Source: Bursaphelenchus xylophilus (Eukaryota > Nematoda > Chromadorea > Rhabditida > Aphelenchoididae). Taken from it: a stretch of DNA of 64,000 nt. Shown here one piece after another: positions 1-64,000 of the stretch. The DNA lies in NCBI GenBank assembly GCA_904066235.2, contig CAJFCV020000003.1:1-64000 (forward strand), given 5' to 3'. The notes under the pieces were generated by a model. The model did not search any database and was not told the DNA's origin. It was given only the letters and a program-made list of their open reading frames with translations. The position numbers and the translations under genes were made by a program. Positions within the stretch are counted from its first letter, which is position 1, and the number at the start of each line of letters is the position of its first letter.

Positions 1-20
1 CGTTCAGTTACGTATTGCTA

Positions 21-3000
21 ATTACGCCGGTAGCGAGCGAAAAACTTTGATATTGTACTAGAAAAGTGTTTAGAAAAAAAGTGAATTAGCGATGTCGGAG
101 TGAAGGGACGTGGCATACACCGTTCGAACCATAATCGAATGAAATTTCAGAATGCGGAGTTTCAGCTTCTTTGGAGTCAAATTACGCCGGTAGCGAGCGA
201 AAAACTTTGATATTGTACTAGAAAAGTGTTTAGAAAAAAAGTGAATTAGCGATGTCGGAGTGAAGGGACGTGGCATACACCGTTCGAACCATAATCGAAT
301 GAAATTTCAGAATGCGGAGTTTCAGCTTCTTTGGAGTCAAATTACGCCGGTAGCGAGCGAAAAACTTTGATATTGTACTAGAAAAGTGTTTAGAAAAAAA
401 GTGAATTAGCGATGTCGGAGTGAAGGGACGTGGCATACACCGTTCGAACCATAATCGAATGAAATTTCAGAATGCGGAGTTTCAGCTTCTTTGGAGTCAA
501 ATTACGCCGGTAGCGAGCGAAAAACTTTGATATTGTACTAGAAAAGTGTTTAGAAAAAAAGTGAATTAGCGATGTCGGAGTGAAGGGACGTGGCGTACAC
601 CGTTCGAACCATAATCGAATGAAATTTCAGAATGCGGAGTTTCAGCTCCTTTGGAGTCAAATTACGCCGGTAGCGAGCGAAAAACTTTGATATTGTACTA
701 GAAAAGTGTTTAGAAAAAAAGTGAATTAGCGATGTCGGAGTGAAGGGACGTGGCATACACCGTTCGAACCATAATCGAATGAAATTTCAGAATGCGGAGT
801 TTCAGCTTCTTTGGAGTCAAATTACGCCGGTAGCGAGCGAAAAACTTTGATATTGTACTAGAAAAGTGTTTAGAAAAAAAGTGAATTAGCGATGTCGGAG
901 TGAAGGGACGTGGCATACACCGTTCGAACCATAATCGAATGAAATTTCAGAATGCGGAGTTTCAGCTTCTTTGGAGTCAAATTACGCCGGTAGCGAGCGA
1001 AAAACTTTGATATTGTACTAGAAAAGTGTTTAGAAAAAAAGTGAATTAGCGATGTCGGAGTGAAGGGACGTGGCATACACCGTTCGAACCATAATCGAAT
1101 GAAATTTCAGAATGCGGAGTTTCAGCTCCTTTGGAGTCAAATTACGCCGGTAGCGAGCGAAAAACTTTGATATTGTACTAGAAAAGTGTTTAGAAAAAAA
1201 GTGAATTAGCGATGTCGGAGTGAAGGGACGTGGCATACACCGTTCGAACCATAATCGAATGAAATTTCAGAATGCGGAGTTTCAGCTTCTTTGGAGTCAA
1301 ATTACGCCGGTAGCGAGCGAAAAACTTTGATATTGTACTAGAAAAGTGTTTAGAAAAAAAGTGAATTAGCGATGTCGGAGTGAAGGGACGTGGCATACAC
1401 CGTTCGAACCATAATCGAATGAAATTTCAGAATGCGGAGTTTCAGCTTCTTTGGAGTCAAATTACGCCGGTAGCGAGCGAAAAACTTTGATATTGTACTA
1501 GAAAAGTGTTTAGAAAAAAAGTGAATTAGCGATGTCGGAGTGAAGGGACGTGGCATACACCGTTCGAACCATAATCGAATGAAATTTCAGAATGCGGAGT
1601 TTCAGCTCCTTTGGAGTCAAATTACGCCGGTAGCGAGCGAAAAACTTTGATATTGTACTAGAAAAGTGTTTAGAAAAAAAGTGAATTAGCGATGTCGGAG
1701 TGAAGGGACGTGGCATACACCGTTCGAACCATAATCGAATGAAATTTCAGAATGCGGAGTTTCAGCTTCTTTGGAGTCAAATTACGCCGGTAGCGAGCGA
1801 AAAACTTTGATATTGTACTAGAAAAGTGTTTAGAAAAAAAGTGAATTAGCGATGTCGGAGTGAAGGGACGTGGCGTACACCGTTCGAACCATAATCTAAT
1901 GAAATTTCAGAATGCGGAGTTTCAGCTTCTTTGGAGTCAAATTACGCCGGTAGCGAGCGAAAAACTTTGATATTGTACTAGAAAAGTGTTTAGAAAAAAG
2001 TGAATTAGCGATGTCGGAGTGAAGGGACGTGGCATACACCGTTCGAACCATAATCGAATGAAATTTCAGAATGCGGAGTTTCAGCTCCTTTGGAGTCAAA
2101 TTACGCCGGTAGCGAGCGAAAAACTTTGATATTGTACTAGAAAAGTGTTTAGAAAAAAAGTGAATTAGCGATGTCGGAGTGAAGGGACGTGGCATACACC
2201 GTTCGAACCATAATCGAATGAAATTTCAGAATGCGGAGTTTCAGCTTCTTTGGAGTCAAATTACGCCGGTAGCGAGCGAAAAACTTTGATATTGTACTAG
2301 AAAAGTGTTTAGAAAAAAAGTGAATTAGCGATGTCGGAGTGAAGGGACGTGGCGTACACCGTTCGAACCATAATCGAATGAAATTTCAGAATGCGGAGTT
2401 TCAGCTCCTTTGGAGTCAAATTACGCCGGTAGCGAGCGAAAAACTTTGATATTGTACTAGAAAAGTGTTTAGAAAAAAGTGAATTAGCGATGTCGGAGTG
2501 AAGGGACGTGGCATACACCGTTCGAACCATAATCGAATGAAATTTCAGAATGCGGAGTTTCAGCTTCTTTGGAGTCAAATTACGCCGGTAGCGAGCGAAA
2601 AACTTTGATATTGTACTAGAAAAGTGTTTAGAAAAAAAGTGAATTAGCGATGTCGGAGTGAAGGGACGTGGCATACACCGTTCGAACCATAATCGAATGA
2701 AATTTCAGAATGCGGAGTTTCAGCTTCTTTGGAGTCAAATTACGCCGGTAGCGAGCGAAAAACTTTGATATTGTACTAGAAAAGTGTTTAGAAAAAAGTG
2801 AATTAGCGATGTCGGAGTGAAGGGACGTGGCATACACCGTTCGAACCATAATCGAATGAAATTTCAGAATGCGGAGTTTCAGCTTCTTTGGAGTCAAATT
2901 ACGCCGGTAGCGAGCGAAAAACTTTGATATTGTACTAGAAAAGTGTTTAGAAAAAAGTGAATTAGCGATGTCGGAGTGAAGGGACGTGGCATACACCGTT

Positions 3001-5419
3001 CGAACCATAATCGAATGAAATTTCAGAATGCGGAGTTTCAGCTTCTTTGGAGTCAAATTACGCCGGTAGCGAGCGAAAAACTTTGATATTGTACTAGAAA
3101 AGTGTTTAGAAAAAAAGTGAATTAGCGATGTCGGAGTGAAGGGACGTGGCATACACCGTTCGAACCATAATCGAATGAAATTTCAGAATGCGGAGTTTCA
3201 GCTTCTTTGGAGTCAAATTACGCCGGTAGCGAGCGAAAAACTTTGATATTGTACTAGAAAAGTGTTTAGAAAAAAAGTGAATTAGCGATGTCGGAGTGAA
3301 GGGACGTGGCATACACCGTTCGAACCATAATCGAATGAAATTTCAGAATGCGGAGTTTCAGCTTCTTTGGAGTCAAATTACGCCGGTAGCGAGCGAAAAA
3401 CTTTGATATTGTACTAGAAAAGTGTTTAGAAAAAAAGTGAATTAGCGATGTCGGAGTGAAGGGACGTGGCATACACCGTTCGAACCATAATCGAATGAAA
3501 TTTCAGAATGCGGAGTTTCAGCTCCTTTGGAGTCAAATTACGCCGGTAGCGAGCGAAAAACTTTGATATTGTACTAGAAAAGTGTTTAGAAAAAAAGTGA
3601 ATTAGCGATGTCGGAGTGAAGGGACGTGGCATACACCGTTCGAACCATAATCGAATGAAATTTCAGAATGCGGAGTTTCAGCTTCTTTGGAGTCAAATTA
3701 CGCCGGTAGCGAGCGAAAAACTTTGATATTGTACTATTAGGTTGTCCAACAAATAATGACCCTCTGTGGAGGGGCGAAATTTAAACCTCTTCAAAGGAAA
3801 ACGATGGTAAATTTCAAATATTATAACATTTTGTGGCTGATTTCGACTTTCGTTTGATGTATCGATTTATCATATTCAAGATTAAATTGTAATGTAGCTA
3901 ATCGAAATTATCAAAAAAAAGTCGGTTCTTTCTCGTCTTCTTGGGCAAAAACAGGATGCGAAGAAGTTTCAGAAGCTACGCAAAGTATCAACGCTATGTT
4001 CGACTAGTGTGTTCAGTCTGAACACGGTGAAACGATGGTTAAAAATTACGATTTGACGGCAAGGGACCCAAAGATAAAGTACGGAATCCAAACCTTATCA
4101 AGTTACCCTGAGGTCATCAGTTGACGAACATCCTAGAATCAACATCCAACGCGTCTCTGACATCCTTCAGAAAGCCATTGAAATATCGACGGCTAACCAT
4201 TCGATGTCGATGGAATTCAAAAATGCCCGGCAACCGCCCATATTGTTGGATCAAACAAAAATGGAAGCATTATTTCTCGCGTTTGCGTGCCTGGATCGAA
4301 TCGTTGCCTCTGGTGAAAAGGGACTACTGAAGGACAAACCAGACCAGATATGCTGAACGGAGTCCTCCGAGGGTATCATTTGCGGCTTTTCGTCAAAGGC
4401 CCATTCCCCAACACCCAAAGGCTGACTAGTTATTAATGGTGCAGCATGGGCATAGTACAATACAGCTTCTTGAAAGCTGGCCAAAATGTAGATACGATCC
4501 CCTACTGTATCCAGATAGACAGTTTGTGGCAGCGTCTGTCTTCAACGATGCGTCGCAGAAGTCCAAAATTCATGGCGGCTACAGGAACCTCTGCTGAAGA
4601 TGAGTACTCAAGCCGATTTAATAGAGATACGAGACTGTCCCTCAGTCCAGCCTATTTGTGTCAAAGCTGGCCTCTTACTATCGATTCCAAGAATCTAACA
4701 CGTTTCATCAGTGGTAGGAATTCGACAATCAAGACGCCCCATGAAGGAGGCCCTTCAAAGAAAGTTTCATCGGCTCCAGAAGCCGGGGTTCCTAACTACA
4801 GACATAAAAAAACTTTTTGGCACATTGTAACAAGCGTGATAAAGCACGTGATAATTATTTTGATTAAATAGATCGCAGTTATTACGGTAGATTTTGCCGA
4901 AAAAAATAAATTTTTTGAAGGGTCATTATTTGTTGGACAACCTAATAGAAAAGTGTTTAGAAAAAAAGTGAATTAGCGATGTCGGAGTGAAGGGACGTGG
5001 CATACACCGTTCGAACCATAATCGAATGAAATTTCAGAATGCGGAGTTTCAGCTTCTTTGGAGTCAAATTACGCCGGTAGCGAGCGAAAAACTTTGATAT
5101 TGTACTAGAAAAGTGTTTAGAAAAAAAGTGAATTAGCGATGTCGGAGTGAAGGGACGTGGCATACACCGTTCGAACCATAATCGAATGAAATTTCCAGAA
5201 TGCGGAGTTTCAGCTTCTTTGGAGTCAAATTACGCCGGTAGCGAGCGAAAAACTTTGATATTGTACTAGAAAAGTGTTTAGAAAAAAAGTGAATTAGCGA
5301 TGTCGGAGTGAAGGGACGTGGCATACACCGTTCGAACCATAATCGAATGAAATTTCAGAATGCGGAGTTTCAGCTTTTTTGGAGTCAAATTACGCCGGTA
5401 GCGAGCGAAAAACTTTGAT
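21..5419. repeat. 160-bp satellite array, about 26 copies
   Basis: Unit starts (ATTACGCCGG) fall at 21, 181, 341 and so on to 3697, then at 5068, 5229 and 5389. Units are 160 bp; a few are 159 bp through loss of one A in a poly-A run, and one is 161 bp. Copies are nearly identical. The array begins after only 20 bp of unrelated sequence and ends sharply at about 5419. It is interrupted at 3735 by a mariner-like element and resumes at 4946. Every third copy in the left part carries a C instead of T near the end of the unit (648, 1128, 1608, 2087), a three-unit higher-order period. The minus strand reads open for 68 codons per unit because the unit has few stops in that frame; I regard this as non-coding. 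Confidence 0.97.
3737..4945 (+). mobile_element. mariner-like element with broken transposase
   Basis: The 1,209-bp element has perfect 27-bp terminal inverted repeats (3737-3763 and 4919-4945, beginning TTAGGTTGTCCAAC) and a duplicated TA (3735-3736 and 4946-4947) inside a satellite unit. The satellite reads on continuously when the element is removed, so the insertion came after the array formed. The plus strand holds frame-shifted, stop-ridden stretches resembling a mariner transposase: a helix-turn-helix-like piece near 4025-4060 (NTVKRWLK) and a catalytic-region-like piece around 4446-4540 (GIVQYSF, DSLWQRL). No intact transposase remains, so the copy would have needed a transposase supplied elsewhere, or decayed after insertion. 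Confidence 0.93.
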
Positions 5420-5813
5420 AGCCGACCGGGGCCCCGCTAAGAATGCAATCGACACAATGACTAAAATTTCAGTCTCAAAAGCGAAAATTAGGGTTGCCAA
5501 TAAAAATAAAACGCAGAGCCAAATGCAGTTAGGTCTACTGAAGTATATCCCATGATAATGGATATTTTTTGTTTCAAAATTTTTTGGGGTGTGTGAAATG
5601 GACAAAACAGTGAGGGGGTTTGAACTACCCTGAACTACACCAAGGCCCAAAAAAATGTGGTATGTCCTCGTAATGAGCCAGTATTTACATTTTAGTTCGG
5701 CCCCCGGCCCGGCCACTCGACACCTGAACAAGTTGATTAATGAAGCACCCCGGAGTACTACCACAGTACTTCCCCAGTTCTGATTCCACTAGAAGACGGT
5801 CACAAACACTTTT

Positions 5814-6170
5814 TGATGGCTGCACAGTACAAATTCCTGGAACATTGGGCAAACAGTAAATAGCATCCTCTACTGTACCTACGTATACAATTTGTGGCGC
5901 AATCTGCCTTCAGAATACACTGCAGAAGTCCGAAAGTTCTTGGCGGGAACGCAACCCTCACCTTGCAAAAATGACCTCCGGAATCCAAATTAACAGAGAT
6001 ACGAGCTCTCTCCATTAGGCGTATTCGTCAAACGTAGCTAAAATTACTAACCGTACGAGATCTACGTTTCATCCGTGGTAAGGAATTGTCAATTAAGACA
6101 CCCTTCAAAAGACCTTTGAAAGTTTCATCGGCTCCAGAATCCAGGGTTTGAAGCTACCGGCATAAAAAAG
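5814..6170 (+). pseudogene. Diverged relic of a mariner transposase
   Basis: This stretch aligns by eye with 4440-4800 of the element inserted in the satellite. Shared blocks include the GCACAGTACAA-like start, AACAGAGATACGAG, and AAAGTTTCATCGGCTCCAGAA, with many indels between. No reading frame stays open. It is therefore an older copy of the same or a sister mariner family lying just outside the satellite. I found no terminal repeats for it. Confidence 0.75.
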
Positions 6171-6179
6171 CTCTTGCTT

Positions 6180-8110
6180 TCTGATGTTGATGGCTATGTA
6201 TTCATTGAGGTTCTTAGCCGGGCTTCCAACAGAAAGAAGTAAACTCCCACCTCCAAGCCGCAAAGAAGATCTGTTCCAAACTTTTTGACGCAGTATATCC
6301 TGAATCTCGAACCAAGAGTGGGTTTGCTATTATAGTAAGATAATTTCTTATTATTTATTTTGACTTTTGCGTAATTTTACAAAAGGCTAAGAACAAAGCA
6401 AAAACGCTGAATTTTCCAGACAAAGCCTAAGCGTATGGCTCGGGTTTGTGGTTTCGGCGCCATGCTTAGGATGGGGGCAAGCACTTTTTACAAGCTAAAA
6501 ATTTAATTATTATATTAAAAGCTGAAGCCGAGACATACGTCAATTTTAAAGCTCATAAAAACCTGCTCAAGATGTGCAATGATTAAAAATCGTAAGCAAA
6601 TTCTATTGTGCGCTTAGGCTAAGAATAACACTTACCCTGAGCTGAGAATTAGACTTAGCCTAAGGTAGGCTAAGAATCAGACTTATCCTGAGCTGAGAAT
6701 TAGTCTTAGCCTAAGCTAAAAGCGCAGAAATTCTTAGCCTTAGGTCTATGCCCGAAGCTTTGCGTTATTTCTAAGAGGCCGCTTAGATTATTAAATCAAG
6801 CCTACATATGGCGGAAAAGTCCAGCTTACTGTTAGTCGAAGCTCAATAAATAACAACTCTACTAAATATTTAAGGATTAGAGAAAGGCAACGAAATTATG
6901 AGTTAACAATACTGTTTAAAACCTGCACTAGTGGTGATTAAACAAAAGTCTAACCGGCTTTCAGCGGCCTGTAAGTTATAAATGTAACCAAAAGCAATTT
7001 CCAGAAATCGGCCATATTTTTTTGTCTATCTGTTGCATGCTGACTATAAATTTGGACTTTCCTGGATCACATTTGCCTTAGACTGTTTGGCTAGAGCGAA
7101 TCAAGCCCAGCAAGGCTTTTTATGACTCAAAAAGAAATTGGCACATCACAACAGCCTCCGAAATCACTCACTACCGGGAAATTTTGGCAGTGAAATCTGC
7201 GCAGTATTTTACCCGACTTAACTTTAACGACAGATCAAATAAGGCTTAGTACCAGTTAGTCGAGAAAATAATTCGGATGAGACGCGCCCTGGAATAGCGC
7301 ATCACTGCTTTTCCCAACAGACTGAACTTTTCGACGCTAAACGCGCAGATTTGTTGACACCAGACTTACATAAGACTAGACATTCCGCGTGGTAGAGCCA
7401 GCAAAAAGCGTTAACTCCAACTTTTACACCATCAACAATCAAAATCTCGATTTTGCTTAGGATGAGTTTGTTAACTAAGTATACGTAATACCAGTTTTCA
7501 ACTTATTATGAGATATTGCTTAAAACGTTTTTACCGTCCAGATTATAAATTAAGTTTGGACAAAATCACCAACAATGTTCCAACACAGACACACTTTCCT
7601 TGCATATTGTAACCTCTCTAAAAAGAATTCTATGAGTACAGTGAAAGCTGAGAATTTGATCTTTTAAAACTTTATTATCGGTTTAATTTGTTTATCTGTT
7701 TAAATTGATTAATACTGGAGAAAATACATAATCACTTCTGCCGCAGAATTTTAAAGCACCACGCCGTGCAAGTTCTGATGCGCTTCTTGGAGGCATTATT
7801 CAATAACCGACAGGCAACATTGGAAGTGAAAAGCGCTTCTGAGAAGCCTGTTTTTATAATATATTGGGATACAATATATGCGGTGCGGACACAACAATAA
7901 AACTGACAATGAGACGGCGAGAAATCGTTTACGATTTTAGAAGAAAAAAAGAGGTAAGGCAACTTGTTCATATTTGGGAGGGCTGAAATAGAACTCTTTC
8001 TTTTTTTAATCACAAGAAATGATAATTATAATACATGTAAATTCCGCACTTCAAACACGTAAGAATGTAATATAATATATTGGAGACAATAAATAAAAGT
8101 GAATTATGTA
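6180..8110. other. Gene-free stretch left of the kinase gene
   Basis: Apart from the 51-bp tandem repeat I see no supported gene. A 93-codon open frame on the minus strand (7732-8013) has no recognisable domain, no splice support and biased composition, so I do not call it. The part next to 8111 should contain the 3' untranslated region of the kinase gene. Confidence 0.5.
6617..6718. repeat. Tandem duplication of a 51-bp unit
   Basis: Two adjacent copies of a 51-bp unit beginning GGCTAAGAAT (6617-6667 and 6668-6718) differ at a few positions. Each is rich in CTTAGCC/GGCTAAG inverted words, so each could fold. The flanking DNA (6450-6780) is also rich in CTAAG words. No gene is visible. Confidence 0.7.
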
Positions 8111-11100
8111 TTACTTTGATTTCCGTCCCCACTTATTGTTTGTCGGTGAAGCATTCTTCTCTTTTTGCTTGCCATGATTCTCCAAATGTCGGTCTTTCTT
8201 CGCTCGTTTGGACTTATTTGTGAACATTTTTCCTCTGGGATAAAAATCTAGCTCCGGAGCGTCCGGTTTGCAGTATTTGTCTCGTGCCTTTTCGATCGCT
8301 TCGCACCATTCGTTTGCATGACTATCTGGGTCGTAAAGGAAGTACGTCCGTAGCGGCTGAAAGCGTTGGAGTTAGAAATCAAACACTTCTTTTCATACTT
8401 GTTCCGCTACATGATCAAAAGTGAGGTCAAAAGTAGATATTTTTATTCCGAAAACCTTACCGTGTGAATGAAGAACGTGTGAAAGTTTTTAGCCTCGGTC
8501 CTTAACGATGGGGTTATGGGGATTTCTCCTCTCAATTCTTTCATGTCAGGATCAACGTAGAACAACCTGGGACCCTCTGTCAGCAAAAACATGCGTCGTC
8601 TGGCGAACATCCCTTTCTTTTTGTCAATAAGGCCTGATCGTAAAATAAGGTTGTCCTCCACGAACCGATGGTAGGAGTGGTCTTTCCTTTGTGCATCTAG
8701 CAAGCCTTTTCGAACGGCTTCCTCGGACTTCTCCTGCTTTGGCATCGCCGTCTTCGTAGGCTGAGAAGGCGATGGAGTAAACAACTCATCTAAACCCATT
8801 AGCCGCGCCATGGTTTTTCGCGTAAGTCCCGGCTCCATATGTTCGGGCACCTTAAAGTTTGAGTAGAAAGCTGGCTGGTTTCCGGAAGCAGGGAGAAATG
8901 GTTTCAACTCCGGTGGACTGCTGTTTGTAATATTGTTGAAGTCAACGTTCTAAAATAATTTAGAATTTATTTGACGTATCTTAAGACTGGATTACTAACA
9001 GCTCCCGTTTACAGCTACCTACCTCGAAAAATTTGTGCCCCTTAATTGCTTCAGCTCCATTATGACCTAGCCGTTTCGTCGGCTCCAGCACGAGCAACTC
9101 CTGGATTAGTTCGGCGGCGACTGCATCAAAGCCTTGAGGTATCTTGTAATCCAATTGTGTAATTTTCTTGGTGACTTGATATTCATTGATTCCCCGGAAC
9201 GGCGGCTGTCCTGATATCATCTGATACAAAATACATCCCAACGCCCAAAAATCGGCCTCCGGACCACAGGTATGAGACTGCGCTACCTCAGGCGAAATAT
9301 AAAAAGCAGTGCCGACAAAGGACCCCCGTTCCTTGCGCATAGTCTCCCCATTCTTTTGGCTCATAATTCGACGGACTTGTGATGGTTCTGAAAGGAATTA
9401 TCACTGTTTTGGATATGCGTCGAGAAAGCTTCAAAATTGGCCAGTACCAACTCACCGTCTCCTTCAAAACCTTGAACCTTTGCAGAACCAAAGTCAGTTA
9501 CCATGATATGCCAGTCCTTTTTGATCAGAATATTTTCCGGCTTCAGATCACGGTGAATGACCCCGCAACGATGTATGAAGTCAAGGGCTTCCAGGATCTC
9601 ACTCGCAAAGAATCTCGAGACATTTAGGTCGAAGGAACCGAGACGACGAAGCCACTCCAATAATTCGCCATGCGGCGCGTACTCCATCACAAAACCTGAA
9701 TTATCGTGTATCACAAAATGTTTGCGTTTAATAGCGTATTAAGCAATAGTTTTCATTTTTTAAGGTTGTTCAACGAAGGTGTTTTTGTGAACATGCAAAA
9801 AAATATTGGCTCAAGAATCCCATGCTGTCTCATTGAGCCAATAAACTGTTAGTTTTTTTTTTCATGTTGCTGACTATAAACAAGAGACAAGTGTTTTCAA
9901 ATCAAACGTAAGCAACAAAATGTTGTTTTTTTTAACTAAGTAGAACGCTAATGCCTTATGTTAGCCTTTTTGAACTCCAGTGGACAACATTTTACGGCCC
10001 TATTCCCGGAAAGTGGGTCGGATTAAAGTACGGCGGCAGACTTTAGAACAAAAACATGTTTACGCCGTCGGGAGTGAGTCTTCCGCGAGATTGCGAAACA
10101 ATTTGTCGAAACTACTATATCAGATAGTTACTTTGACTCATCCGAAAACCATAAAATACGTATTTGCTAAGGGCAATATTTAAATAGATGTTCTGATTAA
10201 GTTATAACCGACTTACATATTCTTTCATTGTTTTCTTGAAACGAGCTATGAAGTTTGGCTATGAAAGGATGCCCCCCAAAGCCATGATGTAATGTCGTCA
10301 TAATATCCTTTTCCCGAACGACGTACGGCAACTGAAATGCGTTATTATAAGGCGAAATGCGGCAAAGATGGACTGCGCAGTCCAAAAGTTGAAAACGGCT
10401 AGATGCATACTCACCTTTCGTTCACGTTTTATGCCTTTTTTGCTCATTATCTTTATCGCATATTGCTCTCCACTTTTGACATCTTGAACATGGTAAACAC
10501 TCCCAAAACTGCCGTCTCCCAGGGTTCGCACAAAGTAGAAGTCAGCCGTCTTTTCCGTGGGCGCTTTCAGTCGCTGGTTGTGTCGTCTAACCCTGGAGAA
10601 CATCAGTCGGATCGTATCCGTTTTTGTCAATGGCCCAAAAGTCGGATAGCCATTTTGTACAACCTTTTCGGCATTTGACTCGTTTTCTTGATCAAAATTG
10701 TCAAATGCATGGGGTCCGTAGTCTTCGTAATAATCGTCAGCTTTATCTTCACTCCGCGCAGTCAAACTGGGCGGACTCAAGAACGAGGTGTACTTGTTCC
10801 ACTGTGCTAGAGAACTGGCCGCGGTCGACGGCTGTATGTCTTGTAGATCGACAGTGTCGCTGAGCTCTGCCCGAAGCATATGTGCCTGCATTGGTTCCGC
10901 AAACGCGGTCTGTTTCTCGGCTTTAAAAGTCGCCTTCTTGAGTCCCACTGATGGTTCAAGCTCATTCTTCAGAAGGTGTGACGGTTCACCCATTGTAGAG
11001 AACGGTGAATCCATGGGGGTCAGTGGCATTCCCATCGGCATCCCCGGATTGGCTTTAAGACCGGCAAACGTTGAGGACAAGGCGTTTACCTGCATGGAGG

Positions 11101-11533
11101 CGGCTATTGCAGCGTCCGCCCCCTCGGACAGGTGGAGCTGCTGCGCCGCGACAAATTGGTAATTAGGGACAGTCATTGGAATCGAGATCTCTTCGCCCTT
11201 CTCGTTTGTTGCGACAAATTTCCCAACAACGGGCTGGAATGCTTCAAGTGGGCTCATCGTTGAAGTTGCCGACGACTTCTTTCTTGAATTGAGCGATGAA
11301 CTAGTAGAAACTGCCGAAATTTCGGACTCTTCGCTTGTACTGGATTTAATTTTGCGCTTTGCAGACCCTGACGGTGAAATTATAACGTCGTCTTCGTCGC
11401 TTTGCTTGTGTGCGGAGGTCGATGCAGCCGTTCCAGACAGTTGATCTGTTTCGTCGAGAAAGTCAGTAAGTTTTCTACGAACTTCTTCTTGATAAGGAGG
11501 CATCTCTTTGCCATGCGTTTTTTCGTTTTCCAT
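8111..11533 (-). CDS. pdk-1: 3-phosphoinositide-dependent protein kinase 1 (PDK1)
   Basis: This master kinase phosphorylates the activation loop of AGC kinases such as AKT and SGK downstream of PI3-kinase. Six exons (11533-10415, 10331-10217, 9695-9456, 9387-9023, 8949-8461, 8356-8111) sum to 857 codons plus stop with matching phases. Kinase landmarks: glycine loop LGDGSFGSV (about 338-346), AIK lysine 361, HRDLKPEN at 459, DFG at 479, and activation loop SFVGTAFY, where Ser514 matches the autophosphorylated serine of human PDK1. A C-terminal PH domain (about 712-815) includes RSGLIDKKKGMFARRRMF. The first about 330 residues are Ser-, Glu- and Ala-rich without a recognised domain and make the protein longer than most PDK1s. 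The start ATG directly follows CACTTTCAG, a likely trans-splice acceptor. Confidence 0.95.
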
Positions 11534-12129
11534 CTGAAAGTGAATTATTCATTCACGCAAAAGTTTTCTGGGCACGGATAGATACATGCACTAGACCGAC
11601 GCCAATAAACATCTAGCTTAAGGAATCGTTAAAGAATCCGTACAAGCACCAGTAATCCCACTCTAACCTACTGTCAAAACTCAAAATTTCATTTAACACA
11701 CGTCACTGCCGCTGTTTTTACGGTCACAAAAAATGAAATGGGAATAAAATTAAACGCAAAAAACTAATATTAATGGTGTTTTTGAAACTTCGCTGGCGTA
11801 AACAGCCAGATAATGGAAGCATTAAGGCACGCCCTCTTTCCAGGTCCAGATACATATATATATTAGTACAAAAAAACAGAAAAATAAAAAGTGCAAAGGA
11901 CAATTTGCGTAAAGTTAGAACGCAGCATAAGATCGATTGGCTTAAACAATATATGTATTTAGCTTACCCGAGCTTTACAAAAAGTCAACAATGCGAAATA
12001 CCTTTGCAAATTGGTTCCTCTGAAGCACTACACATTTTGCAATAATTTTTTCAATGCTATAGACAACAGCAGTAGGAAAAAGTTTCTTAATGTGTTTTCA
12101 AATAAACAAACGTTAGGGAAAAATACTAG

Positions 12130-12225
12130 GTTCGAAGAGTCCGTCAGCAAAGTCGCTGGAACGATTTTTGCGACAGACGATGTGCAAAAAAAAGTTTACT
12201 TTGCACTGCCACTTTGTGGGCAGCT
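12130..12225. repeat. Dispersed repeat copy (GTCGCTGGAA family)
   Basis: The segment GTCAGCAAAGTCGCTGGAA and the following TTTTTGCGACA and TTTACTTTGCACTG words recur at 39884-39960, inverted at 40003-40072, and at 50062-50140. It is one arm of a palindromic element family whose full form is seen at 39.9 kb. It lies between the kinase gene and the 13-kb purine-rich tract. Confidence 0.6.
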
Positions 12226-12524
12226 TGATGAACCACGCAGATTCTGCGGGCATGTTTGGAAATCAGGCAACATTTGGTCACAGCAGGAAATTCAAGCGAT
12301 GGATTTGTTGCAAATTAAGTTTCCAGGTGCATAAGTGGCTTGAATAGTTACCATAAGTTTAACCAGGCATTTCTACTATTTTTTCTTTGAAAACAGATTT
12401 CCATAACTTTGAATGCAGTGGATGAATTCCATCGATTCGTTTACTTATCAGTACCAGGAAGTTGTCAATACAAAATTTCTCTCGTACCACATAGATTATG
12501 GTTGGAAAATCGTAATTCTAACCG

Positions 12525-12572
12525 AAAAATGTCGGCTGCCGCAAAATGGTTGCCCGCAAGTGTCGCGACGCC
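12525..12572. repeat. Stray terminus of the foldback element
   Basis: The words TGTCGGCTGC, GGTTGCCCGCAAGTGTCGCG and ACGCC occur here in the same order as at the right end of the palindromic element near 37.70 kb. Only the terminal part is present, so this is a solo end or a small deletion derivative. Confidence 0.7.
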
Positions 12573-12925
12573 ATATCTACACGGTCCTCAACTAATTGTA
12601 AGTCCAGACAAACTACAGTGACTCGTAATTTATAAACTTGAGAGAAGATGATTTGAAGTAGAAGCTCGTATGTTCCTCTCTTTTTCTTCTCGAGGAAGCA
12701 TAAGCGATTGACGATAAACTATAGTTACGAACAAAAATACCTTCGATTAAAATGAGCAAGAACTCAGGCCGCACTAGAAACAAAACATGACCAACGAAGG
12801 AAATCGATCAAAAGGTGCCCAGTGGGGCAACGCAAGTGTAGACCAGTGCAACTTTTAGTTCAAAAATTTTGCCAAAGCCCATTGTTTAAGTATAGCCAAT
12901 AGAAACAATCCTTGCAACTCCCAGC

Positions 12926-13501
12926 CTAAAGCCCGGCGAAATGTTTCAAATCCCGCTGCAAAACGTCGGAGAGAATTGTTGTGAACGCCCGAAAGAATCC
13001 TCTCCTCTTTTTTCGGGGGGAAAAGACGAAAAACAACAGAGACTGTGCGGACTGCAGAGCGTCGTCAGAGCCAGCCCAGAGAAGCCGCGTTTGTCGGAAA
13101 CGGAGCGAGAAAACTGTTTGCGTGCGGGAGAAAGAAAGATTCGCATGCAGGAAGAGAACGTTTCTCTGCCAGAAAGGAAGAAATAAATCGTCGGCGCGGA
13201 AGACAACGCGGCAGATTGAGACCTTTTCGCGGGAAGAAGAAGGTAGGGGGGGTGGGACCAGTGTGCAAAAGATAAGGACGTAGACGAGTATCCCGGAAAA
13301 ACAGTAGTGGTGTGTTTTTGTCGAAGTGAAGCAGTGTTTTGAAATGTTTTCGAAGCACAAGGGCTTGGCGAGAAACAAATTAGACAACGTTTTTGAAGCC
13401 AATGGAACGAGGATTTCGGGTAAAGCAAAACAAAAAGAGAGCGGAAAACAAAACAACGTCATAGTTCTGGAATGACGTTGCGAATCGGGAAAGTTGTCCA
13501 A
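12926..13501. other. GC- and purine-rich tract open in many frames
   Basis: Composition changes sharply here: the plus strand is purine-rich with GAAGAA/GAGAGA words, and long open frames occur on both strands at once (up to 191 codons on the minus strand). No frame shows a known domain, and none is favoured by splice sites. It could be a first exon, an untranslated region, or a compositional island. I make no coding call. Confidence 0.4.
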
Positions 13502-14923
13502 CTTTCCAGCACCTTTTGAACCATCATATTAACTCATCTGCAGGCGATTAAACCGCTAATTTGCAATCAAAGCAAATAGAATGGAATCGCCCACGAACCG
13601 CATGCGTCAATGGGCGTCTTTGAGAGCAAAAAACATTTTGAAATAGACCTGATATTGACTTGCGAAAACAAGAAATAATGAAAGCGCCCTGAACTTCTGG
13701 CCTTGCGAATGCCCGGCGGATGTTTATGAGAAAAAGTGAAGAGAGCCGTTCTGAGAAACGGCCTTGTTTTGGTCGGAAATTTACGTGAAATGTGGGTCTA
13801 AATTTTAAATTCAGTGAAAAATAGTTAGAGTGAATAAAAGATAACAAAGCAAGGGATAGCTGCGATTGTGCACACGAGCCATGCGGCTTTAGGCTTTGCT
13901 ATGTAAATTCGTTTTTATTGAAAGCCGAGAGAGAGAGAAACATTTTCGTAAGCCTTTTGTTGATGGTAAAATAAAAACAACGCGGAGTTCATCATGCGAT
14001 TTTAGATGAATGGAAGAGTCACGTGCGCATTTCCAGTGAAAAGAACTTGTAAACAAGAGTGAACTTGCTAAAAAGGAAAAGTAAACAAGACATAAATCAA
14101 ACTGTTTTTCTGAAAATTTTACGCTTTAACGTACGATCCGAAATGAAAAATAAACAGAGTCAACTCACACCATTGTCACTCTTACACTATTCGGCGCTTC
14201 TCCAAATTAAAGTAAAAGCAAGGGCAATTTTGTTTTTCTTATTCCAAAATCCAATTTTTGTTTTTGATCGCACCGAAAAATAACCGAGCACAGTGGTACG
14301 GGACGGCACTTCGGACATTTTCGAATTTTGTTATTTGTTTTTTGTTTGTCGAAAACATTGCTCCGGCGTGGGGGAAAACAAGACAAAAATGGGAACCCTG
14401 TTATTCAAGCACACGGCAACACAACAGCACACATTATCAAATAAGAAAAATATTTTCGCTCACAGGTGAAGTAGTGCAAGCTCAGATTTTGATAAAACTG
14501 TGCAAAGTTAGACTTATTCTTTTTCAAAACATGAGAACTTGTTCTTCGCAGAAGCGACCGAAAATTCTTTGGTCGAAAGTTGGAAAAATGCTCTCGATAC
14601 TATCAGTTTTTTACAATCAACATTTTTCTAGCTTTTCAGAGAAAATCCAGCAAAGCGCGAGCCAGAAATTTCAGAAATTGATGTGATAAATGCCCGAAGC
14701 ATGTGCAAAATTTACACAAACCCATTTTGCCGCGTCATAATTCATTTTCTCGGCGGTGATGTGATTTTCGATGGGACAGAATGCTCATGATTTTCCCGAC
14801 AGGATGATGTCAGCAATGATTTTCATTTTTTACATATAATATTTTTGGCTTTTTGAAGAAAATAGTTGAAATGGATCAGGAGGAATTGCAAAATGAGATC
14901 ATTTTGCCCTCCATCTTGGCAAA
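13502..14923. other. Gene-free stretch before the small membrane protein
   Basis: No supported gene. Near 14730-14808 there is one arm resembling the ATTTTCCCGACAG repeat end found at 26.2 and 27.3 kb. Several short plus-strand frames (for example 14258-14686) have biased composition and no domain. Confidence 0.4.
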
Positions 14924-15312
14924 ATGTTGGTCGGTTGTTTTCTAATCTCCCTTCTCTGCGCTCAGCCATTTCTATTATCAGCCGTTGAAAATGTAAGCTC
15001 AATTTTTCGTCCAATGTCGGTTTGCTTTAGGATTCAACGACAATCTCACCATCAGATTCCTGCAAAGCAGGATTTGATCGCAAGGTTGAAGCCGTGGCGA
15101 TGCCGCTCGGGGCAACGATGGTGTTCACACTCTTGGCGCTAATTTTCACCGCCTTCTTGCTCTTCTCGGCCATGAAGAGAATCACTTTTCGCACGCTGGA
15201 GACCGAAGCTCGCGTTTTCATGGCGTTGGATCAGGTGATAAGGAACGTAATCCCGTGCGGACTGCTCCAGGATATTCATGAGACTTCGTTGCAGAGCTTT
15301 GCCAACAGATAG
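14924..15312 (+). CDS. Small single-pass membrane protein, function unknown
   Basis: Three exons (14924-14992, 15031-15234, 15271-15312) are separated by introns of 38 and 36 bp with GT..AG ends and give 104 residues. The first about 20 residues form a signal peptide (MLVGCFLISLLCA then a short hydrophobic run). A second hydrophobic segment (about residues 52-72, MVFTLLALIFTAFLLFSAM) predicts one membrane span followed by a short basic tail. The second intron is a multiple of three without a stop, so a retained form of 116 residues would also be translatable. I do not recognise the family. The next gene downstream lies on the opposite strand and ends 168 bp away, so the two are convergent. 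Confidence 0.6.
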
Positions 15313-15480
15313 AAATGCAGAGCAGGACTTTCTCCTGTTTTTTAGCCTGATAAAATAAACCTTGATCTGAGATACCATAGGAAAGTTCATGTATAATAAA
15401 AAAATGCGTATACTATTCCGTTTCCAAAATTTATTGTTGACATAGGCCAAGACACAAACTTTTGCATATTCTCTTTGTGC

Positions 15481-16268
15481 CTACAAATCGTCGATGAACC
15501 TCTTTGTCTTTTCGATGTCCACGTCGCCAGTATACACGACAGGTGTAGTTATTTTTCTGATCCGAATCCGTTTTTCCGACCAACTTCTGTCATCATGGCA
15601 TTGACCTGCAAATTTCAGGTAGAAATCGTAGCTCATGTCGTAGTCGGCGTAGCAGCGGATATGATACCGGCTGTCGTTGTACGTGGTGCGGATTGAACAG
15701 GCACTGAAAATAGCCTTGTCAACGGCTATTTCTAACATAAGACAGGTTTGACTGTGTTAAATCTGTTTTTATTGATTTATTCCTCCCTTAAATATAATAT
15801 AATAGAACTGGCAAGAGAGAGCGGGGCATTCAAATTTAGATAAGAATTTATATGTTAGGGCGCCGAGCTAGTGAACGATCTCCTTCCGGCGAGCTTTAAG
15901 CTTGTATTTCTCAACGACCACCGAACTATTCAACTGTCGAAGAAGGAGCTTGCAAAATGAGGAAAACTGGCCTAACAAATAAGCAAACTATGCCAAGTGC
16001 GTAGTTCGCCGGATCTGGATAAAATTGGCAAACTGTGAGAATATTTTTTCTAAGATACATGAGAGACTTCTCACTTGGATTTACTTTTTCCAACTTACTC
16101 TTCTCTCTCCGTCCAATCGCCTCCCTTCAGCACATGAAATTCGACTTTACAGTCTCGTCCGAGACAAGATTCTCCGTTCTCGCACGTTATTCGTCCATAG
16201 TATTCGAATTCGCGATTCTTCCGACTGACTACAAAGACGGTCAGTAAGAAATAGAGCAGAAACTTCAT
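15481..16268 (-). CDS. Small secreted protein, possibly transthyretin-like
   Basis: Exon 1 (16268-16099) begins MKFLLYFLLTVFVV, a signal peptide, and runs into YYGRITCENGESC. Exon 2 (15703-15481) carries YHIRCYADYDMSYDFYLKF and ends in DIEKTKRFIDDL. The phases match (2/2) and the joined product is 130 residues, the size of nematode transthyretin-related secreted proteins. The early GRITC strand and the later YL..QC pattern loosely recall that fold. That is an inference, not a recognised motif. The 395-bp intron contains another minus-strand frame ending at about 15867 in KARRKEIVH and followed by AATAAA-like words, so an alternative last exon or a second small gene is possible. The gene lies 250 bp downstream of the phosphoglucomutase gene on the same strand. 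Confidence 0.45.
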
Positions 16269-16518
16269 TGCAGTGGTGTTCGAGTATGATTCTTAGCTGG
16301 GAATCCGAGCCGTCGTCTAATTTACATTCTGACTTTGCTAATAAAACACATACCATTCACTGTATAATTAAGAATTTTAATTCTTAGTGAATTTTAAAAA
16401 AATTGATTAAAATTAGGGTTTATTTCAAATATATATTTAACATCTGTCAATAAAAATTTACTTATTTTTGGACTTTTAGGAACCATGATATTAGCAAGAA
16501 TACAATATGGCGAGTAAA

Positions 16519-19500
16519 TTACTTCTCTCTCGCAATTAATTTGAACTCCTCAGGACGAAGGAGCTCCTTGACCACAGCGGTTTCCAGTTTGTCGAGTTTT
16601 TCGACCACTGATGAAACGTCTTTCCGGTCGATTCCGGGCTCAGTAATCAGCTCAATGTAATACTTCACCTTCGGTTCTGTGCCGGACGCGCGCAGAGTGA
16701 TGATGGACCCAGTTTCCAGGGTGTACGTGATCATGGGAGAGCTGGCAGAAGGGGGAAGTGTCTGGAACAATTTAGACATTTTTCAACAGGCTTTGCGATG
16801 CATAGAATGCATGGTATAAACCACATAAAGAGTATTTTTTCTCTCCAACCTTTTTTCTCTACAGGGTGGGCCACTCGAAACTGACAAGTTGTTTCTTTGA
16901 ACTTCTCCGCGGAGGCTCCGCGGAGAAAAAACTACTTCTAAAATTTAGATTTTTCTGTAGCTGAGACCCGCCATTTTCAACCGACTGAATTTCAAAAATA
17001 TATATTTTAAACTGACCTTTCCATGCCTTCCCAAAGTTTTGAAAAATTATTTTCAAGCCGAAACCGCTAAAACTTACAGGGGAAGTACTCCAAGTGAGAC
17101 GCTCAGATTTTCTTTAAATTTTGCACACACGTCGGGTATGGGCTAAACATGAATTCCCGAAAGTTTTAGCTCGCGCTTTGCAAGCGCCGCGTAGATATCG
17201 AACGATTTTTGCCGCCGAGAGAGCACACTAAACGTGGAGAGCGGTCAGAGAGAAAAGCGTTTTTTGGCCATAACTTTGTTAGCTTGGTGCGGAAAAATTT
17301 GATTTTTTGTAGAAACATTATCCTTTACGGTTGAAATAGACATGAAACTTTTCGTGCCGAAATTCGGCAAAGAGTCAAAAAAAAAATTTTCGCCGACTTT
17401 CGATCTAACAAGGAAAGTACTTTTATGGGGGCTCCTACTTTTTGACGGGACATATCTCAAAAAATCAGAAAAAATGTGCTGATCAAGGATATATAAATCT
17501 TAGCTGCCCATTTTAGGTTTTTAGGGGTGAAAACTCAATCGGAAGTTGACTTAAAGTCCTATATGAACCCCTTTTCGCTTAATTTTTCACAGGTTTACAA
17601 TTTTTATTCTGGCTTAAAATGATGTTTAATGAGTTTCTAAGACGTAATAAATCAGTCTTGGCCCAAAAATTTATTTTTCCGACCTTCATCTTCAAAAAAA
17701 GTTAATTCGGCCCAAAAGGGAAATCAAACCCGTGCGGCGTCCTCCCTCTTGATTCCCAAACTACGGCACTAACCACTCGGCCACACCGCTCTCTTCCGAA
17801 GGAAGAGACCGAGCGCGCTTTTTATCGTTTCGATTGCCTGCGCCTTTTGTAGGGAAATTAAGCCAATTTTTGGGCATTTTCAACCATAAAAACCTAAAAT
17901 GGGCAGCTAAGATTTATATATCCTTGATCAGCACATTTTTTCTGATTTTTTGAGATATGTCCCGTCAAAAAGTAGGAGCCCCCATAAAAGTACTTTCCTT
18001 GTAAAAATCTCGGTTGTTTCTGCAAAGCGCGAGCTAGGATTCTCGCATATACCTTAGAAAAAATTATTTTAAATTTGCGCCAAGTTTCATCAAAATCTAA
18101 GCGTCGCACTTGGAGTACTTCCCTAGTAAGTCCGAGAAAGACAACTGAAAATCATCCCAAAAATTTTAGCGGTTGGCACGAAAATAATTTTTCAAAACTT
18201 TGGGAAGGCATAGAAAGGCCAATTCAAAAAAAATTTTGTTTTTGAAATTCAATCAGTTAAAAATGGCGGGTCTCAGCTCCAGAAAAGCATAAATTTTAGG
18301 AAAATCGGCGCACTCTCCGCGGAGAAATTCAAAGAAACAACCTGTCAGTGTCGAGTGGCCCACCCTGTACAAAATTTCAAAAATCTATTTTTTTTCAAAA
18401 TTTGCCCCGTTCACTTCACCATAACCATTCATCTGGCGGGTCATCCGATAAAACGACCGGCCGCTTACGATCTCAAATTTTTACACCACTCTACCCCCAC
18501 ATACCGCGCCTTTTGTCGTATTGTACACAGTCAAGTCTCGGACGTCGACCACTTTCACTCCATTGATGGTAGCTGGCGGATTATAGCTGACCGTCTCGAA
18601 GATCTTGGCGGTCACACTTTTCTCCGGTACGATCCAATAAGAATTCCGGGTCACGTGGTACCCATACTTCTTGAACAATTCGAACAATTCGTCGCTGAGT
18701 CGAGTCTTCCTCTTCGTCCAAAGGTCGTTCGCTATTTCCGCAAAGATGGCTGCTACGGAAACCCCGTCCTTGTCCAGGGTGCATCCCGGCATGTAGCCAA
18801 TCGATTCTTCCCAGCCGAGAATCACAGTTTTGCCTAAAAATCATCGAACAATCGTTAGTTTCCGGAAACATTCGTCCTATCGGAGCTCAAAAGAGTGATT
18901 GAAACCTGCCTTCCTTCCTCTTTTTGTCCGCCAGATTTCCGATCCACTTGAAGCCGGTTAGCGCGACGTCCTGTTTGAATCCCTCCTTCGACGCCATCGT
19001 CTTGGCGAATTGCGAAGACACCGCACTGTTGAGGACGTACACATCGCTAAAGTTGGCCGTGGGATTCTCAGCGCTCCAATGGCGCCATGTCCATTCGGTG
19101 AGGATAACGCCCATCTCGTTGCCTGTGAAAGCGCGCCACGAGCCGCTAAAAACACAGAGCCGGTTAATTTCACTCAAAGATAAAATAAAAGGCTCGTGGA
19201 AAATAAAAACCCCTACTCCTCTTGCTTCTCAGCCACCTGGATGCGATCAGCGTCCGGATCATTGACCAGTAGCACTTGACTTCCATTTCGATCCGCTTCC
19301 TCGAGGCAAAGCTTCAAAACCCGCAGTCCTTCTTCGGGATTCGGATTCGGCACGGTTCGGAAGGTTGGATCGGGCTCTTGTTGCTCCTACACACATCGAT
19401 TTATTTCACTGGTAAGGAAATCATACCTTAACGCTGAATATCGCCGAATCTGGGAATCCAAAGGCCTTGAACATCTTCATTGCGCTTTCGTACCCAACTC

Positions 19501-20660
19501 CATGGAATGCGGAGTACGTGAATTTCAGCGGGGTTTGACCGTTGTTCTGCGGGTATTTGGCCAGCTTCCCCTCGGACTTGATGTATTCTTCCAACACCCA
19601 GTCCGCATTCTCCACTTGGGAGGTGATGGACCAGTCAAAATAGTCCGGGTTCGGTGGTTGACCATCGAATGCGATTTTGCAGATGTCCGTGTCGATCGGG
19701 GACACAATTTGAGCACCGTTGGCCCAATAGGCCTTGTATCCATTGTCCGGCTTGGGGTTGTGGGAGGCAGTGATCATAAGGCCGGCATCACAATTGAGAA
19801 ATGGAGTCGCGAAGGAAGTCACGGGTGTGGGTACCACCTAAAAATCACCGTCCATTATACCTTGGTTTTTTTCAGCCCTATCAAAAAAGAATTTTAATGA
19901 AATTTGCCACAAACTATGTCCATAATTTTCCAGAGCAAGTCCGATTTTTTAGCGAAAAAAATGATTATATTAAAATTTCAAACCGTTGTAGCTCTCAGAC
20001 AAAGCATTCATGTTTTCGGACGTAAAATAAAAATAAGAATTTTCGACCGCATAATGCCTTTCCGCGCAAGATTCAAACATACAGTCAACAGTCCCTTTTC
20101 TCCGGGCGACCAACATTTTTCACAGTCCATGGCCAAAAACCGCTCTAATTACCTGAAGACATCCGCACATACCTTGGTAAATAAGTGAACCTTGATTCCG
20201 TTCCTCAAGAAAACACTGGCGGCGTCCTTGGCGAAATCGGCGGATCGGAACCTTCCATCATATCCGATAACGACCGAGAAATTGGGCTTATTCTTTCCAT
20301 GAAGCTTGATGTACTGCGCCATTCCATGCGACAACTGGACCACAGTCAGATGGTTCAAGGCGCTGAACCCGGGCGCCATTCGACATCTCACGCCGGCGGT
20401 TCCGAACGCGAGCGGATCGCCGAGGAAGTATTTGCGAAGGACGGCTTCAGACTCGGTGGAAATGAATTCTCTCGCCTCTTTCAGGGCCTCCGGGTTCTAA
20501 AACAAGGGTTCAAAACTAAACACACACAATTTTTGCCAATAATTTAAATTATTATGCATTAACCTGAATGAAAAGAAGAATAAAATCATTCTTGAATCAC
20601 CTTTTCCCAATCCAAGTACTTGTTAATCGCGGACTCGAGGTCGGCTGGATGTGAAGTCAT
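16519..20660 (-). CDS. Phosphoglucomutase, PGM2 type
   Basis: This cytosolic alpha-D-phosphohexomutase interconverts sugar 1- and 6- (or pentose 1- and 5-) phosphates. Seven exons (20660-20601, 20496-20173, 19837-19427, 19386-19217, 19145-18910, 18833-18505, 16761-16519) sum to 590 codons plus stop. Landmarks in order: GTAGVR near residue 60, active-site loop TASHNPKPDNGYKAYW with phosphoserine Ser153, metal loop DPDADR (308-313), sugar-binding loop GWEESIGY (407-414), phosphate-binding loop RASGTEPK (534-541). The extended TASHN loop and overall length point to PGM2/phosphopentomutase rather than PGM1. The intron between exons 5 and 6 seems to start with GC (AAG/GCAGGT). The last intron is 1.74 kb because of nested mobile elements. 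An acceptor-like TTTTGCAG lies 10 bp before the ATG. Confidence 0.93.
17409..18001. mobile_element. Inner TIR element with tRNA-like core (copy 1)
   Basis: 593 bp with inverted arms of about 115 bp starting CAAGGAAAGTAC and including ACGGGACATATCTCAAAAAA and TTAGCTGCCCATTTTAGG. A second copy, also 593 bp and in the opposite orientation, lies at 20865-21457. The core holds a tRNA-like segment on the minus strand. No protein is encoded. It sits at the centre of two larger elements. Confidence 0.88.
17718..17792 (-). other. tRNA-Ser/Leu-like sequence inside a mobile element
   Basis: Read on the minus strand it contains GTGTGGCCGAGTGG, a good A box with D-arm, then a class-II-length middle, then GGGTTTGATTTCCC where a T-arm and B box would be. 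The flanks do not pair as an acceptor stem and the B box is off consensus, so it is tRNA-derived rather than a working tRNA gene. Confidence 0.6.
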
Positions 20661-20864
20661 GTTTTTGGCCTGCAAAACTTGAAGCTAGAAAAAATGGAAA
20701 ATTTCTTGAAATACGACCGATTGAAATTTGAAAAAAGATGAAACAACTCGTCCCAAAAAATAATTTCCAGTGATTTTTTCGAGGTTTTTATTTTACCTCA
20801 GCGACTGCAAGAAGAAAACGCTGCGGAGTATAAAATTCACAAAGGCCTAATTCAAAATTTCTCA

Positions 20865-21457
20865 CAAGGAAAGTACTTTTATGGGGGCTCCTACTTTTTG
20901 ACGGGACATATCTCAAAAAATCAGAAAAAATGTGCTGATCAAGGATATATAAATCTTAGCTGCCCATTTTAGGTTTTTATAGGTGAAAATGCCCAAAAAC
21001 TGGCTTATTTTCCCTACAAAAGGTACAGGCATTCGAAACGATAAAAAGCGCAGTCGGTCTCTTCCTTCGGAAGAGAGCGGTGTGGCCGAGTGGCTAGGGC
21101 CGTAGTCTGGAAATCAAGAGGGGGAACGCCGCACGGGTTCGATTTCCCTTTTGGGCTGAATCAACTTTTTTTGAAGTTGATGGTCGGAAAAATAAATTTT
21201 TTGGCCAAGACAGATTTATTACGTCTTAGAAACTCAATAAACATCATTTTAAGCCAAAATAAAAATTGTAAACATGTGAAAAATTAAGCGAAAAGGGGTT
21301 CATATAGGACTTTAAGTCAACTTCCGATTAAATTTTCACCCCTAAAAACCTAAAATGGGCAGCTAAGATTTATATATCCTTGATCAGCACATTTTTTCTG
21401 ATTTTTTGAGATATGTCCCGCCAAAAAGTAGGAGCCCCCATAAAAGTACTTTCCTTG
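20865..21457. mobile_element. Inner TIR element with tRNA-like core (copy 2)
   Basis: A free-standing copy, just upstream of the phosphoglucomutase start, of the element at 17409-18001. It has the same 593-bp length, the same 115-bp arms from CAAGGAAAGTAC, the same GATCAAGGATATATAAATC word and the same tRNA-like centre. That this copy stands alone shows the unit moves independently of the two outer shells in the intron. Confidence 0.9.
21076..21148 (+). other. tRNA-Ser/Leu-like core of element copy 2
   Basis: GTGTGGCCGAGTGGCTAGGG gives an A box with a pairable D stem. GGTTCGATTTCC resembles a B box but departs from the GGTTCGANNCC consensus. The middle has the length of a class II tRNA. The putative acceptor strands do not pair. 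Copy 1 and copy 2 differ mostly by transitions. A role as an internal RNA polymerase III promoter is possible but unproven. Confidence 0.6.
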
Positions 21458-22374
21458 TCAACTAAAGACTCAATCCACTCAGTTAGGAAGCGGATATTCA
21501 CCTTCAAACGTTTGTTTAGACAAAAAAAAACAGTGAAAGTATGGTCTGAGAAGCCAATGTTTAATTTACACCATCAGAGCCCATCTTATGACCTTCAAAT
21601 AAAGCAGCGGTCAACCCGGACCCAAGAGACACTATAAGATGGATAGAAAGTCCGAGCGACTTAAACTTATCAAACCGAGGGGACCAAAGAAGTTTAGATT
21701 ATATCTGACCATCGGTTTCGTGTTCGCTGAGGCGGTTTCCGTACAGAAAAAATAGTGTATACATAGGCGCGCACATATTCAGCGACATTCCGCTGAATAT
21801 TTACGTTTTAGGTTTTCTGGTGTAAAGAAGCGTCATAAGAAGCGCGGTCAATCATCTTTTACCACGCTCGATTGACTGTTTGATTAGGCATTTTTTTGGC
21901 GTTTCATTCGATAGCGACCCAGGCAGATTGAAAAAGTTCAAGTTCATGTCCTTTATGCGCAAAATCGTGATAAATATATTTCCAAGAGAATAAGTTAAAC
22001 TCGCAAAACTGTTTTGTCCAGATTCCGCTGCCCCTATTCTAGGTCGCAATTGAAAAAAAAGTGACACTTAAAACGAACTTGCTTCTTCATACTAGAAATC
22101 CCCAAAACTTTTGGCAAAACAACGTCCACACCGCCTATTTATATACTTTCTATTTTCCAGTCACAACGAGAATAGCCACGCGCTTTCTCGGAGCTTTCGA
22201 AACATTTGCAAAAATTTTTTTTCGCAAAAAAAACACGGCAAAACATATGAAAACATGCGGTTTGAAATACCGATTCGCCATCATAAACTGAGAATATTTA
22301 CATTTATGTACAATAAACCTAAGACTGTAGAACAACAGAATAAATCAATAAGCACCCGATAAAATTAATGCCGT

Positions 22375-23865
22375 TTAGTTCATCTTCGGCAATGAGGTCT
22401 GTAGTTGACTTGGTGGTCTGACAGTGACAATTTCGACAAATGCCGAACCAAAAGTCTCTAAAATTTGAGATAAACGTAAATTGACAAGTAAACAAAAATA
22501 AAGGAAACAAACCAAGTGAAAATATGACACCTACGTTTGTAAATTCGTATCGCGCCGTCGTCATAAAGCACTGAAATCGCAGCACCACCCGAATTCCATT
22601 GAAGCGTTATTATATCCGACTGAATTTCGTCGACGATTTCGGCAATAAGCCGCGGCGGTTTATTAATGACCTGCCCTCGTTCGGTTCGGCCAGACTTCTC
22701 CGAGAAGAATGCAAAAATCAGGACCTTCCTCCTTGTTGCAATCGCCACTTTGGTGTAGACGGCTGAAATCTGTGGGGCAAATCGGACGCACTGGATCTTT
22801 TCGCTCGAACGGAGAGGCGTGAATTGGATTGCCTCACGAATAGTTGGGCTGAATTTAAAATAATATCACTCGATCAGTTGCAAATCCTAAAATTCAATAC
22901 AATAATACTAAAAAGAACTTACAGTTGAGTCGAAATTTCCAAGACTGTTAATCGCTTGTCGCTTGGAATGTTGGTAGCGTTTGATCCGACAACCAGGAAA
23001 GGCGATTCATTGTATCGTCCGGGATTCCAATCCAACGTCGAAAGGCGGACTCCCAATCGGATGTCGTATATCAAATTGAAGTAGTTTATATTCAGCGGAT
23101 CGTGGGCTTCGTACACAATAACATGTCCATGAGCCGTGCAAGCCGCCTAAAAGGTGGTTCGATTACGAATCGCACAAGTTTAACCTCTAAAGTAAGGCTA
23201 CTCAAACCGAATATATAACTAAATGATAAAACTAACCAACATTAACCCATGAAAAGCCGGTGAGAATTTGATATCCAAAATAGCCGATGTGTAATACTTT
23301 AATGTTGTCTGATGTTGCCAATTTAACCTTCGAGAAGTCTTAGTAGTTGCTTAAAACAAGCTTTATTAAAAAAAATCCCCAAATCACCTCAATAAAAAGT
23401 TTCTTACGGGTTTCAAGAAATAAAAATATATTCGCGTCGATAGAGCAGGTGGCGATCAAATTGCCAAAGCTTGGATGAGCGAATCGAGCTCGCCAAATAG
23501 CTCCATTGTGTCCCTAAAACAAGATCAATGCCTTCAAGCGCCCATTAAAATAATTCTTGCTCTATTCAAACACCTAAAAAATACAAAAATCTAAAATAAA
23601 ACCTTACCTTAAATTTCTGTTGTTTGATCCACTTGTCAAAGCCATCATTCCGTCGCCAAATCGTAACCATCTTGTCAACCGAAACCACGCATAATATAAG
23701 GCCATCTGAGCTCAATTCAACATGTGTAATAACGTCCTGATGATCGTACGCAGGCAGAAACTCGGCTCGAGGAATGCACGTTTTCAGGAAATTTTTTGCT
23801 GCTTCCGATTGAAGAGCAAAAGAATTCAGTTGGTCTGACGTAAATTCATGAGCAAGACTGGCCAT
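22375..23865 (-). CDS. npp-18: Nucleoporin SEH1 (WD40 protein)
   Basis: SEH1 is a WD40 subunit of the Nup107-160 (Y) complex of the nuclear pore and of the GATOR2 complex in nutrient signalling. Six exons (23865-23608, 23513-23388, 23338-23237, 23146-22923, 22848-22535, 22457-22375) give 368 residues in phase. WD-repeat blades are visible: DHQDVITHVELSSDG..VTIW, GHNGAIWRARFAHPSFG..IATCSID, SAILDIKFSPAFHGLMLAAC, DVRFAP-like CVRFAPQ, and SDIITLQWNSGGAAISVLYD. HPSFG and FHGLMLA blade edges are typical of SEH1. The exon 2/3 junction could instead be 23408/23349, also in frame. The gene starts 253 bp after the apyrase stop on the same strand, a spacing seen in nematode operons. Confidence 0.85.
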
Positions 23866-24118
23866 GGTGTTATTCTCCGAATTTTGTGCCGGGAAAGGAA
23901 CAATTTGTAACTACTCAAAACATCTCAAGTCACCCCGACAAAAACTCGAAAAAATAAATGCGATAAATAAAATCTGACAGAATGCCACAAATATTTGGCA
24001 TTCGGTTTTTCGTTTTGAAACCCGAGCCAACGTTCGCTTTCGTGTGTACCAGAAAGCATTAACGGCAAAAAAAAGTAAAACAAGAGGTTTTTAAGTATTT
24101 TATCTTGTAAAAATGATG

Positions 24119-25600
24119 TCAACAACATTCCATGATCTGGAAATCGAAGAATTCCAAGCCTTCCAGCTTGAAGTCTCCCGGGATTTTCGTTTCGTCCATG
24201 TAAACTTGGCCATCAATGCCGAAAACCATTATGTAAGTTGCTAATGGCCAATTAGAGACTTCCTCGGATTTTATCGCCACGATAATGTTGTCTTGAGAGC
24301 CTGAAAGATGCGAAAGATATGTTTCCTTGCAATGTCAACCTACCGGGTACAAACTGAAAGGCCGAGAATCCTCGTGTAGGGTGGACGTTTCCAACCTTCA
24401 CCACTTCGAACGTTTCAAAGTTTTCGTCAGTACTGATAAGGTAATTGGTACTCATGAATTGCACTGTTTCGTCTGTGTACGGTTCAAATGATGCTCGACG
24501 TGGCAGGAAGAACCATTTTCTGTGAATGTCCGACCATTGGACTGCTTCGTGTATCATATAAGCCGGGAATTGAATTCCGATGCTAGCTCGAACTTTTTTG
24601 AACTCCATTTCCCAGTTGACATGTTGTATTACCCCAAACCGGTCGATTATCTGAATAGAACCTTTGGATCACGAAAAAAAAAACAATGTGGATTATGTTT
24701 TTGTAGAAGTTTTTAATCCGGTCAAAACAAACGAATAAGTGATCTTCAAATCATACCTTGATGTAGAATGGCTTATTATCCCTGATGGAACCGTCTTCGT
24801 TAGTGTATTCTTTACCGTAGCCTCCAATCCACAGGTGTTCGTCTTTTATCGTCATCCACTCGGTTTTGAATGCTGCAATTTGCATAATTAACCTTATTAT
24901 ATCGGGATTTTAGTGAACTGGTCGGTTAGATCAACTCACTTTTATTATCGAACCCATCCCCATCAGGGTTAATTACCCATGGAATTGCCTTGTCAGTAGT
25001 TAACCTAAAAATTTATTGTTTATGTATGCATGCGTTACCTGAAAACCACCCCGGTCTTATCATCTACGGAGTATAAATAGCCATTAAAAGTCTTGAGGTC
25101 GGATAGCTCCATCCCTCGCCCTTCATAGTTAAGACGAGATGTGTAGTTGTAGGTGTATTGCCAATCAATACTGAATTGTTTTGTGTTCTGAAAAAAATCA
25201 AACAAGTTCTAAAATGTTTGCGTGTTTCTAACAATTAAATCCTCTAATCGGTTTTCGTTTGACAAATCCATTATAATAATTATCGACTCACCAAGTTGTA
25301 AGTGAAGAAGCCTCGAACGCTTGGGCTAACGTAGGTTCCTTCCATTGTCTCGGACGGACTTTCCTCATCCATATCGGCAACCGCCATTATTGGAAGCGTC
25401 ATGGATCCGTCCATAATGTTAAGTGTTGCAGTGTACATGGGTCTCCGGCTTAGCGGACTTACTGACTGCACTGCTATGTTCACCTTCCTTGAACCGTAAT
25501 GAATGTTTATACGGCTTTCCGGAATCCGATACGCCGAAGACTGCAGAATCAGGCTGAGGTAGATGAACTGTTGAATCTGTTGGTAATTCATTGTTATCAT
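24119..25600 (-). CDS. apy-1: Calcium-activated nucleotidase (apyrase, CANT1 family)
   Basis: The family hydrolyses UDP, GDP and related nucleotides in the secretory pathway, supporting glycoprotein folding and glycosylation. Six exons (25600-25292, 25187-25039, 25004-24940, 24872-24757, 24650-24344, 24300-24119) give 375 residues. A hydrophobic signal-anchor ([13 protein letters not shown]) is followed by family blocks in order: [82 protein letters not shown], and KLEGLEFF near the end. Translation may instead start at 25591 (nine bases later). The length agrees with the family. Confidence 0.92.
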
Positions 25601-26182
25601 TTGGGCCAACTGTCATATAATCCGACGACTTGTGGAGATGTAAATCCAATCTTGGTAGTTTCTTGTATACCTCGAAAGGTAATCGACCAAAAATGCCGTA
25701 TAAATTGTTTAGTATTGGTGATAAATATAATCAGGACTCTAGTTAGAATAAAGTAACATGTACCAATTGATAGCAGTTGGCATGTAGCTACAGTTCAAAT
25801 ACGATTCGAACAGAAGAAACGACGGATTAAATTATCATAGAGCAAATTTTTCGAATAATTTGTAAACAGAGCGATGGACTGAAAGCGCGCAATTCTTCCT
25901 CCTTGGACTGTTAGCCGTTCGGTTCAAGCGAAGAAACCACTTCAACTCTCCGCCCTCGAAATACTCCGAGTAGCCAGCCTAGGATAAGCCGCTCATGGGT
26001 CATCATCTGGATCTTTCCGAAGAGCTAAGAGATTGTAGAATTAAAACTTCAGGAAGTTTTAGAAGTGCACAGAGAAACTCACGCCAGATGGGACGTTGTA
26101 CAGTAACAAGTCTTTTCCGATTGTCCTCTTTGGTTTGCATTGCAAGCAGTGCTTTCAAAGATCTTGTACAATCATTTCTGTC

Positions 26183-26339
26183 TATCAGTCTGTCGGGAAA
26201 ATAACGGCGGTCGTCGCGCCTCGGAATCGCCCATCATCGCTTTGCGACGGCTGCCGAAGCTGGAGATTTGGCGCACGATAGCGGTGAGGCGAGACATTTT
26301 GTTGCGACGATCCGCCGTTATTTTCCCGACAGACTGATA
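26183..26339. mobile_element. 157-bp palindromic MITE
   Basis: A 28-bp perfect inverted pair beginning TATCAGTCTGTCGGGAAAAT occupies 26183-26210 and 26312-26339. The interior is GC-rich with GTCGCG/CGCGAC words. A related element lies at 27211-27344 and a half arm near 14.8 kb. It is non-coding. Confidence 0.85.
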
Positions 26340-27210
26340 ATTGTATATTATCAGTCTAAAATTCAGCCCTAATTCCACATAGCAATCTCCGTTCCTTTAA
26401 TTAAACATACAAGCCGATCAGTTTTTTTAGTTTGGAAAAAAAAACCCTGCGAATAGCCAATTCGGTGAGCAAATAGGTCACCTGAAATCCCTTTTCGACG
26501 ACACTTCTATTTATTCACAGCATAAGGACCGCGCGTCTCCAAAAAATATCTCCTTCACAAACAGCAACTGTAAAGCAGGCTTTCAGGTTTTGGGTACAAG
26601 ATTTTTTGGCAAGGTAAAAACGATGGCACAACCAAGGGAAAGAAGTGGCCATGAGGTTTTTTTGTGTGTACGAATAACCGTACATGGAACGACAAGACTA
26701 TTTTTTACAGTTTATTCATTTCGAATTTGCAAATTTTTTCAACAGGCTGCTTATCGACTTTCACATAAATCGTCGGTAAAAAATGTAGATGTCAACTTTT
26801 AATGCCATAAAAATACATAAAATCCCTGTTGCTTTTGCAAAGCGCCAGCTGCAAGTCTCGTCCAGACTTGAGCGTCGCACTTTTGGTGCTTTCTTGTAAG
26901 TTACGTTGATTCACCTCGCAAGTTTAATATGGAATTCATACCTTAACAGCTCGAAAACAAATGTCCGTGTAAATTATTTAACGGGCTTTTTACTTGTTTA
27001 ACTCCACACCAGGAACGGCAATGCCTTTTACAAATGTGTCATACTTGTTTTCTTTATTTTTTCCAGGGATGGCTTATCATGCTGCTTAAAAATCGTTTTT
27101 ACTTGTATTTCTGTGGTAACAAATGAGCTAATCGTGTATAAGTAAAATAATGGCTCCAAACGTTCCAAGTTTTTCAGTTTTACGAGGACAGCAGATCACT
27201 AACTTATAAT

Positions 27211-27344
27211 TTATCAGTCTGTCAGAAAAAAACGAGCACAACGTCGCGGCGATGGATTTGATTTTGCCGCGACGCAATTCACTTCATGAACGGCAGTGCC
27301 ATTTTCGATGCGTAATTGTGCTTATCATTTTCCCGACAGGCTAA
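27211..27344. mobile_element. Diverged copy of the palindromic MITE
   Basis: The left end is TTATCAGTCTGTCAG and the right end ATTTTCCCGACAGGCT, with GTCGCGGCGATGG inside. Compared with 26183-26339 the ends have several mismatches, so it is an older copy. It lies 250 bp upstream of the chemoreceptor start. Confidence 0.7.
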
Positions 27345-27591
27345 ATTCTACAATGTAGTATAATCCTAGAAATGTATCATAAGATTGTGCGAATTAATGA
27401 ATTCCTTCTCATTCCGCGGTTACCTAACAAGAAGCCTGCAAATTATTTTGAGCTTATTGTTAATATATAAATAACATCCAGCTTGATAAACATCTAGTTT
27501 CCTTGAGCTTGGTTAACACCCGCTTTCTTTTGCAACCATTTTTATAATAATTTGCTTAAATTTATAATTTTGCCATTTATTAATTTTACAG

Positions 27592-29003
27592 ATGTTCTGG
27601 TATGAAATTCTGTATATGTTTACATTTTGTTTACCTCTGTATTGTTTGTGTCTTCGGCTGACGTATGTTCTCTGGAGATGGAGGAAACAATTTCAGTCAT
27701 CTTTCTACAGAATACTTTTTATTGCAGGATTGGTTGTAAGTCAGTAAAATAAATAAATTATTGACTTTATTTTCTACACAATGTGAATTGATAAGGTTTG
27801 CAAAATGTTGATTTTAGGACTCTGTCGGTCTAACAGTGCACCATATTACTAATCGTTTCGCTAACACCGGTGTGTTCGTAGTGCTGTTCTTGCCTTATCT
27901 GAAAGGCTTTCATTGGTTTCTTATGCCTGTAAACTATGTAATTTATCATTGCCTACATGCCTCCATGCTGTCGGCTCTGCTAATGGCCTTCAACCGACTC
28001 ACAAGTTTTATGACTTTTTATTTTGAAAGGGTAAGTAGTAAAGGTAATACTCGTAGGCGTATAAAGTCACCTGTGCTTCGGTGTAGAAATGGCTCTGGGA
28101 AATCGCGGCCCGGCCCCGGCCAATTGTGCGTTTTTGCTTACAATTCGCGTTTGTCGCGACAATTTCCCGATTTTGCACCAGATACGCGCATTTTTTCGCG
28201 CAACAGCCCAAATTTTTGCGTGCGGCAATAAATTGTCCGGCCATTTCAGCGCGAGGAATGTACCGGGTATTAGGAAGGGCAAACAATATACGCATTTAAC
28301 AACACCTTTTTTCAAAATTTTTTTATTGTAGATTTGGAAGTTCGAGACCTATATCTTGAGTTTTTGCTATATTCTTGTGCCATTTTCGCTAATATTTTAC
28401 ATGTTGTTCAACAAAGCCGGCTTCACTTATGATAACACGGAGTTGTGGTTCACGTACACGGGGTTCGATTACGATCACAATATCACTTTTGGGGTAGGTG
28501 ACATGAGGTGAAAGTAATCTTTCAGTTAGTGGATGGAGTTGTAACGTTTTACTACTTCTTGGTATTATCGCTGATTACATTCGTCCTCAACGTGGCTAAT
28601 GTTGTTCTGCTGACGAGAATTAAAAATAAAGAGTTGGCAAAGGTTAAACGGGAGAGGCAGTTGACGTATTCTACGCTGATCATCTTTGGCGTTCAATGTA
28701 CGGTCATGTTTGCTTATGTATGTTTGTCGTTGACCTTAAGACGAGACCAAGGCCCACCTGCGCTATTCAACCTTCTTTTTTCAGCTCTCGTTTAACGTTC
28801 AAGCCCTGAACGTGTACGTGTTTCTTCGCTTTGTTTTGGCTCCGGTTACCGAACTTTTGTATCTAATGCCTTCAGTGATTATCATAACGTATGTTGTACC
28901 ATTGCGCAAGATGGTGTTTAATGTCTTCGCGAAGACTCAACCGCCTACCAGTGTTGTAGCGGCGAATTACCTGGGCAGTAGTGGTAGCCGGATGACCAGG
29001 TAG
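27592..29003 (+). CDS. Nematode serpentine chemoreceptor (Srg-superfamily type)
   Basis: Five exons (27592-27735, 27818-28030, 28332-28493, 28526-28717, 28785-29003), all in phase 0, give 309 residues, the usual size of nematode seven-helix chemoreceptors. Hydrophobic helices are visible throughout, for example MFTFCLPLYCLCLRLTYV, WFLMPVNYVIYHCLHASML, ILVPFSLIFYMLF, VTFYYFLVLSLITFVLNV, STLIIFGVQCTVMFAY and LLYLMPSVIIITYVV. AFNRLTSF after helix 3 and QLTYSTLIIFG before helix 6 recall the Srv/Srg groups; the exact family is inferred. The intron before exon 4 is 32 bp; the one before exon 3 contains palindromic GC-rich repeat sequence. The ATG directly follows TTTTACAG. An AATAAA lies near 29146. 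Confidence 0.85.
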
Positions 29004-29266
29004 ACCAGCTGCATTGCGTCCATGTCTTGGCAATACAAAAAACCTTCTTCGAATGCAAGGAACCGATACGAACCGAAAAGCTGCGTAAACTAGTGCATAC
29101 CTCATCCTGTTCATCATTGCCACCGATAAATATTTATTTCTCTTAAAATAAAGGCAATACAACGAAAAGTTTATGTGGAGCTTCGAGTTGAGTACTGTAT
29201 TGAAAAAATAAAAGCCTTGCGTTCACGGTAGTTGCAAAAGTTGCAAGTGTTGAAAAGATGTTCTCC

Positions 29267-32200
29267 TTAATCGATTTGATCGTAAATTGTAGTCGGGAAA
29301 GAAATGACAGATTCATTGTCCAATTCGCGCCGACGATCTTCCAGCTGGCATAGAGGGCAAATTACGAGGTCATGGATCTCGTGAGCGACGATATTACGAA
29401 CGACGTTGTGTTCCACTGAAATTGACAAAGCAACGCTTTGACACTTGCAAGTATAAGGAACATACCCTTCCGAACTGAGCCACCGCTTTGCAGAGTTCCA
29501 TCGCTCAGATCTCCGCTTTCAACGACGCTACGTCTGCTCTCCGGTCTTGAGGTTTCCTTGGCATGGGGATCAAATTGTTTTTTCAAAACATTTACCGGTC
29601 GAATGGAAGACTCTTCTATTTCGGTTTGAATAGAATCGTAGACATTCTGGTTTTGGTTATGCTCGCAAGTGCATTTGTGTTCCCTCGGGTAGTGCTCGTG
29701 TTTGCCATGGATTTCTCGCTGCTCATGCTCTCGCGTGATTCCTTGATTGTGTTGGTGATGCACTCCTGAATGTCCATGCGCATGACTGGACAGAGTCGAG
29801 TTGCTGCTTTGCCGGGAGACCTGTTTATTGTACCAAGCGGTCTCATGTCCATTAACTGAAAACGTCTTTTATTATTCCTCTAATAAAAATTACCAACAGC
29901 GGCTAAAGCCTCAGAACAAGATCACACATGTAATAATGAGATCAAAAAAATTTTACCTTCCATTTTAAATTTTTTTACGGTCTGCGGGAAAGGATGGACA
30001 GCTCGCCCAAACAAAACGGAAGTTCTTTCTCAAAAAATTTCTTCATCGTAAACATCTGTGTTGTTTTTGCCTTAGGCAACAAGAGGAAATGCATGTTTCA
30101 AAAAAAGCAATCGGGTTAGCCAGCTCTAATTTACAGCGCCTTCGAAAATTGAATCGCTTTGCTTTGTTGAGGACAATATCATGCCCAAAAGGTTTGGGGG
30201 AGGGGGAGGTCGCTTGCGGGGGGTTGAAAACATGCAAGACCTTTGACCCGCCAAGCAGAAATCGTCTTTCGAACTGAAGTTTGCAGACAGAAACTAGCTC
30301 TTACCCTGCCCATTTCCATCCGCTTGATTTCCATTGCTTTGGCTATATAGGTTTACAGTGACAATCTTTTCATTTTCGACGTGATTCTCTTCGATCAATC
30401 GTCGCTTCAGCAGCGCCTTTTCTAATGCAGTCAACTCGTCGAAATTGATCATTTCCCTCTCCTTTTTATGGTAGACTGGCTGCTCGACGTGGACATGGCC
30501 CTTTCGGTAATAACTAAAGTTGTTTTCATCTTCCAGTTGAACCTGAAGAGGGCCCTTCGGTTCATGCGCTTGCGCTTGATATTGCGACTGTTGGTAGGCC
30601 AATTCTTGTTGACGATTCCTTTCATATTCTTCTTCCTGTTTCTTCAGCAGCTCTTGCTCATACTTTTGCTGCTGTCGGTAGGTCAAAAACTGTTCTTCCA
30701 GTTGAGGAATCAGTTCAGGGATTGGTTCATAGATTTGAACCTTCTTGAGATGTTTCCTGGCTTTTTTGATTTCATGACGACCACATAGATGGAAGGAGAT
30801 GTTTACCTCATCATTCTTCTCAAGGTAGATGTTCTTGTTTTCTTCAACATCATCCTTCTGATAACTTCTGGTTTGTGCAACGTTGCGAATGGACTGGGTT
30901 GGCTTTTTGGGAATGCCGGATACCTTGGGCGAGTTTGGAATGCTGGTCTGACGTTGGACTACAGAAGCTCTTGGCTGAGAATGAGCAATTGGAGCAGCTG
31001 GAGTTGGAGGTGTATAGGTCTTTAGGCTTGAACGGAAAGATGGCTGTTTCGGAGGAAGATGAACGTGGTCGGAGACCTGTAGATAACGGATTAGTAAAAA
31101 GCTAGAGTTATTGTTTTTTTTTGTAAAGGCTGAAAACTAAAAATTTACCGTCCTCCAATGAGCAAAGTTGATATTTCCGGACATAAATTTTACAGCATAA
31201 ACTAACAGTACCTCCCTTTCGGCAATATATTATGAAGAGAACAAAGGATCTCTTCAGTACGAGAATGAATAAAACGCCTTCCAAACTCGGACTTTATTGG
31301 GGAGTGGCAGAAAACCCCTTTCAAGGAATTATCAAGGTTTTAACTATCCGTAAATGAATCAACATTGGTTTGAAAGAGGAATAAAAACTTTTATGACAAA
31401 TCTAGATAATACGGCGAAAAGCCAAGTTTTGGTTTTATGGAGACATACACACGGTAATTGTCAAGAAGATAAAGCACACTTACTCGAGCACCATGACCGA
31501 TCTCATGATGCGTTTGGATCCTTTGCCCAATCCCACCCAAGATTATGCCCTGTTCCGCGTGATCTGGCAACTTTGGTGGCCCAGTCTTCAATGTTCTAGC
31601 TGTCGCCCCGCTCAAAGGTGATACGTAAGTGGCTGTTGGTTGCACCTCGTTTGTGATTCGGACGTTTCCCCTAGAACTAGCGCTACTCTTCGTAGATCTG
31701 ACGGTGTCGTACTTCGCGAAGTCGTCGACTTTCCAACCAATCTCTTTTAGGACTTTATCTTGGATATCCGCGTCGTCAAAGGTAGAGACGACATAATCCG
31801 ACGAACTCGAGCGTTGCCGCTGATGTCGCGGCGGACTTGGAGGTTCAGTGTTATGATGACCATTTTGAGCAGTCTGTTGCAAGTGCTGTTCGTATGGCAC
31901 TTCATCGTAAATATGGTCCTGAGGCTCGGTTTGGCTAGTCAAGTGCGCACGATCGGAAACGTATGAGCCGTGGCTTCTTTGCTAAAAGTACGGATAGTTC
32001 CGACCACATAGTTTAGACTGCGTACCGAATCGCGTCGTAAATTGTATTCCCCCGCCACAGACGTGTCGTGTGTCGTAGAACTGATGCGACGATAAGTGGC
32101 GTCCAACTCGTCAATTTCTTTCTCAATATCTTTTTGCTCAGATTGGCTGAGATGGCGGCCGATGCCTCGTTGGTTTGAAGACCGAGAATGTACCGATACT

Positions 32201-32863
32201 GAAGTTTGACGTGCTGGAATTCCCTAAAGAAATTCTTTTTTTACATTATTTACGATTAATAACCGGCCCTTAAGACTCTCCCCCACCTGGAAGACTTGCT
32301 CCAGGTCAATTGGAGATGGGTCCACTGGAACCTTGTTTTCCTTTGTTTCACCAGCCACAATACTAGTTGCAGTAGTATTGCCATTACTCGAATTAGCAAT
32401 GGTTGTGGTTACTTCCTGAGTCTCTTTCACTACGTGCACTGTATTGTAACCACGGCTATCGACCGGCTCGGCTTTGATGGTTGAGTCAGAGGATTCGGAA
32501 GCCGTGCTGACTCTTGATCCGGACTTGGATACAGGCCGAATTTCGGTGATAATCTCGTCTCGCGTCGCGGTTCCATTTGCATCCCGAAAGAACTCTGTGG
32601 TCCTCAATTCAACTTGCTTTTCCAACTGTTCTGTCTTTCGGCTAGCCCTACTGACCTGACTTGCCTGGCTTCCCTGACGGGAGTGGCGAGGTTTTGCTTC
32701 AGATCGTCGTTTTGGCACCGGGACCTCTGTCGGTTCGTCTCCGACGGAATTGTATCTGACAGGTGGCAAGTTTACATTATTGAAAACATTGGCAATCAGT
32801 TGGTCTAAAAACACATTGTTCTCATTATTTATTAGTCCAATAATCCTTACCTTCAGTGGTCAT
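29267..32863 (-). CDS. Large unrecognised protein, polar and coiled
   Basis: Seven exons (32863-32851, 32804-32287, 32223-32026, 31981-31484, 31076-30305, 29855-29466, 29415-29267) join in phase to 845 residues. I recognise no enzyme domain. The N-terminal third is Ser/Thr/Glu-rich with basic patches (VPKRRSEAKPRHSR). Next comes HIYDEVPYEQ, a tyrosine motif. A Gln/Glu coiled coil follows (YEQELLKKQEEEYERNRQQ), preceded by a better-ordered block RHEIKKARKHLKKV. There is then a His-rich stretch (HAHGHSGVHHQHNQ). The end is a compact segment with HEIHDLVICPLCQLEDRR. No signal peptide or membrane span is seen, so it is probably cytoplasmic or nuclear. The exon 3/4 junction could instead use a 26-bp intron; I prefer the 44-bp alternative. 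Confidence 0.8.
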
Positions 32864-32999
32864 TTTTATGTCTCGGCTTGCTCACGTTTAGACTAAAAAA
32901 ATAGTTAAAACTTATTACATACATGTATATATAGAGTAATAGCCTGTTACTTTACAGAATACACGTAATCAACATTTAATTTCGTCTAAATGCTTTTCT

Positions 33000-33928
33000 A
33001 ACAATAAGATAGATCCAACGGAGGCGCTATAATTATTCCTTTATAACTCTTAAACAAGTCTCAAAAACACTTCCAAGACAGCTTTGCGGCCCTTAAGCGG
33101 TTATTAAAACAACAATCGAAAACGGTCTGTTTGAGGAAATTAGGCATAAAGATAAGAGAATTAAAGAGGAAGAAAGGGAGTGACTGGAATTCAAAATTTT
33201 TTAGAAGGAGAGAGACAAAACTTAGCGAATATAGAACAGCCAGCCTATCACTCCGTTAATTATGATTTATTTGGATGCTTAGTTAGATAAGATTGGAGCA
33301 GCTTCTTGAAGTTGTAGTCGTCCCATATCATTATTTCTCAAAATGATTACAAAAATTTGACATGGAATATAATTGACGGACAAGAATAAACGGAACTCGG
33401 ATTGTGATTACCCAGCCATGTCCGGTTTGCTGGTTCTTGGTGTTCGTTTAATATCGCATTTTAATAAACTGACAGTGAAAACTTTATGAGCTTTAAAACC
33501 AGAACAACTGACAACCATATATACAAGCGTCCACTGGGCGCACAAAGCAACTTTCGCATGATTCTGGGCACACCTTGCTTTGTCAAAAAAATAGTCGGGA
33601 ACCCGGTTCGAGCTTTAAAAACGGACCCTGAAGCCTGTTTGTTTGCATGTTCGATTCCTTTTACGATCCTCCAAAATTCATCGCTTTGAAAGATAAGAAT
33701 AGCCCGCTAATTAACGCAAATGCTTGAGTTTTTTTGTTTATCAATTAATATATTCCGGGAATGATATAACACACATGATATCCAGAATGAATCTTCGAAA
33801 ACCACTGTACAAATAATAAATATGAGGAGGAGAACAAGAATATGTGATTGTTTGAGTTTTGGAAACAAATAACTGAGATTTGCAGTACAACTGAGATGAA
33901 CACAATTTGAGAGTGATCAACAGCGAGC
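33000..33928. other. Intergenic region, nothing recognised
   Basis: AT-rich DNA between two minus-strand genes. It should hold the promoter of the 845-residue protein gene and the 3' untranslated region of the membrane protein gene. No repeat family seen elsewhere in the window is recognisable here. Confidence 0.4.
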
Positions 33929-35264
33929 TTACACATCTGTTGGACGGTCTTCTAAATGATAAATTGCCGAGTGGCCGTGCTTATCAATGCCAACAATGTT
34001 TTCAATGGGGTGAAATTGACACCTGGCCAACTTGTCGCTATTGCGGTAAACCATATCATTGTGATCATTTGGCAGCAATCCGGCATTTTGTCGGCATATA
34101 TAATCCTGAAAAGTTGCAATTTAAATTTTTTCTGCAACCTGCGTAGCTCAATCAATCCGACAAAAACTGTTTGAATATGAAAAAAAGAGGAATCAATCAC
34201 AAATATAATGGTACTTACTGTATGAGGGCACAATGAAAAGTCCTTCTTGCTGTTCTTGTAAAACTCTTGTATGTCCCGGATGTAGACCAAGCACCGGTAA
34301 ACAACCACTCCACTGCCAATTAGAATCATCAAGACTGCGGCCAACATGACACAGCGGGTGATTCCATTTTGGGCAAGCACACTCTCGTCTAAAGAAAAGT
34401 CAGCCCTCATCCGAACAAAACTTACGAACAGAATCAAAGAAGCTCGCAAAAGCGACGATCGCAAGGGCAAAGAACGCCAGAAACCCCCGCAAAATTATGC
34501 CAACACTAAGGTAGAGTGCTAAAAACACTGGTCGATTGTACTTTACACCGTGAAAGAGAAGATAACAGACAACCAGCTGGACGGCGGACGACAGTGCAAT
34601 AAGAAAGGTCCATGTTGTGCAGCAGTAGATCATCATTCTGGCCGCAACATAAGCGAGTTGTGCCGTCAGACCCATGAGATCGATGTACACAACAATGTAA
34701 ACACCGGTCTGAAAATAATTCCTTTAGCCGATTGCACATTTTTGCGGGTTTGAGATAAAGGATTAACTTGCGATGACTTCTAATATTGTGCCAGTGTATT
34801 ATATTTTATCGCTGCTTAGGTTTTGAAGCAAACCCCTAGGTTCCCAACTTGGCATCAATTTTGCTTGGACAACGATCGCTTATTCCTGTACCAGTAAGCT
34901 TTCGTTTTCCACTCTTTCGTCAAACACAATTTCACCAAAACCTGTCAAAAACACTTGAGGAATATTATTGGTATTGCGAGAATACTCCCACAACTCCCGG
35001 AAAACTCCGAAATGCCAAACCGTCTGAGCCTCATGAGAATTCTGTAATTACCGCAAAAACTTGTATACCGTCTTTTCCAATTTTTCCAAAAATACTTTTC
35101 TTGGCTACTATCTACTGTACAACTTTCTATGATTTATGCTTTCTTTACCAAAAACCCTGGCATCACCTGGCACTCACCTTTACGCTCATAAAATTCATAC
35201 AACATAATCCGCTAGGAATGGGTTGGTAGTTCGCCGGCAAGGCCAGGTTCGACTGGACTTTCAT
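33929..35264 (-). CDS. Four-helix membrane protein, function unknown
   Basis: Four exons (35264-35178, 34708-34426, 34388-34219, 34105-33929) give 238 residues in phase. Hydrophobic stretches include TGVYIVVYIDLMGLTAQLAY, FLIALSSAVQLVVCYLLF, FLALYLSVGIILRGFLAFFA running into LAIVAFASFF, and CVMLAAVLMILIGSGVVVY, predicting four spans with a 30-residue cytoplasmic start and a hydrophilic C-terminal tail of about 80 residues (DYICRQN..HLEDRPTDV). The topology resembles small nematode tetraspan proteins, but I do not recognise the family. The start ATG follows TATTTTCAG by three bases. The first intron is 469 bp, the others short. Confidence 0.75.
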
Positions 35265-36204
35265 CCTCTGAAAATATAACAATTTTTTCTTTTTAATTGA
35301 CTTGAAAAACATTTACTCGGCCCGTGAGTCGCATACGAAGTTTCAGAAAACTGGTCAAGAATATTAATCGACCTAATTCAAAGTGACATCAGAGTAAATG
35401 TAGCAAGTCTATGAAGTGCTGTAAACCAATCGACGACGAAAGTAATGAATTTTTTGTAGCAGCAAACCTCAACCCTGTAGGATAACCAAGGATTCCAAAA
35501 AAAGTACAACTCAGCAAGCGTCGAAACCGCCACCCATTGAAATGGCCGCCGCCCAAAGTTCTCGATATTATCCAAGCAGAAACGCCCTTTTTTTGGAACG
35601 GCTTAGAGCCGCCATTGAATTCACGGCCCATAAAGACAACACAAATTATGATGTATGAGTCCCTTTGAAGTCAGAATTTTAAACGTATGTGTGCCCATAA
35701 AGAAATGCGGGTGTCAGCGCACCATGCAAAAATATTGTGTCCCAATCTTGGCGCAACAAACCCACAGGATGTTGAAGTGTTTCAATAAAACAACGCAAAT
35801 CAGCCAAGCGCTTGGGAATTGACATTGTGCGGTCAGCATTTCCAATTTTGCGACGCCAAAACCTTCGTAAATTAAATGGCAATCTCTTGAGATCTCGGAG
35901 ATTTGAGGACAAACCAGAGCCCCGAAGCTCCAAAAAGGGGATGAGCACATAAAACACTTTTGTTTTCTGTTTCCTTTCCCACGTACGCTTGCGTTGCCAT
36001 CCTCCAATTTACTGCTGCAAGCACGGTCCGGGTGCACTCTTCTTGGTTTGAACGCCGAGAAAACAAAGAAACCTTGTTTTGCAAATTTTGTTTCACAAAT
36101 ACGTTTACTTTCTTGAAAGCGCATTAGCAATATAAGGAACGTAAACGAGACATCTGGACGTTGTGCGAAATTTGCAAAGCAGATGGAAGAATCGTTCTTG
36201 CGTA

Positions 36205-36915
36205 GCATTCATGGCAATTGAGCCGAGCCGATATTCGCGAGCCAGCCCGTGTACAGGCCGACCCGGGTTTTTTAAGCTTGCTCAGGCCCGTCCAGGTTCT
36301 GTTAGGCTTGTATTTAGTAATGTTTACAAAACGTCCAAAAGTCTTTTTATTTTTGCTCAAAAAGTTTTATGCTCTTCAGAATTCGTTTTACATGACGATG
36401 TTCAAAACGCTCTAAATTAAAAACTGCTATTGAAACGTTCGCAATGGCCCTGAAGGTAGCTGACTGTTAGCCAAAAAGTTGGATTCGCCTTGTGCTGCGG
36501 ATTTTTTTCACAAAAAAGTTTACAACTGCGCACGTACGTATTTTTCATCTACATCTCATCACCGAATTTCAGTGATTTTTTTAAGTTTACCTCTCGAAAT
36601 TGATATTTATTTAGACCAGTGTACATTTAGGTGTGATTACAATAGGTCAAAGCCGTCAAAGAACTTCTAAAAGTTAAAAAAAAAAACGTTTGTTAAAATT
36701 GTAAAAATCAAACAAAAAATGTAAAAATATGTATTATAAGACAAAGAGGTCAAAAAGAGGGACTATTAGTGACTCAGTGCAAAACATTTACGGTTTGTCA
36801 ACCTTTTTTAATATTAAAATTTATTTCTTTATCTGCAAACTCGACCTTCTGGACCAGGACGAAACTCACGGGTCGGCCTGGGGCTTCTTCAAATTGGCTC
36901 TGGCAGGCTCGACAC
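36205..36915. mobile_element. Possible decayed hAT-type MITE
   Basis: Left words GGCAATTGAGCCGAGCC, AGCCCG and GCTCAGGCCCG, and right words CGGGTCGGCCTGGGGCTTC and AAATTGGCTCTGGCAGGCTC, loosely match in order and orientation the two arms of the well-preserved hAT-type element at 53699-54486. Divergence is high and no target duplication is visible, so this is tentative. Confidence 0.4.
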
Positions 36916-36974
36916 ATCACTCTTTTATTTTAGGAAAAACTGATCTTATTGATATAAGCGCCAAGTCATGACAA

Positions 36975-37713
36975 ATGGGCGGGCGCACACTTGCGGGCAA
37001 CCACTTTGCGGGCAACCAGTTTGCGGGCAAATTTTTTGCGGGCAGCCACTTTGCGGGCAGCCGACATTTGCGGCCAGCACCGGCATTTGCGGGCAGTCTG
37101 GGACATTTGCGGGCAGGGTCGACAGTTGCGGGCAGCCTGGAAGATTTGCGGGCAGCCGACATTTGCGGGCAACCGACACCTGATTGTGAGGGCAACAGGG
37201 TGGGCGTGGAAAAATTACTATGATATTATATTTTGGAAATTTGCCGACATTTGCGGGCAACCGGCCCTTGAGGATAACAAGGTGGAGGTGAAAAAATTAC
37301 TTCGATATTTTGGAAGTTTTCCGACATTTGCGGGCAGGCAATACTTGCGGGAAACCGACATTTGCGGGCAACAGTTCCAAAAGTTCCAATACAGTCTGTG
37401 TGATTGTTTTTTCCTGTTGCCCGCAAGTGTCGGCTGCCCGCAAATGTCGGCAAATTTCCAAAATATCGCAGTAATATTTTCACCTCCACCCTGTTACCCT
37501 CAGGTGCCGGTTGCCCGCAAGTGTCGGCTGCCCGCAAGTGTCGGTTGCCCGCAAGTGTCCCAGGCTGCCCGCAAGTGTCTCAGCTGCCCGCAAATGTTTC
37601 AGCTGCCCGCAAATGTGACCCCCCAAATTTTGCCCGCAAAGTGGTTGCCCGCAAAAACTTTGCCCGCAAACTGGTTGCCCGCAAAGTGGTTGCCCGCAAG
37701 TGTCGCGACGCCG
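36975..37713. mobile_element. Foldback element built of TTGCGGGCA repeats
   Basis: The left half repeats TTGCGGGCA at irregular 11-28 bp spacing (37010-37175); the right half repeats the complement TGCCCGCAA (37420-37700). The outer about 60 bases of the two ends are close inverted copies (ACACTTGCGGGCAACC, CCAGTTTGCGGGCAAA). The inner arms also match (CAACAGGGTGG, TTTTGGAAATTTGCCGACAT). An extra direct copy of the inner arm lies at 37259-37375. The whole can fold into a long hairpin with its axis near 37390. It has the architecture of foldback elements, with short tandem repeats as inverted termini. The long frames seen on both strands come from the repeat and are not genes. Confidence 0.88.
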
Positions 37714-39552
37714 ACAAATGCAACTCAAAAGCATCTAATTTTCAAACCTATAAAAAATCAGTAAAATATTCGCGAAACATTAAGCATTACTTAACCGCTC
37801 AAGTTCAGTCATCCATTTAAATTAATTTGAGTAAAAACCTCATGGGCCTCATGCCCAAGAGCACCCACTCCTCGACAAGCAAATTAGGTCGTAAAACCGC
37901 CGGCTTTACGACAAAGCAAAGCCAGCTCAGAAATGATGATTTACTATTTCGAATTTTAAAGCATTCCCTACCATACTGCCTTATGGATTATGAAAACTTG
38001 CCTGTCTTCACCCTTATGCCCTTCGGAAGTCTTCTTTTGGAAGTTTTCCCAACGTTGGGTAATGACCGTGAAATTGGAGGGAGCTGGCTGGCTAATCAAG
38101 TGCTGGGACTTTCTCCTTTTTCTGAGCAAAAACAAAAACAAACTGACGCTTGGCACTCCCAAACATTCCCCGGGATTCACATTCTTTTTTGGCTACCAAA
38201 AGTTCAAACCAAGATTACCAATTAACGATGTCATTGCCGCAAAGATTTTGAAGAATCCGTGGAAACATCTACATAAACAATAGAAGTTTTCAAAGTGCAG
38301 CGCTGAGAGCTTGCGTAGACATTCAACAATCTTTACCGACGAGAGAATGCGCGTAATTCCGAGACCGGACAGAGAAAAAAAAACACTTATTGGCCGCTCT
38401 CTGTCAGTTTTGGTTTTTTCTGCAAAGCGTAAGCAGAGATTTCGCAAAACTCAGTGTTTCATTAAAATCGAAGCGTCGCAATTCAAGTATTTCCCCTGTG
38501 TATTTACTTTCTCTTAAAGCAATGAGAAATTCTGGGTGGCGCTTTTCTGAAACCAGTTGATGTTGCCGGATGTTTGGTTTTTTGTAATTCTGATCGCTAC
38601 AAAGAACAACTAGTATGCACTTTCTCATCATCATTTCGAACACAGTGATGTCTAAAACTAAAACCGTCAAAGCTTTTTCATGCCAAAAAAACAATGGCCA
38701 ATCAGCGCTATAATTGAAACAACGCAGCGGGAATTTCTGTTTGTCTTTGAATACATTGATGGTTGTGTTCCACAGCGTGAAATTCGATGTCAATGAACGT
38801 TTATAAAAAGACAACACAGATGAATAAAACGGAAACAACGGCATTATGAAACAATGATTACTTGCTTAGCCTGGCTGAAAAAGAACCGGCCTCCGCAAGA
38901 TCTTCCATTCAATCCCCAATTTGCATAGCGGAGAAATTTGGAGAGCGTCGCCGTAAGAAAAAGCAAGAACGACGCATCGCCAGCGATAAAAGTAGGTTTT
39001 GCACAGTGCAAACGCCCTTTTTCTGCTGTTTCGCACTGTGCAATCAAGAAAATTCCCACAAATTCAGCGATTCGAAGTCGCGCGCTTTTGCTATGATCGC
39101 AAAAACGTTCATTTCGGGGTTGCGATTTCGATGTGAGGGGGAGGCCGGTTCTTTTTCGGCCAGACATAATTATAGTTGTTTCAGTCAAAAGCGCCGTCGT
39201 CTTTCTTATTTCGCCCTCCAATTTACATTCGAATGCTGTATTGGTACTCAGAAGATCACCGCGAACAGAATCTTTTAACCACGGAGCTTTTACCCAATTT
39301 GTACTAAATCACCCGCTACTTCCCTGAAATCACATTCATGTTCTCAAAACAGCACAATAATTACAGTAACTCAGACAAAACATACGTGATTTCAGTCAGC
39401 ATTATGACCCACCACAGTAAAAACAAAACTTTCAAAGAAAAATTTTTTGGTTTGAGACTCCGATATAATTGAGAAGAAGACGTTCTCCGCGAAATTTTGG
39501 CAGTTCGGTGGTGTTTTTGGAGCCCAGTTTGGTCGAATCGCAGAATACAAAG
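37714..39552. other. Gene-poor stretch with MITEs
   Basis: Contains a fragment near 38385-38500 of the AAGTACTCC-end family (CTGCAAAGCGTAAGCAG, AAAATCGAAGCGTCGCA), an inverted-repeat element at 38866-39167, and no supported gene. Two overlapping open frames at 37827-38283 are not backed by splice sites or domains. Confidence 0.5.
38866..39167. mobile_element. About 300-bp inverted-repeat element
   Basis: CTGGCTGAAAAAGAACCGGC on the left matches the complement of GCCGGTTCTTTTTCGGCCAG on the right with few mismatches. The interior has a second palindrome built on GCACAGTGCAAACGCC and GCACTGTGC, related to words in the element at 39.9 kb. No transposase. Confidence 0.75.
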
Positions 39553-40504
39553 ATGGCTCGTGCAAGTCTTGCGAGAAGATGTAAGTTTCAAGTACAGCAA
39601 CGCGATCTTTATTTCATTTCTGGTCATGTCATTGTACAGTCAGCCGATAAATTAGTCGGTGACCACTGTTTTTTCCTTCGGAACGGCCGATTTATAACAG
39701 TGGCAGACCTGATCCGGTGGCCAAAAAATGTACCATTTTGCATCCAGGAAGCATCAAAAAAATGTGGCAAAATACCTCCCTCTCCGAGTGAAAAAAATCA
39801 ATTTCAAAAGCCCGCTCTTTTTGTGAGGAAAAAATTTTTTCACATGGAAATGGAAGCATTTTGCCACATTTTGACACTAGGCCGTTCGCAAAGTCGCTGG
39901 AATGTTTTCGGCGACATGCACTCCACGAAAACAAAACTTCACTTTGCACTGTGCAATTTTTGGCTTTTTACACAATGCAATAGGCTTTTTGGGGCTGTCG
40001 CTCGCACCCTGACTTTTTTCGCAAAGTGCACGTCCCCGAAATCATTCCAGCGACTTCACGAACGGACTGATACTTCCTGGATTCAAAATTGTACGTTTTT
40101 TGCCACTGGAATAGGTCCCCCACTGTAATTCTGCAATTTTAGCACCCCATTCTACCGTCGAACGAAATGATAGCGAGCAGCGCCGTTTCCAACACAAGAA
40201 ACTCTCCCAGAAATCCGTCAACTATCGCAACTACATCCACCGTATCATCAAGAACACCGAGGCGGCCACGAATCAACGTTTCGCCATCTCTTCTCGTGGA
40301 ATGGAGACCTTAAATGACCTATCGATGGACCTGGTTATTCGAATGATCCGATCGGCTAGTTGTTTGGCTCGCGATCAGAGCATCCAAACCCTGAAAGAAA
40401 CCGAAATCAAAGCCGCGTGTGGATTGATCTTCAAGCACGAACTAGTTCAACACTCCGTTAACAATATCAACAGAGCCATTCGCCTCTACAAGACCAACGT
40501 TTAA
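39553..40504 (+). CDS. Divergent histone H2B variant
   Basis: Two exons (39553-39580 and 40143-40504) give 129 residues in phase. The N-terminal tail is short and basic (MARASLARRS.., RRFQHKKLSQK). The rest follows the H2B histone fold: YRNYIHRIIK (helix 1), ISSRGMETLNDLSMDL (loop and helix 2), MIRSASCLA, LKETEIKAACGLIF, and the C-terminal HELVQHSVNNINRAIRLY. The order matches canonical H2B but identity is low and the usual H2B tail is missing, so it is a variant, perhaps germline-restricted (inference). Replication-dependent H2B genes lack introns; this one has a 562-bp intron filled by nested MITEs. Confidence 0.8.
39698..40125. mobile_element. MITE (CAGTGG..GACCTGATCC family) in the H2B intron
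   Basis: Ends CAGTGGCAGACCTGATCC and GGTCCCCCACTG lie between TAA direct repeats (39695-39697 and 40126-40128). The left arm continues GTACCATTTTGCATCCAGGA, GCATCAAAAAAATGTGGC and AAAATACCTCCCTC, the same order as the copies at 56.2 and 62.9 kb. The right arm is interrupted by a second palindromic element at 39884-40072. Confidence 0.82.
39884..40072. mobile_element. Palindromic MITE nested in the previous one
   Basis: GGCCGTTCGCAAAGTCGCTG on the left matches the complement of CAGCGACTTCACGAACGG on the right; inside, TTCACTTTGCACTGTGC pairs less well with TTTTTTCGCAAAGTGCACG. Single-arm copies occur at 12130-12225 and 50062-50140. Confidence 0.78.
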
Positions 40505-40778
40505 GCCTTTTCCTCATAACAACACAACAAGAAAGAATCTTGTGTTTATATTATTTTGATAAGTAAACGCTGAGAATGCTCCCATGTGTCATCTACAGAA
40601 GGAATAAGGGGTCTAAAGCCATTCAAAAGTCAGAAAAGGGTTTTCTAATCCACACACAACTGTCAAAAGTAATTTATCCCCTACCAAAACGCTTCAAACA
40701 ATGCAAATCAACAAACAAACAAATATTAGAAAAGAGAATCTAATCGAATGAGGTTAATCTCGGCCGTGAATCAATTCC

Positions 40779-41301
40779 TTAAGACTCAATCTTGGCCACG
40801 ATATCCTGCTCTCTGTAGATATAGTATTCTTGGTTTTCGAGGGTGATCTTGGATCCTCCATATTCGGGTAAAAGTACTTTGTCGCCGGCCTTTAGCGAGT
40901 TTGGAACGGTTTGCCCATTTTCGGCACGATATCCGGGACCGGCAGCAACAACCGTACCTTCCAAAACTTTTCCGGTGGCCTTCTCGGGGATCATAATTCC
41001 TCCTTTGGTTTTTGTTTCAGGAAGAGCACGCTCGATGATCACTCGGTCGAACAACGGTTTCAGACCAGAAAGTCGCTGAAAACAAACGCAATTACAACTT
41101 GAAATCGGCTTAAAAATATCAACCAGATAGAAATCGACAGGATTGGATTGATCTTTCATAAAAAATTAAAGTATCTGTCCATCCAGTGAATTCTCTCAGT
41201 CTACATACAGCCTCATAATAACATGCTCCTCAACAGGAAACCTAAAACAAGAAGCAGGCACAAAACAAACTTACATTGCATACACGAGAGAAGAAAACCA
41301 T
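40779..41301 (-). CDS. hsp-10: Mitochondrial chaperonin HSP10 (GroES)
   Basis: HSP10 forms the heptameric lid of the HSP60 chamber in the mitochondrial matrix. Exon 1 (41301-41275) encodes MVFFSRVCN. Exon 2 (41075-40779) encodes the rest, giving 107 residues, the usual size. Family blocks: LKPLFDRVIIERA, the mobile loop ETKTKGGIMIPE, GTVVAAGPGYR, LKAGDKVLLPEYGG and YYIYREQDIVAKIE. The short basic N-terminus would serve as import signal. The start lies 972 bp from the HSP60 start on the other strand, so the two genes share the region between them. Confidence 0.95.
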
Positions 41302-41531
41302 GGTTTATGGATGTTGAGGTCCGAGTGAAGCTGAAACAATTTCAAGATAAGTTGTTACAACACAAAAAACATAAAAGAAAGCACCATCACATCACGAACA
41401 TCAATCAACGAGCACATCAGAATAAGAAAATTCCAGAAAAATAAATTTTCTTTGGCCCACAAAGAAACTGGAATTCTCCGAACTGCGCCCTGATTTTAAA
41501 ATATTTATTTCAAAAAATAGGCCCAAAAAAA

Positions 41532-41549
41532 TTCGAGAATATTCTGGAG
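41532..41549 (+). promoter_or_regulatory. Heat-shock element between HSP10 and HSP60
   Basis: TTCGAGAATATTCTGGAG contains alternating units TTC-ga-GAA-ta-TTC-tg-GAg, three perfect plus one partial nTTCn/nGAAn units at the 5-bp spacing needed by heat-shock factor 1. A weaker two-unit site, TTCGAGAA, lies at about 41973. Both sit between the divergent chaperonin genes and could serve either. Confidence 0.75.
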
Positions 41550-42273
41550 AGTTGCGGCACGTTGCAAGACGGTTTTCTTTTGCTAGCACGATGTTTTTGT
41601 CGGCGTGCGGTGTTATTTTGAGGTTTATACTTGAAATTACAGGCGATTTCTAGGTAATAGATTTTCCCTTACGAACAAAAAGTATTTAGTTAAAAAGTTT
41701 CGAAAGCTACATCAGATATATCGGGACAGAAAGAACACTGTAGTGTAAATCAGACCCGTCGTAAATAGTCTATTCCACTTGGCTTTGAGATTCGTTCTAT
41801 TTAGAATCTTATCATTCAGCCCGCCTTCGAAAACCATCTAGAACGATGTTTCTGCCCGCGTTTTTGATCCTTTTCCGGCGTGTACCCAATAAAAAATCTC
41901 GCAAGAGTTCAACGAACACTCGTTTCTTGTTTTGGACGTTGTTATCATTACGATTTCGCTGCTTGGTCAAAGGGCTAGGAAAGTTCGAGAATCCTCCCGC
42001 ATTTTTTGTTTTGTCGCTTCCACCTCTTTCAGAATGCAAAAAGGAGAAGTTCCGGTTGTGTTCACTGCTCCAATGCCTATCTTCGGGTTGATAATATATG
42101 CTTCAAAGTCGATTAGTCTTACATTAGGTTTTAGCGGAAATTCAGAGGTCGATTGCAACATTGACTTTTTGAACAGTGGGATTATGTTTGTGTTCATATC
42201 GCGTTTTCCTTTGTTTTTTACCTGTTTCTAAAATCCCTTTTATTTTTATTTAATTTAGGTTTCACTCGCAAAG

Positions 42274-44171
42274 ATGCTGCGCAAAATTCCCAACAGATAC
42301 TCAATTGTTCGCCATTATGCCAAGGACTTGAAATTCGGTGCTGATGGCCGTAAGAACATGCTTGTTGGAATTGATCTTTTGGCTGATGCCGTCGCTGTTA
42401 CAATGGGACCTAAGGTATGCCTTTGGCAATTTTTTTTGTGTTTTAGGTTCACTAATGAGATGTTTTTGTGTGTGAAGTCGCTGGACTTTCTTTATTGAGT
42501 CTTGTCGTTTCAGGGGCGGAATGTGATCATTGAACAGTCATGGGGATCTCCCAAGATCACCAAGGACGGAGTGACTGTTGCCAAGGCTGTTGATCTCGGA
42601 GACAAATACCAGAACCTCGGAGCGCGTCTCGTGCAAGATGTGGCCTCAAAGGCCAATGACGAAGCTGGAGATGGAACCACTTGTGCCACCGTTCTTGCTC
42701 GCGCTATTGCCAAAGAAGGTTTTGAGAACATCAGCAAGGGTGCCAACCCCGTCGAAGTCAGAAAGGGAGTCATGAAGGCTGTTGATACTATTGTCGCTGA
42801 CCTCAAGAAGTTGTCAAAAGATGTTACCACCCCGGAGGAGATCGCGCAAGTTGCAACGATTTCGGCCAATGGCGATAAGAAGATTGGAGACTTGATCTCT
42901 GAAGCCATGAAGAAGGTCGGAAACAAGGGTGTCATCACCGTCAAGGATGGAAAGACCCTTTATGACGAGCTCGAAGTTATTGAGGGATTGAGCTTCGATC
43001 GAGGATTCATCTCTCCTTACTTCATCAACTCTTCGAAGGGCGCCAAAGTCGAGTTCGAAAAAGCTTTGCTTTTGTTCAGCGAGAAGAAGATCTCAAATGT
43101 TCAGGTATGTATTGCATTCAAGGGTCAATGTTGATAACGTTTTAGGACATTGTTCCCGCTCTGGAATTGGCCAACAAATACCGCCGTCCGCTGGTTATCG
43201 TCGCCGAAGACGTCGATGGAGAAGCGCTTACCACCTTGGTCCTCAACAGATTGAAGGTTGGCCTCCAAGTTGCTGCCGTCAAAGCCCCAGGATTTGGTGA
43301 CAATCGCAAGAACACCCTGAAGGATATGGCCATCGCTACTGGCGGAGTTGTTTTCAACGAGGAAGCGAGTCTCACCAAGATTGAAGACATTACCATCGAT
43401 GACTTTGGAGAAGCCGGCGAAGTCACCATCACCAAGGACGACACATTGATCTTGAAAGGAAATGGGCGAACGGAAGAAGTCGAGAAAAGGGTGGCCCAAA
43501 TCCAAGAGGAGATCGAGAGCTCGACTTCGGATTATGAGAAGGAGAAGCTGAACGAGAGATTGGCCAAACTATCCCGAGGCGTCGCTTTGTTGAAGGTTGG
43601 AGGATCATCTGAGGTCGAGGTCAACGAGAAGAAGGACCGAGTAACTGACGCTTTGTGTGCCACTCGCGCAGCTGTTGAGGAGGGTATTGTTCCAGGTGGT
43701 GGTGTCGCCCTTCTGAGATCATTGAAGAGTTTGGACTCTCTTCAAGGAGATAACGATGACCAGAAGGCCGGTAAGGAATGATTTTCACATGTGTTTTTGT
43801 TATCTTTGTCGTTTCGTCAAGAAATTTTTTTAGGTATCAAAATCGTGCAGAAGGCCGTCCGCCAACCCATCTCTACCATTGTTCAGAACGCTGGTCTCGA
43901 AGCCGCCACAATTGTCGCTAAAGTGCTTGAGAACTCGGACGTCAACTTCGGATACGATGCGTTGAACGACAAGTTTGTGAACATGGTCGAAGCTGGTATC
44001 ATCGATCCCACCAAAGTGGTCAGAACTGCTCTCCAAGATGCTGCTGGAGTAGCTTCGCTTTTGGCCACCACTGAGTGCGTCGTTACAGAGATCCCCAAGC
44101 CAGAGCCGGCTGCTGCTGCAGGAGCCGGAGGAATGGGCGGCATGGGTGGAATGGGAGGAATGGGCTTCTAA
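42274..44171 (+). CDS. hsp-60: Mitochondrial chaperonin HSP60 (GroEL)
   Basis: This ATP-dependent folding chamber of the mitochondrial matrix works with HSP10. Four exons (42274-42414, 42514-43104, 43146-43770, 43834-44171) give 564 residues. The N-terminus [18 protein letters not shown] is a basic import signal. Family blocks: [34 protein letters not shown], the nucleotide-binding [41 protein letters not shown] [31 protein letters not shown], and a C-terminal [12 protein letters not shown] tail. An acceptor-like TAATTTAG lies 16 bp before the ATG. AATAAA-type sites follow near 44305. Confidence 0.98.
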
Positions 44172-45312
44172 ATGGCTAATCGACGTTGTTTTTCGGTCTA
44201 TTAGAAGAAGTGGGAACAATTCGAACGTATTGTCTCTATCTCTCCTCTATATATTTAGCCACCGTTCCTTTCATGACCTCGATTTATATTGTTTGGCGGA
44301 TTCACGAATAATAAAATTTGCTTGTGTTATCCTGTCTTATTTCCTTTTCTCATCCCCCTTGATTCTCCCGCTTGGTCAGGGCTTTGGCCCTCGGCCACTC
44401 ATCTATTAGGACATTCACTATTGTTTTGTTTGTTGTTTTTGTTCATACCATGAATAAATATATTTTGCAAAATCCAGTTGCTTCAATGAAACCAAAGTTT
44501 CTTGTGGAAAACGATAATCATACGTACAGGTTCACTATCTGATCAGCTGGACGGCCTTCTCCTCTCTTTCGCACTCAAAAAGGTCATTGAATGCAGCGAA
44601 TGGACTCTCAGTCGCTTTTGAAGGCTGATTTCAATGGATGTCGAGAAGCAGTTTTATGTATAAAAAAGGATGTTTTCGCCAGTGACTGGGTGTTGTCACA
44701 CATGGTCCAACGGTTTCCATAATTTTTGACAAAAGAGCGTGTTTAACGCCGCTCTGGTCAAGCCTTTGAATTCTTGGTAAAAAGCCTAAGGTCATGTCAC
44801 TATGTCAACACATTCAATCATCGGCTTTTATTGCGGTTTTTGTTGCGACTTGGGAGTCCTGTTTCATTCCTGCCTCCTTGTTGTTATTTTCGTGACATTT
44901 TTTTGACGTCCTTGTCCTTCTTTCCCTTCTTGCAGTTTGGTTGTAGCGGAAAGGGCGGAAAAATTTTCTCATAACTTTAATGGGAGACAGGGATTTTAAA
45001 TCGCTAAGCGGTTATTGTATTCGCTGCCGTTCAGCTGACCATGGGCGTGGTAGTTCTGCTTGGGCGGGGGTTTGTTTGGCAACTGATGATTGAAGCGAGA
45101 GAGAGAGGCGCCTTCTGGTTCTTTACGCTCTTGTTTTTCAACGAGTAATTATCCAAGAGTTCTCTTCACGTTGCTGAAGCCGCTTTGACGCCTCGGCTGA
45201 TAATTTGGAAGGGGTTTCTCCAGGACGTTTTGTTTACAGTGCAAAAATGGGAAGGAAATGTTTTGCAATTTCTCTCAGAGAATTCGTTGATGGATTCCTG
45301 TTTTCGTCCTTA

Positions 45313-45686
45313 CAGTGGAAGTACCCCAAGCGCGACGCTGGGATTTTGTTCGAGCTTGAGACAAAATCAAGTAAATTTTTTTAAGACGTGTGTGTGCGCT
45401 TTGCATAAACCATCAAGATTTTTGGTCAAAAGTTGGCAAAAATGCAATTCTTTTGTTGCGAATTATGACATGAAAAGTTTCATTTCTATCTTAGAGTGTA
45501 GCGTTTCTTTACAAACCAATTTTTTCACCACCAAACTGGCAAAAATATGGCCGAAATCGTTGAATATCTCTGGTCTTCCTGCAGAGCGCGAGATAAAAGC
45601 TCTCAGGAATTGATATGTGGCCTACGCCCGGTGTGTGTGCAAAATTTAAAGAAAATCCAAGCGTCGCACTTGGGGTATTTTCCTTG
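45313..45686. mobile_element. Solo MITE of the AAGTACTCC-end family
   Basis: CAGTGGAAGTACCCCAAGCG on the left matches the complement of GTCGCACTTGGGGTATTTTC on the right. The inner words GTGTGTGCGCTTTGCA and GCAGAGCGCGAGATAAAAGC match the middle element in the phosphoglucomutase intron. At about 374 bp it is a standalone copy and shows the unit size of that family without nested inserts. Confidence 0.8.
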
Positions 45687-47775
45687 TCAATAGAAGTGGA
45701 TCAACAACAAATTGGATTGTTTTTTAAATGGGCGAAGCTACGGATGGAAAGTTTAAAAGATGCAGTTTTATTGTTAGTCAATGAGACTGTGTAATATCTT
45801 TCTATGTTACATTGCGCGCTACCACAACTGTTTGCAACTTTTACGTTCCATCGTTTAGATTGTCGCGGACGACCAAAGATTATAACCGAAGTCCAACTGC
45901 GATTGTTTAACTTTTATTCTTTGGGGGATCCTCTACGCTGCGATTTTGTACTTTTTCAGACTGCGGCAAATGACCTTTAAGACAAACAAACGCACCCACA
46001 AAAACGTCTAGGGTATTTAGAGAGTCCGCCGGTGTTTTCGCAGTTTTGAAACAAACTCGCCACGCCAACTCAACATGACCACCGCGATTTTGGGTACATT
46101 TTCGGAGCTGTCGCAGCCATTGTATTTTGCTACGCAGTATGAAATATGTACATGGGTGTCGTTGTGGTTGAGAGGAAATAAAAGTTTTTGTTGCCTAATG
46201 TTCGGTTCAACGTTTTATACGTTAACAAAAAGCAGCTGACTGATTATCAATTGGTTTTTGGGTCTTCGCGTCTCTCTCACTCTTGAATGGAAGTGAAATG
46301 TTCCTTTTTCGCCCGGTCAGAAGTAATCTTTTCGCTACTTCCTGAGTTTTGTGTGTGTGCAGAAAGTGGTGTTCGCAAAATTGCACAACGAACTTGCGCA
46401 TTGATTAATAAATTTTAGAGTATTGGGTTGTTTCGACTCGATATGTTCTGTACCTTATAACATTGTCACTTATCCAACGTCCTCAATGCATTTTATCATC
46501 CTCGTCGCATAAAAATTTTTGATCTTCAACCCAATTGCAGGGTCAATTTGGCAATTGTCAGGTGCTGAGGAATCAAATTTATTTTAAAACATGTGTTATT
46601 TCGATCTCCGGCTTATGAACCCCGCCGTGATATGACGTAACTGCTGACTTATGCACTCTTAAACGTACGCATAGCCGTTTGTTTGCACAGTGTTGGGGCT
46701 ATATTCGACATAAATCCGCATGGAATATGGGCGGCTGGAACGACTCCAAAAGGGTCGCACGGTCCTAATTCTCCATGATTTTATGTTCTTTTCGCTCCAA
46801 AAATGATAAGGCGATAGTTTCGGTCTGTGAGTTCGATTCTTGGAGGTCGAAATTTCTTTTTGCACTCGTAACAGGGCAAATTTTTTTGTAAGCAAAGAAA
46901 ATATTATAGTAAGTGACCAGCTTTTATCTTGATAAGATATGTGCATTCCATTTTTAGGCCCATTATTGTGGGTGGGCATTTCGTGCACTGTAATAAGTCG
47001 GAGATTTGAAAAGATCATCTTTTTGATAAAAGGAAAAATTTAAGTCTGCAAGCTATGCTAAACCCGCTTTGGAACACCTTAAAATAGCCGTTGGCTTGGT
47101 GTCAAATTTTTACATCGTTCAATTCCTCATTTTCTTTTAATTAACAGATCATAAAAGTTCATTATTTGGCGTTATCAAGCTTGTACCCAGTTTTCGTTCT
47201 GCAAGCCCTCGAACGGCGGAATTTCCCATTGAAAAAAGATTGTGAATTCATGATTTGACCATACATTTAGAGAGAGATAGAGAGCGTTGACTCTCAAGGA
47301 CACTACAACGTTCTCTTCTTTAGTGTTTTCTCTGATCTCTCTTTTCTGTCTGCGACGGCCTCCGGAACGTTTTTATAAAATCATTCGGTCGCTTTTCGAT
47401 TTTAGGCCACCCGTCATTGTTGGTTTCAGGGATTGTTTTATCGGGTCAAAGTCACTTTATTCACTTTTTAATTGCTTTAGAAATAAAGTCGAGTGCACAA
47501 TATGTATTATACTATATTTTCTTACTGTCCTTGGACTGGCGAGATTTGAAAAGGCAGGACTTGTTTTAAATCTGTACGTCACCGTTTGAAAAGTTGCGTG
47601 GTGGCGCACTGGGCAGACATATAAAGACTTTTTGGCCCACCTAATAGATATTTTTGACAGTATTTCTCTCTTCATTAATAAGGATTTTTCATCCGTATCA
47701 CTCACGTTTTCTGTCCGTTGAGCTAAACATTCCTTTGTCATCCTTGACCCGACGCCATTCCAATTCATTTTTGAT

Positions 47776-48189
47776 TCAATTCTCCGCCATTTCCCCCATT
47801 TTTTCTGGCTTAAATCTTATTGGATCGTGGGCCCAGACTTTCTCATCGTCTCTGAATGAGAAAGTTTTTCGAATCAATTTTAACAGCAAAAAGATCTGAA
47901 TTACAAACTTTTTGCACTCCTGTGCAGACGGTGATGACATGACACACTTATTCACCTTGTCATCCGGTTCTATTTTTAGGCCATGGGCTATAATATGGCC
48001 AACAACCCTCTTCCACAGCATGTGCATTTGATACCCGTAGTTTCCGGTAAATCTATTTCGGATTCTGTTGGAAATATTCATGCTGGCAAACATGACGTGC
48101 TTGTCCGTTCCATTTTTGGGCCGCTTCACATCAGTCTGGATAGCATGCCAGTGTTTGGTCGAATGCGCAATGTAGGGCAGCTATAGTAG
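47776..48189 (-). CDS. Coding-like block, unknown, probably part of a gene or remnant
   Basis: After an acceptor-like CTACTATAG the minus strand stays open for about 135 codons with protein-like composition: LPYIAHSTKHWHAIQTDV, KRPKNGTDKHVMFASMN, FTGNYGYQMHMLWKRVV, HIIAHGLKIEPDDKVNKC, ending EKMGEMAEN stop. Tryptophan/histidine-rich blocks and alternating hydrophobic positions suggest real coding ancestry, but I do not recognise the family and found no convincing upstream exon or start. It could be a partial gene, a remnant, or part of a mobile element. Confidence 0.4.
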
Positions 48190-50667
48190 ATCAAATTGAG
48201 TTCTTCATAGAGATGGCAGACTGCTCATAAACGTTTCATTATCTATTAGAGATGTTGATACTTGAAGTGTATTATAGAGTAGTCCCATAACGCCTGAAAA
48301 ATTCTTCCGCTGAAAATTTAGTTCATCATTTCCTCAAAAACTTCCGTTTTCTTCCACTTTTGTCATTTCAATTTACGCAACAGACGTTTAATTATGCATT
48401 CGTTAATCGTAACATTTACACGCGGTTTCAATTACGCATTTCTGGCCCCTTTTTCATTCCGCATTTCTTTATTCTTTGGACAGAGGTTTGCAAAATAAGT
48501 TTTTTTTGACATACCATGTCGTTTCATCATTATTCCTTATCGTGTTTGTCTTTTCCCTATTTTTGGGAGCAAGAGAACGCTCCGTGGGTTTCATGTGGCC
48601 CGAGCAGAAATCATCGGTGATTCGAAGAAGAGCGGGCGATCGATCTTTTGACCAGAAGGAAATGGTTTAAGGACCCCATCGGAATGCATGTGCAAAAGTT
48701 ATGCACCCACAGCTTCTGAAATTATTTTTCTGAAATTCTTGTTTACACGTTCGTAACTTTAGCCCTTTATCGGAACAAGGTGTTTATTTTTCGACTTCCG
48801 ATGACATAACACATCAGCTGACAATGCAGCTGATTTGTTTTGTGGGCGTCGAGTTTCTGGGTAAAACGGAACGGAGGGGTTGCAGACGCCGAATGATTCC
48901 CTGGGTATTTACTCTGACCTCTGAGTGATGAACAACTGTCCAAAGGTTAGACAAAACATGTCTGCATTCCGAAATGATGTTTCATGTCACCATGAAAACG
49001 GTTGCAACGATTTGCCAGTAAACGTAATAGTTATTAATCACGAAAATCAGGTGGTTCGATTACCCCAAGGGTGTTCCGCTTTTTATATCAAGAGCGGTGT
49101 TGTTTAGGGAGAAAAAACGTTCCAATTTCCTCGGATGTTGGTTTTTGCTCTTCGCAAATGGAACATTGATTTTGGAGAGTGTTAGGGTCAGGGTTCGCAA
49201 ATACTGTGTGCACGGTGATTCCTAGTGTCAAATAGGTTGTTTCATTGATGGTGTGACAAGCACCTAGTCGGTGAAAATCTTGTTAAAAATTTTTGAAAAG
49301 CTTTTGATTATGACCCTTCTATCTTTTGCGAGTTGTTGCCGTTTATGCTGGTCTGTTTGCAAAGGAGCTGGGGTAATTTCTTTGACATAAAAAAACAAAA
49401 GTGCACCTTGAACTGTTTTGCTGACTTTTTAGCCTTTGTAATAGTTGCTAATTTAAAACGCACTCTGGAAAGTTGTAGCAAATTTAATCAGGATCTATTC
49501 TTGAGTTATTGACTACGGATCCCGACCTCCATGTAAACAACCCAATTCCCTCCACATTTATTACTCACTCCCTCCTTCCAACCTCCTCTCCCCTTCCGTC
49601 TCCCATCCATTTCGTGATTTTTGAACGTCCAGCTGACCTGTTGCGTTTTTTTGTCTTTCTGGCCATTTCCATGAAATTTCTTTAGGCCCCCCGAACTGCA
49701 AAGGATGGAAGAAAAAAAGTCTCGTCGACCTCACCAGCTCGACCCCCATCGCACTCTTTTATTTTATTTTTTTCTACGCACCCAGCTGGTTCGTCCCCTA
49801 AAGTAGTCCCCGTTTTTTTCGCCGCCCTTCGGTCGTTCAGCCGTTCCATTCAAAAAAATGTTTCACCCTGTTCTCTTTAGGCTTATCGCTTTGGGAAAAA
49901 TGGAATTTTTCCGAACTCTCTCGGCGTTTTCTGGCATAAAATTTCGATTTTAGGTTTCATTCTTAATTTTACAATGACCACAAAAACCCTGCTCTCATTT
50001 ATTGCGAATTTTTTGTCTTGTCAGTTTCCAAAAAGCCTCTGAAACATCAAATATTTATGAGTCCAGTCCGTTCGTAAAGTGGCCGGAGTGATTTTTGCGA
50101 CATGCACTGTGAGAAAACAAAAGTGCACCTTACACTGTAAATACCCGGCTCTAAGGTCCGGCCGAAAGCGCCGGATAACAGTGTTTGCGATTTGTTTGAA
50201 CGTATGTTCCGCACAACAGCTGTTTCTTTTCCGGAGCATTGTTCCGGGACGTCGGGAGAAACCCCAAGCTGCCAAACTTTGATAAAGCCTCACGATTTTG
50301 ACCGAATTCTCACATACTTGCATGAATTCTCATTTGTCATAATTTTCTCGTGGTCTGACTTAAGTTTTGACATTTTGGGACTCCTATGGAAACGTCTTTT
50401 ATCAATGGCTGGTTTAGTAATTGAGAGTAGAAAATGCGATTGCTCTTTGATTAGAATTCACATCTAGCAATGTAATGCATTTGATAACCTTACCTTTTTG
50501 TATAAACATGCCTTATTTCAAGACTTATCAATTTAATCCGAGGAAACGCGCGAAAAGTTTTTTCAAACAAAATTTTTTTCAACTTGCAGACTGTGAGCCC
50601 GGGATTCCGCCTTCCCCACCGAACGCAACCAATCTTTCCGCAAGACCATCGCCGAAACAAGAACACA

Positions 50668-52566
50668 ATGAACAGTTTCGAGGAAAACACTGAGGGCGGA
50701 TCAAAGGGGACGGTTTGCAACCCAACTACGGGGTGAGTTAATAAAATCTAGACCAACAATACCGTCTCAAAAATAGATGACTGAAATTGTATACTTGATT
50801 ACTGAACAAATGTTTTAACAGTTTTTTGCGTTTAATTTGTAACAATTTTTTCAGATTTGCATCAATGCTTCAGTCAAGAATTTTGGGGGAACAAATGGCC
50901 GACTTGCCGGCCTCTTCAAACAACAACATTCATCAACATCATGGACAAGAACACTCGACCGACAGTCGAACGACTAACATCAGGTCGGACAACAACACTG
51001 AGAGTAACGGACGCTTCGACGGAGAAGCCGGACTTCTCACCGGGACGTCAAAGAACTCGATGAAAACCGAACAGTGCGAGGATTCGTGTCGATTCGAGAA
51101 AGGTTCGCGCTCGGATTTACGCAATTTCAACATGAACCAGGCCGACCAATCGAGCCAGGACGAGCCGGACGATAATGCCTCTTTGGGAGGGTCGGCATCG
51201 CCAAAGTCCTCATCCCGTTCTTCATCAAGAGCGTCGCCTTCACTCAACCAACACCGAGTCCAGTTTAAAACCCAAGACCAAGTAGACGATCGCCGCTTGA
51301 GACGTCAGATAGCCAACTGCAATGAGCGGCGGAGAATGCAATCGATTAATGCCGGGTTCCAGGCCCTGCGCCAATTCCTGCCTCAAAAAGGCGGTGATAA
51401 AATGTCGAAAGCCGCCATCCTGCAGCAAACCGCCGACTTGATTTTGACATTGCGGGCTGAAAAAGAGGAACTGGCTTCCCAGCTCCACGGCAGTTTGAAT
51501 CCCGCGCCACCAAGTGATCCAAGCGTCTCGTGTCGGACCACACCAAAGAAGAGACGCATTGATGTCGAGGAGATGGAGGGAAAAGACGACGTTTCAGTCT
51601 ACTTGAAGACGATTGAGGACCTTAAAGCTGCCTTGAATCGAGAACAACAGTTGAGAATACTGTATGAGAAAGAGATCATTGATACTCGACGGAATGCCTC
51701 CACTTCAACCCCGCTGGGACTAGATTCCTCTCTTCTGAACATCAGTGAACTGCTGAGAAAGAATGAAGGTAGGTGTAATCGTGTGATTTCTTCGAACATG
51801 ATGTCTTTGTTTCACCTGCATTTTTGTAGCATTTATGATTTTTTAAAATACTTTCAGCGCTTCAAAGTCCTTGTACTCGACAGCAGGAACGCTCGCCGTT
51901 ATCCATTGCGACTCTAAGTCCCAACCGTGAGCTGGGAAGTCCAGTGCAACATCCACCCAACCTCGGAGGAAATCTATCGCCTCTTCTAAATGTACGAAAG
52001 GCTGTTTTCAACTCGACGTTGCTTCAAAGACCTGGAGCGCTGCAAAACACCTGCTTGCAGGATACCGTAAGAATATTTATTAGACTTGTAGGTCTTACGA
52101 GGAGCGCCTAGCATAATATAAGAAAGAAAAATTCAGAAAAATTGTGTAATCTTGCCTTGTTTTTTAGACCGAGCACTCCAATCAAAATCCCGTCAACGCC
52201 AACAGCCTGCTGGCATCCCAACAAAGCCTTTTGAATCCGGCCTTTCTCACTTCCGCTCTTCTGAATACGGCCCAACCCGACATTCAGCGCTCGATGAATC
52301 TCTCATTGGCTTTCTCGAATCCTCAACAAAGAGCTGCGACAACTACCGTTCAGACTTCCGTGAACAACAGTGTGGAAGCCAGCCTACTGGCCGACAACCG
52401 CAATCTTAACGCTCTTTTTGAAGCCATTCGCCAACTGGAAAACGCGAATCTGAACGCTCAAATCCCGGTTCAACAACGGCTGGCACCGAGTGGGGGGTTC
52501 GCGCCGCCCAATACAGCGGCCAGCTCGCAAAATGGCCAAGTTCCAACTGACCTCTTGGTCCGATGA
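50668..52566 (+). CDS. hlh-11: bHLH transcription factor, AP-4 (TFAP4) type
   Basis: AP-4 proteins bind symmetric E-boxes (CAGCTG) as homodimers. Four exons (50668-50732, 50855-51768, 51858-52066, 52168-52566) give 528 residues. The basic region and helices (about residues 165-230) read RRQIANCNERRRMQSINAGF, ALRQFLPQKGGDKMSKAAIL, QQTADLILTL, with the AP-4 signature NERRRMQSINAGF and KMSKAAILQQTA. A leucine-repeat segment follows (LRAEKEELASQL), and a second coiled coil near 270-300 (LKTIEDLKAALNREQQLRIL), as in AP-4. The N-terminal 160 residues are Ser/Asp/Asn-rich and the C-terminal 170 residues Asn/Gln-rich (LLNPAFLTSALLNTAQ), low-complexity regulatory regions. An acceptor-like CAACTTGCAG lies about 80 bp before the ATG. 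Confidence 0.92.
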
Positions 52567-53690
52567 ATCCTTGAGGAAACGTTGAGGAGCGTTGAAAGAG
52601 AGCTACATTAGTCTTGGGCAAAGTCTTACTCTATATCCGAGAATGTGAATGGGGCTTTGTCTTCAACTTTTTTGGAGCGATATCTTTAGTATGCTACTTA
52701 AAATGAAGATATTTCAATTCAAAAATTAAGATTTTTTTAAATTTCAAACGTTGAGACAAGCTCCATTCGCTCTTCTCCGCAATTTAGGTAGTGCATAGGG
52801 CAGAAATAGAGCTAATAGTTTTAAATTGTTTTTAGAAAGAATTGTTGTGTTGAGTGCAATTCGGCTTCTCACGCCTGGAATGGTGCACTCCAAGACCTCC
52901 AAGTTGAACGTTTTCTCTCATTGTTTCTCTTTTCTTATGACCTCGCTCTGTTTCTCTGCACTCAAAATGGAATGAGGGGAATGTGATAACGAAAAAGAGT
53001 AATGTTATTTTTAACTTTCTTTTTTGCTCTTCAAGGATAAGTAAAACTAGTGTTTTGATTAAAATTTTTTCTGCTAAACATTATATTAGTTGTCACATCT
53101 TCCAAACGTCCAACCAAACGATGATGCTGATTTTATATTGATCCAAAAACCCGATGATTTTCCATATTTTTCTCTAAAATTAGGTGATGCAAATTATTTA
53201 TATTGTTTAGCAGAGGCTGCCATCGCCTTTGAAAATCCCTGGTAGACTTGCAAAGAAAATGGAACGTTTTTTATATTAGAGATGGGCTGCCACAAAGTCG
53301 TCATTCTTCCAGAATTTTTATTTACTCAAGTCAAACACAGACCATGGCCGTTCATAGCAGATCTAATTTTTTTCTCCTCTACTCGGAAAAAACCTCAAAA
53401 ACAATTAATTTTATTTAAGATCGACCGTTCCCGAATCCTAATAACTTTTTCTCCATTGAACTTTTTATTGTTGCCCTAACTTGTTGTTATGTTGTCGCTG
53501 TTGTTGTGATCATTTTTTGGGTCTTGCTCTTTTTCAAATCTTTGTTTCTATTGCGGATTGTCCATCTTATCATTTTTGAATTCAAAATCTCCGAGATTTT
53601 TGAAAGAAAGATTGTCTTTGGAAGAAACGATTTGAAACAAGTTAAAGATCAATAAATATGATTAATGAGCACGTCGGCAATGTCTTTCTT
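52567..53690. other. Downstream region of the bHLH gene
   Basis: AT-rich and without a supported gene; presumably includes the 3' untranslated region of the bHLH gene. Near 53330 CAGACCATGGCCGTTCATAG recalls the tandem unit at 56475-56528. Confidence 0.4.
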
Positions 53691-53698
53691 GCAGAAAG

Positions 53699-54486
53699 TA
53701 GAGGTGGCAATCGGGCTGGGCCGGCCCGGCCCGCCGGGCCTGAGCAGATTTGAAAAAGCCCTGGGCCGGCCTGACCGCTTCGGCCCGTGGGCCGGGCCGA
53801 CACTTTCGGCCCGGCCCGGCCCGGAAGATAGATAAGTAAAAAATTTTAAATGCTAAACCAGCAAAATAAAGCACAAATGCTTTGTAGAATGGATGGAAAT
53901 TAGATTAAACCTTTTTTGACTTATTCGCTGTTTTACTACTTTTTAAAATTATGTATTTATATGTATATGTAACATATTATGTATATGTAAAATCCCACCC
54001 AAATATGCAAGGGTCGGGCAAAAATCTTCGAATTTTTTTATGGTAAATTTAAAAATTTCACTGTAATTTTGATTCCTTGATGTAAATGAAAGTGTTTAAA
54101 CTTTTTTTGGTTAATCATGTACCCTATAACGTCCATACTTTTATATAGCTGACTTACTATAGGATTAAAGAATTAAACACAATCCAACTTTTTGGCTAGG
54201 TTTTAGCTAACTGTACGGATGTTCCAGTCATCCGAATAGACTTTTTAATTTCACGCAGACACACGTAAAAACCTTCTAGAAAGCATAAGAGCTTCCAGTA
54301 GAAAGTGCAAAGACGTTTATCCAACTTTTCTGTATTAGCGGGCCAAACCGGGCCGGGCCGGCCTGGGCTTTCACCGGGCCGGGCCGGGCCTGAGAAAATT
54401 TGAAAAAGCCCTGGGCCGGCCTGGTCACTTCGGCCCGCGGGCCGGGCCGCAAAAATCGGCCCGGCCCGGCCCGATTGCCACCTCTA
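53699..54486. mobile_element. hAT-type non-autonomous element with GC-rich arms
   Basis: The 788-bp element starts TAGAGGTGGCAATCGGGC and ends with its exact reverse complement, flanked by the 8-bp duplication GCAGAAAG (53691-53698 and 54487-54494). Eight-base duplications and TAGRGGTGG-type ends are hallmarks of hAT transposons. The arms (about 120-145 bp) are runs of GGCCCGGCC words that can form very stable hairpins. The centre (53830-54330) is AT-rich, non-coding DNA, so there is no transposase. Confidence 0.93.
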
Positions 54487-54767
54487 GCAGAAAGTAGGGC
54501 GAAATCAAAGACTATCGTAAGAGTCATGCCATCTCGCAGCGAAAACAATGAATGCCAAAAATTTCGTGGCATTATGTTTTAAGGTGTTATTTTATTTTGT
54601 TTTTGAGTTTAGATAATTTTTGTTTGTTTCTGGCGGTTTCAAAAGTAAGTTCACGTGTTTGATCGTTGATTATTTGCTGTTGTAATTTTGTCTGTCTTCT
54701 AAAGTTATATTTTGGTTGTTAATTTGATGTAAAGGCCTTCTTCTTTCAGGTCCTCAGCTAATTCAAG

Positions 54768-55363
54768 ATGGGTAATGTCGCAACCAAGAATGTGGACAAG
54801 GAAGCTGTCAACAAGGATGTAGGTTTATTTTTCATTTTACATTTCGTGTTATTTGTTTAGGGGAAACTTTGGAGTTTATTTTTAATCTCGTTTTGGTTTT
54901 AGGTAAATGACTATCCAATTGTAATGTACACAAGGCCGACTTGTGGTTACTGCAAGCTGGCCAAAGACATTCTTCTCGAAGAACAAGCACTGTACAGAGA
55001 GAAGGACCTTGAATTGATGAAAGCAATGTATCCGGAGACTGCGCAGGTAAGTTTTTTTTTAATTGATTTGTTATACTCTTAGAACTACATCAATGGATTG
55101 GTTTACCAGACAAGGAGTACGTCTGTACCGCAGATTTTTATTTGTGGAGAATACATCGGAGGTATGTGGTGGTATCAAAACTGTTTGTTTATTTGTTCTT
55201 TCGCCAGGCTGAAGATTATTCCGATTTCCAACGTTAGTTTTATAATGCCTCGTTTTCAGGCTTTATGGAGCTGAAAAAACTTCGCGAAGCAGGCAAACTT
55301 TGGAGTACGATCAACAAATGCCGAGAACAATACGACCAGAAACCAGTGGTTTCGCCTCCGTGA
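54768..55363 (+). CDS. Glutaredoxin with CGYC active site
   Basis: A glutathione-dependent thiol oxidoreductase of 125 residues. Four exons (54768-54818, 54903-55046, 55083-55161, 55260-55363) join in phase. Visible features: YTRPTCGYCK with the redox pair Cys31/Cys34, the cis-proline motif TSVPQIFI, and the glutathione-site GEYIGGFMEL. The start MGNVATK has Gly2 and Thr6 in positions that allow N-myristoylation, so membrane attachment is possible (inference). CGYC instead of the common CPYC lacks the active-site proline. The upstream TTCTTTCAG 18 bp before the ATG is a likely trans-splice acceptor; AATAAA lies at about 55593. Confidence 0.93.
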
Positions 55364-56022
55364 TATTCAATTGGAACATCATGGATCTTGTTGATCATTG
55401 CTGCATTTTGCAATTTGGAAGTTCCCTCATTTGCTCTTCGATTGTGCTGACCTCTTCTATATTTCTATGCCTTTATTAGTACTTGGCATCAGTTAGGCTA
55501 TTTTCAACCGGTTGATAAGAAACTTTATTATGAATCCGACGTATTTAAATGTGTAATTTAAATGTATACATGAGATCGGAATGTCGCGAGAACAATAAAG
55601 AATCAACTTATTAGATGTATTGATGTTGAAAAAGGCGAGAAACCTTGAAATACTTGGGACTAGATTACAATTTTTCTATTTTTTTATTTACATATGTATT
55701 TTTGGTTTTTTTGGCCGGAATGACTTTTTTGAAAATTTACATAAAAATATCATGGGATTCTATCGGTTGTATAATATTAAAGCAGATTAGGACAAAATCA
55801 CTTCTTGTTGAACACATTCAAAGCGCATATTATTCAACAGGACAAGATATTTACTCGGGTTAATAACATGGATTTGAACAGGGACTCATTCCTTTCGGTT
55901 TGCTATGCAAAAAAGAGAATAATTATTAAGGGATCTCTCCGAACGAATACTCCAATTGAGCCAATTGACTAGACTGTTTTCTGTTTTTGATGGAGGAGGG
56001 GGCGCTTTGGCGTTGCTGGTGT

Positions 56023-56119
56023 TTATTTCCCCACTCGAGCACGGTAGACCTGACGTTTGCCGATCCGCGCAACGTACATGCGCTTCACTTGGAATTCGGG
56101 GGCAGGTTGATCGGCGGCT
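56023..56119 (-). CDS. C-terminal exon of an unidentified basic protein
   Basis: After ATAAAATTTCAG the minus strand reads AADQPAPEFQVKRMYVARIG then KRQVYRARVGK and stop. The basic composition and clean acceptor suggest a real last exon entering in phase 2. I could not place upstream exons: the next 300 bp upstream are a MITE, and a frame at 56575-56690 (MKRRLAEKEITSATARILL) has the wrong phase. A small ribosomal or RNA-binding protein is a guess only. Confidence 0.35.
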
Positions 56120-56184
56120 CTGAAATTTTATGTAGATTAGAATAGAAATACGAACAAAGGAGAGTTTTTTGTCGATCAGAAAAA

Positions 56185-56436
56185 ATAGGTTTTTAGGTGA
56201 CGGCCTTTCAGCGGCAAAAAACGTTCCCATCCGGGAAGCGTCAAAAATGAGGCAAAATGCTTCCCTCTCCAAGTGAAAACACTTCGTTTTGATGGGCGCG
56301 TCCTCCTCGCAAAAAGAGCGGGCGCGCTTTTGAAATCGGAGTTTTTTTACTTGAAGAGGGAAGCATTTTACCACATTTTTGATACTTCCCGGATGAAAAA
56401 TGGTACGTTTTTGCCACTAGATCAGGTCCCCACTGT
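56185..56436. mobile_element. MITE copy (GACCTGATCC family)
   Basis: Palindromic: CATCCGGGAAGCGTCAAAAA and AAAATGCTTCCCTCTCCAAG on the left match inverted words on the right, which ends TTTGCCACTAGATCAGGTCC then CCACTG and TA. The loop contains AAAAAGAGCGGGCGCGCTTT. The left terminus has drifted. Same family as 39698-40125 and 62943-63157. Confidence 0.82.
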
Positions 56437-56474
56437 ATCATACGGCTATTTTCCGTCTTTCTCATGCATTATTA

Positions 56475-56528
56475 CTGTACCGTGGCCATTCATATTATTC
56501 CCTGTACCGTGGCCATTCATATTATTCC
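56475..56528. repeat. Tandem duplication of a 27-bp unit
   Basis: CTGTACCGTGGCCATTCATA plus TTATTCC occurs twice head to tail without mismatch, directly after the MITE. Perfect identity suggests a recent slippage or repair event. Confidence 0.85.
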
Positions 56529-56701
56529 CATTTTTTGTGAATCCGTTTCTCAGGTATTAACCTTAAAATTTTGCAGGTCGAACCCACCAGACCACCCTCC
56601 GGTCCCCCGATTAGCTACCCTAAAAGTAAGTAGAATGCGTGCCGTCGCCGAGGTTATCTCTTTCTCCGCTAATCTCCGTTTCATACAAAAGACTTGATGC
56701 A

Positions 56702-57599
56702 TCAGTCCCAGGGATTTATTTCACGGCCGTCTTCCTGGAAAATACAATCAAAACGGCATGTGTTGTAATTGCAAAATCTCGGGTCCAGCTCCGGATAAGT
56801 AGTGTTTAATGAAAAATTATGAGCCGTCTGTGGGGGATTAGTCGGGTCCGAAATTAGATTGATGTGTAAGAATGAGCAAAGGACCTCCATGTTGGTCCAT
56901 GTGTTTTTCACCAAAATATATCCGTCTTGGGGTAGAACCGACTTTTAGCGCATGCTAAATTATCGCCATGGCTTTAAAAAGACGACATTCTTTGATTGCG
57001 TAGTGAAGAAATCGAACGTCATCACATTAATAATTTCCTATCTTACACCTACATGACCTTAAGCACCTTGCGGACTTCCCGAAACCTCCGGTAAACAACA
57101 ACGTTCGCGAAACGGCAGTTGCGTGCAAACTAATTTCTATTACTTCTTTTGGCCGCAAACCTTTGAACCGTCTTACACTCGTAAACAGCGGATTGCGTGC
57201 CATGGCCCACGGATAGTTTGGGTGGAAGTAAATCCGTGATGTGCTTCATGGACCCTTACGCACGAAAAAAGGTTACCGTAAACTGATGGGGCCAGGAGTT
57301 ATGACGCTATAGTGTTTTAAAAAAGCCAAACGTACCGTTTGAATAACCCGTATACTCGGCTTGGATATTTTCCAGGCGTTACATAGACATCTGAACCTCT
57401 GCTCCCTAAAATAGCAGGGTAATAAGCATAGTAGGTTTTGTAGACTTTTCTTCTGACTGTAATTTAACCTACTCAACTGCGATGCTTCAACGGGAACTCC
57501 AATAGGCTTAGGCACGGCGAACCGCTCGCTGAACAGTTCTTGTGAGCTGACGTACACGAGGCATAGGCAAAGCAGGACGGCGACTGCGGCGTTTTTCAT
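56702..57599 (-). CDS. Secreted protein locus, exon structure incomplete
   Basis: Exon 1 (57599-57473) encodes a clear signal peptide, MKNAAVAVLLCLCLVYVSS, followed by QELFSERFAVPKPIGVPVEA. Exon 2 (57405-57336) fits in phase and encodes RSRGSDVYVTPGKYPSRVYG. Further coding-like blocks follow on the same strand: FARNCRFANVVVYRRFREVR (about 57129-57052), and from about 56945 to the stop at 56702 a block with LPQDGYILVKNTWTNMEVLC, an NTTYPELDPRF segment and paired cysteines (NYNTCRFDC). Phases between the last blocks do not close, so one exon is missing or the blocks belong to two genes. The family is not recognised. Confidence 0.4.
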
Positions 57600-57649
57600 C
57601 TCTGGACTGATCTCAAAAGGGGTGGAATGGGTCAAGGAGGGCTGTATAT

Positions 57650-59895
57650 ATGATTAGAGTAAGATCCCACAGTCCCGAACGGCCCACTCGTCAATGAAAT
57701 GCCTCGTAGCCCGAATGTAATATACCCATTCTCGTAATTATCAGCGTTAAACACGGAATGGGCCGGATTTCGCTGAAACCCCACGGGACCCAGGGCGAAG
57801 CGAAATTTCGTACAATCACGAATTAGAGAAATTTACAATTTCTCTGAATATCACCATAGCTATGTATAAAAAATTTGTTTCAAAGCGGTGGTCACAACGC
57901 TTCCCTTGGAAGGTACCATAAAGGTCCCGCAAACCCAACCCAAGTTCTGTTTAACAATTAGAATTCTGTAGATGCCCAAAAATTATGCATTCCTTCACTA
58001 GAACTAATTTGTCTTTAGAAATGCCGACCGTTTTTTACGTACCAATGAAAATCCAAAAAAAAATTGTCTGCAATCAAAAATAATATACAATAACATTTGA
58101 GAAACCTGTTTTCCGAATAGCTTTAATCCAGAAATGTAGATAGAAGTATGGCTTTATACGTCTTACTAATCCCGCCCTACCTTTTTACATTCCGTTTCCC
58201 CGCAACATTAAACTGTGGTAATCATGTTTCCAAGCCATTTTTTCCGAACGATTTGCGTAGTATGCCCGCCCATTCGGCAAGCAGTACAGTTCTGTTGTAT
58301 GGGGTCCATGACAAATCTTTCGTGACGTTATATGTTAGGGTATTAAAATTACAGAAATTCTTAGTTCCTCGCAAGATGTTGACCGAGCTTTTTACTTGTA
58401 AGACTTGCCTGACAGTTGTTCTACGTTTCATTAAAATACAAGTCTACTGGAAAAGCTAAGGGGTTTGAGCTACTGTGACTTCGGATATCTCAACAAGTTG
58501 TTTTAAAACGCATAGTAATATAGGAAACATGCGACTTAAAAAAGCAGTGATGTCAATGTCCGTTAATGTGTGCGAAGTTAATATCCCGCAACAAAAATTA
58601 ATTAATCCGATAGTGAGTGAAGTAACACCGAGCATGATGCTAGTTGGAGACCAATATTACGGTTGTTTGTCGACACCCCCGGATCCCTTTACCATACCCA
58701 TAAGAGATTCTTTATTTGAACTACCACTCCCACGGCGCATCAATACGAAAATACTTCGACATGGATTCAAAAATGAACGCGGTACGCGGTGAGATGCTGA
58801 TTGCGCAACAAGGCTTCTTTTCGATGGTCGAAATACCTTTTGGAAAAAAGGGAAATTCAAAAATAAAGATACGTCCTAAATTGCATAGACAGAGTCATAA
58901 CAGGCGATTGCAGAAAGCCTGTTTCACGCGTTAAACAAACCCGTAGGCTTATTAAATTCCAAGCGCGTTTTATATTAATGAGGAATGAATCCGTATGAGA
59001 ACGCTTCAACGATTTCATTTCTCCTCCAGAAATGGCCGTTATGAATTAGTACGGGGGAGAAATTCACGACCGTAGGGATAAATAATGATGGATGGGATGC
59101 AGATTTATTGCGTGACTACGATACGGAGCACTTTCTTCAGCGATAACTTTGTTGTAGAAAGTCCAGGTCTTAAGAGCCAAATTAAGGCCTGGACTTTTTG
59201 CAGAGAAACAAAACTCGCTAAGATAACGCAAAAAGATTTTTTAACAAAGTTTTTAACAATTTATGAAATGAATAGAAAAAACGTTGAAACAAATTTTTAA
59301 CTCTTTTACATAATATTTTACAATTAAAAGAAAACTTCTGCAAAAAGTGGGATTTCGAGAATTCATGGGTGGAATTTTAAGTGCGCATCAAAGTGAGCCC
59401 GCAAAAAAAATTTACGCCACCACTTCATGTGTTGTAGCACTTTTCACCGCCTTTCTTTGGGATTTCCTGTTTTGTAATAAGTAGAAATTGCGTCGACGAA
59501 AAATAAAAACATGCCAAAAACCACAGTGATAATGCCTCAGGATGCGTGGGAGATTAAGCTCAGGAAAATCTGCGGTCTAAATCCGCCCGCCTTTTTTCGT
59601 TAGCATAAAGGTTTTTACTTTCTATATACTTCGCCGAACCAATCAGAATTGTAAGATTACAGTTTGGATTACGTATCGCGAACGAATATATGTAGTCAAA
59701 ACTACCGGACACGCAATTCTCTGAAGGCACGAAATGAACCAAAACTTTTTGGGGAAAATGGTATAATGTGGGCATCATTAGTAAAACCTGCAAACACTGT
59801 TGTTGCAAAACACACCCGAGAATCCTCTAATCGCCATAATCACCATATTTTCTACATAATTGAGGGCCCATTAATGACCTCCCCGGGGATTTCAG
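57650..59895. other. Intergenic region, nothing recognised
   Basis: 2.2 kb between a minus-strand and a plus-strand gene. Several unspliced open frames exist (for example 58475-58792, 105 codons), but they show no domain, no splice context and ordinary AT-rich composition. No repeat shared with the rest of the window was noticed. Confidence 0.4.
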
Positions 59896-62206
59896 ATGAT
59901 CTCAAATTTCCTAAAACTGCTGCTAATGTTGGCAACCGCAGGTGGAATAATGGCACGTGATGCAGAATCTCATGAAACGGTAGAAAATGGAGGATGGAAA
60001 CTTGTACGCGAAATTCCAATAGCAGGTACTGGAAGATGCACCGTTCAACGGAGAGACGGGAAGACACTTACTCAAACCGAATTTTTGAATGAGTAGGTGT
60101 CCTAAATGCGGTGTTAATAGAATTTATCAGATTTGCATACACACAGCCCCTTATCATTTACAACGTCGAGAATGGCGAATTCGCCCACAAAACTGGCCGA
60201 TTGGAAATGTTGAAGAGCTTTGAAGACACGCCTGTGACTCTGAACTCGGCTAACACGCACTCTTACACTCGCGGTAAGTATTCCGAATTGGAGCCGATTG
60301 TAAAAGGGATGTCTCAAATGCCATTTACTCACTTTAAGTTGTAATGTTTTAGTTCCAACCACGTTCGGCGACTATTTGAGCACTCATCTGAAACCGCAGA
60401 GCTTGGAAACCCTGGGAAACGGTAAGACGTTTTTCTACACGCTTACTGTCTTTACGAAAATGTGCAGACTTTCGCGCAATCAACCTGTATGACATCATGC
60501 TGCCTTAACATAAACTATATGATACTTCCGATCGCGTGCGTTCAACTCTCGTCAGTAGTAGAAAAATGAAGGCTGAACGACTTTTGTAGAGATGGGAATA
60601 GCATGTCAAACTAAAATTAGAGGCAAAAAATTGCTGAACAGCAGATCGCCAGATACGAAAAATTAATTTTTTTTGTGTTGGATGCATGAGAGTTTGGAAA
60701 ACGGAGAATTCGGTTGGAAAAAAGTTCCGATTTTTTCTCAAATTGCCGAACCAAGAAATGACAACTTCAACATTTTTTGTGATTTTAATTTTAAAAAAAT
60801 CGGGCGCAATTTCTAAATTGTAGCGCATATTTTTCCAAACCATCAAAATTTCTTGTGCAAGGCGGAAAAATAATTGGCAAAAGCGATTTTTCGTCGGATC
60901 GGTTGCACACTTTTTGCCTGATACCTTTCAAGGAAGACAGTTTATAATTTGGAAGAACTTTGGGAGAATGATTTTTGGCTACTTCAAATCCCAAAGTTTT
61001 AGTAAACCATTCAAAATTATGCATCAAAAAGCGGCTTATGTCAAACGATTATTTAAATATAAAATTCGGAGTTTTCTAATTCCCTTAATTTATTTTAGAG
61101 ACCCTGTATCTGTTCGGAGATATTGATCCAGAGCTCTGGAAGCCGCTACTTTCGGCTTACAAACAGCCCAAGTGGACGGTGCCCGATATGGAGCCGGCTT
61201 TGAGTTTCGGGATCGCAGCTGTGGGGACCGGGGTTCCATTTCATTTTCATGGGCCCGGATTTGCCGAGGTCGTTCATGGAAGCAAAGTGAGTTTAATACT
61301 TGATGGGCTATCAAAATAAAAATTTTTACAAAAACAAGAGGTAAAAAATCTTGAGCAATTTTTATTACGAGGGCTCTTCGAAGTGACACTACAAGATTAA
61401 GATGATAAAACAGGCACATAATATTGTTGATAGATAAAATCCCGTATTTTGGAACGTGGAAGAAAAGTGATATCATAAGAAAAAATGAATGGAATCTCGC
61501 CAAAATCAGCCAGATTAAATCCATTTCCCCTGTTCAAATGATCGTTTTAAACTGAGATCGGCCAGGAATTCCTGGGCCAAGAAGCCTTCTCCAAACTCTT
61601 CCATGAGCTAGCTCCTCCTTTTCTTTTGGAAATTTACGACTGATTCATGTGAAAGCCGGGAGGTTCCGGCCGAGCCCTCACGTGATTTTCAAGCCGCGAA
61701 AACTTTGAAACATTTGACCGAATTAAACCCCATTGTCCGAGAGAAACGCGGCCGAGGTCAAACTCTAAAAATAAGAAAACAAAGTTTCGGATTTGAATAA
61801 AACATGACATTTGATTATTATGTCATGTTTTGAGTGCCGAAAGTGATTAAATTTTGATGAAAATGCGCAAGTAGTGGGTTCGATTCGATATTCGAAAGGC
61901 TGGAAATAAAAAAATCTGATGTGAAAGTGCAACGAAAGATTCGGACCTTTTTTTCAGCACTGGTTCCTCACCGAACCCGACCGTAAGCCCGCTTTTGATC
62001 CGGACCGTTCCACCTTGGACTGGTATTTGAACGATTACCCAAAGCTTGAGGAATCCGAGCGTCCGCTGGAGTGTCTAATGAAGCCCGGCGAGCTCATTTA
62101 CTTCCCGGACAAATGGTATCACGCAACCTTGAACATGGAAACCTCCGTGTTCATCTCCACGTTTCTCTCGCCCGGAGCCAAAACTCGGCCAAAAACCGAG
62201 TTCTAA
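59896..62206 (+). CDS. JmjC-fold protein, JMJD8 type
   Basis: JMJD8 is a JmjC-fold protein of the endoplasmic reticulum lumen, linked to signalling and protein complex assembly rather than histone demethylation. Five exons (59896-60092, 60131-60273, 60353-60421, 61099-61286, 61958-62206) give 281 residues. The signal peptide is MISNFLKLLLMLATAGGIMA. Family blocks: YTQPLIIYNVE, FGDYLSTHL, LYLFGD, PFHFHGPGFAEVVHG (183-197), HWFLTEPDRKPAF, YPKLEESERPLECLMKPGEL, YFPDKWYHATLNM (His254) and SVFISTFLSPG. The usual HxD/E iron motif is not intact: H187 is followed by GPGF. Catalysis is therefore doubtful, as for other JMJD8 proteins. No KDEL-like retention tail is seen. The ATG directly follows GGGGATTTCAG. 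Confidence 0.9.
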
Positions 62207-63191
62207 AGGCGTCAAAATCCAGAAAAAATCATCTTCGTGCCTTTAAGAATGGGTTGCAAGACGTGTAATCAGCTGTGATGTTCTCTTACTTTCGATAATT
62301 TATTGCTACAAGGCCTTGTCGAGGTGTTTTCAATAAACTATTTATTATTATAGATCATTTTCCAAAACAACATATGGTCAATAATAAGCAACCGGGATCA
62401 TTCTGAATCACTTTGGAAACGCCAAAGATTTTATACATTGAGATAGAAGCGGAAAAAATGAGATAAAAGTTTGATGAAATGCGAAAACACTTATTATGAC
62501 AAATTGTAAGGCAGTAGATTCATGATAATGTATCTGATGTTCTTCATCCGGCAGTGGGATCGTTTCGGAATCTCGCCGGTTAAAAGGGATGTAAATTGAG
62601 AAATTCGAGGGTAAATCACTTGTTTCTACAGACTAGATACAACATAAAACATATGTGAAAGGCGAATACACCCGGCTCATTTTCGTGAAACAGTGCATTT
62701 TGGAGCAGAACATGACAATTGAATTTTTGCCCACATCGCGGGAAATTTAGAAGAAAATCATGTTTTTTGCGCTGTTTTTGCTAAATTAGGTCTATTCGTA
62801 GGGAAAAATCGAACATTCTAAGACATGATCAATCAATTTCATTTCCAAAATTTGCTGCTGACGCGCTCTAGTGGGCAAAAAAAAACTAATTTTTACTTCC
62901 CCTTCCACATATTGTAAACGGACCGTTGGAAATCACCTACGGTGAGGACCTGATCCAGTGGCAAAAATCGTTTCATTTTGCATCCGGGAAGTATCAAAAA
63001 TGTAGCAAAATGCCTCCCTCAGAAAATACTTCGTTTTGAAGGGCACGCTTTTGAAATCGGAGTTTTTTCACTTGGAGAGGGAGGTATTTTGCCGCATTTT
63101 TGATGCTTCCCGGATGTAAACTGATACGTTTTTGGCCAGTGGATCAGGTCCGCAACTGAAAGCGATGTGAAAACACAGTCGTCTTAATTCA
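62207..63191. other. Convergent intergenic region with a MITE
   Basis: Holds the 3' ends of the JMJD8-like gene (CAATAAAC near 62331) and of the neuferricin-like gene, plus the MITE at 62943-63157. Nothing else recognised. Confidence 0.6.
62943..63157. mobile_element. Best-preserved MITE of the GACCTGATCC family
   Basis: GGACCTGATCCAGTGGCAAA on the left and CCAGTGGATCAGGTCC on the right are inverted. Pairing continues through CATTTTGCATCCGGGAAGTA, TCAAAAATGTAGCAAAATGC and CTCCCTC, so nearly the whole 215 bp folds into one hairpin with a loop near CTTCGTTTTGAAGGGCACG. Confidence 0.88.
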
Positions 63192-64000
63192 CTAATCAGC
63201 CGGCAATTTGCATGAATTCGAGACCGGTGAGCAGTTCTCATATTCCTTTAGGTTGGGATTATCCAAATCTCCCCGATTTCCCTTTTCATTGGGCGTTGCC
63301 AAAGGCGGCCCAAAATTCTTGACACAAGCACATCGGTGGGATTTCGAACCGGCCGCAAACAATTTCCTTGGGACTCCAACCCACTCGCGTTTCACGCCGC
63401 CGCTGAAAGTAACGGTAAAAATCCTTCGATCGAAATTAGACCACTTCAGGCACTAAACCGGGAAAAATTTTGGGAAAATCTCACCTCTTATTTGTGCACC
63501 ATACTCTTCCGCCCGTATCCTTATGCCACTCCGAATTGCATGGAGGGAATACTTCGCTCTCTTTGACCTGCTTTTTTTTGTATTCCAAGGCGTTCTCCAA
63601 CCGTTCGTTCACCTAAAATAATATACAAAACCACCAAAATCAACTGCGAAACAGTAAGTAACAACGTCAAATGCGGCTCACTTCTTTCCCATATGGAGTG
63701 ATCTTTCCATTCGCATCGTAGAATAGACCTTGAACAAATCCGACCAACTTGTATTCCTTGTTGTAAAAGTTGACCCAATCCAGTAAACTCAACAATTCTT
63801 GGTCCGACAGGCCTGTCACGTCGTCAATGAGGCCTTTGGGAGTGAAATCTCCAGTGATAAAAGCTCTTGTTGCATCCTTTCCGGCAAAAAAGTGATATCC
63901 ACCACCTGCAGAATAGTGTTTTCTGCCCTTCTCAACGTCATAAACTCGTCCCAAGATGGCCAGATAAACAGGCTGGGACTCCCGACTGCCGTCAAACAAC
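63192..64000 (-). CDS. Neuferricin (cytochrome b5-like heme-binding), partial
   Basis: Neuferricin (CYB5D2) is a secreted or membrane-bound heme-binding protein of the membrane-associated progesterone receptor group. Three exons lie in the window: from the window edge at 64000 to 63682, then 63612-63485 and 63402-63192. The first carries the heme-binding fold: PVYLAILGRVYDVEKGRKHY, GGGYHFFAGKDATRAFITGD and DWVNFYNKEYKLVG. The later exons carry the conserved cysteine-rich tail, FPPCNSEWHKDTGGRVWCTN, SGGVKREWVGVPRKLF, HRCACVK, ending SNSCKLPAD. Phases agree at both junctions. The N-terminus, with any signal or anchor, is outside the window. Confidence 0.93.

What the first reader, a model, noticed from the sequence alone, without database searches (positions are those of the whole stretch)
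20865..21457. A mobile element family with a tRNA-like core and long TIRs
Two copies of exactly 593 bp (17409-18001 inverted, 20865-21457) have about 115-bp inverted arms around a segment with an A box (TGGCCGAGTGG) and a near B box (GGTTCGATTTCC), the size of a class II tRNA. Classical SINEs are tRNA-headed but lack TIRs; TIR elements normally lack tRNAs. A DNA transposon that captured a tRNA, spreading pol III promoter-like sequence, would be unusual.
Basis: partly seen in the sequence, partly recalled or inferred. Interest (0 to 1): 0.75.

Follow-up and report, generated by a model that had tools for sequence, protein, structure and literature searches.

The report
DNA transposons carrying tRNA-like promoter cassettes
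Two short cut-and-paste jumping genes in a pine wood nematode genome each carry a worn tRNA-like promoter, and several related jumping-gene families in the same genome carry one at nearly the same place inside their ends, which looks like a kept feature rather than an accident.

Summary
[quoted passage not shown] About 645 matching ends and 256 cores occur genome-wide. They are of Tc5 type: an element encoding a Tc5 transposase shares the outer 117 bp of the TIR at 97%.

The core is tRNA-Ser-like (43 of 61 bases identical, ungapped; z about 11) but no longer a tRNA gene: 14 of 24 cloverleaf pairs remain, and ARAGORN and Rfam do not call it.

The main result lies outside the window. Four TIR families with Tc5-transposase sequence carry an A box at +199-202 and a B box at +243-255 in both arms. 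A pattern built from them found 287 places genome-wide, reversed-pattern control 0, including four further TIR families. Between this MITE and its sister family, the module with the hairpin before it is 86% identical, against 61% for the rest of the interior.

The MITE therefore most likely inherited a lineage-wide type-2 Pol III promoter cassette. TFIIIC binding and transcription are inferred, not shown. My searches of one open-access library found no paper describing this.

The parts
20865..21457 (+). Non-autonomous Tc5-type TIR element (MITE), 593 bp, TSD TCA
17409..18001 (-). Second copy of the same element, 593 bp, inverted, TSD TAA
20865..20990 (+). Left TIR; in the majority sequence of the family the outer 117 bp is about 97% identical to the TIR of the Tc5-transposase element on C7
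21332..21457 (-). Right TIR, 98% inverted match to the left arm
21059..21075 (+). Hairpin CTCTTCC-TTC-GGAAGAG just upstream of the tRNA-like module; lies in family positions 180-211, 29 of 32 identical in sister family F5
   Evidence: read
21076..21158 (+). tRNA-Ser-like module (host class II tRNA covariance model, 27.0 bits)
21083..21093 (+). A box TGGCCGAGTGG
21136..21147 (+). Near B box GGTTCGATTTCC
21166..21172 (+). T7 run, candidate Pol III terminator
   Evidence: read; family position 302
17708..17787 (-). tRNA-Ser-like module of the inverted copy (12.5 bits; B box has one change)

Best explanation
The two copies are non-coding Tc5-type DNA transposons (MITEs). Shown: TNA duplications, and ends shared with a full-length element that has an open 427-aa Tc5-type transposase frame in the same genome. 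Inferred: that this enzyme moves them. The tRNA-like core is a type-2 Pol III promoter-like cassette (A box, B box, T run) about 200 bp inside the TIR, reading inward, and most likely a long-standing feature of this transposon lineage, not a capture by this MITE. The cloverleaf has largely decayed while the boxes stay, so what is kept looks like a DNA-level promoter or TFIIIC site, not tRNA function. Inferred role: TFIIIC/TFIIIB bound near the ends, with or without a short terminated Pol III transcript of roughly 85-140 nt, blocks Pol II read-through from neighbouring genes into the TIR and so limits the TIR double-stranded RNA that feeds RNA silencing, and/or keeps the ends in open chromatin.
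For: Type: 60 of 62 copies have identical TNA duplications and 58 of 62 lie in YTNAR. The element L114:722-2967 has TSD TTA, one open frame, PF04236 and PF03221 above cut-off, and 96.6-97.4% identity to the MITE majority sequence over 117 bp of each TIR. Core: tRNA-Ser z 11.4-11.5, 43 of 61 identical; covariance hit. Lineage feature: one representative of each of F1-F4 has the boxes in both arms at +199-202 and +243-255 with 0-2 mismatches in total, against 0 of 1116 background windows. F1's transposase is 32-41% identical to the other three over the parts that align (56-416 aa). A T run of 6 or more follows within 65 bp in these and in the MITE. The pattern designed on F1-F4 gave 287 places (arms), reversed control 0, and exposed new TIR families F5-F8; of 12 fetched loci 10 have matching TNA duplications. 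Constraint: MITE against an F5 copy, hairpin plus module 86 of 100 aligned bases identical, spacer plus inner part 128 of 210, Fisher 6e-6. Within F1 (14 arms) positions 197-280 have 1 variable column of 84, against 12 of 27 just outside and 17 of 54 just inside. Structure mostly lost: 14 of 24 pairs, shuffles 10.5 +/- 2.3, host 24 of 24.
Against: No RNA or ChIP data; transcription is untested. Within the 62 MITE copies the tRNA-like part varies more (5.4%) than the parts before (3.2%) and after it (4.4%); without the most variable columns it is close to the latter (4.0 and 3.9%); the A box is at the 8th percentile and the B box at the 41st. F2 copies show no constraint on the module. F4 resembles a tRNA only weakly outside its boxes (z about 3). 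A plain tRNA-Ser DNA query with E up to 10 gave 31 places, none at a core listed. The outer TIRs of MITE and F5 (171 of 217) are not significantly less conserved than the module. The segment limits were chosen after seeing the alignments, and the module alignment has 14 gap columns. The MITE lacks a module in its right arm and a 156-bp element with none has TTA on both sides (L067), so the cassette does not seem needed for movement itself. F8 has its first T run of 5 or 6 only 88-122 bp after the B box.
Confidence: 0.66

Rival explanations
1. Passive passenger: an ancestor of this MITE once swallowed a tRNA-Ser gene, and the remnant drifts without any role.
For: Within MITE copies the core is not slower-evolving than the rest; the cloverleaf is mostly lost.
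Against: A similar cassette sits at nearly the same distance from the end in F1-F8, in both arms of F1-F4, and is the best-kept interior part between MITE and F5.
Confidence: 0.1
2. The A- and B-box-like motifs are subterminal binding sites of the transposase or of another host factor, and their tRNA-likeness is coincidental.
For: Fixed position, both arms, kept across families.
Against: Similarity extends over whole tRNA modules in several families (MITE z about 11, F2 z about 8, F5 z about 10). One of 12 fetched loci, an F5 copy, reaches 28.1 bits for Rfam tRNA, gathering score 29. A-B spacing varies 43-56 bp. The MITE right arm and L067 do without it.
Confidence: 0.12
3. Repeated capture: different Tc5 lineages picked up different tRNA genes independently, or overwrote the module by recombination with host tRNA genes, because a tRNA at that place is useful or easily acquired.
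For: Among 16 host tRNAs of 10 isotypes tested (not the full set), the best match differs by family: Ser for MITE, F2 and F3; Thr for F5, F7 and F8; Arg for F6; Lys for F1; F4 weak.
Against: Some modules are similar to each other beyond the boxes (MITE-F5 z 20.7, MITE-F1 z 6.7), though both being tRNA-like explains part of this; the position is constant to within about 20 bp.
Confidence: 0.2
4. A tRNA-derived SINE inserted into a TIR element.
For: tRNA head with A and B boxes.
Against: On C1 all 19 exact cores and 14 of the 16 listed one-mismatch cores lie beside an exact TIR end (my comparison by eye); the other two lie in a full-length and a diverged copy of the element. So none of these 35 is free-standing. 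Similar modules recur at the same place in other TIR families.
Confidence: 0.03

Closest known systems
Tc5 and Tc4 DNA transposons of Caenorhabditis elegans (details of these elements recalled, not from a call)
   Same: TNA target duplication with YTNAR preference, long TIRs, Tc5 transposase DNA-binding and C-terminal domains in the partner element.
   Different: The long TIRs here contain a tRNA-like cassette. I know of no report of this for Tc5 or Tc4, but the C. elegans element sequences could not be fetched here, so their TIRs were not examined.
tRNA-derived SINEs
   Same: Decayed tRNA with surviving A and B boxes and a mostly lost cloverleaf.
   Different: DNA transposon ends and 3-bp duplications; the cassette is internal and in F1-F4 sits in both arms.
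Cassandra retrotransposons carrying 5S RNA promoters (recalled)
   Same: A Pol III gene kept as a standing part of a mobile element's terminal repeat.
   Different: LTR retrotransposon and 5S (type 1) promoter; here a DNA transposon and tRNA-type (type 2) promoter.
Nematode V-arm tRNAs (nev-tRNAs, PMC4300185; abstract start in a search listing, and a term search of the text)
   Same: Unusual class II tRNA-like sequences in nematodes.
   Different: Those are tRNAs charged with leucine in vitro (abstract); this core is not a recognised tRNA gene. The text holds none of the terms transposon, repeat, pseudogene, origin or Bursaphelenchus.

Membership tests
Tc5-type DNA transposon | TNA target-site duplication | tested here: met
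   60 of 62 copies identical on both sides, all 60 TNA
Tc5-type DNA transposon | TIR shared with an element encoding Tc5 transposase | tested here: met
   117 bp at 96.6-97.4% with the L114 element; PF04236 57.8 bits (cut-off 27.4), PF03221 23.7 bits (cut-off 22.2)
Tc5-type DNA transposon | DDE catalytic domain in the transposase | tested here: inconclusive
   PF03184 17.5 bits, below cut-off 22; D159, D269 and D307 invariant in 6 of 6 aligned sequences
Tc5-type DNA transposon | Mobilisation by that transposase | not testable with these tools
   needs an excision assay
MITE | Short, many copies, near-fixed length, no transposase frame | tested here: met
   593 or 592 bp in 49 of 62 copies (copies were picked within 480-620 bp); about 645 ends; no stop-to-stop frame of 180 aa in the two window copies
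tRNA gene | Recognised by tRNA finders or Rfam tRNA model | tested here: not met
   ARAGORN 0 in the window; Rfam none at gathering, none for tRNA in 20865-21457 at E up to 10
tRNA gene | Cloverleaf pairing | tested here: not met
   14 of 24 pairs in the family majority sequence and 15 of 24 in the 20865 copy; shuffles 10.5 +/- 2.3 (189 and 78 of 2000 reach these); two host tRNA-Ser 24 of 24
type-2 Pol III promoter | A box and B box at tRNA-like spacing, T run after them | tested here: met
   (each box of the MITE majority sequence one mismatch from the recalled consensus used)
type-2 Pol III promoter | TFIIIC binding and Pol III transcription | not testable with these tools
   no RNA-seq or ChIP here
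tRNA-derived SINE | Retroposition marks (long variable duplications, no TIRs) | tested here: not met
   TIRs and 3-bp TNA duplications

The most novel reading that the evidence does not exclude
A whole lineage of cut-and-paste DNA transposons has, over deep divergence of its transposase, kept a tRNA-type Pol III promoter inside its terminal inverted repeats because it serves the transposon: as a TFIIIC roadblock or insulator against read-through double-stranded RNA and silencing, or as a source of a short Pol III RNA. Each insertion then plants a portable TFIIIC site in the host genome, several hundred in this nematode.
Probability: 0.5. Interest if true: 0.88.

Novelty: new variant of a known kind. 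Interest (0 to 1): 0.74.

Why it matters
Pol III promoters are a hallmark of retroposed SINEs; DNA transposons are not thought to need them (general knowledge). A recurring tRNA-like cassette inside the TIRs of several diverged Tc5 families would add a new part to the anatomy of DNA transposons. It would suggest a way for them to live with RNA silencing or chromatin, and it would mean that several hundred TFIIIC-type sites in this genome come from cut-and-paste elements. It may also be one source of tRNA-like pseudogenes in nematode genomes.

Tried and rejected
Looked for a free-standing SINE form of the core: none among 35 cores on C1 compared with TIR ends. Looked for coding capacity in three longer copies of 2.1-2.6 kb (L039-L041): they are the MITE split by other sequence, with no frame I could recognise as transposase. 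The first tRNA-Ser pattern used a wrong spacing and found nothing; the corrected one found only two places, both tRNA-Leu by ARAGORN; a generic tRNA-Ser query then gave 31 places, 20 of which I fetched. Looked for Tc5 relatives with DNA in the viral and bacterial genome collections, to test other nematodes: none. Within-family constraint was tested in MITE (not seen), F1 (seen) and F2 (not seen). RNA folding of four modules gave z -0.6, -2.3, -1.2 and +0.1, so no general sign of a conserved fold. Rfam hits sR4, MIR478, mir-551, P1, RUF1, MIR8562 and MIR2646 are all below gathering scores and were set aside. ARAGORN found no tRNA in L145-L156. nev-tRNAs were considered and set aside. My first cloverleaf count left out one pair on the observed side; it is replaced.

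Literature: searches, one open-access library only. I saw listings and abstract starts, twelve passages of PMC11893794 (unrelated) and a term search of PMC4300185. No listed paper appeared to describe tRNA-like cassettes in Tc5 or other DNA transposon TIRs; full texts were not read, and subscription papers and Repbase were not searched.

Full report
What is there. The window lies on contig C3 of a 78.25-Mb, 8-contig genome. A window frame is 98% identical over 84% of its length to a protein of Bursaphelenchus xylophilus on a contig of the same length as C3, 12,730,644 bases, so the host is the pine wood nematode. Both copies are present as described: 593 bp each, in opposite orientation, TSDs TCA and TAA; in the 20865 copy the arms match over 126 bp at 98%. 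The terminal 27 bp occur 320 times forward and 325 times reverse at up to 3 mismatches, 0 for the reversed pattern. A 42-bp core pattern occurs 134 plus 122 times at up to 3 mismatches, control 0. Of 62 copies examined (those fetched with both ends 480-620 bp apart, excluding a duplicate of the window copy), 60 have identical 3-bp duplications, all TNA, and 58 lie in a YTNAR context. Mean divergence from the majority sequence is 3.4%, so the spread is recent; the copies were picked by similarity or by exact ends, which favours young ones.

What kind of transposon. A search with the Tc5 transposase C-terminal domain gave 12 places, 11 above the cut-off. Two of these, L100 and L101, carry the MITE's own TIR. 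The complete one, on contig C7 (L114:722-2967, 2246 bp, TSD TTA), has one open frame (427 aa from its first Met) with the Tc5 DNA-binding and C-terminal domains; the DDE domain score is below its cut-off. It shares 117 bp of each TIR with the MITE majority sequence at 96.6-97.4%; the next best match is 19 bp around the B box (E 0.002). The MITE is therefore Tc5-type and non-autonomous; that this enzyme moves it is inference.

What the core is. Against 13 host tRNAs, the core's best matches are tRNA-Ser(GCT) and tRNA-Ser(AGA), z 11.4 and 11.5; for GCT the score is 25 and the highest of 500 shuffles 16. That alignment is ungapped over 61 bases with 43 identities and covers both boxes, so the A-B spacing is that of tRNA-Ser. 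A covariance model of 9 host class II tRNAs finds the 20865 copy at 27.0 bits and the other at 12.5 bits. It is not a recognised tRNA gene: ARAGORN and Rfam do not call it, and only 14 of 24 cloverleaf pairs form in the majority sequence, against 10.5 +/- 2.3 for shuffles and 24 for host tRNA-Ser. A T7 run follows the B box.

The wider finding. The C7 element's own 340-bp TIRs each contain another tRNA-like module, with an A box at +202, a B box at +246 and T10 at +267. The 12 Tc5-domain loci fall into four TIR families (my grouping), and a representative of each has the boxes in both arms, reading inward: F2 (L106) at +200 and +254; F3 (L099) at +200-201 and +243-244, one mismatch in each box; F4 (L138) at +199 and +255 with no mismatch. 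Of 15 F2 arms, 14 have the A motif and 14 have GGTTCG; of 15 F1 arms, 15 and 15. In 1116 overlapping 330-bp background windows none scores as well. In fetched non-tRNA loci (337 kb counting both strands, some loci overlapping), 117 pairs at 2 or fewer mismatches were found; by position I read all but two (in L075 and L103) as lying inside these elements, while 11 loci, most of them holding MITE copies, have no pair at that threshold. F1's transposase is 31.7% identical to F4's over 416 aa, 38-41% to F2 fragments over 56-144 aa and 38.7% to F3's over 62 aa.

Out-of-sample test. A pattern built from F1-F4 alone (CAAGG end, A box 180-208 bp in, B box 28-46 bp after it) gave 287 places in the whole genome and 0 in the reversed control. 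Two arms of one element count as two places. The first 100 places were listed; they include TIR families not used in the design, which I call F5-F8. Of 12 loci fetched, 10 have matching TNA duplications at the paired ends; L148 has TAA/TTA, and L154 (AAA/TTT) is not an element bounded at that CAAGG. In those loci the A box lies at +196-206 and the B box at +239-250. One of them, the F5 copy in L148, reaches 28.1 bits for Rfam tRNA (gathering 29); the other 11 have no tRNA hit at E up to 1. Without the CAAGG condition the A-B pattern gives 699 places, control 10; the 100 listed include tRNA-Leu-like genes, MITE cores and other classes.

Is it kept by selection? Between the MITE majority sequence and one F5 copy, hairpin plus module is 86 of 100 aligned bases identical (14 gap columns) and spacer plus inner part 128 of 210 (52 gap columns), Fisher 6e-6; the outer TIRs, 171 of 217, do not differ significantly from the module. 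Among 14 F1 arms (L143 left out) positions 197-280 have 1 variable column of 84, against 12 of 27 just outside and 17 of 54 just inside; the outer 169 bp has 7. The limits of these segments were set after seeing the alignments. Against this, MITE copies show no slower change in the core (5.4% against 3.2% before and 4.4% after it; A box at the 8th percentile, B box at the 41st; 56 of 62 keep both), and F2 shows no contrast. The pattern fits selection on elements that still found new copies and drift in dead MITE copies, but that reading is inference.

Mechanism. Shown: TIR transposon, ends shared with a Tc5-transposase element, box-like motifs at near-fixed places, T runs of 6 or more within 65 bp of the B box in F1-F4 representatives and MITE (background chance of T6 in 80 bp is 0.134). 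Inferred: TFIIIC binds these boxes. What it gains the transposon is open. I favour a roadblock or insulator role against read-through double-stranded TIR RNA, because C. elegans silences TIR transposons through such RNA (recalled), because the cassettes read inward and a T run follows, and because the cloverleaf is not kept. A module in both arms does not seem needed for movement: the MITE has one, and a 156-bp relative with none has TTA on both sides.

Known or new. Tc5 elements, MITEs and tRNA-derived promoters are each well known. Their standing combination is not described in any paper that my searches of an open-access library listed, as far as listings and abstract starts show. I file it as a new variant of a known kind. 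The most novel reading, a DNA transposon lineage that keeps a Pol III cassette for its own use, stays possible and testable.

Noticed in passing
L157 1-431 and L158 (C1:2744050-2745600); similar + / - pairs at C1:5289862/5290770 and C1:7670854/7673223: A different long-TIR sequence (arms at least 415 bp, 99% alike, no CAAGG in the part fetched) also holds an A and B box pair in each arm, without a T run of 6 in that part; the cassette may not be confined to Tc5-type elements.
   Followed up: partly
window 20-3736 and 4946-5420: Tandem array of a 160-bp unit, 23.3 copies at 99%, and a second block of 3 copies of what looks like the same unit.
   Followed up: no
window 37035-37336: Degenerate minisatellite (TTTGCGGGCAGCCGACA-like units); similar units appear inside locus L074.
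   Followed up: no
G000:C1:7761600-7764200, 8474544-8477321, 1834290-1836598 (L039-L041): Three longer copies of 2.1-2.6 kb are the MITE split by other sequence; I saw no transposase frame.
   Followed up: partly
L067 (C1:7457548-7457703): A 156-bp element made of little more than TIR, with TTA on both sides and no tRNA-like module.
   Followed up: partly
F3 element L099: The two TIRs stay alike up to the B box and differ right after it, yet each has its own T6 or T7 run 16-18 bp further on.
   Followed up: partly
window 10298-11548 (-), 42499-43781 (+), 50799-51917 (+): Host gene exons: a kinase-like stretch by eye, a Cpn60/HSP60 chaperonin (PF00118, first frame scanned), and an AP-4/HLH-11-type bHLH factor (PF00010).
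   Followed up: partly
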